Shown here in pieces: positions 1-64,000 of a stretch of DNA of 64,000 nt. The translations under genes were made by a program, and so were the position numbers. The stretch comes from Rhodospirillaceae bacterium (GTDB lineage: Bacteria > Pseudomonadota > Alphaproteobacteria > Rhodospirillales > Casp-alpha2), in assembly GCA_016845145.1 (NCBI GenBank), contig JAERTE010000139.1:1-64000 (forward strand). The letters run 5' to 3'. The notes beneath the pieces were generated by a model that ran no database searches, was not told the DNA's origin, and worked only from the letters and a program-made list of their open reading frames with translations. Within the stretch, counting starts at the first letter, position 1. Each line of letters begins with the position of its first letter.

Positions 1-3
1 GCA

Positions 4-987
4 TTGAACGTGGAAATCGAGCAAACGGACGATCCGGACGAAGAGCCCGAATTGCCGGATCCAGCGGTGGAAATCGCGGCAGCGCAAACCGAAGCGCCCG
101 AAGATGTTACTCATGGTGAGGAGAACGAGCCCGCCATGGAAGACATGCCCAAGCCAGAACCGAAACCGGCGCCGGCTTCCACCTTGGAAGCCATTCTCGG
201 TGCCGATTCGCCGGAATTGCAGGTGGTCAAGGGCGGTTCCGACAAAGTCGAGCTTTCGCCGAAGGATCTGGAATTTTTGGGCCTTGCGCAGCGGAAACTG
301 AAAAAACGCAAATTGGATCCGATTCCGAGAACTGCAGCTCCTTTGGACGCTCGGCGGTTTGCCGCGAAAGTTCTGGGCGACGTGCCGCGGGCCGAAGTGG
401 CTGTGGCTTTGATTGCGCAAACTCAGGGCGCGGATATGGAGTTGGCGGTCAATGCGCTTGATTCCCTGGCACGCATGGCGACGGTTCTTGATGGATTTCC
501 TGAAACAGTCGAGGAAATACTGGTCGGGTTTCTAAACGGGAAAGATGAAAACCGGCGGCTGCTTGCCCTACGCGCACTGGCTGGGGCTGGCGGCAAAAAG
601 GCGACCCATGCGCTCAATGTGGCGCTTGATGATGCCGACAGTTTCCTGCGCCTGGAGGCGGTGCGCGCATTGGCGAAATCGGGCCGCGTAGACCGTGAGC
701 GCATGAGCACCATGTTGGATGATCCGGACTCGACCGTTCGCTTGGCGGCGGCGGAGGCGTTGGCAAGCGCTGCGGACGATGCAGCGCTTGAGAGATTGGC
801 GGATTTCACGTTTGCTTTCGAGGGATACCATCATCGTGAAACAGCACGATTGCTGCGTGATCTTGACCCCTCAGCCACGGCGAAACGGTATCTTCAGGTT
901 TTGGGCGAGGACAACCGAAAACGCGAGTGGCAAGTGGCGATCGCGGCGCTTGGTGAATTGAACGAGGCGCGGGCTGCCTCTGCGTGA
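4..987 (+). CDS. HEAT-repeat protein, probably truncated at the window edge
   Basis: The frame is open to the first base and the only start at the left edge is a TTG at 4 with no visible ribosome site, so the gene probably begins upstream. In view are 327 codons. Residues 1-60 are acidic and proline-rich and look disordered. Roughly residues 115-325 are short alpha-helical repeats with the HEAT/PBS-lyase pattern, for example RRLLALRALAGAGG, FLRLEAVRALAKSG and TVRLAAAEALASAADD. Such repeats usually form a protein-binding scaffold; no catalytic motif is seen. No signal peptide is visible in this part. The gene leads a compact same-strand cluster with the cupredoxin and tetrapyrrole-related genes, so a scaffolding or cofactor-loading role for that pathway is an inference only. 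Confidence 0.75.
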   Translation: MNVEIEQTDDPDEEPELPDPAVEIAAAQTEAPEDVTHGEENEPAMEDMPKPEPKPAPASTLEAILGADSPELQVVKGGSDKVELSPKDLEFLGLAQRKLKKRKLDPIPRTAAPLDARRFAAKVLGDVPRAEVAVALIAQTQGADMELAVNALDSLARMATVLDGFPETVEEILVGFLNGKDENRRLLALRALAGAGGKKATHALNVALDDADSFLRLEAVRALAKSGRVDRERMSTMLDDPDSTVRLAAAEALASAADDAALERLADFTFAFEGYHHRETARLLRDLDPSATAKRYLQVLGEDNRKREWQVAIAALGELNEARAASA

Positions 988-1031
988 CAATCGAAACAAA
1001 AACGTATCCTGACAATCGAAGGGAAAGACTG

Positions 1032-1766
1032 ATGAAAACAATGTTTAAGTTTATTGCGGCAGGCGCCGTGGCGATGGCGATGGCGCCGATGGCCGAAGCC
1101 GCCAAGTACAAAGTCATGGACGTCAAGGGTGGTGGCTCGATCAAAGGTAAAGTCAGCCTCGGCGGCGCCAAAGCGCAATCCAAGAACTACACAATTTCAA
1201 AGAATCCGGAAGTCTGCGGCTCGGACTCGCGCGATGTACCGTTCGTGCGCGCCAATGGCGATGCGCTGTTGGATGCCGTTGTGTATTTGCACAAAGTAAA
1301 GGCGGGGAAGGGCTTCCCGTCTGGCACTAAAAAGATCACCATGGATCAAAGCAAATGCACCTTCGCCCCCTATCTATCGGTTATGCAGAACGGCGGCGAA
1401 TTGGAGGCTGTGAACTCCGACCCGGTGCTGCACAACATTCACACCTACGAGCTTATCGGCCGCGCCCGGCGCACCGTTATGAACGTCTCCCAGCCTGAAA
1501 AAGGCAATATCGTCAAAAAGAAGATCAAGCTGCGCAAAGGCGTTGGCATGAAGGTCGAGTGTGATGCTCATGATTTCATGCATGCCTTCGTTTTTGTTGC
1601 CAAGAATCCTTATTACGCGGTAGTTGGAAAAGACGGCAGTTTCGAGATCAAAGACGTACCGCCGGGTAAATACACCATCAAGGTTTTCCATGGTGTGCTC
1701 GGTGAAAAGAAAGGCAAGGTTGAGGTTAAGGGCGGTGGCGCTGCGACCGTGAACCTTTCCTACTAG
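1032..1766 (+). CDS. Exported cupredoxin-like protein with C-terminal carboxypeptidase-regulatory-like domain
   Basis: The start is the ATG at 1032, preceded by AAGGGAAAG; a GTG at 984 in the same frame overlaps the previous stop but would place charged residues before the signal peptide. Residues 1-23 form a Sec signal peptide (MKTMFKF, hydrophobic core, AEA before AKYKV), giving a 244-residue periplasmic protein. The middle resembles a cupredoxin: His134 in VLHNIHTY and Cys177, His180 and Met183 in VECDAHDFMHAF are plausible type-1 copper ligands. Residues about 196-244 (GSFEIKDVPPGKYTIKVFH) form a carboxypeptidase-regulatory-like beta-sandwich. Proteins of this type are often annotated as methylamine utilisation or plastocyanin-like. 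An electron-transfer role is inferred, not shown. Confidence 0.8.
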   Translation: MKTMFKFIAAGAVAMAMAPMAEAAKYKVMDVKGGGSIKGKVSLGGAKAQSKNYTISKNPEVCGSDSRDVPFVRANGDALLDAVVYLHKVKAGKGFPSGTKKITMDQSKCTFAPYLSVMQNGGELEAVNSDPVLHNIHTYELIGRARRTVMNVSQPEKGNIVKKKIKLRKGVGMKVECDAHDFMHAFVFVAKNPYYAVVGKDGSFEIKDVPPGKYTIKVFHGVLGEKKGKVEVKGGGAATVNLSY

Positions 1767-1772
1767 GCCGAT

Positions 1773-1907
1773 ATGAACGACGAGGGTAATTCAGCCAATT
1801 CCAACGCGCGGCGGCGTCTGAACCTGTTCGATGGGTTCATTCTCGCCGGTGCGGCGGTGAATGTGGTCGTTGTCGTTGCCCTCGTTGGTTATTGGCTTAC
1901 GCATTGA
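1773..1907 (+). CDS. 44-residue single-pass membrane peptide
   Basis: An ATG at 1773, seven bases after the stop of the cupredoxin gene, opens a 44-codon frame ending at TGA 1905-1907. The product has a polar, arginine-rich N-terminus (SANSNARRRLN) and one strongly hydrophobic segment (FILAGAAVNVVVVVALVGYW, residues 22-41), so it should be inserted with the N-terminus inside. Support comes from position, spacing and the clean transmembrane pattern; the ribosome site is weak. Its size and location recall small subunits or assembly factors of membrane redox complexes, but the family is not recognised. Confidence 0.5.
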   Translation: MNDEGNSANSNARRRLNLFDGFILAGAAVNVVVVVALVGYWLTH

Positions 1908-1965
1908 CCGGCCGGAACATCGCGGCCCCAAAACATCAAGAGACATCGGATAGGGGGATGGCTCA

Positions 1966-3618
1966 ATGACCGCATCGGTTCCGGCCGTAGATATAGAAGG
2001 CGAAGAACGAAAAGCGTCACCGCCTGTTTCGCTGAAACGTATTCTCGTGGCGCTCGACGCCTCGGATCACGCCAACAGGGCCTTGGAAGAGGCCGCCGCG
2101 TTGGCTCGGTCGGCAGACGGTGTGATCAGCGGCATCCACGCTTACGCCGCCATGTTGCACGACCGCCGTTTCAAGATGATGGAAGGCGGCCTGCCTGAGC
2201 GCTATCTCGAAGAACAGGAGATGGCCTACCAGCGTGATGTCCATGACGACCTGATCACGCGCGGATTGAACATTATTTCCGACAGTTATCACGATGCCGG
2301 TGCGCAGGTGTGCGAACGCCATGATGTGGAATTCCGCCGCCTCAGCCCGGAAGGGAAAAATTACACCAAGATCGTCGAAGCCGCGCGCAGCGGTGACTAT
2401 GACGTATTGGCGCTGGGGGCACTCGGTGTCGGTGCGGTGCCGGGTAGTCTCATCGGCACTGTATGTGAACGCGTGGTGCGGCGCTCGCCAATCGATACCT
2501 TCGTCGCACGTGATCCGTCACGCTCCATTGCGGACGGGCCGATTGTCGTTGGCCTGGATGGATCGGCGCATTCTTATGGCGCATTGATGTTGGCCTTGGA
2601 TATCGGCACGCGACTGGGATGTGACGTGCATGCTGTTGCTGCTTACGATCCGTATTATCATTACGTGGCATTCAACAAGATTGCCGGTGTTTTGTCCGAG
2701 GAGGCGGGCAAAGTGTTCCGCTTTCAAGAGCAAGAACAATTGCACGAAGAACTCATCGACGACGGTATTGCCAAGATCTATCAGTCGCACTTGGATGTGG
2801 CTGAAAGCGTCGCCCAGGATTTAGGCGCGAAAATCACGTGCAAGCTGCTCGACGGCAAACCTTTCAAGGCTGTTCAACAGTATCTGGAAGAGGTTGGCGC
2901 CAGTTTGTTGATTGTCGGCAAAACCGGCGTGCATGCTGACGAAGACATGGACATCGGCGGCAACGCCGAAAACCTGATGCGTACAGCACCTTGCCACATC
3001 TGGTTGACCCAGGGCGAATACACGCCACCGCTCGATGTCGTGGCCGAAGAGACCGTGTCGTGGAGTGTCGAGGCCGAGCAGAAAATTTCCCGCGCGCCCA
3101 GTTTCGTTCGTGACATGGCTAGGCGCATGGTCATCCGCCACGCCCATAAGATTGGCCATACCTATATCACGTCGGACATCGTTGATGCGGTGATGTCAAA
3201 GGCCATGCCGGGGTTCGGTGGTTCCGGCCCGAACGACCGCGGTGATTTGGAATGGAGCGCCGCGGCAGAGAAACTGCTCGCCACTGTTGCTGATGACGCG
3301 GTTGCCGACAATATTCGTTTGCGTGCCGTCAAACGCGCGCGCCGCGACAACACGGACACGGTTTCCGCCAAGCATGTGCGGCCGTTCCTTGACTTGGTTG
3401 ATGACGACGGCCCGTCGTGGTCGGCTGCTGCCCTGGCGCGGGTGCAGCGGGTGCCGGAAATGGTGCGCGAAACGGTTAAGGCCGATGTTGAAGATCTTGC
3501 GCGCGAACGCGAACTCACGGAAATCTCCTTGGAGTTGGCGGAAGAGGCAATCAGCGAAATTCGCAAGACTATGTGCCCGGTGCCCGAAGGGGCCGAAGAT
3601 GACAGCGACACCGATTAA
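1966..3618 (+). CDS. Tandem universal-stress (UspA) protein with three C-terminal PCP_red-like modules
   Basis: 550 residues, ATG at 1966 with AGGGGG eight bases upstream. Two UspA folds span about residues 22-170 and 192-345; the first carries the ATP-loop-like GALGVGAVPGSLIGTVCERVV, the second a degenerate loop near GKTGVHADEDMDIGG. The C-terminal third contains three repeats (about 365-415, 428-475, 483-535) of the pattern W-S-x-x-A-x-x-x-hydrophobic, P-x-(F/M)-V-R, then a helix and an (I/V)S/T cap. This is the signature of the small C-terminal domain of light-independent protochlorophyllide reductase subunit B (PCP_red family). The downstream radical SAM gene overlaps by 20 bases and has a fourth copy. 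A tetrapyrrole-handling role is inferred from that domain and from the HemY neighbour. Confidence 0.8.
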   Translation: MTASVPAVDIEGEERKASPPVSLKRILVALDASDHANRALEEAAALARSADGVISGIHAYAAMLHDRRFKMMEGGLPERYLEEQEMAYQRDVHDDLITRGLNIISDSYHDAGAQVCERHDVEFRRLSPEGKNYTKIVEAARSGDYDVLALGALGVGAVPGSLIGTVCERVVRRSPIDTFVARDPSRSIADGPIVVGLDGSAHSYGALMLALDIGTRLGCDVHAVAAYDPYYHYVAFNKIAGVLSEEAGKVFRFQEQEQLHEELIDDGIAKIYQSHLDVAESVAQDLGAKITCKLLDGKPFKAVQQYLEEVGASLLIVGKTGVHADEDMDIGGNAENLMRTAPCHIWLTQGEYTPPLDVVAEETVSWSVEAEQKISRAPSFVRDMARRMVIRHAHKIGHTYITSDIVDAVMSKAMPGFGGSGPNDRGDLEWSAAAEKLLATVADDAVADNIRLRAVKRARRDNTDTVSAKHVRPFLDLVDDDGPSWSAAALARVQRVPEMVRETVKADVEDLARERELTEISLELAEEAISEIRKTMCPVPEGAEDDSDTD

Positions 3619-4936
3619 GGCGCAGTCGAGCAGCGACGTGCCGCCGCCGTTCTTGGTGGCGCTTAACCTCACGCGCAAATGTAATTTGCGTTGCGAGCAC
3701 TGTTATCTCGATGCCGGTACGCGGCTTGACGGCGCCGCCGGGGAAATCACCACCGATGAAGTCAAGCGTACGCTCAACGACATCGCCAGCCTCAGTGACG
3801 AGACCATGGTGGTGTTTACGGGCGGTGAGCCGGCGCTGCGACGCGACCTGGAAGAGATGATCGCTCATGCCACCGGCCTTGGCCTCATGCCGGTGCTGGG
3901 AACCAACGGTACGCTGCTTGATGACGCGCGTATCCAAGCCTTGAAAGAAGCCGGCCTGCAAGGGGCGGGCATCAGCGTCGATTCCCTTGATCCCGCCCAT
4001 CACGACGCCTTTCGCGGCGCCGTCGGGTCTTGGGAAAAAGCGATGGGCGCGATTGATGCCTGCCGCCGCCATCGGTTGCGGTTTCAAATCCATTTCTCCG
4101 TCACCGAAGACAACGCGCACGAACTCGATGATATGATCGCATTCGCCAAGGCGGCGAAAGCTTTTGTTTTGAATGTGTTTTTCCTGGTGTGTACGGGACG
4201 TGGCGAAAAATTTACCGGCGTCTCCGCCGAGACTTACGACCGAGTGCTGCGCCGTGTCACCGAAGCCGCGCACGATGAACAAGGCCTGATCGTGCGCGCC
4301 AAATGTGCACCACACTTCAAACGCATGGCCTTGGAACTCGATCCCGCCTGGCCGGTGACGGCGGCACATGGCTACGAGGCCGGTGGCTGCCTTGCCGGCA
4401 CGCGCTATTTCCGCGTCACGCCGGAAGCCAAAGTGACCGCGTGTCCCTATATGGAGGCGGAGGTTGGTGATTTGCGGCAAAGCGATGTGGTGAGCTTGTG
4501 GCACGATGCCGCGGGCTTTAAGGCCTTGCGAGAACCCAAATTGGAAGGCCGCTGTGGCGCGTGTGAGTACGCCAAGCTCTGCGGCGGTTGCCGGGCCAGG
4601 CCTTTGGCGCGCGATAACAACGTCATGGGCGAGGATTTCCTCTGTGCCTATGAGCCCAAAGGCGGGGCGATCATAGAACCCATGCCCGACAGTGGTGCCG
4701 CATTGCATTGGACAGAAGATGCGGAAGCCTGGTTACAGCGGATACCATCGTTCGTGCGCCGGTTTGTGCGCAAACGTGCCGAGGACCGCGTGCGGGCCGA
4801 TGGCGGTACGGAGGTTACGGCGGATATCATCGGTGCGTTGGCGCGGGAGCGCTTCAAGGGGCGCGGCGGTGGTATGGGCAAACGCATGAAAGCCATGATG
4901 GCGGATATGGATGCGGACACGGGTGGCGACGAATGA
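3599..4936 (+). CDS. Radical SAM/SPASM protein, NirJ/AhbD-like, with C-terminal PCP_red-like module
   Basis: 445 residues from the ATG at 3599, which lies inside the end of the preceding gene and implies translational coupling. The radical SAM cluster motif is TRKCNLRCEHCYLD (Cys28, Cys32, Cys35), followed by the GGEP motif in FTGGEPALRRDL and an SAM-binding pattern near GTNGTLLDD. The C-terminal SPASM region shows GGCLAGTRYF, VTACPYMEAEVGD and GRCGACEYAKLCGGCRARP, consistent with additional Fe-S clusters. Residues about 370-420 (LHWTEDAEAWLQRIPSFVRR) match the PCP_red module. Closest recognised relatives are haem-modifying enzymes of the NirJ/AhbC/AhbD type. No nirS, nirF or other haem d1 genes are in the window, so the exact substrate is unknown. 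Confidence 0.85.
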   Translation: MTATPIKAQSSSDVPPPFLVALNLTRKCNLRCEHCYLDAGTRLDGAAGEITTDEVKRTLNDIASLSDETMVVFTGGEPALRRDLEEMIAHATGLGLMPVLGTNGTLLDDARIQALKEAGLQGAGISVDSLDPAHHDAFRGAVGSWEKAMGAIDACRRHRLRFQIHFSVTEDNAHELDDMIAFAKAAKAFVLNVFFLVCTGRGEKFTGVSAETYDRVLRRVTEAAHDEQGLIVRAKCAPHFKRMALELDPAWPVTAAHGYEAGGCLAGTRYFRVTPEAKVTACPYMEAEVGDLRQSDVVSLWHDAAGFKALREPKLEGRCGACEYAKLCGGCRARPLARDNNVMGEDFLCAYEPKGGAIIEPMPDSGAALHWTEDAEAWLQRIPSFVRRFVRKRAEDRVRADGGTEVTADIIGALARERFKGRGGGMGKRMKAMMADMDADTGGDE

Positions 4937-6324
4937 ACGTCGATGTGGCCATTGTCGGTGGCGGCGTATCGGGCCTCGCAACTGCCTATCATCTTTCCCG
5001 GGCCGGTCATCAAGTTGCCGTGTTGGAGCGTCAGGCGAGGGCCGGCGGCAACGCTTTCAGCGAGCGCATCGACGGGTTCTTGATGGAACATGGTCCGAGT
5101 ACTGTGGCGGGGAACTCGGTCGAAGCGATCTCTCTATCATCAGCTTTGGGGCTGGATGGTTCTCTGTGTCATCTCGGAAATGGAATCGAAAAACGTTATC
5201 TCGTCAGAGATGGCGCTCTGCATGCAATCCCATTGGGCCCAATGGGCTTTGTGCGTTCCGGTTATTTGAGTGTCGGCGGGCGTCTGCGAATGATGGCCGA
5301 GCCGCTGCTTCCTCGCCGCCCCGAAATTGGCCGCGAACCCGAAACAGTGGCGGCGTTTTGCAATCGACGGTTCGGGCCGGAATTCACGAAATTCGTCATG
5401 GACCCTCTGATCGGCGGAATCTATGCCGGACGGCCCGATAAACTCGCCATTGACGCTGTATTCCCGAAATTCGCGGAGTTTGAACGGCGTCACGGGTCGG
5501 TTACTCAGGGGATGCTTGCTGGGCGACGCGATGGGAAATCCATGCCGGGACGCCGTTTGATGTCGTGGTGCGATGGGGTCGGTAGCTTGCCAGCCGCGTT
5601 GGCCGCCTATCTCGGCGGAAACGTTCGAACTGGAACCACGGTTCAAAGGATCAAGCGTGTCGGCAATACATTCTCAGTCGAGACTCAAGGTCATGGCTCA
5701 TTGTGGGCCAAAAGCGTGGTTCTGGCCGCGCAACCACATGTCGCTGCATCTCTCCTGGAATACTTTGACCCGGAGGGAGCGAGAGCCGCTGGTGCCATTT
5801 CCGCACCGCCGCTGGCGGTCGTATTTCTTGGATTCCAACGAGGGCGGGTCGACCATCCGTTGGACAGCCTTGGGTTTCTAGCGCCCTCGTCAGAGGGAAG
5901 CGCCATCAACGGCGTGCAATTCTGTTCGACCATGTTCCCAAACCGCGCCCCGGATGATCACGTTGCCATAGCGGCTTATCTTGGCGGCGCGCGCAATCCG
6001 GATTTAGGAGATCAGCCGGCCGACGTGCTCATCGATATCGTGCGAAACGAGCTCGGTGGTCTTTTGGGGTTTCATGGCGAACCCACGGTAGCTCATGTGC
6101 GTCACTGGCCAAGAGGGCTGCCGCAATATGTGCTTGGCCACAAGGAACGCGCGGAGACGTTGGCGCATATATCCGATCGTGTTCCCGGCGTTTTCGTCAC
6201 CGGAAATTACTTGAGTGGTTTGTCAGTATCGGATTGCCTTGAGAACGCGGCCAGAGTGGCGGGCCAGGCACGCCTGTTTGTGAACGGTCGAGAAAACGAT
6301 CAGGCATCGAAGCTCGCGCTATAG
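4933..6324 (+). CDS. hemY: HemY-like protoporphyrinogen/coproporphyrinogen oxidase (FAD)
   Basis: 463 residues; the ATG at 4933 overlaps the upstream TGA (ATGA), so it is coupled to the radical SAM gene. The N-terminus is an FAD dinucleotide-binding fold (VAIVGGGVSGLATAYHLSRA, then VLERQARAGG) followed by the flavin amine-oxidase pattern GFLMEHGPSTV. Family landmarks include FGPEFTKFVMDPLIGGIYAG and the C-terminal GVFVTGNYLSGLSVSDCLENA, where FAD is gripped. HemY oxidises protoporphyrinogen IX (or coproporphyrinogen III) with oxygen. Being third in an overlapping cluster with PCP_red proteins suggests a dedicated copy for that pathway rather than the housekeeping enzyme. Originally it would have faced the tRNA-Arg gene, before the island inserted just downstream. 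Confidence 0.85.
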   Translation: MNVDVAIVGGGVSGLATAYHLSRAGHQVAVLERQARAGGNAFSERIDGFLMEHGPSTVAGNSVEAISLSSALGLDGSLCHLGNGIEKRYLVRDGALHAIPLGPMGFVRSGYLSVGGRLRMMAEPLLPRRPEIGREPETVAAFCNRRFGPEFTKFVMDPLIGGIYAGRPDKLAIDAVFPKFAEFERRHGSVTQGMLAGRRDGKSMPGRRLMSWCDGVGSLPAALAAYLGGNVRTGTTVQRIKRVGNTFSVETQGHGSLWAKSVVLAAQPHVAASLLEYFDPEGARAAGAISAPPLAVVFLGFQRGRVDHPLDSLGFLAPSSEGSAINGVQFCSTMFPNRAPDDHVAIAAYLGGARNPDLGDQPADVLIDIVRNELGGLLGFHGEPTVAHVRHWPRGLPQYVLGHKERAETLAHISDRVPGVFVTGNYLSGLSVSDCLENAARVAGQARLFVNGRENDQASKLAL

Positions 6325-6370
6325 CGCATCCAGCGAAAACCATCCGTCCAACGAGGGGGGTGAAGAAAAA

Positions 6371-6415
6371 TGGCGCACCCGACAGGATTCGAACCTGTGA
6401 TCTCTGCCTTCGGAG
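6371..6415. repeat. Attachment-site copy A: 3' half of tRNA-Arg, left boundary of the island
   Basis: These 45 bases repeat the 3' half of tRNA-Arg (21389-21433) with one mismatch (T for C at 6401). The copy lacks the 5' half of the tRNA and so is not a gene. It lies 46 bases after the hemY stop and is most simply the original chromosomal 3' end of tRNA-Arg, left behind when elements entered. Bases 6416-6632, up to the first island gene, hold no convincing gene; a 17-base sequence (tagcgggacacttccaa, 6564-6580) recurs near copy B. Confidence 0.85.
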
Positions 6416-6632
6416 CCGACCTTAAAATCTATCCCGCCAGCACCGTCTGACACTATTGGAGTTCCAAGAACGGCGGTGTTTCGGGCCTCTGGTGCGGTGA
6501 CACGGATTGCCGGTTGGGTGCCAAAAGGTGCCAGATGGTGGTGTTGGGATGACCATCTTGTTTTAGCGGGACACTTCCAAGGCAACACGCGCGCAAAACT
6601 CAATATCGAGAATTCGTCTCATTGCGTTGCGA

Positions 6633-7311
6633 CTAGTCCGAACTCTGATCGTCGGAAACACGCCTCAGATGGTCCGGCAACTCGATATTGCGTGACCAGG
6701 TTGGTTCGGGCGGCAACTGGTCCTCCCAAAGCAAGTCGTCGTAGTACTTGTTGAGTTTGATCTTCTCTGTCGGATCAACGCAAAGGCCGACACCCAACCC
6801 CCGTCGTTCACCCTCATCACTTCCCGCCTGCGACCAAAGGCTGGCGTCCAAACCGAACCCACCGCCCTTGCCAGTGACCTTATTGACCAACCGCTGGAGT
6901 TTGCCGGCAAAGGATTTGAGTTCCGCTGAGTCTTTCGGATACCCAACCGTAAGTTCACCCCATCCAACAATGGAGGATCAAAAGCCCACTTCACTGCCGG
7001 GTCCAGCCACTCCCACCTGGACCGTTGGTAATCAAGCCTCACCAACGGGTGAACCATCAACATCTTGGTATCTAGGTTCAACTGCCAACGAGCGTCCTGA
7101 CCGGGCGCCGGAACTGCAACCGAACACTCACTTCCCGTAGCGTGGGAGATATTTGGAATCCAAGTCTGGGTGGCCCTCGCACTATTATCGTCAAAAAACA
7201 TGACCTCTGGGTGGAATTCGCGCAAAACCCGACTGAAGGCCAGCTCGTCGCGCTCGGCAAAACAACCGGTACGGTGCTGAAGTAGGTTTTTCTTTCCCTG
7301 CGGGAGCCCAT
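6633..7311 (-). pseudogene. Frameshifted paralogue 4 of the island immunity-like family
   Basis: Homology runs through at least two frames. An upstream part (about 7265 down to 6900) encodes CFAERDELAFSRVLREFHPE and a downstream part (6890 to 6633) encodes KYYDDLLWEDQLPPEPTWSR and stops at TAG 6633-6635. The first motif matches the SERDEIAFGRILRERYP motif of the gene at 8410-9069, and the end matches its DDDLWDD tail. A likely start is in yet another frame near 7311 (MGSRRERKTYF), so the 5' end may also be shifted. It is last of four related genes on the same strand after the toxin-like gene and is probably inactive. Confidence 0.55.
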
Positions 7312-7346
7312 TCTTGTCTTCCACTACGTGACGCGGTTTCGAATTA

Positions 7347-7937
7347 TTAGTCCTTTCGCGGGCCGTACATGATGTTCGTTCCCGTGAATCGGCGTAGTGG
7401 GTTTTCCCGAGCCCATCGAATGGCATCGTTTCCAGCCCACACGATCTTGTCGGTTTTCTCCCAAGCAGTTCGTCTGCGCGTCTCTCTAACATAGGCTTCT
7501 AGTTCCCATGTCGCGATTTTCGGGAATATGCGCCAGACACGATCACGGAACGAACGTTGCGCCTTGTTGGGGCGTGGGTAGTAAATGATTCCGCATCCTC
7601 CGTCCGTGATCCATCGCGGCTCACCATCAGGTGTCAGATCATTGGACTTCCAGCCGTTACTGCTCCGATGGAAATGAATAGTCATGTCCGGCTGATTCGC
7701 CACCACGTACATGCCATGAATGCCGCCTCGTTTTAGCTTTGGTTGCCAACGGCTAGTTGGAACGAAGACCCAAACCATGCTGCAATCTGCTTCGTCGATG
7801 GATGGGAAGGTCCGAAAGTTTGTTTCAGACGAATGTTCATCAGCCGCGAAGATGGCGTCCGGATATTTCTCGAGTAGCAGGTCTGAAAACGCCGCTTCGT
7901 CGGCGAGGATGAAATAAACATCGCGGCCACTCGACAT
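7347..7937 (-). CDS. Immunity-like protein, paralogue 3 (196 residues)
   Basis: Start taken at the ATG complementary to 7935-7937, preceded by an AAGGGA ribosome site; an upstream extension to 8051 is open but has no ribosome site. The N-terminus (DVYFILADEAAFSDLLLEKY then PDAIFAADE) aligns with the SERDEIAFGRILRERYP region of the 8410 gene, and VWRIFPKIATWELE aligns with its VWRLITKISM. There is no signal peptide or membrane segment and no catalytic motif. It is the only full-length, apparently intact relative besides 8410-9069. The family is not recognised; position behind a toxin-like gene suggests an immunity protein. Confidence 0.6.
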   Translation of the reverse strand: MSSGRDVYFILADEAAFSDLLLEKYPDAIFAADEHSSETNFRTFPSIDEADCSMVWVFVPTSRWQPKLKRGGIHGMYVVANQPDMTIHFHRSSNGWKSNDLTPDGEPRWITDGGCGIIYYPRPNKAQRSFRDRVWRIFPKIATWELEAYVRETRRRTAWEKTDKIVWAGNDAIRWARENPLRRFTGTNIMYGPRKD

Positions 7938-8068
7938 AGGAATTCCCTTTGACTGTAGGTCGACAAAGAATGCTATTTTAGATCGTATATCTTTTAAATA
8001 GTGCTCGCAATTGGAAATAGTGCGGTGGCGAAACCTTAAGGGTTTCGCCACCGAGAAGTCCTATTTGA

Positions 8069-8259
8069 TTATTTTGGCGGTCCAATCCAGGAATGGAGAT
8101 AAGGCCTGAGCGCTTCCTTCGCTCGGTTTTTGAATTCCTCAACATCCATGCCAGGGCGAAGCTTCGGTAGCGTTCGCGCAGAATTCGCCCGAACGCTATC
8201 TCATCGCACTCATTGAAAATCACTTCTCGGCTTCTGACCGATGACAACTTTTGCGGCAT
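8069..8259 (-). pseudogene. Truncated, frameshifted paralogue 2 of the immunity-like family
   Basis: The first 31 codons (MPQKLSSVRSREVIFNECDE, then IAFGRILRERY) are almost the same as those of the 8410-9069 gene, also at the DNA level: about 48 bases around 8167-8214 are nearly identical to 8975-9022. After RERY the frame is lost by one missing base (CC where the paralogue pattern predicts CCC, near 8170). The next frame gives a sensible tail (RPGMDVEEFKNRAKEALRPY then LHSWIGPPK) with stop TAA at 8069-8071. This is a recent partial duplication. Confidence 0.55.
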
Positions 8260-8409
8260 TTCCTCACCGTATTTCAACGTCGATATTAGCTCAACATTGC
8301 ACCCGCACAGGGCCCAGTTTTGCGACCACTGGCAGGCGTCGGGTTCGTCAAAACGGCTGGATTTCTCCGAAATAAGGTTTCTCGTTTGCGACGGTCGACC
8401 ATACGGGCT

Positions 8410-9069
8410 TCATTCGCCCTCCCGCCAAAGATCAGGGTCGCCCATCACGGTTAATCCCGGGTGATCGGTGGTGGCATCGTCCCAGAGGTCGTCGTCGTAG
8501 TATGGGTTGTCTTGCGGGAAGACCCAATCCTCGGGCGGTCGAATACAACCATCCAGCATCCCGCGAGGTCGCCCCAAAGCTTCGCGCATGGCGTCGTAGC
8601 CACACCACCTGGACCCGATGCACATGGAGATCTTGGTGATTAGCCGCCAGACGGCGACCAGAAACATCCGTTGTTCTTCATCATTCTCGCGCCAGAATGC
8701 GCCTTGGACTTGGCCTGGCGTCAAGTAGGGCGGGTCGAACGCCCATTTCCGCTTTTCCATTGGCCAGGACCAATAACCTCTGTAATAGCGGAGGTGTCGT
8801 CTTGGTAGATGAAGATAGTACTCGTTCGAAATTGGCGGCGGGCAGTTCAATATAAGTGGTTGCCAATCTTCGCCAGGCGCGAAAATCTCCATCCATCCAG
8901 GGCATTCGTGTATTCGGTCAAAAACAGGGATTTCGTTGGTTCGATATCTCGTATCTTCGATAAACCGAGTCGTGGGATAGCGTTCGCGCAAAATTCGCCC
9001 GAACGCTATCTCATCGCGCTCACTAAATATGACATATCGGCTTTTGATCGACTGCAGCTTACGCGGCAT
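8410..9069 (-). CDS. Immunity-like protein, paralogue 1 (219 residues)
   Basis: 219 residues starting MPRKLQSIKSRYVIFSERDE, rich in tryptophan, aromatic and acidic residues, with no signal peptide or transmembrane helix. It starts 31 bases downstream of the stop of the toxin-like gene on the same strand, so the two are probably cotranscribed. Three relatives follow it. In polymorphic toxin loci, arrays of related small genes directly after the toxin normally encode immunity proteins; that role is inferred from context. No ribosome site of usual strength precedes the ATG. Confidence 0.6.
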   Translation of the reverse strand: MPRKLQSIKSRYVIFSERDEIAFGRILRERYPTTRFIEDTRYRTNEIPVFDRIHECPGWMEIFAPGEDWQPLILNCPPPISNEYYLHLPRRHLRYYRGYWSWPMEKRKWAFDPPYLTPGQVQGAFWRENDEEQRMFLVAVWRLITKISMCIGSRWCGYDAMREALGRPRGMLDGCIRPPEDWVFPQDNPYYDDDLWDDATTDHPGLTVMGDPDLWREGE

Positions 9070-9100
9070 TTATTAATCGTAATGCCGCGTAATATTTTGG

Positions 9101-10548
9101 TCAACGCTGAACGCGAATAGGACCGGGCTTTGGTACGAGGATGATATGGTGAACGATCTTATCCTCGTTTCGTAAACCTCGCCGAATTCTTTCTGCATTC
9201 TCAAGTTCGCGTGCGGTAGGTTTGCCGTTTTTATCCACGTCAACAGTTTGAATATGCCATAACGTCTTCTTGTCCTTTGATTGAAATGTCAGGTCCGTAT
9301 AACCAGACTTCTTCCGACCATCTCCTGTTTTCCGACCGGGGCGCGGGAGGCCGTGGCCGGGACCTGGAACGTAGTACTCTGTGAGGTCCTCGGTCGTTCC
9401 AGCAATTCGACCGCCGGCGATATGCTTCAATTCCGGATTCTGATTGATGAATTCATCCCGGATGCGATCAATCTGGGCCTTCGTCGCCTCCGTCTCATTC
9501 CGGTCGATGATCATGCCGGTCGTCTTCATGTGCTCGGGCAATGTCGGATTGATAAAGATTGTCGGCTTGGTCGCTTCAGGGATGGGCCGGGACAGGTCCA
9601 TCTCGATGACCGGCGCCTTCGCGGGCGTTTCCGTTCGGTCCGGCACCTCGGGTTCCGGTGGCCGGTTCGGGGGAACGGGTGCGGGAGGCGGCGTCATATC
9701 CCGGCGCTCGTTCGGCTTGTTCTTCAATGTCTCTTCCGCAGCCTTCTGGCCCGCGACGCCTGCGCCTAAGCCAGGCAACAAGCGTTTCAAGTGTGGCGCG
9801 GCTTGGCGGAGAACCTGTCCCCACATCGCCACTTCCGTATTGCCAGCATCCGCCTTCGGGTTGCCGCCTTTGTTCGCCGACTTATTGGCATGCGTTGCCA
9901 CTTTCGGCCCGATCTCGGCGTTCAATGCGGTTTCCGTCTCGCCGCCTTTTCCCATCCAGCCGTCGCGTTTGACTCCGGTGCGGGCCTGGAAACGGTCGAT
10001 GGCGGCGAACAGATTGTCGTCGGCACGAAGTTCGTCGGCGCCCTTGCCAGGTGCAATTTCACCGGCCCAACCAAGAGCGCGGCGGGCGGCGACCAAGTCG
10101 CGTGGATCGTTGCGACGGCCTCGGCCAACGTCACCCAAGAGGCGGAATAGATCGTCCTCGGCCAGCGGAGGTTCATGCCAGGGCTTTGGTTGGGGCCGGT
10201 GCGGCTCACGGGTCGGCATATAGGTCGGTAAGTGGCGAGGTATCGGTTTGTGGCGATCCTTGGCCACCAAACTCCGCTGCCTCGGTTGCGGTCTCTGTTC
10301 CGCCAAAGCCTTGCCCAGTTCGTGAGCGGTGGGCCTTCCGGTTTCATGACGCCGTCCGCCTTTAGCCCTCGTGCTCTCTGGAAGCCCTTGAGCCCGTCGA
10401 TCATTCGCATGTCGGCGTAGGGATTGACGAACTCTTTCTCTTCGAAGTGGCCCAGTTTGTTGAGCGCTTTCTTGGTACGGTGGATATCGTCACCATCGAC
10501 ACTGTAATCCGCCCCGAATGTGCCTTTCAGTTTGAAAGGATTGATCAT
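9101..10548 (-). pseudogene. Polymorphic-toxin-like protein with two peptidoglycan-binding modules, single frameshift
   Basis: The start is fixed by AGGAGA (10555-10560) seven bases before the ATG at 10548. The first about 75 codons (INPFKLKGTF ... GFQRARGLKADGVMKPEGP) form a peptidoglycan-binding-1-like module. The frame breaks at about 10330-10335, where one C appears to be missing; restoring it continues as TAHELGKALAEQRPQPRQRS into a 401-codon frame. That part has a second module (ALGWAGEIAPGKGADELR ... RFQARTGVKRDGWM), a small hydrophobic stretch, a proline-rich linker and a C-terminal domain of about 150 residues (from TIFINPTLPEHMKTTGMIID) with a nuclease-like look near GYTDLTFQSKDKKTLWHIQT. 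The toxin call rests on architecture and the paralogue array behind it. The frameshift may be real decay or a base error. Confidence 0.5.
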
Positions 10549-11126
10549 ATATTTTCTCCTGTATCTAAATCCCAAAATCGCGATATAGTAGTGTTTCCGC
10601 TCACAAATCTTCCGTCACAAATTGAGGCGTGCATTCGTGGGAGATCATCAAATTGGTGGTGACGGTCGGACCCGTATGGGTAATTCCAGGTGATTGGCCG
10701 GTTATCGGACTTGGCTGGGCGTACTCTGCCGTCTCCAGTCTGGAGACATAGTTAAAAACAGGAAAATATTCAAGGTATTTTATAGATATGTTGAATAAAA
10801 ATCTATTTCTGTGACATTTTTACAATAACATCCGTGGCCGTTGACAGGAAAGTGCTGATCTTGATGGATGCTTTCACCGCTCCAGGGTTTAGTGAATGCC
10901 GACATAAATGTATCCCTCCACCACCTGCTAACACCTCAACTACCCAAGGGGTGCATAATTTCGCGCGTATTATCAATGAGTTAATTGACTTGCATTGGTT
11001 ACGCAAGATATTCCCATGGTGTGGATTGGTATGATTTAATTTTCTAGCGGGACACTTCCAACGCTTTTCCGGCATTCAGAAGCTTCACCCAAATACGCTA
11101 CCCTCCCGGCTAGCGGGGGTTTGAAA
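10549..11126. other. Gene-free right end of the left element
   Basis: No convincing gene is seen; short open frames on both strands lack ribosome sites and protein-like composition. Two features stand out. One is a perfect inverted repeat GTCTCCAGTCTGGAGAC (10731-10747), possibly an operator. The other is a 17-base sequence tagcgggacacttccaa (11045-11061) also present at 6564-6580, just inside the other end of this element. The stretch about 10750-10850 is clearly AT-rich. Confidence 0.5.
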
Positions 11127-11174
11127 TGGCGCACCCGACAGGATTCGAACCTGTGACCTCTGCCTTCGGAGGGC
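11127..11174. repeat. Attachment-site copy B: 3' half of tRNA-Arg, junction of two tandem elements
   Basis: 48 bases identical to 21389-21436, that is, the tRNA-Arg 3' half from the anticodon stem-loop through CCA. The sequence to its right (ggttgtttt) does not continue as tRNA, so this is an attachment-site duplicate. It lies 142 bases before the integrase start and marks the left end of the integrase-bearing element and the right end of the older element. Confidence 0.9.
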
Positions 11175-11269
11175 GGTTGTTTTCATCTCAAGAGATTTCG
11201 CTGCATCGTATTTACCGCAGAAAATAAAGGAATTCGCGTCATCTGGTTGCCTTGTGTTTCCGCTGGCTT

Positions 11270-11305
11270 GATTGCCAATGATTGCTGTATGATTGCTAGC
11301 AATCA
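11270..11305. promoter_or_regulatory. Left-arm integrase-binding-like repeats and palindrome before the integrase
   Basis: GATTGC occurs in direct repeat at 11270, 11280 and 11291, spaced 10-11 bases, one helical turn. The last copy is part of a perfect 16-base palindrome TGATTGCTAGCAATCA (11290-11305) ending just before the integrase ribosome site. Two further GATTGC copies at the same spacing lie inside the other end of the element (21324-21340). Such phased repeats are typical of arm-type sites of tyrosine recombinases; the palindrome could also let the integrase repress itself. Confidence 0.5.
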
Positions 11306-11316
11306 GAATGGAGGTC

Positions 11317-12567
11317 ATGCCCGTGAAAGCGAAAATCACAAAGCGCACGGTTGATGCGGTTAAGGCCGGGGAACGAGACAGCTTCGTATGGGACAGTGAA
11401 ATCAAGGGATTCGGCCTCAAGGTCACGCCCAAGGGGAGGAAGGTCTACGTCCTTCAATACCGCCTGCATGGAGCGTTGCGGCGCTATACCATTGGCACTC
11501 ACGGGAGCCCCTGGACGGCGGACGAGGCGCGGGACGAAGCGCTCAGACTCTTGGGCCAAGTGAAGGGCGGCAAAGACCCATCAAGCGCCAAGCAGGCGGA
11601 GAAGGATGCCATCACGGTTTCCAGGCTCTGTGACCTTTATCTCAACGAAGGGTGTGGGGCCAAGAAGGCGTCGACCGTTGCTACCGACAAGGGCCGCATT
11701 GAGCGGCACATCAAGCCACTTCTGGGCCGCAAGCGCGTTAAGGATGTGACGGCCAATGACATCAAGAAGTTCATGCATGATGTTGCCAGCGGCAAGACGG
11801 CTGCGGACGTAAAGACTAAGCCGCGAGGCCGTGCCCGCGTGTCTGGTGGGAAGGGCGCAGCGACACGCACGGTCGGCCTCCTGGGCGGTGTTTTCTCATT
11901 CGCGGTCGACGGCGGCTATCGGACCGACAATCCTGTGCGTGGTGTGAAGCGGTATGCGGATCGGCGGAACGAGCGTTTCTTGTCTCCGAAGGAACTGGCG
12001 ATGTTGGGCGAGGCTTTGGCGGCAGCCGAAGCGGAAGGAAAAAACAAGACGGCTATCAATGCTATTCGCCTGCTGATCCTGACGGGATGCCGGAAATCGG
12101 AAGTCCTGACCCTCAAGTGGGACCATGTGAACTTCGATACGGGTTATCTGGAGTTGCCGGAATCAAAGACCGGGCAAAAGCGTGTGCCGTTGGGCGCCCC
12201 CGCTTTGGAGTTGTTGGCGTCGTTAACCCGAATTGATGGCAATCCCTACGTGCTACCCGGTGAGAAAGAGAAGCATCACCTCGTTGGCCTCCCGCGTGTA
12301 TGGTGCGCTGTTCGGGACAAGGCGGGTTTGGATGATGTGCGCCTGCATGACCTGCGTCATAGCTTCGCCAGCGTCGGCGCTGGTGCGGGAATGGGGCTTG
12401 CAGTTGTCGGCAAGCTGCTCGGCCATCGAGACCCGAAGACCACCGCTCGTTATGCGCACATTGCGGACGACCCGGCGAAAGCAGCGGCGGATCGGATAAG
12501 CAATTCCATTGCTGCGGTGATAAAGCCTGTTCAGGAGCCGCAAGTGACGGCAGACAAGGCGCGATGA
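11317..12567 (+). CDS. Tyrosine-recombinase integrase, P4-like with N-terminal arm-binding domain
   Basis: About 416 residues. GGAGG at 11310-11314 lies two bases before the ATG at 11317 and eight before a GTG at 11323; the GTG fits the spacing better, giving two residues fewer. The N-terminus (AKITKRTVDAVKAGERDSFV) is the arm-binding domain of the DUF4102 class, then a SAM-like core-binding domain, then the catalytic domain with the first Arg in LTGCRKSEVLTLKW, LHDLRHSFASVG (His-x-x-Arg) and LLGHRDPKTTARYAHI (His and the Tyr nucleophile). All catalytic residues are present, so it should be active on the tRNA-Arg site. It sits at the end of the element far from the intact tRNA. Confidence 0.95.
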   Translation: MPVKAKITKRTVDAVKAGERDSFVWDSEIKGFGLKVTPKGRKVYVLQYRLHGALRRYTIGTHGSPWTADEARDEALRLLGQVKGGKDPSSAKQAEKDAITVSRLCDLYLNEGCGAKKASTVATDKGRIERHIKPLLGRKRVKDVTANDIKKFMHDVASGKTAADVKTKPRGRARVSGGKGAATRTVGLLGGVFSFAVDGGYRTDNPVRGVKRYADRRNERFLSPKELAMLGEALAAAEAEGKNKTAINAIRLLILTGCRKSEVLTLKWDHVNFDTGYLELPESKTGQKRVPLGAPALELLASLTRIDGNPYVLPGEKEKHHLVGLPRVWCAVRDKAGLDDVRLHDLRHSFASVGAGAGMGLAVVGKLLGHRDPKTTARYAHIADDPAKAAADRISNSIAAVIKPVQEPQVTADKAR

Positions 12568-12615
12568 TGTCGCCCTTGAAAGATGGGTGTATCGGAGACC
12601 AGGCGGGGCAGAAGA

Positions 12616-13311
12616 ATGGAACTCAACGAACGGCACGCTCGGCGTGAAAGATTGTTCGCAGACGCTCGAAAGTACGTGTCACTGTATTTTGCTGATATCG
12701 GAGGAGCAAACGCGGATTCCACCGTGGTTTCCTATGCCGTCCCAGGTGAACAAGACGGCTCTCCGGCATTCCTTCCAGCGAACCCTGCGGCAATTGCCAT
12801 CTTTGATTCGCTTGCTGAAGGTGAGAAAGTGTGGATCGAGTTACATTCTGAAGAGACCGTGTTGAACGATCTAGATGGAGCTTTCAACTTTGAGCTCGAG
12901 GCGTTTGATTCCCTTGCTGGTTTTTTGACAAATTCCCTCATTCACCTCAAAGACCTGAAACGCCGTGAGGTTCGCGCTCCTGTGCGTCACTTAGGTGCCA
13001 TCCCTCATTCATTGATATCTGATTTGGCATTCGATGCCGTCGAGACTTATCAGGCAGCGAACGAACCTTTGAGCGGACCGATTGTGGATTTTCTAGCCGA
13101 GTTGCTCGGGCAGTTGGGTTCGAATGACCGACATGCAAAGCATTACCGAGCCAGAAAGGAGGCTGTTTTTCTTTATGCTCAGCGGGAGCCAAGCCTGCGA
13201 GAGGCGGCTCAACTTGTTGGAGTTCACCACACGACAATTAGCCGCTGGCTAAAAGAGGAAGAATTTTTGTCCGACGTGGAAGAAGTTCGGCAGTCCCTCA
13301 AAAGAACATAG
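12616..13311 (+). CDS. Hypothetical protein with C-terminal helix-turn-helix
   Basis: 231 residues from the ATG at 12616. The N-terminal 150 residues match nothing recognised and contain no membrane segment. The C-terminus (EPSLREAAQLVGVHHTTISR, then WLKEEEF) is a clear homeodomain-like helix-turn-helix, as in transposase N-termini and small regulators. It follows the integrase by 48 bases on the same strand. A role in controlling the element is plausible but unproven. Confidence 0.65.
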   Translation: MELNERHARRERLFADARKYVSLYFADIGGANADSTVVSYAVPGEQDGSPAFLPANPAAIAIFDSLAEGEKVWIELHSEETVLNDLDGAFNFELEAFDSLAGFLTNSLIHLKDLKRREVRAPVRHLGAIPHSLISDLAFDAVETYQAANEPLSGPIVDFLAELLGQLGSNDRHAKHYRARKEAVFLYAQREPSLREAAQLVGVHHTTISRWLKEEEFLSDVEEVRQSLKRT

Positions 13312-13473
13312 AGATAGCGTTGGATGCCCAGTGGCACCTTATCCCTTTGAATTCCTTTCTCGTTCGCCATGAAGCCACCGTGTTGCATCGGGAAGTCCGT
13401 GCGCAACACCCCCGAGCTTTCGTAGCCTTTCACCATACCCCCGCCCGATGCGGGACACTGTATGGAGAAAGAC

Positions 13474-13698
13474 ATGGATACCATCCCTTCCGCTCAAACC
13501 CGCTGTCTTCGGACGGCGGATGCGGCCAACTACATCGGCCTCTCGAAAAGCACCCTTGAAAAACTACGCGTGACAGGCGGCGGCCCTACTTACGCCGCTC
13601 TTGGACGCGTGGTTGTCTATCGCATCGAAGACCTCGACGCATGGGTGTCGGAGCACAGGCGGAGTTCTACATCCGACAACGCTCCCGAGGCAGCCTAA
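13474..13698 (+). CDS. AlpA/excisionase-type helix-turn-helix protein
   Basis: 74 residues from the ATG at 13474, which has GGAG six bases upstream; an in-frame ATG at 13462 has none. The sequence LRTADAANYIGLSKSTLEKL followed by GGGPTYAALGRVVVYRIEDL and DAWV is the MerR-like fold of AlpA and excisionase proteins. These bind attachment-site DNA to direct excision or regulate the integrase. Its place two genes after the integrase fits a recombination directionality factor. Confidence 0.85.
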   Translation: MDTIPSAQTRCLRTADAANYIGLSKSTLEKLRVTGGGPTYAALGRVVVYRIEDLDAWVSEHRRSSTSDNAPEAA

Positions 13699-13717
13699 CC
13701 ATGTGGCCCAATGGAAA

Positions 13718-13748
13718 ACCCCGGCGCGGCGGCAACCGCGACCGGGGT
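13718..13748 (+). terminator. Strong hairpin between the AlpA-like gene and the next small gene
   Basis: accccgg-cgcgg (13718-13729) pairs with ccgcg-a-ccggggt (13736-13748), twelve pairs with one bulged A and a six-base loop. It is followed by tgttgtgttc rather than a T-run, so it may be an attenuator or mRNA-stabilising hairpin rather than a full terminator. Confidence 0.4.
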
Positions 13749-13789
13749 GTTGTGTTCTACCCGATCTGTGAAAAACAGGAGCTCACTGA

Positions 13790-13963
13790 ATGACCTTACA
13801 CCAGCTTTCCTTCGATTTCACGTTTCCTGTCGCGACGGACCGCCAGAAACGTGAGCGGCCATGGCGAATTAGGAAACTTGCTCGGCGCTATCGCCTTCCA
13901 GAATGGCAGGCACGAGTCTATGCAGCTGAAATGCACCTGCCGTCAGAGGAGGGCCTGATATGA
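13790..13963 (+). CDS. Small basic hypothetical protein (57 residues)
   Basis: ATG at 13790 with AGGAG (13777-13781) eight bases upstream; stop TGA at 13961-13963 overlaps the next ATG (ATGA), showing translational coupling. The product (MTLHQLSFDFTFPVATDRQK, then an arginine-rich helix ending AAEMHLPSEEGLI) is basic in the middle. The coupling and ribosome site make it a real gene. Function is unknown; small proteins of this kind sit beside the AlpA gene in many alphaproteobacterial integrative elements. Confidence 0.7.
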   Translation: MTLHQLSFDFTFPVATDRQKRERPWRIRKLARRYRLPEWQARVYAAEMHLPSEEGLI

Positions 13964-14253
13964 GAGTGACTTTCCTTGTATCGGGTCAAGAGGGGCAAGA
14001 GCGGACGCTCCTGCTGCATGGACGTAACGCGTGGGCGCTTGCCAAGCTAGTCGATGCGGGGGCATGGGGGTGTACCCCCATAACGCACCCTGGGCCGCGC
14101 TGGAGTGCGTATGTGCACCGCCTGCGGCATGACTATGGTCTACGGATCGAGACCATTCATGAGGAACATACAGGGGCCTTTCCAGGGTACCATGCGCGCT
14201 ACGTTCTTCGGTCGGTGGTCAGTATCGTGTCGACCGACGAGAAAGCCGCATGA
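13960..14253 (+). CDS. Winged-helix-domain-like phage/element protein
   Basis: 97 residues, coupled to the preceding small gene by ATGA. The sequence LLHGRNAWALAKLVDAGAWG and WSAYVHRLRHDYGLRIETIH is the short winged-helix pattern common in alphaproteobacterial prophages and islands, followed by a beta-hairpin (YHARYVLRSVVSIVS). It is probably a DNA-binding protein of the element; the target is unknown. Confidence 0.65.
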   Translation: MRVTFLVSGQEGQERTLLLHGRNAWALAKLVDAGAWGCTPITHPGPRWSAYVHRLRHDYGLRIETIHEEHTGAFPGYHARYVLRSVVSIVSTDEKAA

Positions 14254-14331
14254 AGGCATTGATGGACAGGAAGGCGGGGAGGCTCCGGATTGGAGCCTCC
14301 CCGTCCCGTATTTGGCTTCAGAGGTCGGGGG

Positions 14332-14730
14332 ATGTGCGTCGTGGGTAAGGTCGATAAAAAGGGGCGCTCGAAGCGTGAGCCGTTCATTTTGCTTCACCGT
14401 GGCGTGACGAACAGCGAGGCATGGGAGAGTCTGAGCTGTGCGGCCAAAGCCTTATTGATTGAAGTCTGGAAGCGCCACAACGGCGTAAACAACGGACAGA
14501 TCGCCCTAAGCCACCGCCAGGCAAGGGCGGCATTGCGCATTGGCAACGGGAACGTGCAGAAGGCCTTTCAGGAGCTCCAAGAGAAGGGTTTTTTGATTGC
14601 GAGGTTAAAGGGGCATTTCGACTGGAAGGTGGGCGCCGGAGAAGGACGGGCCACTGAATGGGAATTGACCACCGAAGCTTGTGATGGAAAGCCAGCTAAG
14701 CGCGGCTATCGTTTCTGGCCGGAAAAGTAA
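14332..14730 (+). CDS. Helix-turn-helix protein resembling element replication proteins
   Basis: About 132 residues from the ATG at 14332 (a longer frame opens at 14290 but lacks a ribosome site). The core LLHRGVTNSEAWESLSCAAK, ALRIGNGNVQKAFQELQEKG, FLIARLKGHFDWK is a winged helix of a family found beside AlpA genes in alphaproteobacterial islands, often ending in a proline/glycine repeat tail. Here a TAA at 14728-14730 ends the frame, and the DNA just after it holds three near-identical 19-base repeats. Either these are iterons for a replication role, or the stop is premature and the repeats are what remains of the tail. Confidence 0.6.
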   Translation: MCVVGKVDKKGRSKREPFILLHRGVTNSEAWESLSCAAKALLIEVWKRHNGVNNGQIALSHRQARAALRIGNGNVQKAFQELQEKGFLIARLKGHFDWKVGAGEGRATEWELTTEACDGKPAKRGYRFWPEK

Positions 14731-14735
14731 AACCC

Positions 14736-14830
14736 GGTTCCGACATTGGGAGCCGCTGGTTCCAACACTGGGAACCGCTCGGCATCTAGAATAGGGAAGT
14801 ATAGAGAAAACGGCTCCAACATCGGGAGCC
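14736..14830. repeat. Three iteron-like 19-base interrupted palindromes
   Basis: Three copies of GGYTCCRACAYYGGGARCC lie at 14736-14754, 14758-14776 and 14812-14830. The arms GGYTCC and GGRACC/GGAGCC are inverted, so each copy is itself a likely dyad. Spacing is 22 bases then 54. They directly follow the helix-turn-helix gene. They could be operators or replication iterons of the element, or the remains of coding repeats. Confidence 0.6.
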
Positions 14831-14842
14831 GATTTACGAGAA

Positions 14843-15055
14843 ATGTCTTGCCTGACGGCTCCTGATGCGGGAACACTTTTAATATACCATATCCGCCAGC
14901 GAAACCTTAGCCCCGGCGCACGGTCTCGAGGAACGCCGACTTGGTCGACGGTGGATGACGGCGAATATGTCGCCTCGATTGGCTATGAGGCTGAGATGAC
15001 TGATCCAGAAAATGCCTGGGTGCGGCTGCACTATAACGGGTCTTCGCGCGAGTGA
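14843..15055 (+). pseudogene. Fragment related to the GGLGSGNW-type element protein
   Basis: Seventy codons of which the middle (RSRGTPTWSTVDDGEYVASI, GYEAEMTDPENAWVRLHY) aligns well with the larger copy at 19570-20186 (WSRGTFKWSVAGNGEQVASV, GYEADLTDPESAWMR). The characteristic N-terminus and the zinc-ribbon-like C-terminal half are missing, so this is a fragment. The 290 bases after it up to the next gene are AT-rich and hold nothing recognised apart from an A/T-rich hairpin (aaaaaaag ... cttttttt, about 15298-15335). Confidence 0.5.
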
Positions 15056-15349
15056 GTTGCTTGGAGATAGGGTCATGGGGGTATTTACGCAGATGAATGA
15101 AAGATTTTCAGATCGTCTGGGGGTCCATAACAGCAACAAGAACTTTACGGCGAATATAAAGAGGAATAGCATATTACTTGCTAACGGTTTTTTGGGGCGG
15201 AAATAATTAATAATTAGAGTAACTTATTCTTTTAAAATATGCTATTCGCGCGAACACGCATAACCAATTTGGCAGTTTAAACGCTGTCATAGAGTTAAAA
15301 AAAGTCTCTCAGCTCAGTGTTGGGCGGCTTTTTTTGGGGGGTATGACTG

Positions 15350-15838
15350 ATGGCCGTTGGAGATATTGAGGCAGCTACGAGCCATAAAGAGATAGTGGAA
15401 TTCTCTGAGATAGTTGCTGTGGATTTAATTGACGATGTGGTTGCTTTTGAGAAATTGCAAGAGCAGCGTTATATGAAATTTTGGAAGAATTTTTGCCTGA
15501 CACAACTTGATGATGATGAAAAAAACTTTGAGATAATACTGTGGGGCACGGAATTGGTGAGGAAATTTAACAAGGAATTGACGGGGAAAAGAGGGACGGC
15601 AGAGAGTTTTGGTGATGAATTTAGTATATTGGCGAAAAATAGTTTAGTGGCATTACGCGACAAGCAGGTGGCATATTTGAGCGGAGAGTATAGCTGGAAA
15701 AATAGTGGCGATGTTAATGGACAAATTAGTGGGTTATATGGACGGCATGACGAAGAAGAATTGATTTGGTGGCAAGTTTGCGTGCCCGTTCTTAGAAGCG
15801 GGAAGTTGTGCTGCTTATCGTTAGTATATTTTGAATGA
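15350..15838 (+). CDS. AT-rich hypothetical protein (162 residues)
   Basis: ATG at 15350 with a run of six G about nine bases upstream. The product is acidic, with aromatic-rich patches (RYMKFWKNFCLTQL, YLSGEYSWKNSG, ELIWWQVCVPVLRSG) and no signal peptide or membrane segment. Base composition and codon use (many A/T-ending codons) differ sharply from all neighbours, pointing to a separate, recent origin. No family recognised. The flanking bases up to about 16000 are equally AT-rich. Confidence 0.6.
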   Translation: MAVGDIEAATSHKEIVEFSEIVAVDLIDDVVAFEKLQEQRYMKFWKNFCLTQLDDDEKNFEIILWGTELVRKFNKELTGKRGTAESFGDEFSILAKNSLVALRDKQVAYLSGEYSWKNSGDVNGQISGLYGRHDEEELIWWQVCVPVLRSGKLCCLSLVYFE

Positions 15839-16211
15839 AATTATTGAGTTATTTTTGACCGCAAAAACAACGCATAGCACACACAAAAATGATCAGTGCG
15901 ACATATGTGAGAACGATATATGCCGCAACATCAGCATTTGAATGAGCGAGTATTATATTGGATGAGGGATTTATCAGTTTTTTGCTCTAGGAAACTACTT
16001 CATCAATCAGCAAGGCTCTCGGACTTGAAGGTCGAGACGGAGACCGTCCAGAGACGAGCGCCGCGCTTGAGCTTCTTCCCACGATCTGTCGCATCAACAA
16101 GCGTCGTTGACACAGCAAGCCTATGCTTTAAAGGATCAATAGCGCATAGGCATTTCTTGCTCTCAGCGAGCAACCTACCTCGGACTTTTCGCGAGCTCAG
16201 TAGGAGTATCA
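15839..16211. other. Gene-free stretch before the membrane-protein cluster
   Basis: The composition changes from AT-rich to ordinary near 15990. Open frames here on both strands lack ribosome sites and protein-like composition. The end contains the TAGGAG ribosome site (16201-16206) of the next gene, so a promoter for the following cluster is expected here, but no clear -35/-10 pair could be assigned. Confidence 0.4.
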
Positions 16212-17363
16212 ATGCAATTCATCGTTGCCGCGACGTTGGCTCAACGCTTCGCATTCAGCTTTCTTGTTCCACTCGTCCTCGCCTCTGTAGTTCTTGTTTT
16301 CCAGATAGACAGGTGGCAAGAGGCCAAGGATGAAGCAGATGCGTGGATTTCTGGTCCTGGGCCGCAATGCGAACGTGTGCTCTCGGAGATCTACACGAAA
16401 CACCGGAGGATTAAGGAGGAGGTTTGCGGGGGTGTCGTCAGTGATGACTGCGCTGCGAGGTTGAAGAAGCTAGACGCACAAATCCAACAAATAAGAAAAG
16501 CTACGGGTTGCCCTATCAGTTATTGGCATCATCTAAATCCACTCCTATCTCCGTTTCTTTTTTCTCCAAAATCACCAGGTCCGTTCCTGGAATATTCTCT
16601 GGGTAGATTTGACTTAAACATTCCTGAGGCGCTCGCCGGATTTGCGGGGCTCGCTGTCTTGGTTTTTGTCCTGTGGGACGCTTGTTGCCGTTTCCTCATC
16701 ATGGAACCAAAAGGTTGGCGGCGGCTGATACTAATTGTCTCGGTCCTCGCCTCCATCTTAGTGGCCAGTTATTTCCTCTTGGAACACCGAGATGAGGAGG
16801 GAGCGCTTATCTTCGGTTTGCCTGTGCTGCCGCTGTCACTCGTGGCATTGATCTATGTGCATTGGGCCATTCATTGGATTGCATCCGGTTTTCGAGATGA
16901 CTCAGTGATGGTGGGCCCTCAAATCGCCCAAGGCGCGGTGCATACGACCTCAACGCATGAGAGGGCTCCAGATCCTCTTGAAACCGTAGAAGCCCCCCCT
17001 TCAGAGCCTAACCTTGAGCGAGAAGAGCTAGACACAGCTTTAGCCGTGCCTGGCGAAGTCCCTTCCTCATTTCAGCAGACAGAGGAGAGCCGTTGGCTGG
17101 TTGTCTTGCACCTGTGGGGAGGTGTTTGCATTTTTGTCCCAATCAAAATTTGGTGGAGGGAATATTTCGACATCAGCGTCGGTGCGCTTGGCGAGGTGGC
17201 TCTGTTCGTTGCGTGCTTTCTTGTTTCTCGTCAAATTGTGCGTTCTCTCTGGTCCAGATTTACTGAACGCCAAAGTCGCGTGATTGTTGCAGTTGCGTTG
17301 GTAGTGCTCTTCCCCATTGTTATGGGCGGCGGTGGCGCGGCCTTGCTCGCGGCCTTTCACTGA
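16212..17363 (+). CDS. Polytopic membrane protein of unknown family, first gene of the cargo cluster
   Basis: 383 residues from the ATG at 16212, with TAGGAG five bases upstream. About seven hydrophobic segments: residues 10-32, 135-156, 168-188, 200-222, 296-316, 322-345 and 355-380. Between the first and second is a soluble, cysteine-containing region (GPQCERVLSEIYTKHRRIKE ... IQQIRKATGCP) predicted to be extracytoplasmic and helical; between the fourth and fifth is an acidic, proline-rich cytoplasmic loop. No catalytic motif is recognised. Same strand and close to the next three genes. Confidence 0.65.
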   Translation: MQFIVAATLAQRFAFSFLVPLVLASVVLVFQIDRWQEAKDEADAWISGPGPQCERVLSEIYTKHRRIKEEVCGGVVSDDCAARLKKLDAQIQQIRKATGCPISYWHHLNPLLSPFLFSPKSPGPFLEYSLGRFDLNIPEALAGFAGLAVLVFVLWDACCRFLIMEPKGWRRLILIVSVLASILVASYFLLEHRDEEGALIFGLPVLPLSLVALIYVHWAIHWIASGFRDDSVMVGPQIAQGAVHTTSTHERAPDPLETVEAPPSEPNLEREELDTALAVPGEVPSSFQQTEESRWLVVLHLWGGVCIFVPIKIWWREYFDISVGALGEVALFVACFLVSRQIVRSLWSRFTERQSRVIVAVALVVLFPIVMGGGGAALLAAFH

Positions 17364-17406
17364 TACTCCGACGGTTCAGAATGGCACAACAAATTTGAGT
17401 CCACAC

Positions 17407-18420
17407 ATGTCAGACAACCAGACGAATCTTAGACAAAAACTATCCAGAGCCGCGATTCTCGGGAGCCAATTGCTGGTCGCCGGTATCTTTGCGTTTTGGT
17501 ATCAGGGGGTGTTCGGAGATCAGGCGACATTATACGACGGCCGCCAGATATCGGCGCTATCGGACGCCCAGCTCCAAGACGCCCTTCAACAAGGGCTCGT
17601 CTCTAGCGTAACAACGGTCTCGTTCTTCGGCCAGTACCCGTATCAATTTGAGGGAAGACCTAGCTTGTTTCTTATGCCGTTGATCCTTGTAGTAACGGCG
17701 GCTCCCGGCTTCATGCTGCTTCACTGGATCAGCAACCATCTTTTGGCTCACCTGACGTCATCCGGGCGTTCCAATTGGCGCCACAGTTTTTCCCCATTGT
17801 TTCGTATGATGCTCGGGCTCGTCGTAGTTTGGACGTTGGCGTCAGCAGCTTGGTTCTCCGATGAGCTGTACGATTTCGAGCCCGACCGCGTTCATTGCTA
17901 TGATGTGATTGCGGATCAGCAGTTGAGAAAATTGGCGAAAGCCGCCCAAATTCAGCATCCCGCCAATCTCATCGACCCGTTTGACCAGGTGTTGGCCAGT
18001 GCAGACGACGTATTTCGTCAAAGGGCGCTTTTCGAAGCTCGACTCGCTGAGCTTGGTGGACAAATCGAGACGATCCAGAAATGTCACAATCTACCTGCCC
18101 ATCACGTTTTCCAGAGCTTGGAAAAATGGTTGTTTGCCCTGGCTCTCGTTCTGACCCCCGCTCTTGTTTTTGTTATCTATTTTCAAGTCGCCCACAAAAA
18201 TCTCCTCCAACGCATTTGGCTGGCGCGTTCTCCTATGTGGAGGGCAGCTGCTTATCTACTTGCCGCCTGGGGGCTTTCTTGGTCTGGCATCTATTTTTTG
18301 TTCTCTCCCTTCGGGCATCCTATTAATCATTTTTCGGGGTATTTTTCTGTTTTGGTTGGGGCGCCTATTTGCGGATGGCTCATCTACCGAGCCTGGAGCG
18401 TACTTAGGTCATCGAGTTAG
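17407..18420 (+). CDS. Second polytopic membrane protein of the cargo cluster
   Basis: 337 residues from the ATG at 17407; a longer frame from 17317 would overlap the previous gene and lacks a ribosome site. Hydrophobic segments lie at about residues 13-33, 85-106, 125-146, 238-260, 280-300 and 310-330. Like the upstream protein it has a membrane helix, a helical extracytoplasmic stretch with isolated cysteines (HCYDVIADQQLRKLAKAAQI ... GGQIETIQKCHNLPAHHVFQ) and a C-terminal bundle. The two may be distant paralogues forming one complex. No known family. Confidence 0.6.
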   Translation: MSDNQTNLRQKLSRAAILGSQLLVAGIFAFWYQGVFGDQATLYDGRQISALSDAQLQDALQQGLVSSVTTVSFFGQYPYQFEGRPSLFLMPLILVVTAAPGFMLLHWISNHLLAHLTSSGRSNWRHSFSPLFRMMLGLVVVWTLASAAWFSDELYDFEPDRVHCYDVIADQQLRKLAKAAQIQHPANLIDPFDQVLASADDVFRQRALFEARLAELGGQIETIQKCHNLPAHHVFQSLEKWLFALALVLTPALVFVIYFQVAHKNLLQRIWLARSPMWRAAAYLLAAWGLSWSGIYFLFSPFGHPINHFSGYFSVLVGAPICGWLIYRAWSVLRSSS

Positions 18421-18422
18421 CT

Positions 18423-18719
18423 ATGCCAACTGAGGATGAAATTTATGAGTGCTTCCAGATATTCACGGAAATCGTATTGGAGGAAGGTGAGTTGGTTGCC
18501 CGAAAAGAGTGGGACAGCGGCGGCCCGGGCGGTGGGGCTGGCGTCGTAACCGTGTACGAGTTTCGCTCCTGCTTTTTTGGCGTCAGTGATGAGGACTTCC
18601 GGGGCCCCTTCGATGATCTAGATGAAGCATGTGATAGTGTTGGCTTGAAAGCCATTACCTCTGCTACCCAAACCATCGTGATTCACGACGAGACCATCTA
18701 TCAACGCGAAGGAAGCTGA
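18423..18719 (+). CDS. Small acidic hypothetical protein (98 residues)
   Basis: Starts two bases after the stop of the preceding membrane gene and ends one base before the next start, so it is certainly part of the same transcript. Strongly acidic, no membrane segment: EDEIYECFQIFTEIVLEEGE, a glycine-rich turn (SGGPGGGAGV), then EFRSCFFGVSDEDF. Size and charge resemble immunity proteins or small regulators, but there is no recognised family. Confidence 0.55.
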   Translation: MPTEDEIYECFQIFTEIVLEEGELVARKEWDSGGPGGGAGVVTVYEFRSCFFGVSDEDFRGPFDDLDEACDSVGLKAITSATQTIVIHDETIYQREGS

Positions 18720-18720
18720 T

Positions 18721-19506
18721 ATGCTGGGCGCCATTGCGGGCGACATCATTGGGTCGCGGTTCGAGCACGACAATCACAAGTCGAAGGACTTCGACCTCTT
18801 TCATTCGGACTGCCGGTTCACAGACGACACGGTTTGTACAGTCGCTGTTGCCGATTGCCTCCTGAACGATGGTGATTTCGCGGAATACCTTGGCCGTTTT
18901 GCCACGCTGTATTCGAGCCGTGGCTTTGGGGGAATGTTCTTGAGGTGGGCGCATCAATGGGACCGCCAGCCCTATGGATCGTACGGTAACGGCTCAGCTA
19001 TGCGCGTCTCCCCAGTCGCCTATATCGCCCGAGATGAGGGGGAGGTCCTCGATTTAGCGGAACGTTCTGCCGAAGTTACGCACAATCATCCCGATGCGAT
19101 TACCGGCGCACAGGCAACAGCCTTGGCTATTTGGTTGGGTCGAAACGGGAGCGACGCGGATGAAATCCGCTCGGCAACCGTCGCGCGCTTCGGGTATGAT
19201 CTAAGCCAGACCGTCGACGAAATCCGGCCAGGCTACAGCTTCGATATAAGGTGCGTAGGGACAGTCCCGCCAGCTCTCGTCTGCGCCCTCGAAGCAGAGA
19301 GTTTTGAAGATGCGATACGCAACGCGGTCTCAATCGGTGGCGACACGGACACGATCTGCGCCATCGCCGGCGGCGTTGCTGAGTCCTTGTTCGGGCTCCC
19401 CGAAGAGATTGAGACGACCGCGCGAGGTTTTCTCAATGCTGAACTCCTTGATGTGGTGGACAGGTTTCGGGAAAAATGCGCTGAGCATTCGACGACAGCT
19501 TCGTGA
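18721..19506 (+). CDS. ADP-ribosylglycohydrolase family protein (DraG/ARH fold)
   Basis: 261 residues. All family landmarks are present in order: MLGAIAGDIIGSRFE (first metal loop), RFTDDTVCTVAVADCL (Thr-Asp-Asp), GSYGNGSAMRVSP, EVTHNHPDAITGAQATALAI and ISIGGDTDT-type SIGGDTDTICAIAGG. These bind the binuclear Mg/Mn centre that cleaves ADP-ribose from arginine, serine or other acceptors. DraG in nitrogen fixers has a dedicated partner DraT; none is seen here. Linkage with two membrane proteins and a small acidic protein inside a mobile island suggests a defence, toxin-neutralising or signalling role rather than nitrogenase control. Confidence 0.85.
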   Translation: MLGAIAGDIIGSRFEHDNHKSKDFDLFHSDCRFTDDTVCTVAVADCLLNDGDFAEYLGRFATLYSSRGFGGMFLRWAHQWDRQPYGSYGNGSAMRVSPVAYIARDEGEVLDLAERSAEVTHNHPDAITGAQATALAIWLGRNGSDADEIRSATVARFGYDLSQTVDEIRPGYSFDIRCVGTVPPALVCALEAESFEDAIRNAVSIGGDTDTICAIAGGVAESLFGLPEEIETTARGFLNAELLDVVDRFREKCAEHSTTAS

Positions 19507-19569
19507 GGGAGCCTACGGTGATTGGGAAAGAAATTCGCTGATGATTTCGGCAAAACAGAGAACCGGGAT

Positions 19570-20186
19570 ATGGGCGGTTTAGGTTCCGGAAATTGGTATA
19601 GATGGCCGACCCGGCCCGTCGTGGAGGAGGGGCTGGCGCTAGATATCAACTGGCTTATCCGTCATCAGCACATTCACCCCGGCACTTGGTCGCGAGGCAC
19701 ATTCAAATGGTCGGTGGCCGGAAATGGCGAGCAAGTCGCCTCCGTTGGCTACGAAGCCGATTTGACTGACCCAGAAAGTGCCTGGATGCGATTCACTACA
19801 AGCATGGAGACACACACGAGGACTACCAGGTTCTCCTGACAACGACCCGGCCGAACTACGGTGGCCGGCGCTGGTGGTTTGTATGCCCGGTCAAGGGCAT
19901 AAAAGCAGTCAAACTCTATCTAGCCGCCGGCGGAGACCGGTTCGCGTCCCGGCAAGCCTATGGCATGGCCTATAGAAGCCAGAATGAGTCTCGTGAGGAC
20001 CGGTTGGCAAACAAGGCTCACAAGTTGCGGCGCAGATTAGGTGGGCAGGCTGGTTTCGATCAACCGCTTCCTGAGAGGCCAAAGGGGATGCACTGGAAGA
20101 CGTACGCCAAGATTTGTGCCGAGATAGAGTATCTAGAGGCCACGAGTACGATGGTAATGGCGAATCGATATAGCGGTTGGTGTTAA
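19570..20186 (+). pseudogene. GGLGSGNW-type element protein, single frameshift
   Basis: The family is common in alphaproteobacterial islands: MGGLGSGNWYRWPTR at the start, then INWLIRHQHIHPGTWSRGTF. The frame breaks at about 19793-19797 (WMR then F), where one T seems to be missing (TT for TTT); restoring it gives HYKHGDTHEDYQVLLTTTRP, NYGGRRWWFVCPVKGIKAVK, and a basic C-terminal part ending at TAA 20184-20186. The usual zinc-ribbon cysteines are mostly absent here. A shorter fragment of the same family lies at 14843. The next gene starts at the very next base. Confidence 0.6.
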
Positions 20187-21284
20187 ATGCTAGACAGAAC
20201 TGATAAGCGAGCAATTTTCGTCGATACCTCAGAACTGACATCAAAGTCGTTTGATTTTACCAACCCTGTTTTTGATTCACTTATCAAGGTTTGTGCTAAC
20301 GAACGCTTCTCTCTAATTGGCAACGCGATTACAGATGCAGAGGTCAGGCAGCGGATTTCTGTGCACATCGAGGAAGGAAATCAAAAACTAAAAACTGTTC
20401 AGTCGAAATGGGCCGGCCTTAGGAAAAGCCAGAAAAACGATGTGTTTATGTTTCTTAGTGTGGGCTTTGATTTGAAGGCGCTCAAGGAAAGGGTTGGCAA
20501 TAGTTATCAAGATTTCCTCGACTCATGTGATTGCCATGTCATCGACGTATACGCCGTTGATTTGGGCTTGGTTTTTGAAAGGTATTTCGGACACAAACCA
20601 CCCTTTGGGAGTGGCAAGAAGAAAAACGAATTTCCCGATGCGATAGTCGGGCTATCAGTCAAGGAATGGGCCATCAAGGAGGATGTATTTGTCTATGTAG
20701 TTAGCAGCGATTCAGACTTTAAAGCCTTCTGTGAGGCCGAAGACAGGTTTCATTGTTTCGAGAACACAGAAAAACTCCTGGACCACATATACGCTGGCGA
20801 GAGTTTTGACGCTGGCGAAGCTCGGACTATTTTCAGGAAAAACCAAGATATCGTAGAGAGGGAATTGGAAAGGGCGCTGCCTGAGAGTTTTAATCAGCTC
20901 GGATTTAGTTTCAGCGCTGGTTACTATCCGGCCGACGGTGAAATCGTTGAGGTGGACGTGTGCTCCATCGACATCGTTGATGCGAATGTTATTGATGTTG
21001 AAGATAATCTGGTTACGGCAGAGCTTGAGGTCGAAGTCGAATTCGAGGCTCAGTACTCCTTTTGGGATGAGGTGTCACCAAACTATGAGTTCGGCTTCGA
21101 AAACGCGGTGGCGAACGGGGTGACAGTCACCACCGCCATTGTCTACCCAATCGTCCGTTTCTCAGTTAACCGTGAAAACCCGTCAAAGTCCGCTGTGGAG
21201 ATAGCCAATTTCCCTGCGGGAATGACTATTGAGGTCGAGGTTGATCTTCGCGACGAATACGGTGACTACGGTCAATACAAATAG
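20187..21284 (+). CDS. PIN-domain protein (DUF4935-like), 365 residues
   Basis: The ATG directly follows the preceding stop. Residues 1-180 show a PIN nuclease fold: RAIFVDTSELTSKSFDF (first Asp), an acidic residue near NAITDAEVRQRI, KKKNEFPDAIVGLSVKEW and VYVVSSDSDFKAFCEAED (last acidic pair), preceded by a long helical insert as in the DUF4935 subset. The C-terminal half (from about residue 230) is beta-rich and very acidic (EIVEVDVCSIDIVDANVIDV and onward), resembling a sensor or binding domain. PIN proteins of this kind occur in defence loci as RNases; no antitoxin partner adjoins it here. The last gene before the right end of the element. Confidence 0.75.
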   Translation: MLDRTDKRAIFVDTSELTSKSFDFTNPVFDSLIKVCANERFSLIGNAITDAEVRQRISVHIEEGNQKLKTVQSKWAGLRKSQKNDVFMFLSVGFDLKALKERVGNSYQDFLDSCDCHVIDVYAVDLGLVFERYFGHKPPFGSGKKKNEFPDAIVGLSVKEWAIKEDVFVYVVSSDSDFKAFCEAEDRFHCFENTEKLLDHIYAGESFDAGEARTIFRKNQDIVERELERALPESFNQLGFSFSAGYYPADGEIVEVDVCSIDIVDANVIDVEDNLVTAELEVEVEFEAQYSFWDEVSPNYEFGFENAVANGVTVTTAIVYPIVRFSVNRENPSKSAVEIANFPAGMTIEVEVDLRDEYGDYGQYK

Positions 21285-21323
21285 AGTGGTTTTCGCAAGG
21301 CAGCCCGAGAAAACGGCCGAATA

Positions 21324-21340
21324 GATTGCTATTTGATTGC
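21324..21340. promoter_or_regulatory. Right-arm integrase-binding-like repeats
   Basis: GATTGC occurs at 21324-21329 and 21335-21340, 11 bases apart and 48 bases inside the intact attachment site. The combined sequence fits GATTGCTRTWTGATTGCT, nearly the same as 11280-11297 in front of the integrase. Presence of this phased motif only near the two ends of the element supports arm-type binding sites. Confidence 0.5.
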
Positions 21341-21388
21341 TGGGCTAAAATCATCAAGGGGAGATTCAGCATAACCCCTTGAAAAAAT

Positions 21389-21465
<77 letters not shown>

Positions 21466-21544
21466 CTATGGATATGGCGCTTCTCATACACCGTATCTGA
21501 GGAATCGACAAGAATTCAGACCGGCTCGGCTCTTTTCGCGTTGA

Positions 21545-22003
21545 CTACTCTCGATGATAGGGGTGGCCTGTGAGTATACACTGCGCACGGAACAACTGCT
21601 CAGCCAGCATGGCGCGGACCAGCAGATGTGGCCATGTCTGTGCCCCCAACGATACCACAAGATCGGCCCTTTTGAGCACGGCGTCACCGTGGCCGTCGGC
21701 GCCGCCGATCAGCCATGCCACCTCCCGAATGCCGGAGTCGCGCCACGCCCCGATCTTTCTGGCCAAGGCCAAGCTGGACAGGGCATTGCCGGTGCCATCA
21801 AGCGCCACAACGCGCGCACCGTTCGGCACGCCGCCCAGCAACAACTGGGCTTCCTTGGCTTTCAATTCTTCAGGTGAGAGTTTTTTGCGCTCTTCCACTT
21901 CGCGCAGCGTCAGGGCTGGTTTCAAGCGCGCCGCGTAATGCTCATACAGCGCACGTTCTGGCCCGCGCTTCCAACGCCCGACAGCGACGATGATCGATTT
22001 CAT
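21545..22003 (-). CDS. rlmH: 23S rRNA pseudouridine-1915 N3-methyltransferase
   Basis: 152 residues, the normal length for RlmH. The SPOUT knot is recognisable from [20 protein letters not shown] and the SAM-binding [20 protein letters not shown], ending with the family tail [16 protein letters not shown]. It methylates pseudouridine 1915 in helix 69 of assembled 70S ribosomes. It is last in the obgE-proB-proA-nadD-rsfS-rlmH order typical of alphaproteobacteria, 54 bases after rsfS. Confidence 0.95.
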
Positions 22004-22057
22004 GCTTATCCATACCGTCGCTAAAGGGGTGAATACCGGATCAACTACAAGGCCAGT

Positions 22058-22477
22058 TTAAGCACTGGCGCCGGTGGCCGTCTCCGATGTCGGCACGTCG
22101 CCCGGCGTGGTCCAGATTTTCTCCAGATTATAGAACTCCCGGACTTCGGGGCGGAACAAATGCACAATGATGTCACCGGCATCGAGCAGCACCCAGTCGC
22201 ACTGCTGATGGCCTTCGATGGCGACACTTTTGACGCCCGCGGCCTTAATACTGCGGTGGAGATGGTCGGACATGGCGCTTACGTGGCGCTGCGATGTTCC
22301 GGAGGCAACGACCAGATAGTCGGCGATCTCGGTCTTGCCGGTGAGTTCGATAACGACAACCTGTTCGGCCTTGTCGTCTTCGAGGGTGGTTTCCACCAGG
22401 TCGAGTAGTTTCTCAACCGGCGGCGGGTTCTCAGGCTTTGTTATTTTGGTACTCCTTTCGTCGATCATAGTTGTCAT
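22058..22477 (-). CDS. rsfS: Ribosomal silencing factor RsfS
   Basis: 139 residues. The core VIELTGKTEIADYLVVASGT, SQRHVSAMSDHLHRSIK and GDIIVHLFRPEVREFYNLEK is the RsfS fold (Iojap family), which binds ribosomal protein L14 and blocks subunit joining under starvation. The ATG overlaps the nadD stop (ATGA), so translation is coupled. An extra about 20-residue polar tail follows the conserved W in KIWTTPGDVP. Confidence 0.95.
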   Translation of the reverse strand: MTTMIDERSTKITKPENPPPVEKLLDLVETTLEDDKAEQVVVIELTGKTEIADYLVVASGTSQRHVSAMSDHLHRSIKAAGVKSVAIEGHQQCDWVLLDAGDIIVHLFRPEVREFYNLEKIWTTPGDVPTSETATGASA

Positions 22478-23088
22478 TGCGCCCGCTTTTGGCGGCGTAA
22501 TTGTGTTGCCGATAGCGGGTTCAAAGGACGCTTGAACAACACCCAGGCGGGTGAGCGTTTATCCGCCAGCCGGGACGCCTTGTACGCTGGCACCCTGTAT
22601 CTGGCGAAACGTCGCGCCGCTTTTGCCTGCTCGGCTCTTAAAGAATAGGTGGGGCGCGCGAAAACCGCAACGGGAACGGTATGAAAGATTCGTGACCATT
22701 GCCGCCAGCGGTGCATCTGCACCAGGTTGTCGGCTCCCATAAGCCATATGAAACGTGCGTTTGGGAACCGTTCACGCAGGGCAGCAAGGGTGTCTGCCGT
22801 ATACTGGGTGCCCAGCTCCGTCTCAATGCCGGTGACGGTGATCCGGGGGTCGTCGGCTGTCCGCGCCGCCTCGGCGATTCGCCGTTCCAATGGCGCCATG
22901 CCCTGAGCCGGCTTCAACGGATTTTGCGGTGACACCATCCACCACACCCCATCGAGGCGCAGTTTGCACATTGCCAGCTCACTGATTTCGAGGTGGCCGT
23001 CGTGGGCGGGATTGAAAGACCCGCCCAGCAACCCGATGCGCGCATTCTTTGGGTCGGAGATCTCGTTATTTGACGTCAAGGCCGGCAC
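22474..23088 (-). CDS. nadD: Nicotinate-nucleotide adenylyltransferase
   Basis: 204 residues from a GTG at 23088 that overlaps the proA end by 13 bases. The nucleotidyltransferase signature is [20 protein letters not shown], followed by [14 protein letters not shown], both diagnostic of NadD. It transfers AMP to nicotinate mononucleotide, the penultimate step of NAD synthesis. The C-terminus lacks a clean ISSTxIR motif and instead reads [11 protein letters not shown], a common variant. Confidence 0.92.
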
Positions 23089-24341
23089 TGTCCCGTACCG
23101 CGCACCACGTATTTCATCGACGTCAGCTGCTCGACACCCACCGGCCCGCGCGCATGCAACTTGCCTGTCGAGATGCCGATCTCGGCACCCATGCCAAACT
23201 CGCCACCGTCGGCGAACTGCGTCGACGCGTTGACCATGACGATGGCGCTGTCGACTTCGTTCAAGAATTTCTCTGCGGTTTCGGCATTTTCGGTAACAAT
23301 GGCTTCGGTGTGCTGTGAGCCGAAATCGGAGATATGGCGGATCGCGGCGCCAACGCCGTCCACAGTGCGAACCGCCAGAATTGAATCAAGAAACTCGGTC
23401 CCCCAGTCCGTATCCTGCGCGGCGACCATGCGCGGATCCGCCGCGCGGGCTTCCGCATCGCCACGCACCTCGCATCCGGCCTCGACCAGGCCATCCATGA
23501 TGCGCGTCAACATAGGCAAAGCGCCACGATCGATGAGAAGTGTTTCGGTGGATCCGCAAATCCCGGTGCGCCGCATCTTCGCATTGACGACCAATTTCGC
23601 CGCCATGGCCGGGTCGGCATCCTCAGTGACGTACGTATGGCAGATACCTTCCAGGTGCTTGAACAAAGGCACCCGGCTTTCGGCGGATACCCGAGCAACC
23701 AGAGATTTCCCGCCCCGCGGCACGATGACGTCGATATGGTCGGTCATGGTCAGCATCTTGCCGACGGCGGCGCGGTCGCGGGTCGGCACGCGCTGCACGG
23801 CGGCTTCAGGCAATCCCGCGTCGCGCAATCCCGATTGCAATGCTTCCAAAATGGCGGCGGAGGAATGGAAACTTTCCGACCCGCCCCGCAAAATAGCTGC
23901 GTTGCCGGCCTTCAGGCACAACGCGCCGGCGTCTGCCGTGACATTGGGGCGCGATTCGTAAATCACGCCGATAACGCCTAAAGGCACGCGGCGGCGCTCA
24001 AAATGCAGCCCATTGGGCCGGTCCCATTCTTCGGTCACAGCGCCTACCGGGTCGGGCAAGGCCGCAACCTCGCCCAGACCCTTGGCCATAGCTTCAATGC
24101 GGCTTTCATCCAGCGCCAAGCGATCGAGCATGGCGGCCGACAAGCCTTTGTCTCGGCCGAAGGCCATGTCTTTGGCGTTCTCGGAAATGATCTGATTTTG
24201 GTTGCGGCGCAGCGCCTCGGCGGCACTCTTGAGCGCGGTATTTTTGGCATCCGCCGAGGCCGTTGCCAACTGCCGCCCAGCATCGCGTGCGGCGTCGCCG
24301 ATTTCTTTCATCATCGTTTGGATGTCGCGCGTGTCGGTCAT
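23076..24341 (-). CDS. proA: Gamma-glutamyl phosphate reductase
   Basis: 421 residues. The aldehyde-dehydrogenase fold shows [35 protein letters not shown] and the active-site cysteine region [15 protein letters not shown]. It converts gamma-glutamyl phosphate to glutamate semialdehyde in proline synthesis. ProB follows upstream on the same strand with 12 bases between, the usual proBA arrangement. Confidence 0.96.
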
Positions 24342-24353
24342 GACATGGTTCCT

Positions 24354-26551
<2,198 letters not shown>

Positions 26552-26553
26552 TT

Positions 26554-26581
26554 AAAAAAGGGGAATGGCTGGCCATTCCCC
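26554..26581 (-). terminator. Intrinsic terminator of the rplU-rpmA operon
   Basis: ggggaatggc (26560-26569) and gccattcccc (26572-26581) form a perfect ten-base stem; in the minus-strand transcript it is followed by six U (complement of 26554-26559). It lies 33 bases past the rpmA stop, before obgE. Confidence 0.85.
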
Positions 26582-26614
26582 TAAACTCGCGTTGGCGAAT
26601 GACCTGTGTTCAGA

Positions 26615-26872
26615 TCACGCCGACGGCTCCACGCCCACGAAGGTGCGGCCACCGGTGCGCTTGCGAAAGCTCACCTTGCCAGCAACCGTGGCGAAGATCG
26701 TGTGGTCTTTGCCGATGCCGACGTTGTCGCCCGGATGGTACTTGGTGCCGCGCTGGCGCAGGATAATGTTGCCCGGCTCAACGCTTTCGCCGCCGTATCT
26801 TTTAACGCCGAGACGCCGGCCTTCGGTGTCGCGGCCGTTGCGGGAGCTACCGCCTGATTTCTTATGTGCCAT
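26615..26872 (-). CDS. rpmA: 50S ribosomal protein L27
   Basis: 85 residues with the full family sequence: [40 protein letters not shown] and [20 protein letters not shown]. Its N-terminus reaches the peptidyl-transferase centre. It lies six bases after rplU on the same strand, and a strong terminator follows. Confidence 0.98.
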
Positions 26873-26878
26873 GAGACG

Positions 26879-27454
26879 TTACTCCTTATCTTTGGCCGCG
26901 TCGTCAGCCGCTTTTTTGGGCGCGGCTTTCTTCGCGGGCGCTTTCTTTGCGGCCGGTTTGGCGTCTGCATCAGCCTTTTTCGCCGCAGGCTTCTTGGCGG
27001 CGGGTTTTTTAGCAGCCGGTTTTTCCGCGCTCTCGGCTTTCTTAGCCGGTGCCGCTTCTTTCTTAGCCGGTTTGGCTTCGGCTTTGTCAGCTTCCTTCTT
27101 CGGCGCCGCTTTCTTTGCCGCTGCTTTCGGCTTGGCCCCGGTGGGGCTTACTTCCGTAATACGAAGGACCGTCTGCAACTGGCGATGGCCGTTCTTGCGG
27201 CGGTGATTCTGACGCCGCTGCTTTTTGAAGACGATGATCTTGTCGGCGCGGGATTGCTCCACCACCTCGGCGAATACCGCTGCCTTGTCAATGACCGGCG
27301 TGCCAACTGTCGGTGCCTTGCCGTCTTCGCCCAGCATCAGGACCGTATCCAGCGCTACCGTATCGCCCGGTTCGCCGAGAAGCCTCTCGACGGTGATGAT
27401 GTCGTCCTTGGCAACCCGGTATTGCTTGCCGCCGCTTTTGATGACTGCGAACAT
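26879..27454 (-). CDS. rplU: 50S ribosomal protein L21 with long Lys/Ala-rich tail
   Basis: 191 residues; the L21 domain fills 1-103 ([36 protein letters not shown]). Residues 107-191 are a low-complexity extension of lysine, alanine, proline and glutamate ([20 protein letters not shown] and similar), ending [12 protein letters not shown]. Tails of this sort are known in alphaproteobacterial L21 proteins but this one is long. It binds 23S rRNA. About 285 bases without a gene lie upstream, holding the operon leader and promoter region. Confidence 0.97.
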
Positions 27455-27741
27455 GTTCGCCTCGAATTACTAAATACAAAAAAACGCACTCAAACGAAAC
27501 CGCGCCGCCGTCGGCATGCGGCCTCATCCTTGCGAGGGCGGCAATATAGCGGTTTGCTTGGCGTTGTCAACGCTGACCAGCAACGATTTTCGCATTAAAT
27601 TCCGGGGGAGAATTCGAGGGGAAACCCAGGTGTTCGCGAGCGCCATTCGATGGCCTTTTTTGACGGGTAATCGGCTTGCAGGCCCGGGTTCTTTCGGGTA
27701 CCCTCCGCGCGCCCTGAACGGATCCATTGTTCAAGACCTGC

Positions 27742-27829
27742 GGAGAGGTGCCGGAGTGGTCGAACGGGGCGGTCTCGAAAACCGTTGTGCGCTTGCGTAC
27801 CCAGGGTTCGAATCCCTGTCTCTCCGCCA
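27742..27829 (+). tRNA. tRNA-Ser(CGA)
   Basis: 88 nucleotides: acceptor GGAGAGG with TCTCTCC (one G-U), D-arm, anticodon stem GCGGT/ACCGT with loop CTCGAAA (anticodon CGA), a long variable arm (TGTGCGCTTGCGTACCC region) as expected for serine, T-arm CAGGG-TTCGAAT-CCCTG, discriminator G and encoded CCA. No sign of an integrated element at its 3' end. Confidence 0.95.
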
Positions 27830-27850
27830 TTTTCCCCAATAGTCGGCCTT

Positions 27851-29656
27851 CTAGCCTTCCAACTCCTCACGCAGCATTTCCAGGCGCAGCCATTCTTCTT
27901 CCGCGCTCGCGAGGTCATGTGTCAGCGCGCCCAGCCGTGCCGTTGCCTGCTCGAACGCTTTGGGGTCGCGTGCGTAAAGGTTGGGGTCGGCCAGGGTTTC
28001 TTGTAAACCGGCGACTTCAGCCTCCATTTTTCCCATTTCATCCGGCAAGGTTTCCAGGGCGTGCTTGTCTTTGTAAGACAGTTTTCCCGGCTGTTTGGGT
28101 TGCGGCACGGCGCTCTTCGGTTTTGCAGTCTTTCCGGGTTTTGCCGGTCTCTCGTCGGCAACGGACTGCTCGCCGCGTTGCGCCAGCAAGTCGCTGTAAC
28201 CGCCGGCATATTCGACCCAGCGCCCGTCGCCTTCAAAATGAACGGTCGATGTCACGACCCGGTCGAGGAAATCGCGGTCATGGCTGACGAGAATGACAGT
28301 GCCGTCGAAGTCGGCGAGCATTTCCTGCAACAGATCCAATGTCTCCAGATCCAGGTCGTTGGTGGGTTCATCCAAGACCAATAAATTGGCCGGCCGGGTG
28401 AGCGCACGGGCCAGCATCAATCGCCCCCGCTCGCCGCCCGATAGCGCAGAGACCGCGGTCCGCGCCTGCTCGGGCGCAAACAGAAAATCCTTCATGTAGC
28501 CGATCACGTGGCGCTGCTGGCCACCAACCGTAACGCTGTCTCCGCTGCCGCCAGTGAGCGCATCTTGCAGTGACACATGGGGGCTGAGCGATTCGCGAGA
28601 TTGCTCAAGCGTTGCCATTTCAAGTGTCGTCCCCAGCTTTACCGCGCCGCTGTCGGGCGAAAGCACACCGGTCAGCATATTCAACAGCGTCGTCTTGCCC
28701 GCTCCGTTGGGGCCGACGATCCCGACCCTGTCGCCGCGCAAAATACGTGTCGAGAAATCTTGCACGATGATCCGGTCGTCATAACTTTTCGCGATGCCCT
28801 CGGCTTCGATCACCCGCTTGCCGGATTTTTCAGTTTCGCCGACCGTAATATTCACGGCACCGACCAGTTGGCGCTGGTCGCGGCGTTGCTGGCGCAGTGC
28901 GTTCAACGCGCGCAAGCGGCCCATGTTGCGTTTGCGTCTGGCCGTCACGCCCCGGTGCAGCCAATGCAACTCGCGCACGATCTTTCGATCAAGCTTGTGG
29001 CGCTCCGTGTTCTCTTGCTCGATAAAGTCGTCGCGCCACGCCTCGAACGCGCCAAAGCCTTTGTCCATGCGGTTCGTCGCGCCGCGGTCCAGCCATAACA
29101 CGCTGTCTGACAAGGTTTCCAAGAACCGCCGATCGTGGCTGATCAACACCAGTGCTGCACGGTTTTGCCTGAGCGTCTCTTCCAACCATTCGATAGCCGG
29201 TAGGTCGAGATGGTTGGTTGGCTCGTCCAGCAACAAGATATCCGGTTCCGGCGCCAACACCCGTGCCAACGCGGCGCGGCGTTTCTCGCCACCCGACAAC
29301 ACCGTCGGGTCTTCGTCGCCCGTCAGCCCAAGATGCTCCAAGCAATACTGTGCCCGGTACGGATCATCACCCGGCCCCAGCCCCGCTTCGGCGTAGGCGC
29401 GGGTGGTGGCAAAGCCGGCAAGGTCGGGTTCTTGCGGTAGATAGCGGACCGTGGTGCCGGGCTGCACAAAGCGTTCGCCTTCATCGGCCTCGACCATGCC
29501 GGCGGCGATTTTCAACAGTGTCGATTTGCCCGATCCGTTACGCCCCACCAAACACAAACGCTGGCCTGGCATGACAGACAATTCGGCACCCGCAAGCAAC
29601 GGCTCACCGCCGAAGCCGAGCCCGATGCCCGACAGCAATAACAGCGGTGGCGCCAT
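27851..29656 (-). CDS. uup: ABC-F ATPase, Uup-like
   Basis: 601 residues with two ABC cassettes and no membrane domain: Walker A GRNGSGKST and GPNGAGKTT, signatures LSGGEKRRAALARVL and LSGGERGRLMLARAL, Walker B LLLDEPTNHLDL and LVLDEPTNDLDL. The linker between cassettes (about 215-265) is arginine-rich, and a C-terminal coiled coil (about 525-600) follows a basic proline/lysine stretch, the Uup layout. ABC-F proteins act on translating ribosomes; Uup also affects transposon excision. It converges with tRNA-Ser. Confidence 0.93.
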   Translation of the reverse strand: MAPPLLLLSGIGLGFGGEPLLAGAELSVMPGQRLCLVGRNGSGKSTLLKIAAGMVEADEGERFVQPGTTVRYLPQEPDLAGFATTRAYAEAGLGPGDDPYRAQYCLEHLGLTGDEDPTVLSGGEKRRAALARVLAPEPDILLLDEPTNHLDLPAIEWLEETLRQNRAALVLISHDRRFLETLSDSVLWLDRGATNRMDKGFGAFEAWRDDFIEQENTERHKLDRKIVRELHWLHRGVTARRKRNMGRLRALNALRQQRRDQRQLVGAVNITVGETEKSGKRVIEAEGIAKSYDDRIIVQDFSTRILRGDRVGIVGPNGAGKTTLLNMLTGVLSPDSGAVKLGTTLEMATLEQSRESLSPHVSLQDALTGGSGDSVTVGGQQRHVIGYMKDFLFAPEQARTAVSALSGGERGRLMLARALTRPANLLVLDEPTNDLDLETLDLLQEMLADFDGTVILVSHDRDFLDRVVTSTVHFEGDGRWVEYAGGYSDLLAQRGEQSVADERPAKPGKTAKPKSAVPQPKQPGKLSYKDKHALETLPDEMGKMEAEVAGLQETLADPNLYARDPKAFEQATARLGALTHDLASAEEEWLRLEMLREELEG

Positions 29657-29681
29657 GATTTATTCGATCCGGCTGACCGGT

Positions 29682-31946
29682 TCAGTCGCGAGCGGCATGA
29701 GCAGCAAGCGCGGCCAAATTGACCATATCCGAAACCGTCGTGCCCATGGGCACGATTTGAGCCGGTTTCTCCAGGCCGACCAGGATCGGCCCCAACACCG
29801 TGCAGTCGCCCATCTGGGACAGAAGCTGCGTGCCCACTTGAGACGTGTGCAAGCTGGGCATGATCAGGATATTGGCCGAGTCCGTTAAACGGCAGAACGG
29901 GTAATTCTTACGAACGGAAGGATTGAGCGCCACTTCGACGGTCATTTCGCCGTCATACTCGAAATCCACGCCGCGACTGTCCAACACCTGCACGGCTTCG
30001 CGCACGGGCTCGACACGGGGCATCTCGGGGTGACCGAAGTTGCCGTAGGAAATCAGCGCCACGCGCGGCTCGTGGCCCAGATGGCGGGCCGCGTCAGCGG
30101 TTTGTTGGGCAATGTCGGCGATTTCTTCCGGGCTCAGCACCTCGTGTACGGCGGTATCGGAGACAAACAGCGTCTGTCCGCCGCGCATCACCAACGACAG
30201 GCCGAATACCTGTGAGCCCGGCGCCGGGTCCAACACTCGGGAGATTTGGGTCAGCGCTGTGTGATAGCTGCGGGTCAATCCCGTCACCAGAGCATCGGCA
30301 TCGCCGCCCTCGACCATCAAGGCGCCGAATACGTTGCGGTCGCGTTTCACCATTCGGACGCAATCGCGATGCAAATAACCTTTGCGCTGCAGACGTTCGT
30401 AGAGGCGGTCCGTATAGGCATCCATATGGTCGGAAAGCCGTGAGTTTGTGATCTCCAACCCCGCGTCTTCGGGCAGGCCTAACCGCTCCATGGTTTCGCG
30501 CACCCGGTCTTCGCGTCCAACCAGCACCGCAGAGCCGTAGCCCGCTTGCTGGAACGCGTGCGCGGCGCGGATGCTTTTCTCTTCCTCACCTTCGGCGAAC
30601 ACAACGCGCTTGGGTTCGGCGCGGACGGCTTCGAAAATCTCATGCAGACTGCCGACCGTGGGGCTCAGGCGCGCCGACAATTCCGCCGTGTAGGCATCCA
30701 TGTCGATAATCGGGCGCCGGGCCACGCCGGAATCCATGGCTGCCTGCGCCACTGCCATGGGAACGGCAGTGATCAGGCGCGGATCGAAGGGGGCCGGGAT
30801 CAGATAATCCGGGCCATAGCGCAAGTGCGAGCCCGCGTAGGCGGCATCGACCTCGTCGGGCACGTCTTCGCGCGCCAATTCCGCCAGCGCATGGGCGGCG
30901 GCGATTTTCATCTCATCGTTGATGGTTGAGGCGCGCACATCCAAGGCGCCGCGGAAAATATAGGGAAAGCCCAATACGTTGTTGATCTGGTTCGGGTAGT
31001 CGGAGCGCCCGGTAGCGATGATGGCATCGGGCCGCACTTCGCGGGCATCTTCAGGGGTGATCTCCGGGTCTGGGTTGGCCATGGCAAAAATCAGCGGCTT
31101 ATCCGCCATGGTTTTGACCATGTCCTGCGTGACCGCGCCGCCGACCGACAACCCGACGAAACAATCTGCGCCTTCCAATGCTTCGGCCAAGGAGCGTGCC
31201 TTGGTGGATGATGCGTAGGCCGATTTCCACTGGTTCATGCCGTCCTTGCGGCCTTTGTAGATAACGCCCTTGGAATCGCACATAACGATGTTCTTGCGCG
31301 GCATGCCCATATTGACGAACAACTCGGCGCAGGCGATCGACGCAGCGCCGGCACCGTTAACGACAATCTTGGTGTTTTCGATCTTGCGGCCGGTCAGTTG
31401 CAGGGCGTTGATCAGCCCGGCGGCGGTGATGATCGCGGTGCCATGCTGGTCGTCGTGGAACACCGGGATGTCCATCAGTTCGCGCAGACGCTGTTCAATA
31501 ATGAAACACTCGGGCGCCTTGATGTCTTCCAGGTTGATGCCACCGAAACTGGGGCCGAACAGGCGCACGGCCTCGACGATTTCGTCCACGTCTTGCGAGT
31601 GCACTTCAACATTGAAGCCATCCACATCGGCGAAGCGCTTGAACAGGACCGACTTGCCTTCCATTACCGGTTTGGCGCCGAAAGCCCCGATATTGCCCAA
31701 CCCCAGGACGGCCGAGCCATTGGATACAACAGCCACCAGATTGCCGATGGCGGTATATTCGTAGGCCAAATCCTCGTCGCGATGGATTTCCATGCAGGGT
31801 GCGGCGACGCCCGGCGAATAGGCGAGGGTCAGGTCGCGCTGCGTGGTCAGCGGCTTGGTGGCGTGAATTTCCACCTTGCCCGCCGGTTTCTTGGCGTGCA
31901 TGCGCAGCGCCTCTTGTTCCATCATTTGATCGCCAGTGTCGCTCAT
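29682..31946 (-). CDS. maeB: NADP-dependent malic enzyme, MaeB type
   Basis: 754 residues. The N-terminal malic domains (about 1-430) show TLAYSPGVAAPCMEI, FHDDQHGTAIITAAGL and VNGAGAASIACAELFVNMGM. The C-terminal part (about 440-754) is a phosphotransacetylase-like domain (VFAEGEEEKSIRAAHAFQQA, MPSLHTSQVGTQLLSQMGDC), regulatory in this family. It decarboxylates malate to pyruvate and supplies NADPH. Confidence 0.96.
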   Translation of the reverse strand: MSDTGDQMMEQEALRMHAKKPAGKVEIHATKPLTTQRDLTLAYSPGVAAPCMEIHRDEDLAYEYTAIGNLVAVVSNGSAVLGLGNIGAFGAKPVMEGKSVLFKRFADVDGFNVEVHSQDVDEIVEAVRLFGPSFGGINLEDIKAPECFIIEQRLRELMDIPVFHDDQHGTAIITAAGLINALQLTGRKIENTKIVVNGAGAASIACAELFVNMGMPRKNIVMCDSKGVIYKGRKDGMNQWKSAYASSTKARSLAEALEGADCFVGLSVGGAVTQDMVKTMADKPLIFAMANPDPEITPEDAREVRPDAIIATGRSDYPNQINNVLGFPYIFRGALDVRASTINDEMKIAAAHALAELAREDVPDEVDAAYAGSHLRYGPDYLIPAPFDPRLITAVPMAVAQAAMDSGVARRPIIDMDAYTAELSARLSPTVGSLHEIFEAVRAEPKRVVFAEGEEEKSIRAAHAFQQAGYGSAVLVGREDRVRETMERLGLPEDAGLEITNSRLSDHMDAYTDRLYERLQRKGYLHRDCVRMVKRDRNVFGALMVEGGDADALVTGLTRSYHTALTQISRVLDPAPGSQVFGLSLVMRGGQTLFVSDTAVHEVLSPEEIADIAQQTADAARHLGHEPRVALISYGNFGHPEMPRVEPVREAVQVLDSRGVDFEYDGEMTVEVALNPSVRKNYPFCRLTDSANILIMPSLHTSQVGTQLLSQMGDCTVLGPILVGLEKPAQIVPMGTTVSDMVNLAALAAHAARD

Positions 31947-31979
31947 AATCTTCGCTTCCCAGGTTTATTTTATTTATGC

Positions 31980-32486
31980 TCAGCTCTTAACGGACTCAGC
32001 ATGTACGTTTTCCGCGTCTTCAGATATCAGTACTTCCGTTGCCCGATTTTCCATGTCGCTGTCATCGACCCGGACCCAGAGGATAATGCTGCCGGCCTCG
32101 ACGGCGCGCGCGAAAGCTTCCGTGTGCGGCTTGGCGGAGACCTCGTCGAACAATTCCTTCAAGGCCACGCCGCCAACCGCGGCGCCGACAATGCCGGCCA
32201 ACGCCAGGGCCGTAGGGCCGCCGGCGAGAATAATCAGACCGGACGCGACCAAGGGGCCTTCGTATTTGACCTCGCCCACCAAAGCCGTCAGCACGTCGCG
32301 CCAAGGCTTTCCTTCATCACCGGCGGCCGCCAATGATTCGTGAGAGCTCAACACGCTCAGTCGTCCAGAGCCGATACCGGCTTCAGCCAGAGCGGCCACG
32401 GCGGATTCAAATGCGGTGCGGGTCTTTAATACGCCTACAACTTCACGGGCCACTTCACGGGCCGGCGCGGGTTCGGTGCCAGTCAT
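31980..32486 (-). CDS. Hypothetical glycine-rich protein with hydrophobic segment
   Basis: 168 residues. A hydrophobic, glycine/alanine stretch (about 82-112, [20 protein letters not shown] then [11 protein letters not shown]) looks like a glycine-zipper membrane or pore-like segment; the flanks resemble a small regulatory alpha/beta fold ([20 protein letters not shown] ... [20 protein letters not shown]). This pattern occurs in alphaproteobacterial stress-related hypotheticals. It is divergently transcribed from mutS. Confidence 0.6.
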
Positions 32487-32589
32487 TTCTGCTCCCAGGG
32501 CTTGCGTTCTTGCTGCGGCTCGATCTTTCTATGGCCAACCGAGCCTGTTAAGTTACTTTTGCCGATGCAATCCGAAGAGTAAAGCGCCA

Positions 32590-35355
32590 TTGCCGCAAAC
32601 ATCCGCCAAGCCCGTGTCACCTGACTCTCCGCCCAAAACCGATGCCGTCACGCCAATGATGGCACAGTTCCTCGGGCTGAAGGCCGACTATGATGATTGC
32701 CTGCTGTTTTACCGCATGGGCGACTTTTATGAGATGTTCTTCGATGACGCCGTCAAAGCCGCTGCTGCGCTCGATATCGCGCTGACCAAGCGTGGCAAAC
32801 ACCGGGGCGAAGACATCCCCATGTGCGGGGTGCCGGTGCACAGCCACGAGACTTATCTCAATCGCTTGATCCGCAAAGGCTTCCGCGTCGCTGTATGCGA
32901 GCAGACCGAAGATCCCGCTGAGGCCAAGAAGCGCGGCTCCAAATCGGTGGTCAACCGCGACGTGGTCCGCGTCGTCACGCCAGGAACGTTGACCGAAGAC
33001 ACTCTGTTGGACGCGCGCCGCCACAACTACCTGGCAGCGGTGGCCCGTGCCCAGGGCGAACTGGGGTTCGCCTGGATCGATGTTTCCACCGGAGCCTTCA
33101 GCGTGCAACCGCTCACCGCCGCCGATTTGGATGCGGCGTTGGCCAGGTTGGAGCCGGGTGAGGTTTTGGTGCCCGAGGCGCTGTTGCAGGCAAACGATCT
33201 CTCCGAAACATTGGCGATGATCAACGACCGTTTGACACCGCAACCCGCCGCACGTTTCGATTCCACCAATGGCCGCAAGCGATTGGAAACCCTGTTCGGC
33301 GTCGCCACGCTGGATGGCTTTGGAGAGTTCGGACGCGCTGAAGTGGCCGCTGCCGGCGCCCTGGTCGACTACATCGAGCTTACCCAAAAGGGCAAGCTGC
33401 CGCGCCTCAATCCGCCTGAGCGCATGACAGCGGGCGCGGTGATGGGAATCGACGCGGCGACGCGGCGCAATCTGGAACTGATCCGCACGCTATCGGGAGA
33501 ACATCAAGGCAGCCTGCTGTCGGTGATGGATCGTACCGTTACCGGCCCGGGCGCGCGTTTGTTAGGCACGCGGCTGGCGCAGCCGTTGACCGATCCGTTG
33601 ACCATTGGTCACCGCCTGGATGCCGTGACGGCCTTGGTTGAGGCCGAGCGTCTGCGTGAAGATATCCGTGAAACGTTGACCAAATGTCCGGACATGGCGC
33701 GCGCATTGTCGCGCCTGACGCTGGGCCGCGGCGGGCCACGCGATCTTGCTGCCGTACGCGATGGACTGTCCCGCGCGCATCACGCCCGCGGCCTGCTGGA
33801 GACGGCTTCGGCGGGCGACGCTTTGGGGGAATTGCCCTCGATGCTGGCTGAAGCGGGGCGCATGCTCGGCCAGCATGACGCGTTGATCGATCAGCTGGGC
33901 CGAGCGCTGTCCGATGAATTGCCGATGAATGCCCGCGATGGCGGATTTATCCGGCGCGGGTATTCGGACAGCCTGGACGAAATGGTTGCGCTGCGCGACG
34001 AAAGCCGCAAGCTGATCGCCGGTCTTCAGGCGGATTACGTTGCCGACACGGGCTTGCAAGGCCTCAAGATCAAACACAACAACGTGCTTGGCTATTTCAT
34101 TGAAGTGCCGGCCAGGCAGGCCGACAAGATGCCGGGTGGGGTTGGCGGCGGCCCTGGAAGTTCCGATGGCGCCGACAGTCCCTATATCCATCGCCAAACC
34201 ATGGCCAACGCCATGCGGTTCACCACCGTCGAACTGAGCGAGTTGGAAAGCCGCATCGCCAAGGCTGCCGATGGCGCGTTGGCGCTGGAACTGGAATTGT
34301 TCGACCAGCTGATCGGCCAGATCTCGGGCGAAGGGACAGCGATTGCGCTGGCCGCCGATGCGTTGGCGGAACTGGACGTTACTGCCGGTCTGGCTGAATT
34401 GGCCGTTGTCCGGCGTTATGTGCGCCCGACCGTCGATGGCAGCCGCGCCTTTCATGTTGCCGGTGGCCGTCATCCCGTTGTCGAGGCCGCGTTGGAGGTT
34501 TCGGGCGACGCCTTCGTTGCCAATGATTGCCGGTTTTCCGACCCGGCGGATGAGGCCGATGATGACGATCCAGGCCGTCTTTGGTTGCTGACCGGACCCA
34601 ATATGGCGGGTAAAAGTACGTTTCTGCGCCAAAACGCGTTGATCGCGGTAATGGCGCAGATGGGCTCGTTCGTGCCGGCGGACGAGGCGCGTATCGGCGT
34701 TGTCGACCGGTTGTTCTCGCGCGTCGGCGCCGCCGACGACTTGGCGCGGGGACGATCTACCTTCATGGTCGAGATGGTCGAGACCGCCACCATCCTCAAT
34801 CAAGCCGGTGACCGCGCGCTGGTGATTTTGGATGAGATCGGGCGCGGCACCGCGACCTACGATGGGCTATCCATTGCCTGGGCCGTGGTTGAATACCTGC
34901 ACGAACACAACCAGTGCCGGGCCCTGTTCGCCACCCATTACCACGAATTGACGGCGCTGGCGGGGACTTTGGAAAAGCTTCGCTGTCATTCCATGCGGGT
35001 CAAGGAATGGAAGGGCGAGGTGGTGTTCCTGCACGAAGTCACCACAGGCGCCGCCGACCGATCCTACGGTATTCACGTAGGCCAATTGGCGGGGCTGCCG
35101 GGCGGCGTCGTGGCACGCGCCGAGGCGGTGCTGAAAACGCTGGAAGCCGACGAGACATCATCGTCTTTGCATGATCTGGCGGATGACCTGCCGTTGTTTC
35201 AGGTTGCGCCCAGCCAAGCACCTGCACCAACGACAGCCACCAATGACCCCAGCTCTGTCGATCGTGCCGTCAGTGACGTGGCGCCGGACGAAATGACCCC
35301 GCGCGAGGCGCTGGATTTTGTCTATACGCTGAAACGATTGGCGCAGGAAGATTGA
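32590..35355 (+). CDS. mutS: DNA mismatch repair ATPase MutS
   Basis: About 921 residues if the TTG at 32590 is used; a GTG at 32614 is equally possible, while the ATG at 32656 would remove residues before the conserved [14 protein letters not shown]. The mismatch-reading motif is F46-x-E48 (MGDFYEMFF), Walker A is [16 protein letters not shown] (about 668), Walker B/D-loop [19 protein letters not shown], and ATHYHEL follows. The C-terminal tail (about 865-921) is a dimer/tetramer-type region. It has no neighbouring mutL. A frame reaching back to 32416 overlaps the divergent gene and is not used. Confidence 0.95.
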
Positions 35356-35363
35356 GGCATCCT

Positions 35364-35396
35364 AGAAAAAAAAGACCGTGGACGGGACGCCCACGG
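35364..35396 (-). terminator. Intrinsic terminator for the TRAP solute-binding gene
   Basis: ccgtgg (35376-35381) and ccacgg (35391-35396) form the stem with a nine-base loop; on the minus strand the stem is followed by a run of U (complement of 35366-35373). Convergent mutS ends 8 bases away and may also use it, though the plus side has only three U. Confidence 0.7.
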
Positions 35397-35453
35397 CTTT
35401 CAAGGTTGGTTTGAGACAGGATGTGTTGCGCGCCTTTAAGGCGTCGCTTGTTG

Positions 35454-36461
35454 TTACATGCCTTTCATGGCCTTGATGACCGCCGCGCCGGTCAATCCGC
35501 CTTTGAATTTCGTTGCATTGAATTTCTCTAACGCGGGTTTCATAGCTTCGCGGAACCTGGCGATTTCGGCATCTGGCAACTGTATAATCTCGACGCCTTT
35601 TTCTTTTGAGATTTTCATGCCGCCCGCAGCTGCTTTGTCGTAACCGTTGCCGCCGCTTTCACTCAGCCACTTGCCGCTGGCGGCGTCGACCCATTTTTGC
35701 TCTTCCGCGCTTAAGCCTTTGTAGACTTTGTTGTTCATCAACAGAGTGAACGCTGAGCCCGAACCGGGAATGCCGATGGTGAGGTATTTCGCCGGCTCAT
35801 AGAGTTTAAAAGACCGAATGGCGCTGGGATCAATCAAAATACCGTCGATGGCGCCATTTTGCAGGTTCTGGTTGATGACCGACACCGGTTGCGACACCGC
35901 GCTGGCACCCAGCGCTTCGATGAACGGCACGTTGGTTTTGGCTGTCACGCGGATCTTCATGCCCTTCAAGTCTTCCAACTTACGGACGGCTTTATTCTTG
36001 GTCAGCAAGATCGGCGGCTGGTTGGCCCACATGGCCAAAATCTTGGCTTTGATTTCGGGCCGAATGAGTTCCGCGGCGTTGGCCAGTTTCTTGGTGCCAT
36101 CCAGGGCACTGTTGGCAACGCCGGGGATCGTGATGACATTGGAGACCGGAAACAGCTGAGACGTATACCCGGGCAGGGCAAAGGCCACATCGGCGACGCC
36201 CTTGATCAGGATCGAGTATTGCTTCGGCGGCGACGAATTCAAGGCCCCGCCGGGAAACTGCTTCACGGTCATCTTGCCGCCCGATACCTCGGCCAGTTTT
36301 TTGCCGAATGGCGTGAACACGAACTTGTTCATGGGGTGCTTCGATCCCATGAAATAGGCCAACCGTAGCTCCGTCGCCGAGGCATTCCCCGCTAGGAACG
36401 ATGCGGCACTCAGGGCGATAGCCCCGGCAGCAATTATTTTTATTCCGTTCTTGATCATCAT
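35454..36461 (-). CDS. Orphan TRAP-transporter solute-binding protein (DctP-like)
   Basis: 335 residues; start fixed at the ATG ending at 36461 by GGAGGAGAG just upstream. Signal peptide residues 1-29 (IIAAGAIALSAASFLAGNAS before ATELR). The DctP fold is visible in ELRLAYFMGSKHPMNKFVFT, GKMTVKQFPGGALNSSPPKQ and MKIRVTAKTNVPFIEALGAS. The partner membrane subunits DctQ and DctM are not in the window. It lies 60 bases after ligB on the same strand, so an aromatic acid is the likely ligand (inference). Confidence 0.85.
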   Translation of the reverse strand: MMIKNGIKIIAAGAIALSAASFLAGNASATELRLAYFMGSKHPMNKFVFTPFGKKLAEVSGGKMTVKQFPGGALNSSPPKQYSILIKGVADVAFALPGYTSQLFPVSNVITIPGVANSALDGTKKLANAAELIRPEIKAKILAMWANQPPILLTKNKAVRKLEDLKGMKIRVTAKTNVPFIEALGASAVSQPVSVINQNLQNGAIDGILIDPSAIRSFKLYEPAKYLTIGIPGSGSAFTLLMNNKVYKGLSAEEQKWVDAASGKWLSESGGNGYDKAAAGGMKISKEKGVEIIQLPDAEIARFREAMKPALEKFNATKFKGGLTGAAVIKAMKGM

Positions 36462-36521
36462 CTTTTCTCTCCTCCGTTGTGAGGCCCCCATCGTCAGGCT
36501 CTCGTGATTAAGTGCGGCAGC

Positions 36522-37364
36522 TCAAGCTGCATCTTCCAAGACCGTCAAACCCATTCCGGTCAGCATTGGCAGATAGTAATTCCGATGCACCTTGTTGATT
36601 TTGGGCGTCAAGGCGCCGCGCATCGTGAGCCACATCATCATCTCGACCGATTCGGCCCCGCCCCGTTTCATCCATTCTTCATGGGGAAGGTCGATCAGGC
36701 TTTCCGGGTCATCTTCCAACCGGTCAAGGAACTCCAAATCCCACTCTTCGTTCATATGGCCAAAGCGGTCACCGTGTAACTGGTGCGAAAGGCCACCAGT
36801 GCCCAGGATCGCAACGCGCACGTCATCGGGATAGGATTCAACAGCCAGCCGCATGGCCTGGCCGAGTTTCCATAACCGGCGCGGCGTCGGCAACGGGTGC
36901 TGCAATACGTTGACGGAGAACGGGACGGTTTTGACGCTCCAATCCGGCTCATGATCAAAGAGCAGCGGATGCGGCGCCAAAAGCCCATGATCCATCACCA
37001 TTTCCTGACAGATGGTGAGATCGAACTCGCTTTCTTTCACCAAAGAGTTGGCCAAATGCCAGGAGAAATCCGCATCGCCCTTGACCGACGGAAGATCACG
37101 GATACCCCAACCCTCGTCGCCGATCGGATATTCATCGGCGGCGCCCATGGCGAACGTCGGGTATTTGTCGTAAAAGAAATCGGTGCCGTGATCGTTGTAA
37201 ATCACGATGGCATGCGTGACGCCGATCTCTTTCAGCCAAGCTTTGGCTGGCACATAGCCGTCGAACAGCGGCTTCCACTCAGGTGATTCCTGTTGGTTCT
37301 GATCGAACGCCACACCGATAGAAGGGACGTGTGACGTTCCGACGCCGGCAACTAATTTTCCCAT
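36522..37364 (-). CDS. ligB: Protocatechuate 4,5-dioxygenase beta subunit
   Basis: 280 residues of the class III extradiol dioxygenase fold. Start MGKLVAGVGTSHVPSIG contains the first iron histidine (His12); others are near IVIYNDHGTDFFYDKYPTFA and GTGGLSHQLHGDRFGHMNEE. With LigA it opens protocatechuate between C4 and C5 to 4-carboxy-2-hydroxymuconate semialdehyde. Same strand as ligA, 32 bases after it. Later pathway genes (ligC, ligI, ligJ, ligK) are not in the window. Confidence 0.93.
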   Translation of the reverse strand: MGKLVAGVGTSHVPSIGVAFDQNQQESPEWKPLFDGYVPAKAWLKEIGVTHAIVIYNDHGTDFFYDKYPTFAMGAADEYPIGDEGWGIRDLPSVKGDADFSWHLANSLVKESEFDLTICQEMVMDHGLLAPHPLLFDHEPDWSVKTVPFSVNVLQHPLPTPRRLWKLGQAMRLAVESYPDDVRVAILGTGGLSHQLHGDRFGHMNEEWDLEFLDRLEDDPESLIDLPHEEWMKRGGAESVEMMMWLTMRGALTPKINKVHRNYYLPMLTGMGLTVLEDAA

Positions 37365-37396
37365 TTTCTGATACCTCTCTCGATTAATGCCAACGG

Positions 37397-37765
37397 CTAC
37401 ATGTTCTGCCGCAACGGTACATTTCGGGTTTTGACGAACTCTTCTTTGGTCTGGCCGCGTTGTTGAGCGCCCATGTCGGCAAGCCCGTCACCATTGACGG
37501 CGCCGAGCTTGATCAGCATGTAAATGCTGCCACCGCCTTCCTCGACCAACGCCTTGTAGTCTTTCTCATTGATTTTCTGCTTTTCCCACGCGGAAAGTCC
37601 GTGGCTATCCATGTAGGCTTCCGGGTCCTTGTTGAAGGCTTCGCGGTTCTTGGCCTCATGGAGGGAGTAGGCGAAACGGTTTAGCTTTAAGCCCTGTTGC
37701 GATTTTTCGCCTGTAAACACACACGTGCCCGGAATATGATCGCTTTGATCGCTGTCCTTGCTCAT
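37397..37765 (-). CDS. ligA: Protocatechuate 4,5-dioxygenase alpha subunit
   Basis: 122 residues, the usual LigA length. The all-helical fold includes NRFAYSLHEAKNREAFNKDP, YMDSHGLSAWEKQKINEKDY and GGGSIYMLIKLGAVNGDG. It covers the active site of LigB and contributes to substrate binding. First gene of the ligA-ligB-TRAP run, divergent from the IclR-family regulator 160 bases away, with a near-palindrome between them. Confidence 0.93.
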   Translation of the reverse strand: MSKDSDQSDHIPGTCVFTGEKSQQGLKLNRFAYSLHEAKNREAFNKDPEAYMDSHGLSAWEKQKINEKDYKALVEEGGGSIYMLIKLGAVNGDGLADMGAQQRGQTKEEFVKTRNVPLRQNM

Positions 37766-37839
37766 GACTTTTTACACCTTTTGTCTGGATGGTTGAGAGG
37801 GAGTGGCTTCGCCGCCGGGTAAAACGGTCAAGAACAATT

Positions 37840-37856
37840 GTTCCGTTTGACGAAAC
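37840..37856. promoter_or_regulatory. Candidate IclR-family operator between ligA and iclR
   Basis: GTTCCGTTTGACGAAAC is an interrupted palindrome in the divergent ligA/iclR spacer. A close match (GTTTCGTCTGACGAGAC, 14 of 17 identical) lies upstream of pobA. Next to it is a second similar half (tttcgttgtacaata, from 37861). IclR-family regulators usually bind such short dyads near the promoters of aromatic operons. Confidence 0.5.
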
Positions 37857-37924
37857 CATGTTTCGTTGTACAATACATTTAGGTTTTGGGCTGTTTTGCG
37901 AATGAACCTTACTGGAGGGGAGCC

Positions 37925-38701
37925 ATGCCCGAGCAGAAAGACGGACAAGTCATACAATCGGTCGCGCTGACCATGCGCATTTTCGAATGCCTTGCGGCCA
38001 GTGCCGGCGAGAAGGGCGTCTCGGAACTTGCGCGCGATCTTTCCATTACCAAGGCGCGGGCGTTCCGCCATCTTCAGACGCTTCGCCAATTGGGCTACGT
38101 CTCTCACAACCCGGCAACGAAGAAAGATCGCATCGGTATGCGCTTGCACCTGTTGGCCAAGATCGTTGGCGACAACGTCGAACTGACCCCAGCGGTGCGT
38201 CCCGCGCTCGAAACCTTGCGGGACCAAACCGGCCAGACGGCGGTCTTTGCGCCCGTGATCGACGGCAAGGCGACGATTATCGATTTCATGCTCGGCACCA
38301 CCACCGTGCAATACACATTCCGTCCGGGCGCCAGTTTCAACCTCAATTCCACGGCGCTCGGTCATATTGCCCTGGCATTCGGTCCGGAAGAGTTTTGGGA
38401 GTTCATCAAAACCGATGAATTCGAAAAAGAGACCCCTCAAACAAATACCGACCCGGCGCAATTGCCAGCCCGCGTTCAAACGGCCCGAGCGCGGGGTTGG
38501 ACGATCGTCCCGGAAGAGGCGCATATGGGGGTCAATGCCATTGCTGCGCCAGTGTTTTTTCATGATGCCACCTACGCTGGCGCCATCGCTATTGTCGGTT
38601 CGGTTCAGCATGTTCCCGCCAACCCGTCGACAGAGCTTACCGATCTGGTTGTTGCGGCTGGGCACCAAGCATCTCGGAACCTGGGTTGGCGCGAAAGCTA
38701 A
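37925..38701 (+). CDS. IclR-family transcriptional regulator
   Basis: 258 residues from the ATG at 37925, set by GGAGGGG just upstream. N-terminal winged helix (SVALTMRIFECLAASAGEKG, VSELARDLSITKARAFRHLQ, LRQLGYVSHN) and a C-terminal GAF-like effector domain (about 85-250). Such proteins control 4-hydroxybenzoate and protocatechuate genes (PobR, PcaR, PcaU). It lies between the divergent lig genes and pobA, so it should sense one of those compounds. Confidence 0.88.
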   Translation: MPEQKDGQVIQSVALTMRIFECLAASAGEKGVSELARDLSITKARAFRHLQTLRQLGYVSHNPATKKDRIGMRLHLLAKIVGDNVELTPAVRPALETLRDQTGQTAVFAPVIDGKATIIDFMLGTTTVQYTFRPGASFNLNSTALGHIALAFGPEEFWEFIKTDEFEKETPQTNTDPAQLPARVQTARARGWTIVPEEAHMGVNAIAAPVFFHDATYAGAIAIVGSVQHVPANPSTELTDLVVAAGHQASRNLGWRES

Positions 38702-38764
38702 TCCGCTCCCCCACGCCCCCCGGCTCATTCCTGTTGAAGCCATGTGTCCCGTACCGAACATAAC

Positions 38765-39949
38765 TTAGAGTTCCGGCCAGTACTCGAACGGCAGGCCGGT
38801 ATGTGCTTTCGCGTAAACGGTCTGCGTCAATTCGTCGGTTATCAGCGTTTCGATCTGCGATTCTTGCATACGCCGGTCGAAAGAACTGCTGCCCGGGAAG
38901 ATGTGGTACATGGCCGTGTTGGTCCAAGAGAACCGCTGCGTCAGTAAGTTGCGACGAAGGGCCACTTCCGCATATTTCTCCAGGACGGAGGAATCGTCAT
39001 TCTTGAAGTGACGGATAAGGCCTGCGGACAAGACGCTGATATCCGCAAACGCGGAGTTCAGGCCCTTGGCGCCGGTCGGCGGCACAATGTGTGACGCATC
39101 GCCGGCCAGAAACATGTTTCCGTAACGCATGGGCTCCGAGAAGAAACTCCGCAGCGGCGCTACGTCCTTTTCGAAGATTTCACAGCGCTTGACCTTGAAA
39201 TCATCCGTGCCGACGCGAACATCCAATTCGTCCCAAATCTGCTCGTCCGACCACTTCGTAATGTCTTCGTCTGGCGCACACTGCAGATACAGCCGCGAAA
39301 CCGTATCCGAGCGCATGCTCACCAGTGCAAAGCCATTGGGATGGTGGGCAAAAAGCGCCACATCAAGCATCGGCGGGGATTTGCAAAGAATACCGAGCCA
39401 TCCGAACGGATATACCTTTTCATGTGTGATGATGTCCGCAGCTGGGATCGACTTTCTGGAAGGGCCATGAAACCCGTCGCAACCGACAACGAAATCGGCG
39501 GTCAGTTCTTTCTCAACGCCACCGTGCGTATATTTTACTTTCGGCTTGTCCGTATGGTGGTCTTCTACCGCGGTCACGGGCGCTTCATAGAGGACATTGT
39601 GGCCCTCGTCCTCAAGTCCGCCGAGCAAATCCTTGGTCACTTCCGACTGGCCATAAACGGTAACACCGATGCCGATCAGCTCATCGAAGTTGATAAAATG
39701 ATGCTCATTTTTGTAACCGATGCCGACGCCATTATGGTAGTAGCGCTCCTTCATCAGGCGGTCGCCGATCCCGGCTTTGACCATCAAGTCGACAGCGTTT
39801 TGCTCCATGACACCGGCACGGATGCGGCTTTCCACATACTCACGGCTGCGCGATTCCAAAACGATACTCTCGATTCCGCGCTGTCGTAGAATCCACGCCA
39901 AAAGGGAGCCCGACGGGCCTGCTCCAACAATCGCTACCGGCACATGCAT
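38765..39949 (-). CDS. pobA: 4-hydroxybenzoate 3-monooxygenase
   Basis: 394 residues, the exact PobA length. FAD-binding motifs: VAIVGAGPSGSLLAWILRQR at the N-terminus, VVGCDGFHGPSRKS (the GD/DG motif) and GDASHIVPPTGAKGLNSAFA near the C-terminus. Substrate-contact tyrosine regions are conserved (YPFGWLGILCKSPPM, LRSFFSEPMRYGNMFLAGDA). It hydroxylates 4-hydroxybenzoate to protocatechuate, the substrate of LigAB next door. The 63-base space to the IclR gene is convergent. Confidence 0.95.
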   Translation of the reverse strand: MHVPVAIVGAGPSGSLLAWILRQRGIESIVLESRSREYVESRIRAGVMEQNAVDLMVKAGIGDRLMKERYYHNGVGIGYKNEHHFINFDELIGIGVTVYGQSEVTKDLLGGLEDEGHNVLYEAPVTAVEDHHTDKPKVKYTHGGVEKELTADFVVGCDGFHGPSRKSIPAADIITHEKVYPFGWLGILCKSPPMLDVALFAHHPNGFALVSMRSDTVSRLYLQCAPDEDITKWSDEQIWDELDVRVGTDDFKVKRCEIFEKDVAPLRSFFSEPMRYGNMFLAGDASHIVPPTGAKGLNSAFADISVLSAGLIRHFKNDDSSVLEKYAEVALRRNLLTQRFSWTNTAMYHIFPGSSSFDRRMQESQIETLITDELTQTVYAKAHTGLPFEYWPEL

Positions 39950-39992
39950 CTGTTTATCTCCTCGTGTGATGAGAAATATTTTTTCTCAAAGT

Positions 39993-40009
39993 GTTTCGTC
40001 TGACGAGAC
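39993..40009. promoter_or_regulatory. Candidate IclR-family operator upstream of pobA
   Basis: GTTTCGTCTGACGAGAC is a near-perfect palindrome 44 bases before pobA and matches 14 of 17 positions of the site between ligA and iclR. It is followed by another dyad, gtatc-aatcagc-gatac (40012-40028). The remaining bases to 40187 hold no gene. Confidence 0.5.
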
Positions 40010-40187
40010 ATCGTATCAATCAGCGATACATTAATAAAAAAGACTAAGCGGAGTCAAGGGGTATTCCGCAAAAAATCTGAGAGCCAGAATCGCGATGGTG
40101 TTCATCGCGCCAACAAGGCGCGGCAACGAGCGGTTTGGAATTGGTTGTTTCTAGCGTCGGCGGGAACGCCAACACATACGAAATCGC

Positions 40188-42203
40188 TTAACGATTTTTG
40201 CCTTCGTCCGAGAGCGAACTGAGCTCGGCTAAAAAAACATCAACGGCGGCGTTATCCGCCTGTTCCGATATTTCCGGCAGTTGGTCGACGGCGCTCATGA
40301 TCCGAACGTCTTGGATGGAATGAACGTTCCTTCCCATGGCTTCATTAATGGCCATAGCCAATTCCACCCGGTTTATCGGTTTGGTCGCCACGCCATCCAT
40401 GCCCGCCGCAATGTAGTTTTTTCGATGTTCAATCATGGCATCAGCTGTGAGCGCGAGAATCGGTACAGAGCTTTTGTCGGCTTCCATCCGGCGGATGGCC
40501 CGGGTTGCATCGGGACCCGAGACCTTAGGCATTCGAATATCCATGATGATCAGGTCGTAATCATGGGCCGCATGTGCATTAACCGCTTCTTCGCCATCGT
40601 TGACCATCTCGAAAGTGTGGCCGAAATGGCGCAGCGTTTCCGAGATGATCATCTGATTGACTTCGTTGTCTTCGGCGACAAGAACATGCAGCGGCTCAAT
40701 TGACAGCACCTCTTGGGCCGTTCCCACATTTGGCGCCACATGTTCGACAGCATCCGACTTGGCCGGCACATAGGGCAACGTAAACCAAAACGTGCTGCCA
40801 GCCCCCAACTTGCTCTCAACCCCGACTTCACCGCCCATCAGTTCCACCAGCCGCTTGCAGATCGCGAGCCCCAGCCCCGTACCTTCAAACTCACGTGAAA
40901 TCGAACTGTCCGCCTGGGTAAAGTCTGAAAACAGTTTCGCCACCGTTTCTTCTGCGATACCGATCCCCGTGTCCGTCACGCTAAAGCGCAAGGTCTCTCC
41001 ATCTTTTTCATCGGTTTGAAGTTCAGCCAGAACGCGAACATGTCCTTCTTTGGTGAACTTGACAGCGTTTCCAACCAGATTGAGCAGGACTTGGCGCAAG
41101 CGCGTCGGGTCGCCGTGGATGGCTATAGGCAGTGTGTCGGCGAGGCTCATTTCGATCTCTACCTTCTCAAGGGTGCTGCCTCGGAACAACGACACAACGT
41201 TCTCCATGAGCGATGGCAGATTGAAGTCCAAGCTTTCGATTTCCATCTTGCCGGCCTCGAGTTTGGAAATATCAAGAACCTCGTTGATGATTTGCAGTAA
41301 GGATTGGGTCGACTCCTTGATCCTCTCGACTTTGGCCTGGCTCGTCGCGGGCAGGCCGTCGTCCAAAAGCCCGTCGGCAAATCCCATAACGCCGGTCATC
41401 GGGGTTCTGATCTCATGACTCATTGTCGCCAAGAAAGCCGATTTCGCTTCGTTCGCCGCTTCGGCACTGATCTTCGCGGCATGAAGGTTCTCGGCCAGTG
41501 CCAGATTGGCGATCCGCCGCGTCTCGCTCAGCCTCAACTGACGACTAATCGTGAAGGCTTGCATCGACATCAATAATAAGAACAAGGAAAAGGCGCCACA
41601 CAACAAAACGTATTCGACGTTTTGAAATAGTAAAAACCGTACGATCAACGGCAATACGGCCGAAACCGCAAACGCAACAAACAAATGCGGCAGAGTGCGC
41701 AACGTCGACAGCGCGCCCGCGACCATCCCCGCAATGATGATCGTCGTGACAAGTTGCGTGTGCGGCAAGTCCGGCAGAACGAAAATCCACCCGGCCAGAC
41801 CCCATATACACCCGGAAGCAATTGTCCCCGCAGCGTACAGCCGAGTCCAGAAATGAAGGGTACGTGCGCGAGGGTGGCCGCGTTGGAAATTAGTGAACAA
41901 TATCGCCCGGGCGACGACGGTAACCACTAGCGCGCCGATCCAACCCCCGATCAGCGAGTTGGAAACGTGTCCGTACATGACCGCAACGACAATTGCGGCA
42001 TTCACCAAATTGCCGACAACAACGGGAAGAAGATTCGAAAACGCCGTTCGGACCTGAAACTCAAATAGGGCCGCTTCCGATGCGCCTCCGCTCACCGGCA
42101 AGTCATGATCTTGCTCGGAAAAAAATTCCCGATCAGCGTTCAGGTGCGGGTCGGGCAAGATACAACCCCTCATGATTTTCGTGACAGGAACAATAACGCT
42201 CAC
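40188..42203 (-). CDS. Membrane-bound hybrid sensor histidine kinase
   Basis: 671 residues. Six hydrophobic segments between about residues 55 and 220 form the sensor. A coiled linker leads to HisKA with the phospho-acceptor in ATMSHEIRTPMTGVMGFADG (about His262), HATPase_c (NLVGNAVKFTKEGHVRVL, DTGIGIAEET, GTGLGLAICKRLVELMGGEV) and a receiver domain from about 505 (VLVAEDNEVNQMIISETLRH; phospho-Asp near 553 in IIMDIRMPKVSG). The C-terminal about 40 residues contain no Hpt domain. No adjacent response regulator; a single-receiver protein lies at 51696. The signal is unknown. Confidence 0.9.
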   Translation of the reverse strand: MSVIVPVTKIMRGCILPDPHLNADREFFSEQDHDLPVSGGASEAALFEFQVRTAFSNLLPVVVGNLVNAAIVVAVMYGHVSNSLIGGWIGALVVTVVARAILFTNFQRGHPRARTLHFWTRLYAAGTIASGCIWGLAGWIFVLPDLPHTQLVTTIIIAGMVAGALSTLRTLPHLFVAFAVSAVLPLIVRFLLFQNVEYVLLCGAFSLFLLLMSMQAFTISRQLRLSETRRIANLALAENLHAAKISAEAANEAKSAFLATMSHEIRTPMTGVMGFADGLLDDGLPATSQAKVERIKESTQSLLQIINEVLDISKLEAGKMEIESLDFNLPSLMENVVSLFRGSTLEKVEIEMSLADTLPIAIHGDPTRLRQVLLNLVGNAVKFTKEGHVRVLAELQTDEKDGETLRFSVTDTGIGIAEETVAKLFSDFTQADSSISREFEGTGLGLAICKRLVELMGGEVGVESKLGAGSTFWFTLPYVPAKSDAVEHVAPNVGTAQEVLSIEPLHVLVAEDNEVNQMIISETLRHFGHTFEMVNDGEEAVNAHAAHDYDLIIMDIRMPKVSGPDATRAIRRMEADKSSVPILALTADAMIEHRKNYIAAGMDGVATKPINRVELAMAINEAMGRNVHSIQDVRIMSAVDQLPEISEQADNAAVDVFLAELSSLSDEGKNR

Positions 42204-42386
42204 CCGTCGAATGGGAAAGCGCCGTCAATTCAAGATATCAGGCCAAAGTTGCATTATTCGAAGGCTGACAAGGCTTAAACGATAAGCGACTGACAGGATT
42301 TTGTCTCCCGGCCTTTCGCCCATGCCAACCGTTCATATATAAGTATAACTGAGTTTCGCACTCGAAACCGCCAGGAACCGCTTTAA

Positions 42387-45161
42387 ATGGCCAACATCGT
42401 CAAGCCACGCAAGATTATCGACCGCAAAGCCCTGAAGAGTCGCTTGGACGAATTGGTGTCGTGGTCCGGCTATACTCCGAAAACGCAAGGCGCCGTGCTC
42501 GACATATTCAAGGATGCGCACCAGGCCGGTTGGGACGAAGTGCGCCGCCGTTTTGAGGAGGGTGAAGCCGACGGGCCGGAGACAACCCGCGCCATGGCCT
42601 ACCTGGTCGACCAGATCGTGCGTAGTTTGTACGAGTTCGCCACGGTCACCGTGTATCCAGCCGCCAACCCGACCATGGGCGAGCAAATGGCCTTGATGGC
42701 CACCGGCGGGTATGGCCGCGGTGAAATGGCGCCTTTCTCCGATATCGATCTCATGTTTCTGTTGCCCTACAAGCTCACGCCGCATTCCGAGCAAGTGGTG
42801 GAGTTTATTCTCTACATGCTGTGGGACTTGCGCCTGAAGGTTGGCCACGCCACGCGCTCGACCGATGAGGCCTTGCGATTGGCCGACGACGACCTGACCA
42901 TCCGTACGAGTTTGCTCGAAGCCCGCTGGCTGTCGGGCAATCAGGCGCTAGCCAAAACCTTCAAGAAACGATTTCGCGACGAGTTGGTCGACGGTACTGG
43001 ACCTGCATTTGTGGAAGCCAAACTCGGTGAGCGCGATGAGCGCCATGGCCGTATGGGCGATACCCGTTATGTGCTGGAACCCAACCTGAAAGAGGGAAAG
43101 GGCGGGCTGCGGGATTTGCAGACGCTGTTTTGGATTGCCAAGTATCTGTACCAAGCCGAAGACGCGGCGGGCTTAAAAGATGCCGGCGTTCTGACATCCG
43201 GCGATGTGCGTATCTTTGCCAAGGCAGAACACTTTTTGTGGACCGTGCGATGCCACCTGCATTATCTGGCGGGCCGGCCTGAAGAGCGGCTTACGTTCAA
43301 TGTACAAGAAGAACTCGGCCGGCGCATGGGCTACAAGGACCACGCTGGTGCACGCGGCGTCGAGCGTTTCATGAAGCACTACTTCCTAACCGCCAAGGAC
43401 GTCGGAGACCTGACCCGCATCTTGTGTGCGGTCTTGGAAGAACAGCAAACGAAAAAGCGCGGCGCATCGTCGTGGCTTTCAGGCCTCGGCTTCGGTAAGA
43501 AAGAAGTCGACGGCTTTAGCGTTGAAGGCGGCCGCGTGTCGATCAACGGCAGCCGCGAACTGCGCGCGGAACCGCTGAAAATCATGAAACTTTTTCATGC
43601 CGCGCAGCATCATGACCTGGACATCCACCCGCGTGCACTGCGGTCGGTAAAAAGCAACTTGGCCCTTGTCGGGCGGACATTGCGCGAAGACGCTGAGGCG
43701 AACCGATTGTTCGTCGAGATGCTGACCGGGCCGAATCCGAAAAAGACCTTAATGCGGTTAAACGAGGCCGGCGTGTTTGGGCGTTTCATTCCCGATTTCG
43801 GCCGTGTCGTGGCGCAAATGCAATACGACATGTACCACGTCTATACGGTCGATGAGCACACCATCCGTGCCATCGGTCTGCTGGCTGGCATTGAAACCCA
43901 GCGCTTGTTGGACGACCACCCAGTCGCCTGCGCCGTGATCAAGGAAGTGCAATCGCGCGCGGCTCTCTATGCGGCGGTGCTTCTGCACGATATCGCCAAG
44001 GGACGGGGCGGCGATCATTCGGTACTGGGCGCCGAGATCGCACTCAAACTTTGTCCGCGTCTGGGCCTCAACGAATGGGAAACGGAAACAGTGGCCTGGC
44101 TGGTGCGCCGGCATCTGTTGATGAGCAATGTTGCTTTCAAGCGCGACCTGGACGACCCCAAGGCGATCGCCGATTTTGTCGAAGAGGTGCAATCACCGGA
44201 ACGCCTGCGTTTGCTCCTGATCTTGACTGTCGTCGACATCCGCGCGGTGGGGCCAAACGTCTGGAACGCGTGGAAGGCCGGTTTGCTGCGCGAGCTTTAT
44301 TGGCGCGCGCAGGAGCTGTTGAGCGGCGGCGCGCCGCAAGCCCGCCGTGCCGAGCGGGTCGTGGGCATCAAGGCACGGTTGCTTGAGCACCTCTCTCACT
44401 GGCCCGATGGCGAAGCCGAAGCCTATCTGGAGCTCGGCCACGACGGCTATTGGCTGGGTACCGATACCGGCACTTTGGTGCACCATGCCGGCGTCGTTCA
44501 TGCGGCGCGCGAAAGCGATGAGCCGTTCCGGATTGAACTGCGTGACCTGCCCGACCGCGGCGTTGCCGAAATGACCGTCTACGCGCCGGATCATCCAGGG
44601 TTGTTCGCATCCATTGCCGGGGCCATGGCGCTCTCCAACGCCAACATCGTCGACGCCAAAGTGCATACCCTGACCGACGGCATGGCGTTGGATACCTTCG
44701 CCATCCAGGATGATGCGCGCGGCAATTTCTCGGTTGAAAGCGATTTCCCGCGTCTCAAGGCCCGTATCGCCGACGCCATCCAAGGCAAGTTGCGCCCGGC
44801 CCGCGAATTGGCGAAAGGTCAGGGTGACATGCTTGCCAGCCGCACCGATGTGTTTAAGGTGCCGCCGCGCGCGCTCATAGATAACCGCGCATCGAACACC
44901 CACACGGTCATCGAGATCAACGGCCGTGACCGGCCTGGCCTGCTGCATGATGTGACATCGGTGATTACCAGCGACGGCCTGCAGGTTTCCAGCGCGTTGA
45001 TCTCCACCTATGGCGAACGGGTGGTGGACGTCTTTTACGTAAAGGACGTATTCGGACTCAAAATCGATCGCAAAGAGCGGATCGATACCTTGCGGCAAAA
45101 ATTATTGGATGCCATCGCCGAGGACGAAGTCGCCGAAGTCCAGCAGCCTGCGGCGGAGTAG
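42387..45161 (+). CDS. glnD: Bifunctional [protein-PII] uridylyltransferase/uridylyl-removing enzyme
   Basis: 924 residues. Nucleotidyltransferase motif at about 106-125 (TGGYGRGEMAPFSDIDLMFL), PII-UTase core (LEPNLKEGKGGLRDLQTLFW), HD phosphohydrolase near 531 (LLHDIAKGRGGDHSVLGAEI), then two ACT domains (about 727 onward, VAEMTVYAPDHPGLFASIAG; and 839 onward, HTVIEINGRDRPGLLHDVTS). It modifies PII according to glutamine level. All active residues seem present. The M20 gene follows by five bases. Confidence 0.96.
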   Translation: MANIVKPRKIIDRKALKSRLDELVSWSGYTPKTQGAVLDIFKDAHQAGWDEVRRRFEEGEADGPETTRAMAYLVDQIVRSLYEFATVTVYPAANPTMGEQMALMATGGYGRGEMAPFSDIDLMFLLPYKLTPHSEQVVEFILYMLWDLRLKVGHATRSTDEALRLADDDLTIRTSLLEARWLSGNQALAKTFKKRFRDELVDGTGPAFVEAKLGERDERHGRMGDTRYVLEPNLKEGKGGLRDLQTLFWIAKYLYQAEDAAGLKDAGVLTSGDVRIFAKAEHFLWTVRCHLHYLAGRPEERLTFNVQEELGRRMGYKDHAGARGVERFMKHYFLTAKDVGDLTRILCAVLEEQQTKKRGASSWLSGLGFGKKEVDGFSVEGGRVSINGSRELRAEPLKIMKLFHAAQHHDLDIHPRALRSVKSNLALVGRTLREDAEANRLFVEMLTGPNPKKTLMRLNEAGVFGRFIPDFGRVVAQMQYDMYHVYTVDEHTIRAIGLLAGIETQRLLDDHPVACAVIKEVQSRAALYAAVLLHDIAKGRGGDHSVLGAEIALKLCPRLGLNEWETETVAWLVRRHLLMSNVAFKRDLDDPKAIADFVEEVQSPERLRLLLILTVVDIRAVGPNVWNAWKAGLLRELYWRAQELLSGGAPQARRAERVVGIKARLLEHLSHWPDGEAEAYLELGHDGYWLGTDTGTLVHHAGVVHAARESDEPFRIELRDLPDRGVAEMTVYAPDHPGLFASIAGAMALSNANIVDAKVHTLTDGMALDTFAIQDDARGNFSVESDFPRLKARIADAIQGKLRPARELAKGQGDMLASRTDVFKVPPRALIDNRASNTHTVIEINGRDRPGLLHDVTSVITSDGLQVSSALISTYGERVVDVFYVKDVFGLKIDRKERIDTLRQKLLDAIAEDEVAEVQQPAAE

Positions 45162-45165
45162 GTTC

Positions 45166-46311
45166 GTGGTGTTTCCTCTCGAGGCCTTCGACGCCGAGGC
45201 CATGGCCGCCATGATCGCCGAATGGGCGACCGTGGAGAGCCCCAGCTACGACGCCAGCGCCGTGAACGCCATGATGAATTTGGCTGAGACCACCATGCGG
45301 GAGCGCGGTGCGGCGGTGGAACGGATCTCGGTTGGCAGCGCGACGGGCGATGTCTTGAAGGCCGGCTTTCGATGGGGCAATCCAGGACCGGGTATTTTGG
45401 TGCTGGGTCATCTGGATACCGTTCATCTGGCCGGCACGATTGCCGGACCTTTGCCCGTGCGCCGCGACGGCGACAGATTGTATGGGCCCGGTGTTCTCGA
45501 CATGAAAGGCGGCATGGTGTTGGCCATCCATGCATTGGACGCCGTCATCGAAGATCGCGGCAAACTCAATTTGCCGGTAACGTTCCTATTCATATCCGAT
45601 GAAGAAATCGGCAGTCCGGCCACCCGCGCGTTGATTGAGCACGAGGCCAAGGCCAGTAAGTACGTCTTGGTGCCGGAGCCGGGCCGCCACCATGCCCTGG
45701 TGACCGGCCGCCATGCGGTGCTGCGTTACAAGCTGCATCTTTATGGCAAGCCGGCCCACGCCGCGCGGCCGGGTGGCGCGGGCCGCAGCGCCATCAGCGC
45801 CATGGCGCGGCTAATCCAGGAGGTGGAGGGGTACTCCGACCAAGATAACGAAGTCTCCTACCGCGTCGGCATCGTCGAGGGTGGTACTTTTGTCAATGTG
45901 GTCGCCACCGAATGTCACGCCGAGGTTCTATGTGTGGCACCAAGTGATCAGGCCTTCGAAAACATCCAGCGTCGCATGGAAGGCTTGCGATCGCCCGATC
46001 CCGAGGTACGCCTAGAGGTGGAGCCTGGGCCCGTACGCCCGTTGTTTCAGGCGCATGAAGGCACGCAGGACCTGTTTGGCGTGGCGGAGCGAGTTGCCAC
46101 GGAGATCGGGCTCGATCTGGAAATGGGTCAGTTCGGCGGCGGAAGCGATGGGAATTTCACCGGTGCTCTGGGTGTTCCGACGCTTGACGGTTTGGGGCCG
46201 ACAGGAGACGGTGTGCACACGAAACACGAATACATCGAGATCTCGTCATTGGTGCCGCGTGGGCGGCTATTGGCGGGATTGATGGCGGCGCTTTCGGAGC
46301 GCAACCGTTAG
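45166..46311 (+). CDS. M20 metallopeptidase, carboxypeptidase G2-like (copy 1)
   Basis: 381 residues from the GTG at 45166, with GGAG seven bases upstream and only four bases after glnD. Zinc ligands and catalytic residues: LVLGHLDTVH (about 80), YGPGVLDMKGGMVLAIHALD, FISDEEIGSPATRALIEHEA (catalytic Glu), VPEPGRHH, and a C-terminal His near GDGVHTKHEY. The middle dimerisation domain is GKPAHAARPGGAGRSAISAM. These enzymes hydrolyse N-acyl or glutamyl amide bonds. A paralogue of the same length is at 57077. It runs into the MttB gene, so both may serve one substrate. Confidence 0.9.
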   Translation: MVFPLEAFDAEAMAAMIAEWATVESPSYDASAVNAMMNLAETTMRERGAAVERISVGSATGDVLKAGFRWGNPGPGILVLGHLDTVHLAGTIAGPLPVRRDGDRLYGPGVLDMKGGMVLAIHALDAVIEDRGKLNLPVTFLFISDEEIGSPATRALIEHEAKASKYVLVPEPGRHHALVTGRHAVLRYKLHLYGKPAHAARPGGAGRSAISAMARLIQEVEGYSDQDNEVSYRVGIVEGGTFVNVVATECHAEVLCVAPSDQAFENIQRRMEGLRSPDPEVRLEVEPGPVRPLFQAHEGTQDLFGVAERVATEIGLDLEMGQFGGGSDGNFTGALGVPTLDGLGPTGDGVHTKHEYIEISSLVPRGRLLAGLMAALSERNR

Positions 46312-46322
46312 GGGGAACATAC

Positions 46323-47915
46323 ATGGGCGAAGAGGGCTCAGCCAAACCGAGACGCAGCCGAAAGCAACGGTTGAAAGAACGTGAAACCGCGCCCGAAGAG
46401 ACAAACGCCGCACCCGCCGTACTGATAGCCGACGCAACCTTGGCTCGTGCGTCAATTGATGGCCGCATCGAGCAGCCACGGTTCAATTATCTGTCGGACG
46501 CCAAGATCGAAGTTCTGAAAGCCAAATCGTTCGAACTTCTCGAGCGGCATGGCGTGTTCGTCAATCACGAGGCTGCGGTGGCGGCATTGGCCAAGGCCGG
46601 GGCCAAAGTCGACACAGACGGGCTACGCGTACGCTTTCCTGCCGAACTGGTCCGAGAAGCCCTGGCCGCTGTTCCGAAAGAGATCACATTGTACTCCAAG
46701 ACCGGCGCGCATGACCTGCGGTTGCCGCGTGCCGACGGAACCTTCCATATGCGCACCGGCACCGGCGGACACGGGTTCATTGACCCGGCCACCGGCACGC
46801 ACCGTAAGCTCACGCTTGACGATGCGGCGGCTATTGCGCGCCTGGGAGATCGCTTGCCCGAGGTTGGTTTCATCGCTCACCCGTTCGTCAACGGCGTGCC
46901 GGAAATCACATCTGATATCCACAGCTTCGCGGCGGTGGCTGGAAACTCGGAGAAACACAATTGGATCCAGCCCTATACCGATGTGAACGTCGAATACCTG
47001 ATCAAACTGGCCGGCATTGCTGCGGGCGGCGAAGCCAACTTGCGTGCCCGCCCGACGGCAAGCTGCATCGCGTGTTCGTTTACGCCGCTGGAATTGAAAC
47101 AGATGGACGTCGAAGCCATTATCCAGGCCGCCAAAGCCGGCCTGCCGATCCATGCTTGCGCGCTGCCCACGGCTGGCGGCACGGCGCCGATCACCATGGG
47201 GGCGACGGTACTGATGGCTGCTGCCGAAATTCTTGCCATCGTAACGCTGGGGCATGTCATCCAACCCGCTACACCGGTGATCGCAACACCACTTATCTTC
47301 GCGCTTGATGTGCGTACCGGACGCAGCCTGCAGTCCAGTGCCGAGGCGCTGTCGGGTATATCCATGGCGGTGCAATTGATGAAGCACGGTTTCGGGCTAA
47401 TGACTCACGCCTACGGATCGGGCTCCGACACGCCTGATCCCGACGGGCAATCCCAGGCGGAACGCGCCTTGATCTGCAACCAGGTCGCGCTGTCCGGCGC
47501 CGATGTGCTGGGTGGTGTCGGCCAATTGGAATGCGCCACCGTATTCAGCCCTACCCAGGCCGTCATGGACAACGAGCTGGGCGCCATCATGCGCACCTAT
47601 CTTTCGACGCCTGAAGTCGACGATGAGACAATTGCCTGGTCGGACATGCTTGAAGTCGCCCTAAGTGGTCATTTCCTGGCCAATGAACACACGTTGCGTC
47701 ATTGCCGGAGCAATCTTGATCCCGGCGTGTATCTTCGCCTGGCCCGCGACGCCTACGAAGATGCCGGTCGCCCGTCCGCCCAGGACAACGCACGCGAACT
47801 GGCATGCAAAATCATCGCAGAGCCACCTGCCGACGGCGCGCCCGGAGAAGATGCCCTGCGTGAAATGGCGGAGATCGTTGTCGCTGCCGACCGCCATATT
47901 CTCGGCAACGCCTAA
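46323..47915 (+). CDS. MttB-superfamily (non-pyrrolysine) methylamine/betaine:corrinoid methyltransferase
   Basis: 530 residues, uninterrupted: there is no in-frame TAG, so it belongs to the large non-pyrrolysine branch that includes the glycine-betaine, carnitine and proline-betaine methyltransferases. After a charged N-terminal extension the TIM-barrel follows (ELLERHGVFVNHEAAVAALA, MRTGTGGHGFIDPATGTHRK, CALPTAGGTAPITMGATVLM, GFGLMTHAYGSGSDTPDPDG). It moves a methyl group from a quaternary or tertiary amine to the corrinoid protein encoded next. No RamA-type activator or MtbA-type acceptor is in the window; the substrate is unknown. Confidence 0.88.
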   Translation: MGEEGSAKPRRSRKQRLKERETAPEETNAAPAVLIADATLARASIDGRIEQPRFNYLSDAKIEVLKAKSFELLERHGVFVNHEAAVAALAKAGAKVDTDGLRVRFPAELVREALAAVPKEITLYSKTGAHDLRLPRADGTFHMRTGTGGHGFIDPATGTHRKLTLDDAAAIARLGDRLPEVGFIAHPFVNGVPEITSDIHSFAAVAGNSEKHNWIQPYTDVNVEYLIKLAGIAAGGEANLRARPTASCIACSFTPLELKQMDVEAIIQAAKAGLPIHACALPTAGGTAPITMGATVLMAAAEILAIVTLGHVIQPATPVIATPLIFALDVRTGRSLQSSAEALSGISMAVQLMKHGFGLMTHAYGSGSDTPDPDGQSQAERALICNQVALSGADVLGGVGQLECATVFSPTQAVMDNELGAIMRTYLSTPEVDDETIAWSDMLEVALSGHFLANEHTLRHCRSNLDPGVYLRLARDAYEDAGRPSAQDNARELACKIIAEPPADGAPGEDALREMAEIVVAADRHILGNA

Positions 47916-47927
47916 GGGGGATGAACA

Positions 47928-48593
47928 GTGAACGACAACGATTCCCACGCGACCGATTTGGATGCGCGCCTTGATGCCATCTACGAAGCGACACTCGATT
48001 TCGATGCCGATGCTGTCGCCCGAATGGTCGCGAAAGAGGTCGAATTGGGCACCGATCTGCAAACCTTGATCAACGACGCATTGATCGCCGCCATGGAGGA
48101 ACTGGGAGAACTTTTCGCTGAGGGAGAGGTCTTCGTACCGGAACTGTTGATGGGGGCAAAGGCCATGAAGGCGGGACTTGAGATTTTACGCCCGCTCCTG
48201 ACCGCCACCGAAGCCAAGCCCCGTGGCGTGGCCCTGATGGGCACGGTGCACGGTGATTTGCATGATATTGGTAAAAATCTTGTCGGTATGATGCTGGAGG
48301 GCGGTGGATTCGAGGTGCACGACCTGGGCGTCAACGTAGCGCCCGAAGAGTTCTGGGATGCGGCGCAAGAGCTCCGGCCCGATGTCATTGGCCTTTCCGC
48401 ATTGCTGACAACCACGACACCCAATATGCGCCGTACTATCGAACTTTTCCGCGGTCGCGGTTGGAACGGCCACATCATGGTCGGCGGCGCGCCGGTGTCG
48501 AAGGACTTTGCCGCTGAAATCGGCGCCGATGACTATGCCTCCGATGCACCGGGCGGTGTGGTACTGGCGAAACGCTACGTTGCAGGCGGCTGA
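47928..48593 (+). CDS. Corrinoid (B12-binding) methyl carrier protein, MtbC/MttC-like
   Basis: 221 residues from a GTG at 47928; AAGGGGG (47914-47920) lies seven bases upstream. Residues 1-90 are the helical B12-binding cap (ALIAAMEELGELFAEGEVFV, PELLMGAKAMKAGLEIL); from about 100 the Rossmann-like domain has the DXHXXG base-off ligand motif in GTVHGDLHDIGKNLVGMMLE and GLSALLTTTTPNMRRTIELF. It takes the methyl group from the upstream MttB-type enzyme. Confidence 0.93.
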   Translation: MNDNDSHATDLDARLDAIYEATLDFDADAVARMVAKEVELGTDLQTLINDALIAAMEELGELFAEGEVFVPELLMGAKAMKAGLEILRPLLTATEAKPRGVALMGTVHGDLHDIGKNLVGMMLEGGGFEVHDLGVNVAPEEFWDAAQELRPDVIGLSALLTTTTPNMRRTIELFRGRGWNGHIMVGGAPVSKDFAAEIGADDYASDAPGGVVLAKRYVAGG

Positions 48594-48667
48594 TCTTCAG
48601 GGGGGCTTTCTGCCTGGGGGTGGGATGGTATATTGACCCGGAGTTGGACTGAACCGGGGCAGCATAC

Positions 48668-49444
48668 ATGAACTTATTCGATTTGAGCGGCAAGGTCGCC
48701 GTCATCACCGGTGGCACGCGAGGTATTGGCCGCGCGGCCGCGGAGGCAATGGCAGGAGCTGGCGCCAAGGTGGTGGTTTCGAGCCGCAAACAAGATGCCT
48801 GCGACGAGACCGCCGCCGCCATTAATGCCAATGGAGGCGAGGCCGTGGGGATCGCGTGCAACATCTCTCACGTCTCGGCGTTGGAAACCCTGGTCGCGGG
48901 CAGCATTGAGGCGTTCGGTAAGATTGACATTCTGGTCTGTAACGCTGCGGTCAACCCGTACATGGGGCCGCTGCTGGACATCGACGACGAAGCCTACGAC
49001 AAGACGCTGACCGCCAACGTTAAAAACGTACTGAAGCTCTGCGGGTTGGTGATACCGGGCATGGCGGAGCGCAAGGACGGAGCCGTGGTGATTGTATCGT
49101 CCATTGCAGCTACCAAGGGATCCATGGCCTTGGGCGCTTATGCCATTACCAAGGCCGCCGATGTGCAGATCGCCCGCAATCTTGCGGTCGAATGGGGTTC
49201 CAGCAATATCCGCGTCAACTGTGTGCTGCCCGGTCTGGTGAAAACCGATATGGCGCGCGCGCTATGGGAAGATCCGGTGCGCCACGAGCGCGCATTGGCC
49301 GGTTACCCCATCGGCCGGCTGGGCGAGCCGGAAGATTTAGCCGGCGCGATTTTATTTTTGGCGTCACCCGCGGCCACCTGGATTACGGGCCAGGCCATTC
49401 CCGTCGACGGCGGCGCCACCATCGCCGGCGGCGGCTATAGTTAA
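48668..49444 (+). CDS. Short-chain dehydrogenase/reductase (SDR)
   Basis: 258 residues, classical SDR. NAD(P) motif VITGGTRGIGRAAAEAMAGA, NAAVNPYMGP, catalytic Ser in VIVSSIAATKGSMALG and YAITKAADVQ (YxxxK). The C-terminus (DLAGAILFLASPAATWITGQ, AIPVDGGATIAGGGYS) is like 3-oxoacyl reductases of the FabG type. It lies between the corrinoid gene and an acyl-CoA dehydrogenase, likely part of an acyl-CoA route. Substrate unknown. Confidence 0.9.
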   Translation: MNLFDLSGKVAVITGGTRGIGRAAAEAMAGAGAKVVVSSRKQDACDETAAAINANGGEAVGIACNISHVSALETLVAGSIEAFGKIDILVCNAAVNPYMGPLLDIDDEAYDKTLTANVKNVLKLCGLVIPGMAERKDGAVVIVSSIAATKGSMALGAYAITKAADVQIARNLAVEWGSSNIRVNCVLPGLVKTDMARALWEDPVRHERALAGYPIGRLGEPEDLAGAILFLASPAATWITGQAIPVDGGATIAGGGYS

Positions 49445-49468
49445 GATATTTTCTGAAAGGTTTGAACA

Positions 49469-50695
49469 ATGGATTTGACTCCGACACCACGTGGCGAAGA
49501 ACTGAAGGCCCGTGTGGAAGCTTTCATGGACGAGCATGTTTATCCGAACGAGCGCGTTTATTACGATCAACTGGACGAAGCAGACACGCGCTGGACGGTG
49601 CCGCCAATTCTGGAAGAGTTGAAGGCCAAAGCACAGGCTGAAGGGCTGTGGAACCTGTTTCTGCCGGAGAGCGATTTGGGTGCCGGGCTCTCGAATCTGG
49701 AATACGCGCCGCTCTGTGAGGTCATGGGGCGGGTGCATTGGGCACCGGAAGTGTTCAATTGCTCCGCACCCGACACCGGCAACATGGAAACGCTCGAACG
49801 TTACGGCACGCCGGAACAAAAAGATCGCTGGCTCAGGCCATTGCTGGACGGCGAAATCCGCTCAGCCTTCGCCATGACTGAGCCGAAAGTCGCTTCATCG
49901 GATGCCACCAATATCGAGACCTCTATCGTCCGCGATGGCGACGACTATGTCATCAACGGCCATAAGTGGTGGACATCGGGCATTGGTGACCCGCATTGCA
50001 AAATCCTTATTGTCATGGGCAAAACCGATCCGGACGCTCACAAGTACACCCAGCAATCGATGATCCTGGTGCCGCGTGACACACCCGGCATCACCGTGAC
50101 GCGCATGCTCAACGTCATGGGCTTCGACGATGCGCCGCACGGCCACGGCGAGGTGATTTTCGACAACGTGCGGGTGCCGGCTGAAAATATGCTGCTGGGC
50201 GAAGGGCGCGGGTTCGAGATTGCGCAAGGCCGCTTGGGCCCCGGGCGGATTCACCATTGCATGCGGATTATCGGTGTCGCCGAGCGCGCGTTGGAGATGA
50301 TGTGCCAGCGCGCCACCGAGCGTACGGCCTTCGGCAAGGCCTTGGCCGACCAAGGCGTGACGCATGAGCGTATCGCCGAGAGCCGCATCCAAATTGAGAT
50401 GTGCCGGCTTTTGACCCTCAAGGCTGCCTACATGATGGATACGGTCGGCAACAAGGAAGCCCGCCAAGAGATCGCCATGATTAAAGTGGCGGCGCCAAAT
50501 ATGGCGCTCGACGTCATTGACCGGGCCATGCAATTGCACGGCGGCGGCGCCATGAGCCAGGAATTCATGCTGTCGTATATGTGGGCGCGGATGCGTGCGC
50601 TGAGGTTTGCGGATGGTCCCGACGAGGTGCACCGCCAGCAAATTGCGCGCTTGGAGCTCAGGCGTCAGGTTGGGTGGCCGCCTAGGAAGTCGTAG
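49469..50695 (+). CDS. Acyl-CoA dehydrogenase (ACAD10/11-like)
   Basis: 408 residues. Landmarks: [80 protein letters not shown] and [16 protein letters not shown]. The pattern [16 protein letters not shown] with a long N-terminus resembles the ACAD10/ACAD11 class rather than short-chain enzymes. Coupled in context with an APH-type kinase gene (52161) and an acyl-CoA synthetase (53347). Confidence 0.9.
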
Positions 50696-50743
50696 CGGCG
50701 AAACTTCACTTGAGCTGACTCAAGTCGCTTCCAATGTGGCGGG

Positions 50744-50917
50744 TTATTCAGCTGCCTTTTTGTCGGCGGCCTCTTTCTCGAGGCGCAACGCCCGCAGACG
50801 TTTCAATTGGTCGGCTTTTTCCTTGCGGAGTTTTTCTTTTTCCTTGAGCGCTTTTTCGTTCTTCTTTTGGGTCGCCGTGAATTGGGCTTCAGCTTTCGAG
50901 CGTACTGTCCGCATCAT
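50744..50917 (-). CDS. Small basic coiled-coil protein (57 residues)
   Basis: Start at the ATG ending at 50917 (MMRTVRSKAEAQFTATQKKN), with an AAAGGCAG ribosome site in the leader; an open frame continues back to 50977 without one. The remainder is a single charged helix (KALKEKEKLRKEKADQLKRL then RALRLEKEAADKKAAE). Similar short coiled coils of unknown function occur in alphaproteobacteria. Lies convergent with the acyl-CoA dehydrogenase. Confidence 0.6.
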   Translation of the reverse strand: MMRTVRSKAEAQFTATQKKNEKALKEKEKLRKEKADQLKRLRALRLEKEAADKKAAE

Positions 50918-51053
50918 ATAAACTGCCTTTCGACCGGGTTGTTCCAGGGTGTTGCAAAATCTGATGCGTATGCCCACGGGCCCAGCGTGTGGGCTGGAGC
51001 CTTGGCAACAGAAACGGAGACCGCCCCAAGGATTGGAGCGGTCCCATGGTCAA

Positions 51054-51263
51054 TTAGTCAAGCAGCGCCAAGTCTTCGGCGGAGGACTTGCCGTTTTGTC
51101 CAGCTTTCAGCTCGTACGACACTTTTTGTCCTTCGTTGAGTGAATGCAATCCGGCGCGTTCAACCGCTGAAATATGAACGAACGCATCGTTGGAGCCGTC
51201 TTCGGGCTCGATGAATCCGTAACCTTTGGCGGTGTTGAACCATTTTACAGTACCAGTCGTCAT
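51054..51263 (-). CDS. CspA-family cold-shock protein
   Basis: 69 residues. RNP1 and RNP2 motifs: GTVKWFNTAKGYGFIEPEDG and NDAFVHISAVERAG. Single-stranded nucleic-acid chaperone. Start at the ATG ending at 51263, with AGAGGAAC upstream in the leader; a longer frame to 51338 is within the leader. A GC-rich hairpin (about 51035-51055) follows the gene without a long U run. Confidence 0.95.
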   Translation of the reverse strand: MTTGTVKWFNTAKGYGFIEPEDGSNDAFVHISAVERAGLHSLNEGQKVSYELKAGQNGKSSAEDLALLD

Positions 51264-51695
51264 AGTTAGTTCCTCTAACAGATGGGGGGTATACGTCACG
51301 CCCGTCGTTAAGTGCAGGCGCAACTTGCAAACGATCACATTGTCAGGAGAAAACTAAGCTAAACGGCGTACCGGCTGACCAGGTAACACCAAACAAATGT
51401 AACACGTACTTTGAATATTTAGACGACATCCGAGAAATGTCAATGATATCGCCGATTAGGGATAGTATAAAATGGGTATGTTTTAAAAAATAAAAAAACC
51501 ACGCAATAAACTTATAAATAATATCTATTTAAAACAACGGTATTAATTTTCACAAGATCAGTAATTTACAGTCGTGAAATTGAAAATATAGGACCGTTCA
51601 CGAAAATTCATTTTAGAATGATTTATGAGGATGCCACTTGGTTGCCATGTGTCCTTATGCGCGCCCACAGTGCCCGGTCGAGAGCAACGGCATCA
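51264..51695. other. AT-rich intergenic region upstream of the cold-shock gene
   Basis: Bases about 51420-51620 are strikingly AT-rich for this genome, with runs such as ttttaaaaaataaaaaaacc and ataaataatatctatttaaa. No gene is seen; the ORFs are short. A long leader is usual for cspA-type genes, and the AT-rich block may hold promoters or an H-NS-like/IHF-like target. It also lies beyond the end of the response-regulator gene on the same strand. Confidence 0.45.
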
Positions 51696-52058
51696 TCAAT
51701 GGCTGAGGCTCGAAACCTTTTCGATAAAGCGCGTCGGGTTGATTGGCTTGGTTTCATAGGCTGCCGCGCCAACTGTGAAGGCGTGGGTTCGGTCTTCTTG
51801 GGTGATGGCGGCGCCGCTTAGCGCCATAATCGGAATATCGCTGGTCAGTGAATCGAGCTTGAGTTCTTCGATCAACTCGAACCCGGTCATGCCCGGCATG
51901 TAGATGTCGGTAATGATCAGGTTCGGGACATCCCGTTTTGCGGCGGCAATGCCGTCTTCGGAGGAATTGGCGGTCGAAACGTCATAGCCGGAATGACCCA
52001 GAAAGGCGCTCATCAGTGTTAACACCGAGGGGTCGTCGTCGACGATCAAGATGTTCAT
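51696..52058 (-). CDS. Single-domain response regulator
   Basis: 120 residues, only a receiver domain: MNILIVDDDPSVLTLMSAFL (acid pair), phospho-Asp51 in NLIITDIYMPGMTGFEL, Thr/Ser in IMALSGAAI and Lys in YETKPINPTRF. There is no output domain, so it acts by protein contact, as in CheY- or DivK-like relays. No kinase adjoins it; the orphan hybrid kinase at 40188 is the only one in the window. Confidence 0.9.
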   Translation of the reverse strand: MNILIVDDDPSVLTLMSAFLGHSGYDVSTANSSEDGIAAAKRDVPNLIITDIYMPGMTGFELIEELKLDSLTSDIPIMALSGAAITQEDRTHAFTVGAAAYETKPINPTRFIEKVSSLSH

Positions 52059-52160
52059 GGCTTTCGTCCTTTATGGCAAAACGAAATTGTTTCAGCACAA
52101 CCCTAGGGCGCCGACCTGACACGAACATGACCGTTTCACGAAAATTCTTGTGAGCTAAAT

Positions 52161-53234
52161 TTACGCGTCTTTGTCCAACAATGCGCAGGCGACGTCCGCT
52201 AATTCGCGGCAGCGCTCTTTGCGCATCAGCGCCGCCGGCGACGCCGCATTGCCCTTGAGCGCGCGGAAATAGACGCCTTGCGTGATCGCCGCCAGCCGAA
52301 ACAGCGACAGCACCAGATAAAAGGTCCAATCGGCATCCAAATCACGTCCGGCACGTTCGGCGTAGGCCGCCAGATACTCGGCCTCGGACGGAATGCCTTG
52401 GGTCGCGCCGTCCAGGGCAACAAGCGAGCCCCTGGCTGGGTCTTCCATGTGGTAGGGCAGGCAATTGTAAGCCAGGTCCGACAGCGGGTCGCCAAGCGTC
52501 GCCAGTTCCCAATCGACAATCGCCAGCACTTCGGGCCGCGTTGGGTGGAAGATCATATTCTCCAACCGGAAATCACCGTGCACGACGGTGGTCACGTCGC
52601 TGGCCGGCAGGTTTTTCGGTAACCATGTCATCAGGCGCTCCATGGTTGCCAGTTCGTCAGTCTTGGAAGCGACATACTGCTCCGACCATCGCTTGATCTG
52701 ACGTCCGACATAGCCGCCGATGCGGCCGAAACTGCTCAAGCCCGCGTCCTCGATATCGACGCTATGAAGCCGCGCCAGCGTGTCATTCATGGCTTCGTAG
52801 ATTGCCGTGCGCTCAGACGCTTCCATGCCCGGCAGGCGCATATCGCGAAACACCCGGCCGTCAGCGAACCCCATGATGTAGAACGCCTGCCCGATCACCG
52901 CCTCGTCCTCACACAGTAAAATCGGTTTTGCCACCGGCAATCCCATCTTTCGCATGGCGGTGATGGCGCGGAACTCGCGCTCGACGGCATGCGCGGATGG
53001 AAGCAGCTTGCCGGGCGGTTTCTTGCGTAAGACATATCGCTCACCGCCGCCGTCGGTCAGCACAAACGTCGGGTTCGACATGCCGCCTTGGCATTGGCCA
53101 ATGTCGAGAGGGGGCGTGAACCCGGGGACGTCGCGGGCCATCAAGGCCTGCAAGGCTTCGAGCGAAAACTGATGCTGGGCCATGACCGGTGCGGTTTCGG
53201 TGGTCGCCGTGGTGGGCGTAACTTGCGTAGACAT
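52161..53234 (-). CDS. Aminoglycoside-phosphotransferase-like kinase (ACAD10/11 or LvaA type)
   Basis: 357 residues from the ATG ending at 53234; an extension to 53273 is open. Kinase motifs: GGMSNPTFVLTDGGGERYVL (glycine loop and Lys), Brenner motif VVHGDFRLENMIFHPTRPEV, metal-binding IVDWELATLGDPLSDLAYNC. This branch of the APH family is fused to, or lies next to, acyl-CoA dehydrogenases and phosphorylates 4-hydroxyacyl-CoA in 4-hydroxy-acid catabolism (LvaA, ACAD10/11). Here the dehydrogenase is nearby (49469) and an acyl-CoA synthetase is divergent (53347), which fits that role. Confidence 0.85.
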   Translation of the reverse strand: MSTQVTPTTATTETAPVMAQHQFSLEALQALMARDVPGFTPPLDIGQCQGGMSNPTFVLTDGGGERYVLRKKPPGKLLPSAHAVEREFRAITAMRKMGLPVAKPILLCEDEAVIGQAFYIMGFADGRVFRDMRLPGMEASERTAIYEAMNDTLARLHSVDIEDAGLSSFGRIGGYVGRQIKRWSEQYVASKTDELATMERLMTWLPKNLPASDVTTVVHGDFRLENMIFHPTRPEVLAIVDWELATLGDPLSDLAYNCLPYHMEDPARGSLVALDGATQGIPSEAEYLAAYAERAGRDLDADWTFYLVLSLFRLAAITQGVYFRALKGNAASPAALMRKERCRELADVACALLDKDA

Positions 53235-53346
53235 CCCGCTATTGAACCGGCAAACCCGCCCGGCTGCAACCATGATGCATAGGCTTTCGAAAAATTCACA
53301 CCGGGGTTTTGCTTTCCGGGCGGGCGAGCCTTAAAGTCGCCCGGCC

Positions 53347-54885
53347 ATGATGCCCATTGATCACTTTTTCCGCGCCGCCAACCTATGGCCCGAGCGCACT
53401 GCCGTCGAAGCCGACCTCAACCCCCATGGGAGCGACGAGGATCCGGTTTTTCGTCTGACTTATGGCGAACTGGCGAGGCGCGTGAACGCCCTGGCCGCCG
53501 CTTTCCAGAGCATCGACCCAGAGCCGCAAAGCCGCGTCGGCATTTGCGCCTACAATTCGGTCGAGCATCTGGTGGCGTGGCTTGCCGCGTTTGCGGCTGG
53601 AAAAGTTTGGGTGCCTCTGAACCCCCGCAACGGCAAGGATGAGCTCAACCGCATCGAAGATGTCACCACACCATCTATCTTGGTCGTCGACGGCGACTGC
53701 TTGGACAAAATCGACCCAAGCGACGCGACGACAGTGCTCGGCAAACCCGTAGCGGGCGGATTTGACGGCCCGGGGCTTTGGGATCTGATCGACCTGCACG
53801 ACGGCGAGACACCTGTCCGCCACGATTTGGCGCTTGACGATCTGCAAGCGATTAAGTTCACCGGCGGCTCGTCCGGTGTGCCGAAAGGCGTCATGCAGAC
53901 GTACCGTGTCTGGAACACGTGCATTGCCTCCATGCTTTCCAGCTTCGAATTCGACGCCGACGACCGCCATCTGCTGGCGGCCCCCATGACCCATGGCGCC
54001 AACACCATGATCATGCCGATCTTTGCCAAAGGCGGCACCCAGCTGTTCATGGGCAAATCCAATCCCGTCGCCATCATGGATGCCATCGAACGTATGCGCG
54101 CCACGTCGCTGTTCGTGCCGCCCACCGTGATCTATATGATGATGGCGGACGACAGCTTCGCTTCCCACGATTTCTCGTCGCTGCGTCATTTCATCGCCGG
54201 CGGTGCGGCCATGCGCCCCGACACGGTGGCCAAGGCAATGCCGATGCTGAACAATGCGCTGGAAACCTGTTACGGCCAAACCGAAGCCCCGCAGATCGCC
54301 ATTTGCATGCGCGCTCGCGATTGGCGCGACACACGCAATCAGGCATCCACCGGCCTCGCCACGGCGTTGACGCGCGTCGGCGTAATGGACCCCGATGGCA
54401 ACGTTCTGGGACCCGGCGAGACCGGCGAGATCGTGCTCAAGGGCGACTTGGTGATGAAGGGCTATTACCAGATGCCCGACAAAACGGCTGAAACCATCAT
54501 CGACGGCTGGCTGCATACGGGCGATATCGGCATCATCGACGAGCGCGGCTATGTGTTCATCAAGGATCGCATCCGCGACGTGGTCGTCACCGGCGGCTTC
54601 AACGTCTATCCCAATGATGTGGAGGCGGTGCTGGGCCAGCACCCGATGGTCAAGGAATGCGTGGTTTTCGGCCTGCCGGACGACAAATGGGGCGAGGCCG
54701 TGCACGCCGCCGTCGAGATTCACAAAGGTGAAAACGCCAGCGAGCAAGACATCATCGAATTCGTCAAAAGCCGGCTCGATTCGGTGAAAGCGCCGAAGCG
54801 AGTGCATATTGTCGGCGAGTTGCCGCGGAGCCCCGTCGGCAAAGTGTTGCGCCGCGAGGCCAAAACCCTGTTTGCAGAAACCTGA
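53347..54885 (+). CDS. AMP-dependent acyl-CoA synthetase/ligase
   Basis: 512 residues. Family motifs: P-loop FTGGSSGVPKGVMQTYRVWN, A5-like ETCYGQTEAPQI, A7-A8 WLHTGDIGIIDERGYVFIKD and RIRDVVVTGGFNVYPNDVEA, and the C-terminal catalytic Lys in ELPRSPVGKVLRREAK. It forms acyl-adenylate and then the CoA thioester. Divergent from the APH-like kinase gene and followed by a citryl-CoA-lyase-like gene. Substrate could be a fatty, hydroxy or aromatic acid. Confidence 0.93.
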   Translation: MMPIDHFFRAANLWPERTAVEADLNPHGSDEDPVFRLTYGELARRVNALAAAFQSIDPEPQSRVGICAYNSVEHLVAWLAAFAAGKVWVPLNPRNGKDELNRIEDVTTPSILVVDGDCLDKIDPSDATTVLGKPVAGGFDGPGLWDLIDLHDGETPVRHDLALDDLQAIKFTGGSSGVPKGVMQTYRVWNTCIASMLSSFEFDADDRHLLAAPMTHGANTMIMPIFAKGGTQLFMGKSNPVAIMDAIERMRATSLFVPPTVIYMMMADDSFASHDFSSLRHFIAGGAAMRPDTVAKAMPMLNNALETCYGQTEAPQIAICMRARDWRDTRNQASTGLATALTRVGVMDPDGNVLGPGETGEIVLKGDLVMKGYYQMPDKTAETIIDGWLHTGDIGIIDERGYVFIKDRIRDVVVTGGFNVYPNDVEAVLGQHPMVKECVVFGLPDDKWGEAVHAAVEIHKGENASEQDIIEFVKSRLDSVKAPKRVHIVGELPRSPVGKVLRREAKTLFAET

Positions 54886-54895
54886 GGTTCATATC

Positions 54896-55675
54896 GTGAC
54901 GTCGAAACCCGAAACCAAGCTTGCCACCCATACCCTGACATCGCTGTTCGTGCGCGATATGAATTTGGTCGACGACATGATGGGGCAGATGACCTTCACC
55001 GACGCCATGTTCTATCACATCACCGGCCAGCGCCCGACAGCGGGCCAAACGGCGGTGCTGGATGCAGTGCTGGTGACGCTGATGGAGCACGGCTTTACGC
55101 CCAGCGCCATCGCCGCGCGCATGACCTACTTGTCGGCGCCCGAAGCCCTGCAGGCGGCAGTGTCGGCAGGGCTGTTGAACGTCGCCAGCCAGTTCGTCGG
55201 CACCATGGAGAATTGCGCCGCTATTTTGGAGCAACTGACCAGCGCCGAAGACGGCGTCGAGGCTGCGGCGAAACGCGTGGCTCAGTCGGCCCGCGCTGAA
55301 AAGCGCCATCTGCCCGGTTTCGGACATCACCTGCACAAGCCCGACGATCCACGCTCGCCGAAGCTGTTCGAAATCGCCCGCGCTCAAGACGACGTCGATG
55401 ACCGTTATATCGACGCGCTGCTGGCATTGAGCCAGGCTGTGGACGAGGCCTACGGCCGGCATCTGACCATCAATGCCACCGGCGCCACGGCCGCGGTCAT
55501 GCTGGGGATCGGCGTGCCAGCCAGGATCATGCGCGGTTTCGCAGTCATATCCCGCGCCGCTGGCCTGGTGGCGCACATCATGGAAGAACAAGACAATCCC
55601 GCCGGCCGCACCATATGGGAGGTGGTGGAAGACACTATCCCCTACACCGGCGACGCCGACATCACGCACGATTGA
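54896..55675 (+). CDS. Citryl-CoA lyase/citrate-synthase-like protein
   Basis: 259 residues from the GTG at 54896, with GAGGT seven bases upstream; only the C-terminal large domain of citrate synthase is present. It keeps GQRPTAGQTAVLDAVLVTLM, MEHGFTPSAIAARMTYLSAP and LPGFGHHLHKPDDPRSPKLF, where GFGH corresponds to the active-site His region. Short proteins of this type are called citryl-CoA lyases and cleave or form acyl-CoA/oxo-acid bonds. Ten bases after the AMP ligase on the same strand. Confidence 0.8.
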   Translation: MTSKPETKLATHTLTSLFVRDMNLVDDMMGQMTFTDAMFYHITGQRPTAGQTAVLDAVLVTLMEHGFTPSAIAARMTYLSAPEALQAAVSAGLLNVASQFVGTMENCAAILEQLTSAEDGVEAAAKRVAQSARAEKRHLPGFGHHLHKPDDPRSPKLFEIARAQDDVDDRYIDALLALSQAVDEAYGRHLTINATGATAAVMLGIGVPARIMRGFAVISRAAGLVAHIMEEQDNPAGRTIWEVVEDTIPYTGDADITHD

Positions 55676-55689
55676 GGAGATACTAGAAG

Positions 55690-56310
55690 ATGTTTTGGAA
55701 TACGTCCGAGCCGCATGGCCTGCCCCGAAACCCGTTTAAAAGCTGCGTCATCCCGCGCCCCATCGGCTGGATTTCGACCCTAGCTGCCGACGGCACGCCG
55801 AACCTGGCGCCTTATAGCTTTTTCAATGGCGTCGCCGATGACCCGCCCATGGTGATGTTTTCGTCGGGCGGCGCGGGTGTCGGCACCGACGTCAAAGACA
55901 GCATTTCCAATGTCGAGGCAACGGGGGAATTCGTCTCCGCCATGGTGGGGTTCGATCATCTGGACGCTATGAATGAATCGAGCGCCAGTGTCGCACCCGA
56001 TGTCGATGAATTTGCGCTCGCAGGGCTGGAGATGGAGCCGTCCGAAATGGTTAAGGCGCCGCGTGTCAAAGGTGCGGCCATCAACATGGAGTGCACCTAT
56101 CATGACACCATTCAATTGCCTGCCGGCCAAAACCACCCCGGCAATCGCGTCTGCATCGGTCGTGTTGTCGGGATTCACATTCGCGACGACATCATGAAGG
56201 ACGGATTTATTGATGTCGCGGCCTTCCGGCCTGTGGCACGGCTGGGTTACATGGATTATACTACCGTCGATAATATTTTTACCCTGATGCGCCCCGGCGC
56301 AAAGGGATGA
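55690..56310 (+). CDS. Flavin-reductase-like FMN-binding split-barrel protein
   Basis: 206 residues. Conserved PFKSCVIPRPIGWISTLAAD, GTPNLAPYSFFNGVADDPPM and NVEATGEFVSAMVGFDHLDA place it in the flavin-reductase (DIM6/NTAB) group, which binds FMN and supplies reduced flavin or acts as an oxygen-dependent enzyme. Fourteen bases after the citryl-CoA-lyase-like gene and probably cotranscribed. Confidence 0.9.
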   Translation: MFWNTSEPHGLPRNPFKSCVIPRPIGWISTLAADGTPNLAPYSFFNGVADDPPMVMFSSGGAGVGTDVKDSISNVEATGEFVSAMVGFDHLDAMNESSASVAPDVDEFALAGLEMEPSEMVKAPRVKGAAINMECTYHDTIQLPAGQNHPGNRVCIGRVVGIHIRDDIMKDGFIDVAAFRPVARLGYMDYTTVDNIFTLMRPGAKG

Positions 56311-56344
56311 GTTTTAAACCGTAGGAACTAAAGGGGGCCCCTTT

Positions 56345-56524
56345 ATGAAAAATCTGAAAACATTTGCTTTCGCTCTCGCCGTTGCGGCTTTCGCCGTGGC
56401 GCCGCTGACCGCCTGCTCACCCGAAGTGGGCTCCAAGGAATGGTGCGAGGACCTGAAGAAAAAACCGAAAGGCGATTGGTCCGCCAACGAAGCGGCGGAC
56501 TTCGCGAAAAACTGCGTGCTGTAA
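56345..56524 (+). CDS. Small DUF3012-family lipoprotein (59 residues)
   Basis: ATG at 56345. Residues 1-24 form a lipoprotein signal peptide with lipobox LTAC (Cys24), then SPEVGSKEWCEDLKKKPKGD and WSANEAADFAKNCVL, the DUF3012 pattern with two further conserved cysteines. It should be anchored to a membrane in the envelope. A strong terminator follows 25 bases later. Function of the family is unknown. Confidence 0.8.
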   Translation: MKNLKTFAFALAVAAFAVAPLTACSPEVGSKEWCEDLKKKPKGDWSANEAADFAKNCVL

Positions 56525-56549
56525 AGCTTATGCACTTGGCGTAAAAAAA

Positions 56550-56575
56550 CCCCCGCTTCGGCGGGGGGTTGTTTT
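56550..56575 (+). terminator. Intrinsic terminator after the DUF3012 gene
   Basis: cccccgc (56550-56556), tetraloop ttcg, gcggggg (56561-56567) then ggttgttttt. The stem is extended by flanking A/T pairs and also works for the minus strand (run of A in 56543-56549), so it may stop the PilZ gene transcript too. Confidence 0.85.
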
Positions 56576-56608
56576 TGGCGGTTTTTTCTCGGAATTTCCG
56601 AAAATAAA

Positions 56609-56986
56609 TCAGTCGCTCATGGAAATCTGCTGCGAGACGATCTCGTCGGCGAGGCTGCTGCATTCGTCGTCATCAAGGTCGAACCGCACGGCGAAGCCAT
56701 CGTCCATATGCCGGACGACTTGGCCGCCGAGATAACTCATTTCCTCGATATCCATGTCGATGTAGCGCCCTTCCTCGGGCGGGTCATCTTTGGTCTCGAG
56801 CGCAGAATCCCCGGTCAGAAGTGCACCGCTGCCGGAGATATCGCGTATCTGGCATTTACGGCGGCGTTCTCCGTCGTAAACAGTAACCGCTGCCCGCACA
56901 GACTGACGCGCATAACGTCGGTTCTCGTCATGCTTCGGCGTATCGTCGCTTTCCCCAAACAAGGGTTTGAAATCGTCTTGCGGCAT
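56609..56986 (-). CDS. PilZ-domain protein
   Basis: 125 residues from the ATG ending at 56986, set by GGGGGA just upstream. The c-di-GMP motif pair is ENRRYARQSVRAAV (RxxxR) and RDISGSGALLTG (D/NxSxxG). The rest is a compact beta-barrel with an acidic end. Single-domain PilZ proteins act as c-di-GMP receptors for motility or envelope functions. Lies convergent with the DUF3012 gene and 90 bases from the M20 gene. Confidence 0.85.
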   Translation of the reverse strand: MPQDDFKPLFGESDDTPKHDENRRYARQSVRAAVTVYDGERRRKCQIRDISGSGALLTGDSALETKDDPPEEGRYIDMDIEEMSYLGGQVVRHMDDGFAVRFDLDDDECSSLADEIVSQQISMSD

Positions 56987-57076
56987 GGTCCCCCGACCTT
57001 CAGCCAATACCAGTTTGAATTCCCTGAAATTATACTCCAAATCCGCGGTTCACCAAACCGCGCGTACGAATTGGCG

Positions 57077-58222
57077 TTACGTCAGCGTGCGCAGCAACCC
57101 GTACATGAGCTTGGCGCGCTGCACCAGGGATGAGTAATAGATGAACTCATTGTAGCTGTGCGCGCCATGCCCGTCGGCGCCCAGACCATCGAGTGTCGGG
57201 ATACCGAGCGCGCCGGTGAAGTTGCCGTCGGAGCCGCCGCCGGTTTTCAGATCCTGCAGATCAAACCCGATCTCAGCCGCGATACCTTTGGCGTGTTGGA
57301 ACAAACTCTCGACGCCTTCGAACTTGTCATAGGGTGGACGATCGACTCCACCTTCCACTTCGACCACACAGTCGGGATCGAAGGGCTCAAGATTGTCGAA
57401 AAAATCCAAAATCCTTTGCTGTGCTTCCACATGCGGCACCCGCAGGTCGACCGTCACCTCGCATTCGTGCGGCACAACGTTGGTGGTGGTGCCGCCTGAG
57501 ATGGTGCCGACCGAACAGGTGGTTTCGTTGTCATAGTCGGTGAGTTCCTCCATACGGAGGATTTGGCGGGCCATTTCCTTGATCGCACTGCGGCCATCCA
57601 TGTGGCGCGAACCGGCATGCGACGGGCGCCCTGTGACTTTTACGGTGTACTGTAGCCGACCATTGCGGGCGGTGACGATTTTGCCGCCTTCGCGCGCCGG
57701 TTCGGTGACCAGCACGTATTTGTTCTGCTTCGCCAACTCGACGATCATGTCACGCGAGGTGGGGCTGCCGACTTCTTCCTCGGGCACGTACATGAACGTC
57801 ACCGGCAGCGGCGTTTCTTCGTTGGAACGCACGATGTGGCGCATGGCATAGAACGCGATATGCGCGCCGGCCTTCATGTCATAGATGCCAGGGCCAAATA
57901 CCTTGTCGTCTTCGCGCCGGATTTTCATGCGGTCGTCTTTAGTGCCGATCGGATGCACGGTGTCCAGATGACTGAGCACCAGAATGCCCGGCCCGTCGCC
58001 GCCCCATGGCGTGCGGGCTGTCAGGATATCGCCAAAACCGTCGCGGCCCGGTTTGCGGTTTACGTGCAGGCCCAGCACCGCCAAGCCTTCTTCCACGTGA
58101 TCGACCATATGGTTGACGGCATCGGCATTATGGCTCGGGCTTTCGATATCGACCCAGCGCAGCACGCCTTCGAGAATTTCATCCGCATCGAAATCCGGCG
58201 CGTTTTTGACGTCCTCGCTCAT
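57077..58222 (-). CDS. M20 metallopeptidase, carboxypeptidase G2-like (copy 2)
   Basis: 381 residues from the ATG ending at 58222 with GAGGGGG upstream; a longer frame to 58399 overlaps the next gene. Zinc motifs: LVLSHLDTVHPIGTKDD, FGPGIYDMKAGAHIAFYAM, YVPEEEVGSPTSRDM, VTEPAREGG and C-terminal GHGAHSYNEF. Dimer domain GRPSHAGSRHMDGRSAIKEM. It is the paralogue of the gene at 45166, same length, similar in order throughout. Substrate unknown. Confidence 0.92.
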   Translation of the reverse strand: MSEDVKNAPDFDADEILEGVLRWVDIESPSHNADAVNHMVDHVEEGLAVLGLHVNRKPGRDGFGDILTARTPWGGDGPGILVLSHLDTVHPIGTKDDRMKIRREDDKVFGPGIYDMKAGAHIAFYAMRHIVRSNEETPLPVTFMYVPEEEVGSPTSRDMIVELAKQNKYVLVTEPAREGGKIVTARNGRLQYTVKVTGRPSHAGSRHMDGRSAIKEMARQILRMEELTDYDNETTCSVGTISGGTTTNVVPHECEVTVDLRVPHVEAQQRILDFFDNLEPFDPDCVVEVEGGVDRPPYDKFEGVESLFQHAKGIAAEIGFDLQDLKTGGGSDGNFTGALGIPTLDGLGADGHGAHSYNEFIYYSSLVQRAKLMYGLLRTLT

Positions 58223-58247
58223 AAGTTCCCCCTCGGTTGCAATATGT

Positions 58248-58706
58248 TTATTCCTCGACTTCTGCCGCACCGCGCTTGGGCAACAGAAAATGTACATCTG
58301 CCGTGGCGACCGGGTCGTCCCACGCCGTTTGCCAAGCGCGGACCCGCACATTGGCAACGCGCGCGCCCTGGCGCACGATCTGCCCGCTGGCCAACACATC
58401 TTTCGGCGCCACCGGACGCAGGTAGTTGGCCGAGATATTGACGATTTTGGGTAAATGGTTGCGCCGTACGTGGTGCAGGAGATGCATAAAGGCCGTGTGC
58501 TCCAGCAACGCGCCGATCAGGCCGCCGTGAAAAATATTGGCCGTGTAATTGCCGATGTGATCATCGCGGTAGGGCAGCCGTGCGACCAACATGTCGTCTT
58601 CCCAGTACGATTGCACGCCCATGAAAGTGGCATAAGGCACGAGCCCGACGACTTCCGTCAGCCGTCCTTCGTCACGCAGTTTGGCGATGTCGTCATTCAA
58701 GCTCAT
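58248..58706 (-). CDS. PaaI-type thioesterase (hotdog fold)
   Basis: 152 residues. The hotdog pattern is YTANIFHGGLIGALLEHTAF and NISANYLRPVAPKDVLASGQ; the GG(L)xxxxE-type active-site region is present. Hydrolyses acyl-CoA, often phenylacetyl- or hydroxyphenyl-CoA in catabolic settings. Its ATG overlaps the stop of the next thioesterase gene (ATGA), so the two are coupled. Confidence 0.88.
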   Translation of the reverse strand: MSLNDDIAKLRDEGRLTEVVGLVPYATFMGVQSYWEDDMLVARLPYRDDHIGNYTANIFHGGLIGALLEHTAFMHLLHHVRRNHLPKIVNISANYLRPVAPKDVLASGQIVRQGARVANVRVRAWQTAWDDPVATADVHFLLPKRGAAEVEE

Positions 58707-59203
58707 GACGCATCTCCATCTCTTGTTCCGCCCGTGGTCCCGCCCGTATCCATGCCGATGCCCACCGGCTTCAACATATAGGTGGCGACAAAATTGGCGA
58801 CGGGGTCGTCTTCGTTGCCCTCTTCAAAGGCGGTGCCGCGCGAAAAGGCGACGTTGGGTGTCACCTTGAAACAATGCGCGTCGCCGATCAGGTCTTGGCC
58901 GGGATTGGCGGGGCGCAGGTAATCGAGGCGTAAATCCAGCGTCGCCACCGCGGTTCCCGCCGGTACCTGTGCCAACACGGCTAAGGCGCCGGTCGAGTCC
59001 ATCAATGTCGTCACCAGGCCGCCATGCAACGCGCCGGTATCGGGATTGCCGATGAACCGCGCGTCATACCCGACCCGCATGACGGCTTTTTCCGCATCGG
59101 CGGAAACGGTCCGCAGGCCGATGGCCTGATGATGCGGAGACGTGGCATAGAAATGCAACACGGCCTCCATGTTCGGCGGCGGAAGGGGGCGTTGGTCCGG
59201 CAT
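58703..59203 (-). CDS. PaaI-type thioesterase, second copy
   Basis: 166 residues; start taken as the ATG ending at 59203 (MPDQRPLPPP). Core: GNPDTGALHGGLVTTLMDST and TLDLRLDYLRPANPGQDLIG. A longer frame to 59305 would overlap the divergent GNAT start. Together with the next gene it forms a heterologous pair of hotdog enzymes, as in phenylacetate or hydroxy-acid routes. Confidence 0.85.
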   Translation of the reverse strand: MPDQRPLPPPNMEAVLHFYATSPHHQAIGLRTVSADAEKAVMRVGYDARFIGNPDTGALHGGLVTTLMDSTGALAVLAQVPAGTAVATLDLRLDYLRPANPGQDLIGDAHCFKVTPNVAFSRGTAFEEGNEDDPVANFVATYMLKPVGIGMDTGGTTGGTRDGDAS

Positions 59204-59303
59204 ATTGTCTTTCTTTGGATTGTGTCGGCATTGGGTTTCGTTGAATTCGTCCCTCATATATATATGGCAGGACGCGGCAATAACAGACCCGGGATACCCA
59301 ACC

Positions 59304-59771
59304 ATGAACGCTCCGGACGTCTACGTCATTCGGGTGGCGAAGCGTGACGATGTGGCCGAGGTCGTTGGGCTGTTGGCTGATGACCCGCTTGGCGCAACAC
59401 GGGAAAACACCGACGGCGCAGCGTCGTGTTACCAAGACGCTTTCAGCCGCATCGAGGCTGACCCGAACAACGATGTCATTGTTGCCGAGCGCGACACGGC
59501 CATCGTCGGATGTTTGCAGTTCACCCTCATTCCCAGCCTGACGCGTTCGGGCATCACTCGCGCGCAAATAGAAGGCGTTCGCATTGCGGCGTCCGAGCGC
59601 GGCCAGGGGCTCGGCGGACGGATGATGGCGTGGGCCGAAGCGACGGCGCGAAAAAGCGGGGCGAGGATTATGCAACTGACCACCGACAAAAGCCGCGACG
59701 ATGCACACCGCTTTTATGAAGACCTAGGCTACACCGCCAGCCATGAAGGTATGAAGAAAGAACTGCCTTGA
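59304..59771 (+). CDS. GNAT acetyltransferase
   Basis: 155 residues from the ATG at 59304. Acetyl-CoA motif A is VRIAASERGQGLGGRMMAWA; motif B is AHRFYEDLGYTASHEGMK. N-terminus YVIRVAKRDDVAEVVGLLAD. Substrate unknown. Its stop TGA overlaps the next ATG (TGATG), so it is coupled to the truncated dioxygenase gene. Confidence 0.92.
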   Translation: MNAPDVYVIRVAKRDDVAEVVGLLADDPLGATRENTDGAASCYQDAFSRIEADPNNDVIVAERDTAIVGCLQFTLIPSLTRSGITRAQIEGVRIAASERGQGLGGRMMAWAEATARKSGARIMQLTTDKSRDDAHRFYEDLGYTASHEGMKKELP

Positions 59772-59990
59772 TGGATATTGAGACGCAACCTGGCGTCATG
59801 GGCGCCATTGCCACCGGCATTGATCTTACCAAACCGGTCCCCGATCCGGAGCGTGTGCAATTGAACGCCGCGTTAATGGATTGTCATCTGCTCTGTATCC
59901 GGGGCCAGGACCTGTCGCCGCACCAGTTCGCCGCCGCCGCGCGCCTGTTCGGCACACCGCAGATACAGCTTCTGGACGTCTGTCTGACGT
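59771..59990 (+). pseudogene. TauD/TfdA-like dioxygenase, truncated by an IS
   Basis: The first about 72 codons (MDIETQPGVMGAIATGIDLT, KPVPDPERVQLNAALMDCHL, LCIRGQDLSPHQFAAAARLF) are the N-terminal part of an alpha-ketoglutarate-dependent TauD/TfdA-type enzyme. From about 59985 the sequence becomes that of the insertion element and the frame ends at 60049 with a foreign tail. The His-x-Asp and the C-terminal His are lost. No remaining 3' part is seen beyond the element. Confidence 0.65.
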
Positions 59991-60082
59991 CAGCGCCCTT
60001 GGGACATATTGAGAGGTTTGCACAAGGGGAGATTTCAGGCTCATCGTAGTGACCGAAGGGAACGAGGATGAGGCAGAAATCG

Positions 60083-60448
60083 ATGAGCAAGAAAGACCCG
60101 GCTGAGAAGGTTGTCCGGGATATTCGTCGTAAGACGCGGCGCAAGTATTCAACGGAAGAGAAGATCCGCATTGTCCTTGAAGGGCTGTGTGGCGAGGAGA
60201 GTATTGTTTCGCTGTGCCGTCGCGAGGGCATCGCCGAGAGCCCGTATTACAGTTGGTCGAAGGAATTCCTGGAAGCTGGCAAGAAGCGTCTCGCTGGTGA
60301 TACGGCTCGTCAGGCAACCAGCAATGAGGTGAGATCACTTCGTGCTGAGGCGCGTGATCTGAAGGAGGTGCTGACCGGGCAAATGCTGAAAAACCGGCTT
60401 CTCAAAAAAAAGCATGACCGGGGATGGGGGAGACGACACATGAGGTAA
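60083..60448 (+). pseudogene. IS3-family OrfA, frameshifted at the 3' end
   Basis: MSKKDPAEKVVRDIRRKTRR, KYSTEEKIRIVLEGLCGEES and REGIAESPYYSWSKEFLEAG are OrfA helix-turn-helix sequences with the leucine zipper after them. Just before the stop, an A8 run shifts the frame: with one A fewer the family ending KKSMTGDGGDD would be read. The extra A brings OrfA into the OrfB frame, but both then meet TAA at 60446-60448. Confidence 0.75.
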
Positions 60449-61009
60449 CCTGCATCGGAGAAACTGGAGTTCATCCGCCTGGTCGAGCAGTCCCATCTCG
60501 GTGTCAGACCAACCCTGGAAAGGCTCAGCATTCCGAAGACGATATTTTACCGGCGATGCGATCGTTATCTGGCATTCGGTGAGGCTGGCCTCGAGGATCG
60601 CAACAGCAATCCTGGCCTGGTGTGGAACCGTATCCCGGACGGTGTCCGTGCCGAGATTATCGACCTAACTCTTGAAGAGACAACACTGTCGCCTCGGGAA
60701 CTGGCCGTTAAGTTCACCGACACCAAGGGTTACTTCGTCTCGGAAGCCTCGGCTTACCGGCTACTCAAGTCTCACGACCTGATCACCAGCCCTACCTTTG
60801 TGGTCATCAAGGCGGACGATGAGTTCCGCGACAAGGCACATGTTGTTCACAAGCCGAGGTTGCTCTCGGACAGCGGCTCTTCCTACATCTCTGGCGATCT
60901 GGAAAATCAGATCGATGACTTCGTCGATCATTACAACAACCACCGCTACCACGAGAGCATCGGCAACAGCACTTACAACGAATGCAAGGAGCGGGTCCGT
61001 CCAGCATAA
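60440..61009 (+). pseudogene. IS3-family OrfB (DDE transposase) with nonsense codon and internal deletions
   Basis: Begins ATG-AGG-TAA where relatives read MRYPASEKLE, so codon 3 is a stop. The frame otherwise runs on: PASEKLEFIRLVEQSHLGVR, GYFVSEASAYRLLKSHDLIT, then two in-frame gaps: DDEFRDK joins directly to AHVVHKPRLLSDSG (about 60834), losing the first catalytic Asp and its surroundings, and SGDLE joins NQIDDFVDHYNNHRYHESIG (about 60902), losing the catalytic Glu. The C-terminus is also short. Dead, yet deletions preserve the frame. Confidence 0.7.
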
Positions 61010-61559
61010 CTCCTAACCTATTCAGTTGTCTTCCGTCCCCATGTACACCACCAGCGGCGCTACGGTGAACCGGGCCGTCGAGATTGGGTAAACTGTGGTC
61101 TAAACCATGCCTACGTAACCCGAAATCTTTCCGACCGCTGCTGGGCAGATGGGGCTGTGCGCTCTCCCCGAGGGCACATCACTTCAATTTCGTGAAGTTA
61201 CACTTCGATGTGCTGAGGGTATATATCATCGGTTTCGCCAGCTTGAGAAACCACGACCAATCGATTGGAGATGTCGGCTTCTGGCACACAGAGGAAATCC
61301 ATGAAAGATTGTTTATACTTCCGGAAATTTCGGAAAGCCGGACATCAGATTTACGAGGGTGTCTGTTAACACTGCCGATTTCGGGATGATTTCATCCGAG
61401 CCCGTCGTAATGGGGGGAATTACGTTTCTTGGACACATGGTATAACGGTTATCAGAACAGGAATTTTCATATCTTTTCGGTCGCCGCCTAGTATTACTGC
61501 GATATGCTGTATCTCTCGGGAGTAATTTTTCAGTAGCTGTTAATCACATTTTGCAGTCA

Positions 61560-61743
61560 CAAAGCGTTGGATAGTTGCGCCGAGTGTGTCCACTATGCGT
61601 CCAGGTTGCGCGAAGCATATATGGGAGAACGCCCCAAACCCACAAAGCAAACAGGTTTTCGCACGTCAGACTTCACGTTGTGCCCACGTGAAGCGCCTCT
61701 ATTTAGACTCGCCCCGAAACCTTTTGGTTTCGAGGCTTTTTTT
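61560..61743 (+). ncRNA. Candidate small RNA (hairpin plus intrinsic terminator, no gene)
   Basis: A perfect eight-base stem CTTCACGT-tgtgccc-ACGTGAAG (61671-61693) is followed 20 bases later by the terminator cgaaacc-tttt-ggtttcg (61715-61732) with aggcttttttt. The terminator faces plus-strand transcripts, yet no plus-strand gene precedes it, so a short noncoding transcript starting somewhere after about 61500 would explain it. It is not a recognised 6S, 4.5S, tmRNA or RNase P RNA. The 5' end given is a guess. Confidence 0.3.
61715..61743 (+). terminator. Intrinsic terminator on the plus strand before the EF-G-like gene end
   Basis: Seven-base stem cgaaacc/ggtttcg with loop tttt, then gaggc and seven T. 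It faces away from the EF-G-like gene (minus strand), whose own transcript would be stopped less well, so it serves a plus-strand transcript. Confidence 0.7.
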
Positions 61744-61754
61744 GAAAGGGTTTG

Positions 61755-63773
61755 CTAGCCGTCGTTGCGCGCCTTGATGACCTTGTCGGCGTCCTTGCCG
61801 CTGAACTCCTGCAGGTGGTCGAAAGCCCATTCATAGGTGCCGACGCCTTGCGTCATGGAGCGCAGTTCGATGATCAGGTCGTGCATCTCCGATTGCGGCA
61901 GTTGCACCTTGACCTCGTCCCAGCCCAACCAGCCGTCCTTGGCATCGAAACCGAGTATTTGTCCGCGCCGTCCGCTGACCAGGCGTTGAATGCCTGAAGT
62001 AAACGTGTTGGGGAGTGCGATGGTGACATCAAAAATGGGCTCCAGCAGCACCGGATTGCAGCTTGGCAGACCCTCGCGCATGGCCTGTTGGGCGGCCTTC
62101 TTGAAGGCCATGTCGGAACTGTCTACGGCATGGAATTGCCCGTCCGTGAGCGTCACCGAAACATCGACCACGGGGAAGCCCAGGGGCCCCCGCGCCATGA
62201 ATTCCATAACGCCGTGCTCGACGGCTGGGATGTACTGCTTCGGAACCACGCCGCCGGTGATCGAATCGTCGAATTGGAATCCCGAACCACGCGGTAATGG
62301 TTTGATATCCAAGTGCACATCGCCGAATTCGCCGTGCCCGCCGGATTGCTTCTTGTGCCGGGCATGTTGTGACACCGGTTTGCGGATGGTTTCTTTGTAG
62401 GGCACCTGCGGGCGCTCGGAAACGAGGCCCAAATTGAAGCGGTTGCGAAGTTTGTCGATGGCGATCATCAAGTGCATCTCGCCCTGGCCCCAAAGCAGGA
62501 ACTCGCCGGTATCGGTGTCGGGACCGAACGAAAGCGAAGGATCCTCTTCGACCATTTTCGCCAGCGCGCCGGACAACTTCACGTCATCACCTTGTTTTTC
62601 GGCATGAATGGTCTGGGCGAATAATGGCGACAGGGGGGCAGGCCAATCGGTTGACGCACTGCCGGCTTCGGTCAAGGTCGCGCCGGTGGCGATATCGTCC
62701 ATGCGACCGAGCGAAACAATTTCGCCCGCGCTTGCAGCGCCGACTTTGTCGAGCTTCTGGCCCAGCGCCTTGTTTATGCCGCTGACCCGATTGCCGTTAA
62801 GCGTCATGCCGTCTTTGATTTCTCCAGACAGCACACGGGCGTAGCTGAGCTTGCCGACGTGTTCCAGATGTACGGTCTTGAAAACCTGAGCCGTCGGGCC
62901 GCTGGCCTCCAGGCCGAGGCGATCCATGACGCTGTCGACTTCGGGAGATTCGTGACGCAGCGCCTTCATCAGCCGCGTAACGCCTGAATCTTCCTCTGCT
63001 GATCCAAAAAATACTGGTACGATCAGGTCGTTGCGCAGGTCATTGGTCAGGGTGGCGTAAATCTCGTCAGTCGACGGGATGATGTCTTCCAGCAGGTTTT
63101 CCAGCAAATCGTCATCGAAATCAGCCAGCGATTCCAATAGCTCGGTGCGGGCCAGTTCCTCGTCGTCCTTGGCCACGTCTGGCAGTTCCATAAGTTTGGA
63201 ATGCGCCGCGCCTTCCTGCCATTCGAACGCGCGCTCGCTGACCAAATCGATATGTCCAGATATGCCGTCATTGTCGCGGATGGGTATCTCGCGCAACACC
63301 AAAGGCCGCCCTGAAATATCCTGCAGCGCTTCGAGCGTGGCGCGCACGCTACCTTCCGAGACGTCCATCTTGTTGATGAACAGCATGTGCGGGATATTGT
63401 GTTCTTCCAGGTGCTTCAAGATCGGCGCCACGGTAACCGCCTTGTCCGGGTCTGCCTCGCAAACAACCACGGTGGTATCGGCAATCAAGGTAGCGTTCAG
63501 CCGGTCTTGGCTGAGTTCCACCGATCCGGGGCAATCCAGAAAGGTCCAGGTTTCATCCAGGTATTCGCAGGTGGCGACGTTGATCTCCGTCGACATCTGG
63601 CGTGCCGTGGCTTCACGGTTGGCATCACCGACCATGTTGGCTTCCTTGACGGTCCCTTTGCGCGGGATCGTACCGGCGTGATTAAGGATGCTTTCCAGAA
63701 GCGATGTTTTTCCACTGGTATAGGGGCCGACCAACGCTGCGACCCGGGGACCTGACGGCGTTTTGGTGTTCAT
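61755..63773 (-). CDS. EF-G-like GTPase with atypical G3 motif
   Basis: 672 residues from the ATG ending at 63773, set by GGAGGG upstream. It has the EF-G layout: G1 GPYTSGKTSLLESIL, G3 FLDCPGSVELS, G4 NKMD, domain II, III (GQGEMHLMIAIDKLRNRF), IV (GGHGEFGDVHLDIKPLPRGS) and V. In EF-G the G3 reads DTPGH; here it is DCPGS, so the catalytic His is replaced by Ser. Domain IV lacks the usual long helix tip residues. It is probably a translocation-related paralogue found in alphaproteobacteria, not the housekeeping EF-G. No rpsL-rpsG-tuf neighbours. Confidence 0.88.
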   Translation of the reverse strand: MNTKTPSGPRVAALVGPYTSGKTSLLESILNHAGTIPRKGTVKEANMVGDANREATARQMSTEINVATCEYLDETWTFLDCPGSVELSQDRLNATLIADTTVVVCEADPDKAVTVAPILKHLEEHNIPHMLFINKMDVSEGSVRATLEALQDISGRPLVLREIPIRDNDGISGHIDLVSERAFEWQEGAAHSKLMELPDVAKDDEELARTELLESLADFDDDLLENLLEDIIPSTDEIYATLTNDLRNDLIVPVFFGSAEEDSGVTRLMKALRHESPEVDSVMDRLGLEASGPTAQVFKTVHLEHVGKLSYARVLSGEIKDGMTLNGNRVSGINKALGQKLDKVGAASAGEIVSLGRMDDIATGATLTEAGSASTDWPAPLSPLFAQTIHAEKQGDDVKLSGALAKMVEEDPSLSFGPDTDTGEFLLWGQGEMHLMIAIDKLRNRFNLGLVSERPQVPYKETIRKPVSQHARHKKQSGGHGEFGDVHLDIKPLPRGSGFQFDDSITGGVVPKQYIPAVEHGVMEFMARGPLGFPVVDVSVTLTDGQFHAVDSSDMAFKKAAQQAMREGLPSCNPVLLEPIFDVTIALPNTFTSGIQRLVSGRRGQILGFDAKDGWLGWDEVKVQLPQSEMHDLIIELRSMTQGVGTYEWAFDHLQEFSGKDADKVIKARNDG

Positions 63774-63914
63774 GTAACCCTCCCTCATTCAATGGCTGGC
63801 ATGCGTCGATGACGAGCACGGTGTTTGTTCCTGAAAAGGGTAAAGAAGAGTCCGAATGATGCAAGAAAAATGCAATGGTATTGCGTGAAGTTTGAGCGAT
63901 TCCAAAGCGGGAAG

Positions 63915-64000
63915 ATGAAAATGCGAATATGCGTTTCGAAATTCGGCCTCGTGGCGTGCTTATGTTCCATATTGATATCAGGGCAGCCGGCGTGGGCGGG
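63915..64000 (+). CDS. Start of an exported protein, cut by the window edge
   Basis: ATG at 63915 with GCGGGAAG immediately upstream; the frame stays open to the end. The 28 codons give KMRICVSKFGLVACLCSILI and SGQPAWAG, a good Sec signal peptide with AWA as likely cleavage site. The gene diverges from the EF-G-like gene and continues beyond the window. Function cannot be told. Confidence 0.6.
   Translation, partial: MKMRICVSKFGLVACLCSILISGQPAWA

Follow-up and report, generated by a model that had tools for sequence, protein, structure and literature searches.

A probable two-gene corrinoid methyltransferase from a rare clade of the MttB superfamily in a Rhodospirillaceae bacterium

This study focused on a stretch of 64,000 nucleotides (the window) from a Rhodospirillaceae genome. 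Two adjacent genes (46323-48593) probably specify a dedicated corrinoid methyltransferase whose methyl donor is not glycine betaine and which relies on shared RamA-type and pterin-binding enzymes, while the M20 hydrolase gene upstream would be a positional neighbour. As predicted from sequence, the methyltransferase (MT1) would demethylate some small methylated substrate, not glycine betaine, and load the methyl group onto the Co(I) of its corrinoid partner. From there an MtgD-like pterin-binding enzyme, whose gene lies elsewhere, would hand the group on to tetrahydrofolate, leading to C1 oxidation; the RamA-type activase, with its gene next to that of the MtgD-like enzyme, would rescue oxidised Co(II). 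MT1 shares only 22-30% identity with the other MttB proteins of the genome, and another role for it is possible. The three genes named in the preliminary description of this DNA, for an M20 hydrolase, a pyrrolysine-free MttB and a corrinoid protein, were all present and intact (Table 1).

Table 1. Positions of the gene pair and its neighbours in the window
Feature	Position	Strand	Basis
glnD homologue (neighbour)	42387..45161	+	named by reading
M20 hydrolase, CPG2-like; judged outside the methyltransferase unit	45166..46311	+	Pfam, NCBIfam, synteny
MttB-superfamily methyltransferase (MT1), pyrrolysine-free, orphan clade	46323..47915	+	PF06253, TIGR02369, tree
Dedicated corrinoid protein	47928..48593	+	PF02607, PF02310; DLHDIG; 12 bases after MttB
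SDR oxidoreductase (neighbouring acyl-CoA module)	48668..49444	+	adh_short_C2, 208 bits
Acyl-CoA dehydrogenase (ACAD), ACAD11 type	49469..50695	+	solved-structure matches
APH-fold kinase, ACAD11 kinase-domain type	52161..53273	-	3dxp, 365 bits; ACAD11 8v3v, 302 bits
Acyl-CoA ligase	53347..54885	+	acyl-CoA ligase models of NCBIfam; top score 363 bits with NF004837 (under the cut-off of 476)

The methyltransferase and its clade

MT1 (530 aa, ending in TAA) is a near full-length member of the MttB superfamily, matching PF06253 over residues 50-501 with 185.1 bits against a cut-off of 25. The earlier view of it as an MttB-family protein lacking an amber codon and having its own corrinoid partner (PF02607 and PF02310) was borne out: there is no in-frame stop ahead of the TAA, and the pyrrolysine position of MttB aligned with Gly367. 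The score with the pyrrolysine MttB model, TIGR02369, was 284.5 bits, below the cut-off of 525, as were those of the seven MttB paralogues of the same genome (219-353 bits). GC contents of the MttB and corrinoid genes (0.609 and 0.590) were similar to those of their neighbours, and a promoter and terminator scan barely exceeded shuffled controls (3 against a mean of 2.3, and 8 against a mean of 5.6).

In a tree that compared MT1 with MtgB, MttB, 4yyc and the paralogues, the window clade split from MtgB and MttB with a UFBoot value of 100 and a long stem. MtgB grouped with 4yyc and five of the paralogues (group support 100; exact place of MtgB 66). Window-type MttB is rare, with four matches in 1,077 other sampled genomes, some of them drawn twice. 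Residues Y94, N199, R309 and H345 of MtgB bind glycine betaine according to a docking prediction (available text of PMC6855144), and none of the four is kept in MT1, which has T147, C251, H362 and Gly; the six full-length clade members carry T, C (T in G374), H and G. Judged by these comparisons, the novelty is the clade itself, which is rare, deeply diverged on a long stem, and has lost the predicted MtgB pocket residues.

That MT1 is another glycine-betaine methyltransferase, of the aerobic MtgBCD kind, is very unlikely. Such enzymes have a precedent in aerobic alphaproteobacteria (PMC12478193, as far as its available text goes), and one clade member (L023) adjoins a DMGDH-like DAO/GCV_T protein, but the tree and the residues led to rejection of an MtgB identity, and the corrinoid partner does not group with the corrinoid proteins of C117 and C10. 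All four residues are retained in four of the seven paralogues (C117a, C145b, C112 and C10); they are also absent from two others (C117b and C148), so their loss is not peculiar to the window clade. The accessible portions of papers on an aerobic sponge microbiome (PMC9999580) and on MtyB (PMC8604678) gave no substrate lead for MT1. Chloromethane CdmB, whose paper mentions the MttB superfamily, was discarded as a relative, since that paper, in the part available, assigns it to the UroD superfamily (PMC13222342).

The clade has 62 private invariant residues, of which 11 are His or Cys (H76, H82, H150, H186, H277, H311, H362, C248, C279, C404 and C461), compared with 0 of 28 in three other groups and 4 of 70 in one two-member group; control groups are more diverse and therefore have fewer invariants. 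H362 occupies the position of MtgB R309. This pattern could indicate that MT1 is not an N-demethylase, and that in oxygen-respiring alphaproteobacteria a His/Cys-rich, possibly metal-assisted pocket takes an O- or S-methyl group for a dedicated corrinoid acceptor. The clade's corrinoid proteins also join, weakly (0.787), a set including two (L013 and L127) whose genes we take to adjoin URO-D-like genes. Such a role is conceivable but unlikely: total His and Cys contents are ordinary (17 H and 7 C, the same as in paralogue C117b), no pocket position is known for H76, H82 or C461, and the structure predicted from a four-sequence input had a mean pLDDT of 41.6, making it unfit for fold searches. 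The literature titles and abstract openings searched did not report zinc or histidine in pyrrolysine-free MttB proteins.

The corrinoid partner and the enzymes encoded elsewhere

The corrinoid protein (221 aa) carries the DxHxxG motif, and its best solved relative was 1y80 (174.8 bits). Scores with the NCBIfam MtgC models were below their cut-offs (177 against 370 bits for NF047996, and 164 against 310 bits). Adjacency of the MT1 and corrinoid genes was found in five of the six assessable clade members (the window, L022, L023, G374 and G382, but not G065), the sequence of a further member (L024) ending inside MttB. The corrinoid tree comprised the five adjacent proteins together with 18 further corrinoid sequences from these genomes and from G268, with five weaker rows excluded, and the five MttB-adjacent proteins formed one clade (local support 0.996), separate from the rest.

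The window genome, a metagenome-assembled genome with 7.19% contamination, holds two RACo/RamA-type genes, eight PF06253 genes and nine PF02607 places. A PF00809 pterin-binding (MtgD-like) protein adjoins each of the two activases, and so the genome encodes both the reductive activase and the pterin-binding MT2 of a corrinoid MT1/MT2/activase system; that these act as partners of MT1 is a prediction. The earlier remark that neither activator nor methyl acceptor was in view holds for the 64-kb window but not for the genome, and lack of a corrinoid activator, which had been named as counter-evidence, was not what the genome search found, since RamA-type activases and pterin-binding proteins exist there. 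One PF02219 (MTHFR) protein was also found (31 bits), while a second MetF-like candidate (L030:9051-9980) had no Pfam match. COX1 and FixO proteins are present and fit an oxygen-respiring host.

One RamA cluster (C112) is syntenic with that of the congener G159, with 13 matched proteins of 54-91% identity. RamA-type genes occurred in all four other searched genomes with window-type MttB (G159, G065, G374 and G382), and also in three of the four searched without it (G268, G134 and G171), so that finding them is no specific sign of this MttB. G159 has a single intact PF06253 gene, its window-type MttB; the other PF06253 match there is a remnant of about 100 codons with two stops.

The M20 hydrolase and the acyl-CoA module

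The M20 gene starts with GTG, four bases past the glnD stop, and ends 11 bases before MttB on the same strand, an arrangement that looks operonic. Its protein matched Pfam Peptidase_M20 (103 bits) and NCBIfam NF005678 (387.9 bits, cut-off 386), its best solved relative was carboxypeptidase G2 (139.5 bits), and it contains the strings GHLD, LDMKGG, DEE, EPG and KHEY, presumably metal or catalytic motifs. The preliminary description joined it to MttB in one route, in which the hydrolase splits an amide or ester of a quaternary amine and MttB then demethylates the freed amine. The spacing and the retention of this gene order in the congener (L022/G159) favour such a route, but it is distinctly unlikely given the synteny in relatives. 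In three of these (G134, G171 and G238) glnD is followed directly by M20 with no MttB alongside. In the close relative G268, a MAG-like draft (83% complete), the 3' end of M20 runs on one contig straight into SDR and ACAD genes (94% and 97% identity to those of the window); the pair is absent, and the SDR leader directly follows the M20 stop. M20 lies beside MttB in only two of the six assessable clade loci, and tblastn found none in the MttB loci of G065, G374, G382 and L024. Because of this synteny, the link was rejected as the default, and the hydrolase appears, by gene order, to be a neighbour and not a pathway partner. A connection between M20 and MttB was not reported in the literature titles and abstract openings searched.

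The genes downstream resemble a split ACAD11/Lva-type 4-hydroxyacyl-CoA module, the activity of which is predicted. The dehydrogenase matched 4hr3 (529.7 bits), ACAD11 8v3u (482.5 bits) and 2wbi (475.4 bits), the next being 1ukw (154.8 bits), and both it and the kinase are close in sequence to the ACAD11 domains. An MthK-like choline kinase role for the kinase was set aside because its closest relatives are 3dxp and the ACAD11 kinase domain. The pair lies between M20 and this module in the window and in L022, and might in this genus serve it, for example by demethylating a 4-methoxy or 4-amino acid for the SDR, kinase and ACAD. This is highly improbable, as G268 has the module without the pair, and the MttB loci of G374, G382, G065, L023 and L024 yielded no SDR or ACAD homologue.

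Comparison with known systems

Substrates are known for only a few members of the MttB superfamily, MthB having been called the sixth (available text of PMC12155760). The compact MT1 with its own corrinoid protein offers a clean test case: the pair in G159 includes the only intact member found there, and the sister genome G268 lacks the pair with both flanks kept. Its substrate could reveal whether the superfamily extends beyond amines. The locus also illustrates how a single operon can mislead, as comparison across relatives removed the M20 hydrolase from the proposed route.

Aerobic glycine betaine demethylation by MtgBCD of the alphaproteobacterium Ruegeria pomeroyi was published in 2025 (PMC12478193), and the suggestion that such a system would be notable in an aerobe has thereby been overtaken. 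Going by the available text of that paper, the two organisms, both aerobic alphaproteobacteria, have in common a PF06253 MT1, a corrinoid protein, a pterin-binding MT2 and RamA, with several PF06253 genes per genome. The window MT1 differs in clade and pocket residues, has a dedicated adjacent corrinoid protein, and is encoded among M20, SDR and ACAD genes. MtgB of Desulfitobacterium hafniense (PDB 2qne/9yce) belongs to the same superfamily and aligns with MT1 over 426 residues (123 bits), but MT1 has none of its four docking-predicted residues and lies in a separate clade. The phosphocholine system MthB/MthK of Eubacterium limosum, as described in the accessible part of PMC12155760, likewise places an APH/choline-kinase-type gene near an MttB member, whereas the window kinase is of the ACAD11 kinase-domain type and accompanies the acyl-CoA genes also where no MttB pair is present. 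The flank itself is most like LvaACDE and ACAD10-ACAD11 of the 4-hydroxyacyl-CoA pathway (PMC11342911) in its kinase, unusual ACAD, SDR and CoA ligase, but differs by the additional M20 hydrolase and by the MttB-corrinoid pair that separates M20 from SDR in two of the three genus genomes seen.

The three genes and their neighborhood

The genes for an M20 hydrolase, an MttB-superfamily methyltransferase (MT1) and a corrinoid protein were all intact and lay in the same direction, confirming the preliminary description of a full-length MttB gene lacking an amber codon, with a corrinoid carrier, after a CPG2-like hydrolase. The M20 protein narrowly exceeded its NCBIfam cut-off (387.9 versus 386), and its nearest solved structure was carboxypeptidase G2. 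The MttB protein (530 aa) had no in-frame stop, scored above the Pfam PF06253 cut-off (185 versus 25 bits) and, like the seven other MttB proteins of the genome (219-353 bits), scored below the pyrrolysine equivalog cut-off (284.5 versus 525). The corrinoid protein (221 aa) carried a DLHDIG motif. A second M20 hydrolase in the window was 44% identical to the first; relatives at about 45% were common in the family.

Features of the window and related loci
Feature	Position	Strand	Remark
glnD stop / M20 start	45159-45168		stop four bases before GTG at 45166
M20 hydrolase	45166-46311		
MttB gene	46323-47915		
Corrinoid gene	47928-48593		
AGGGG(G) stretches	46311-46325; 48594-48612		both edges of the pair
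Split ACAD11/LvaA-LvaC-like module	48668-54885		from sequence matches
SDR	48668-49444		
ACAD	49469-50695		
APH-fold kinase	52161-53273	-	
Acyl-CoA ligase	53347-54885		
Second M20 hydrolase	57077-58399	-	
URO-D + B12-binding fusion	L029:4970-6844	-	same genome
MttB remnant	G159:C6:42904-43212		about 100 codons, two stops

Matches of the ACAD (4hr3, 530 bits; ACAD11, 482.5; next, 154.8) and the kinase (3dxp, 365 bits; ACAD11, 302 bits) suggest that these genes, together with those for the SDR and the ligase, encode a split version of the ACAD11/Lva route for 4-hydroxyacyl-CoA, as described in the available text of PMC11342911.

Inheritance and probable loss of the pair

It had been proposed that the hydrolase splits an amide or ester of a quaternary amine, which MttB then demethylates. 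Gene order did not support this link. M20 homologues (63-83% identity) occurred in genomes G268, G238, G134, G159 and G171, and the order glnD-M20 was common to all of them (in G159, at locus L022). M20 directly followed glnD with no adjoining MttB in G134, G171 and G238; by profile search, G134 and G238 had a single high-scoring PF06253 gene apiece, of another type, and G171 had no match. M20 also preceded ACAD in G271, G171 and G276, while G134 carried SDR, another M20 and ACAD in a row with a kinase adjoining, so that M20 sits with acyl-CoA genes apart from any MttB. Judged from these arrangements, the M20 hydrolase is probably not a partner of MttB. An M20 hydrolase adjoins ACAD in several genomes of the family.

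Genome G268 (83% complete) belongs to the same genus as the window (SDR 94%, ACAD 97% identical). Its contig L109 carried the last 64 codons of M20, a stop, SDR, ACAD, divergent kinase and ligase. Neither member of the MttB-corrinoid pair stood between M20 and SDR, so the 4-hydroxyacyl-CoA-type module was present without the pair. A second contig ended inside the same M20 gene (overlap 16 bases), and the only two PF06253 genes of G268 were of other types. The more distant congener G159 (SDR 74%, ACAD 82%) carries the pair at the corresponding position, so the most economical account is that the ancestor of the genus had it and G268 lost it. The AGGGG(G) stretches could have been the deletion sites.

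Beyond the window, the MttB clade comprised L022, L023, L024, G065, G374 and G382. Matches were found in 2/296 other genomes of the order (E <= 1e-50), 2/384 of the class (E <= 1e-80) and 0/397 of the phylum (E <= 1e-60), these samples overlapping; exact peptide patterns gave at least three loci in an 84,980-species collection. A corrinoid gene lay directly 3' of MttB in five of the six assessable loci (L024 ends inside MttB), the exception being G065, with no corrinoid match on the MttB contig at 1e-10. M20 lay upstream in two of six (L023, with only 612 bases upstream, was left out), and a tblastn search for homologues of M20, SDR and ACAD gave nothing at the G065, G374, G382, L023 and L024 loci. 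Other neighbors were a convergent DMGDH-like DAO/GCV_T protein (L023) and, named by reading, FAD oxidoreductases with a dipeptide-type ABC transporter (G065), a cysteine-synthase-like gene (G382), NorB/NorC-like genes (G374) and ABC-transporter genes (L024). Because the corrinoid gene stays while M20 and the other neighbors vary, the unit of inheritance, at the level of gene content, is MttB plus its corrinoid partner. In a tree, the corrinoid proteins encoded beside MttB at the five loci grouped together (local support 0.996), apart from 18 others, namely all eight other places in the genome and 10 of 15 other rows (L133, L136, L138, L139 and L140 left out).

Relationship of the MttB protein to MtgB

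The phylogenetic placement suggested earlier was carried out against MtgB, in a tree of 27 sequences lacking MtpB, MtcB, MtyB and MthB, with the partial L024 protein dropped and PDB rows present as aligned stretches only. The six full-length clade members stood apart from all others (UFBoot 100; stem 1.17 substitutions per site). Another group (support 100) joined paralogues C117a, C145a, C145b, C112 and C10 with S. meliloti 4yyc and MtgB (9yce; exact place within the group, 66), and pyrrolysine MttB fell in a third (92).

Docking predicted Y94, N199, R309 and H345 of MtgB as glycine betaine residues (available text of PMC6855144); the window protein has T147, C251, H362 and Gly there. All four were kept in 4/7 paralogues (C117a, C145b, C112, C10) and three in C145a. 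C117b and C148 kept none, so their loss is not peculiar to the window clade. Identity with MtgB was rejected on the separate clade in this tree and the 0/4 retained residues.

The clade had 62 private invariant residues (present in no more than one of the 21 rows outside it), of which 11 were His or Cys (H76, H82, H150, H186, H277, H311, H362, C248, C279, C404, C461), compared with 0/28 in three other groups and 4/70 in a two-member group, these controls varying in diversity. The protein's totals (17 His, 7 Cys) equal those of C117b. H362 occupies the MtgB R309 position, and C279 aligns two residues before the place of Met249 of MttB, which has been placed in the active site (available text of PMC9842639). 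The predicted model was poor (mean pLDDT 41.6) and was not used.

Activases, acceptors and known systems

The assembly (5.46 Mb, 151 contigs, 98.71% complete, 7.19% contamination) held two RACo/RamA-type genes, eight PF06253 genes and nine PF02607 places. With these two activase genes, the genome does not lack an activator, the absence of which would have refuted the preliminary description. A pterin-binding protein (PF00809) adjoined each activase. In the C122 activase cluster there were also a URO-D/B12 fusion and a PF02219 protein (31 bits); in the C112 cluster there were a URO-D, a corrinoid protein and a MetF-like candidate with no Pfam match. Synteny of the C112 cluster with one in G159 (13 matched proteins, 54-91% identity) disfavors contamination. 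RamA-type genes were also present in 3/4 searched relatives without the window-type MttB, and are therefore not specific to it.

The URO-D/B12-binding fusion at L029 has a CmuA-like layout, and its surroundings include a RamA-type activase, a pterin-binding protein and ABC-transporter-like genes. Among the genome's seven other MttB genes, four (L033, L034, L035, L039) adjoin ~800-aa DAO/GCV_T (DMGDH-like) proteins, and another (L036) adjoins an Oxidored_FMN protein.

Every step beyond gene content is modeled on MtgBCD (PMC12478193) and MthBCA (PMC12155760), as far as the available text of both describes them. The methylated substrate would sit at the mouth of the MT1 barrel, and its methyl would pass to the Co(I) of the pair's own corrinoid protein, where the DLHDIG histidine would be the lower ligand by homology. 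An MtgD-like pterin enzyme would hand it to tetrahydrofolate, and a RamA-type activase would repair Co(II).

Such a route had been considered notable in an aerobe, but aerobic demethylation of this kind is already in print: in the available text of PMC12478193, growth of R. pomeroyi on glycine betaine requires the corrinoid protein MtgC and the pterin-binding MtgD, by knock-out, and MtgB was assigned from homology and proteomics. The same source reports up to seven PF06253 genes per genome, perhaps serving other compounds, a prediction that the pair fits. The window system resembles R. pomeroyi MtgBCD in its PF06253 MT1, corrinoid protein and apparently aerobic alphaproteobacterial setting, but by tree and residues its MT1 is not MtgB.
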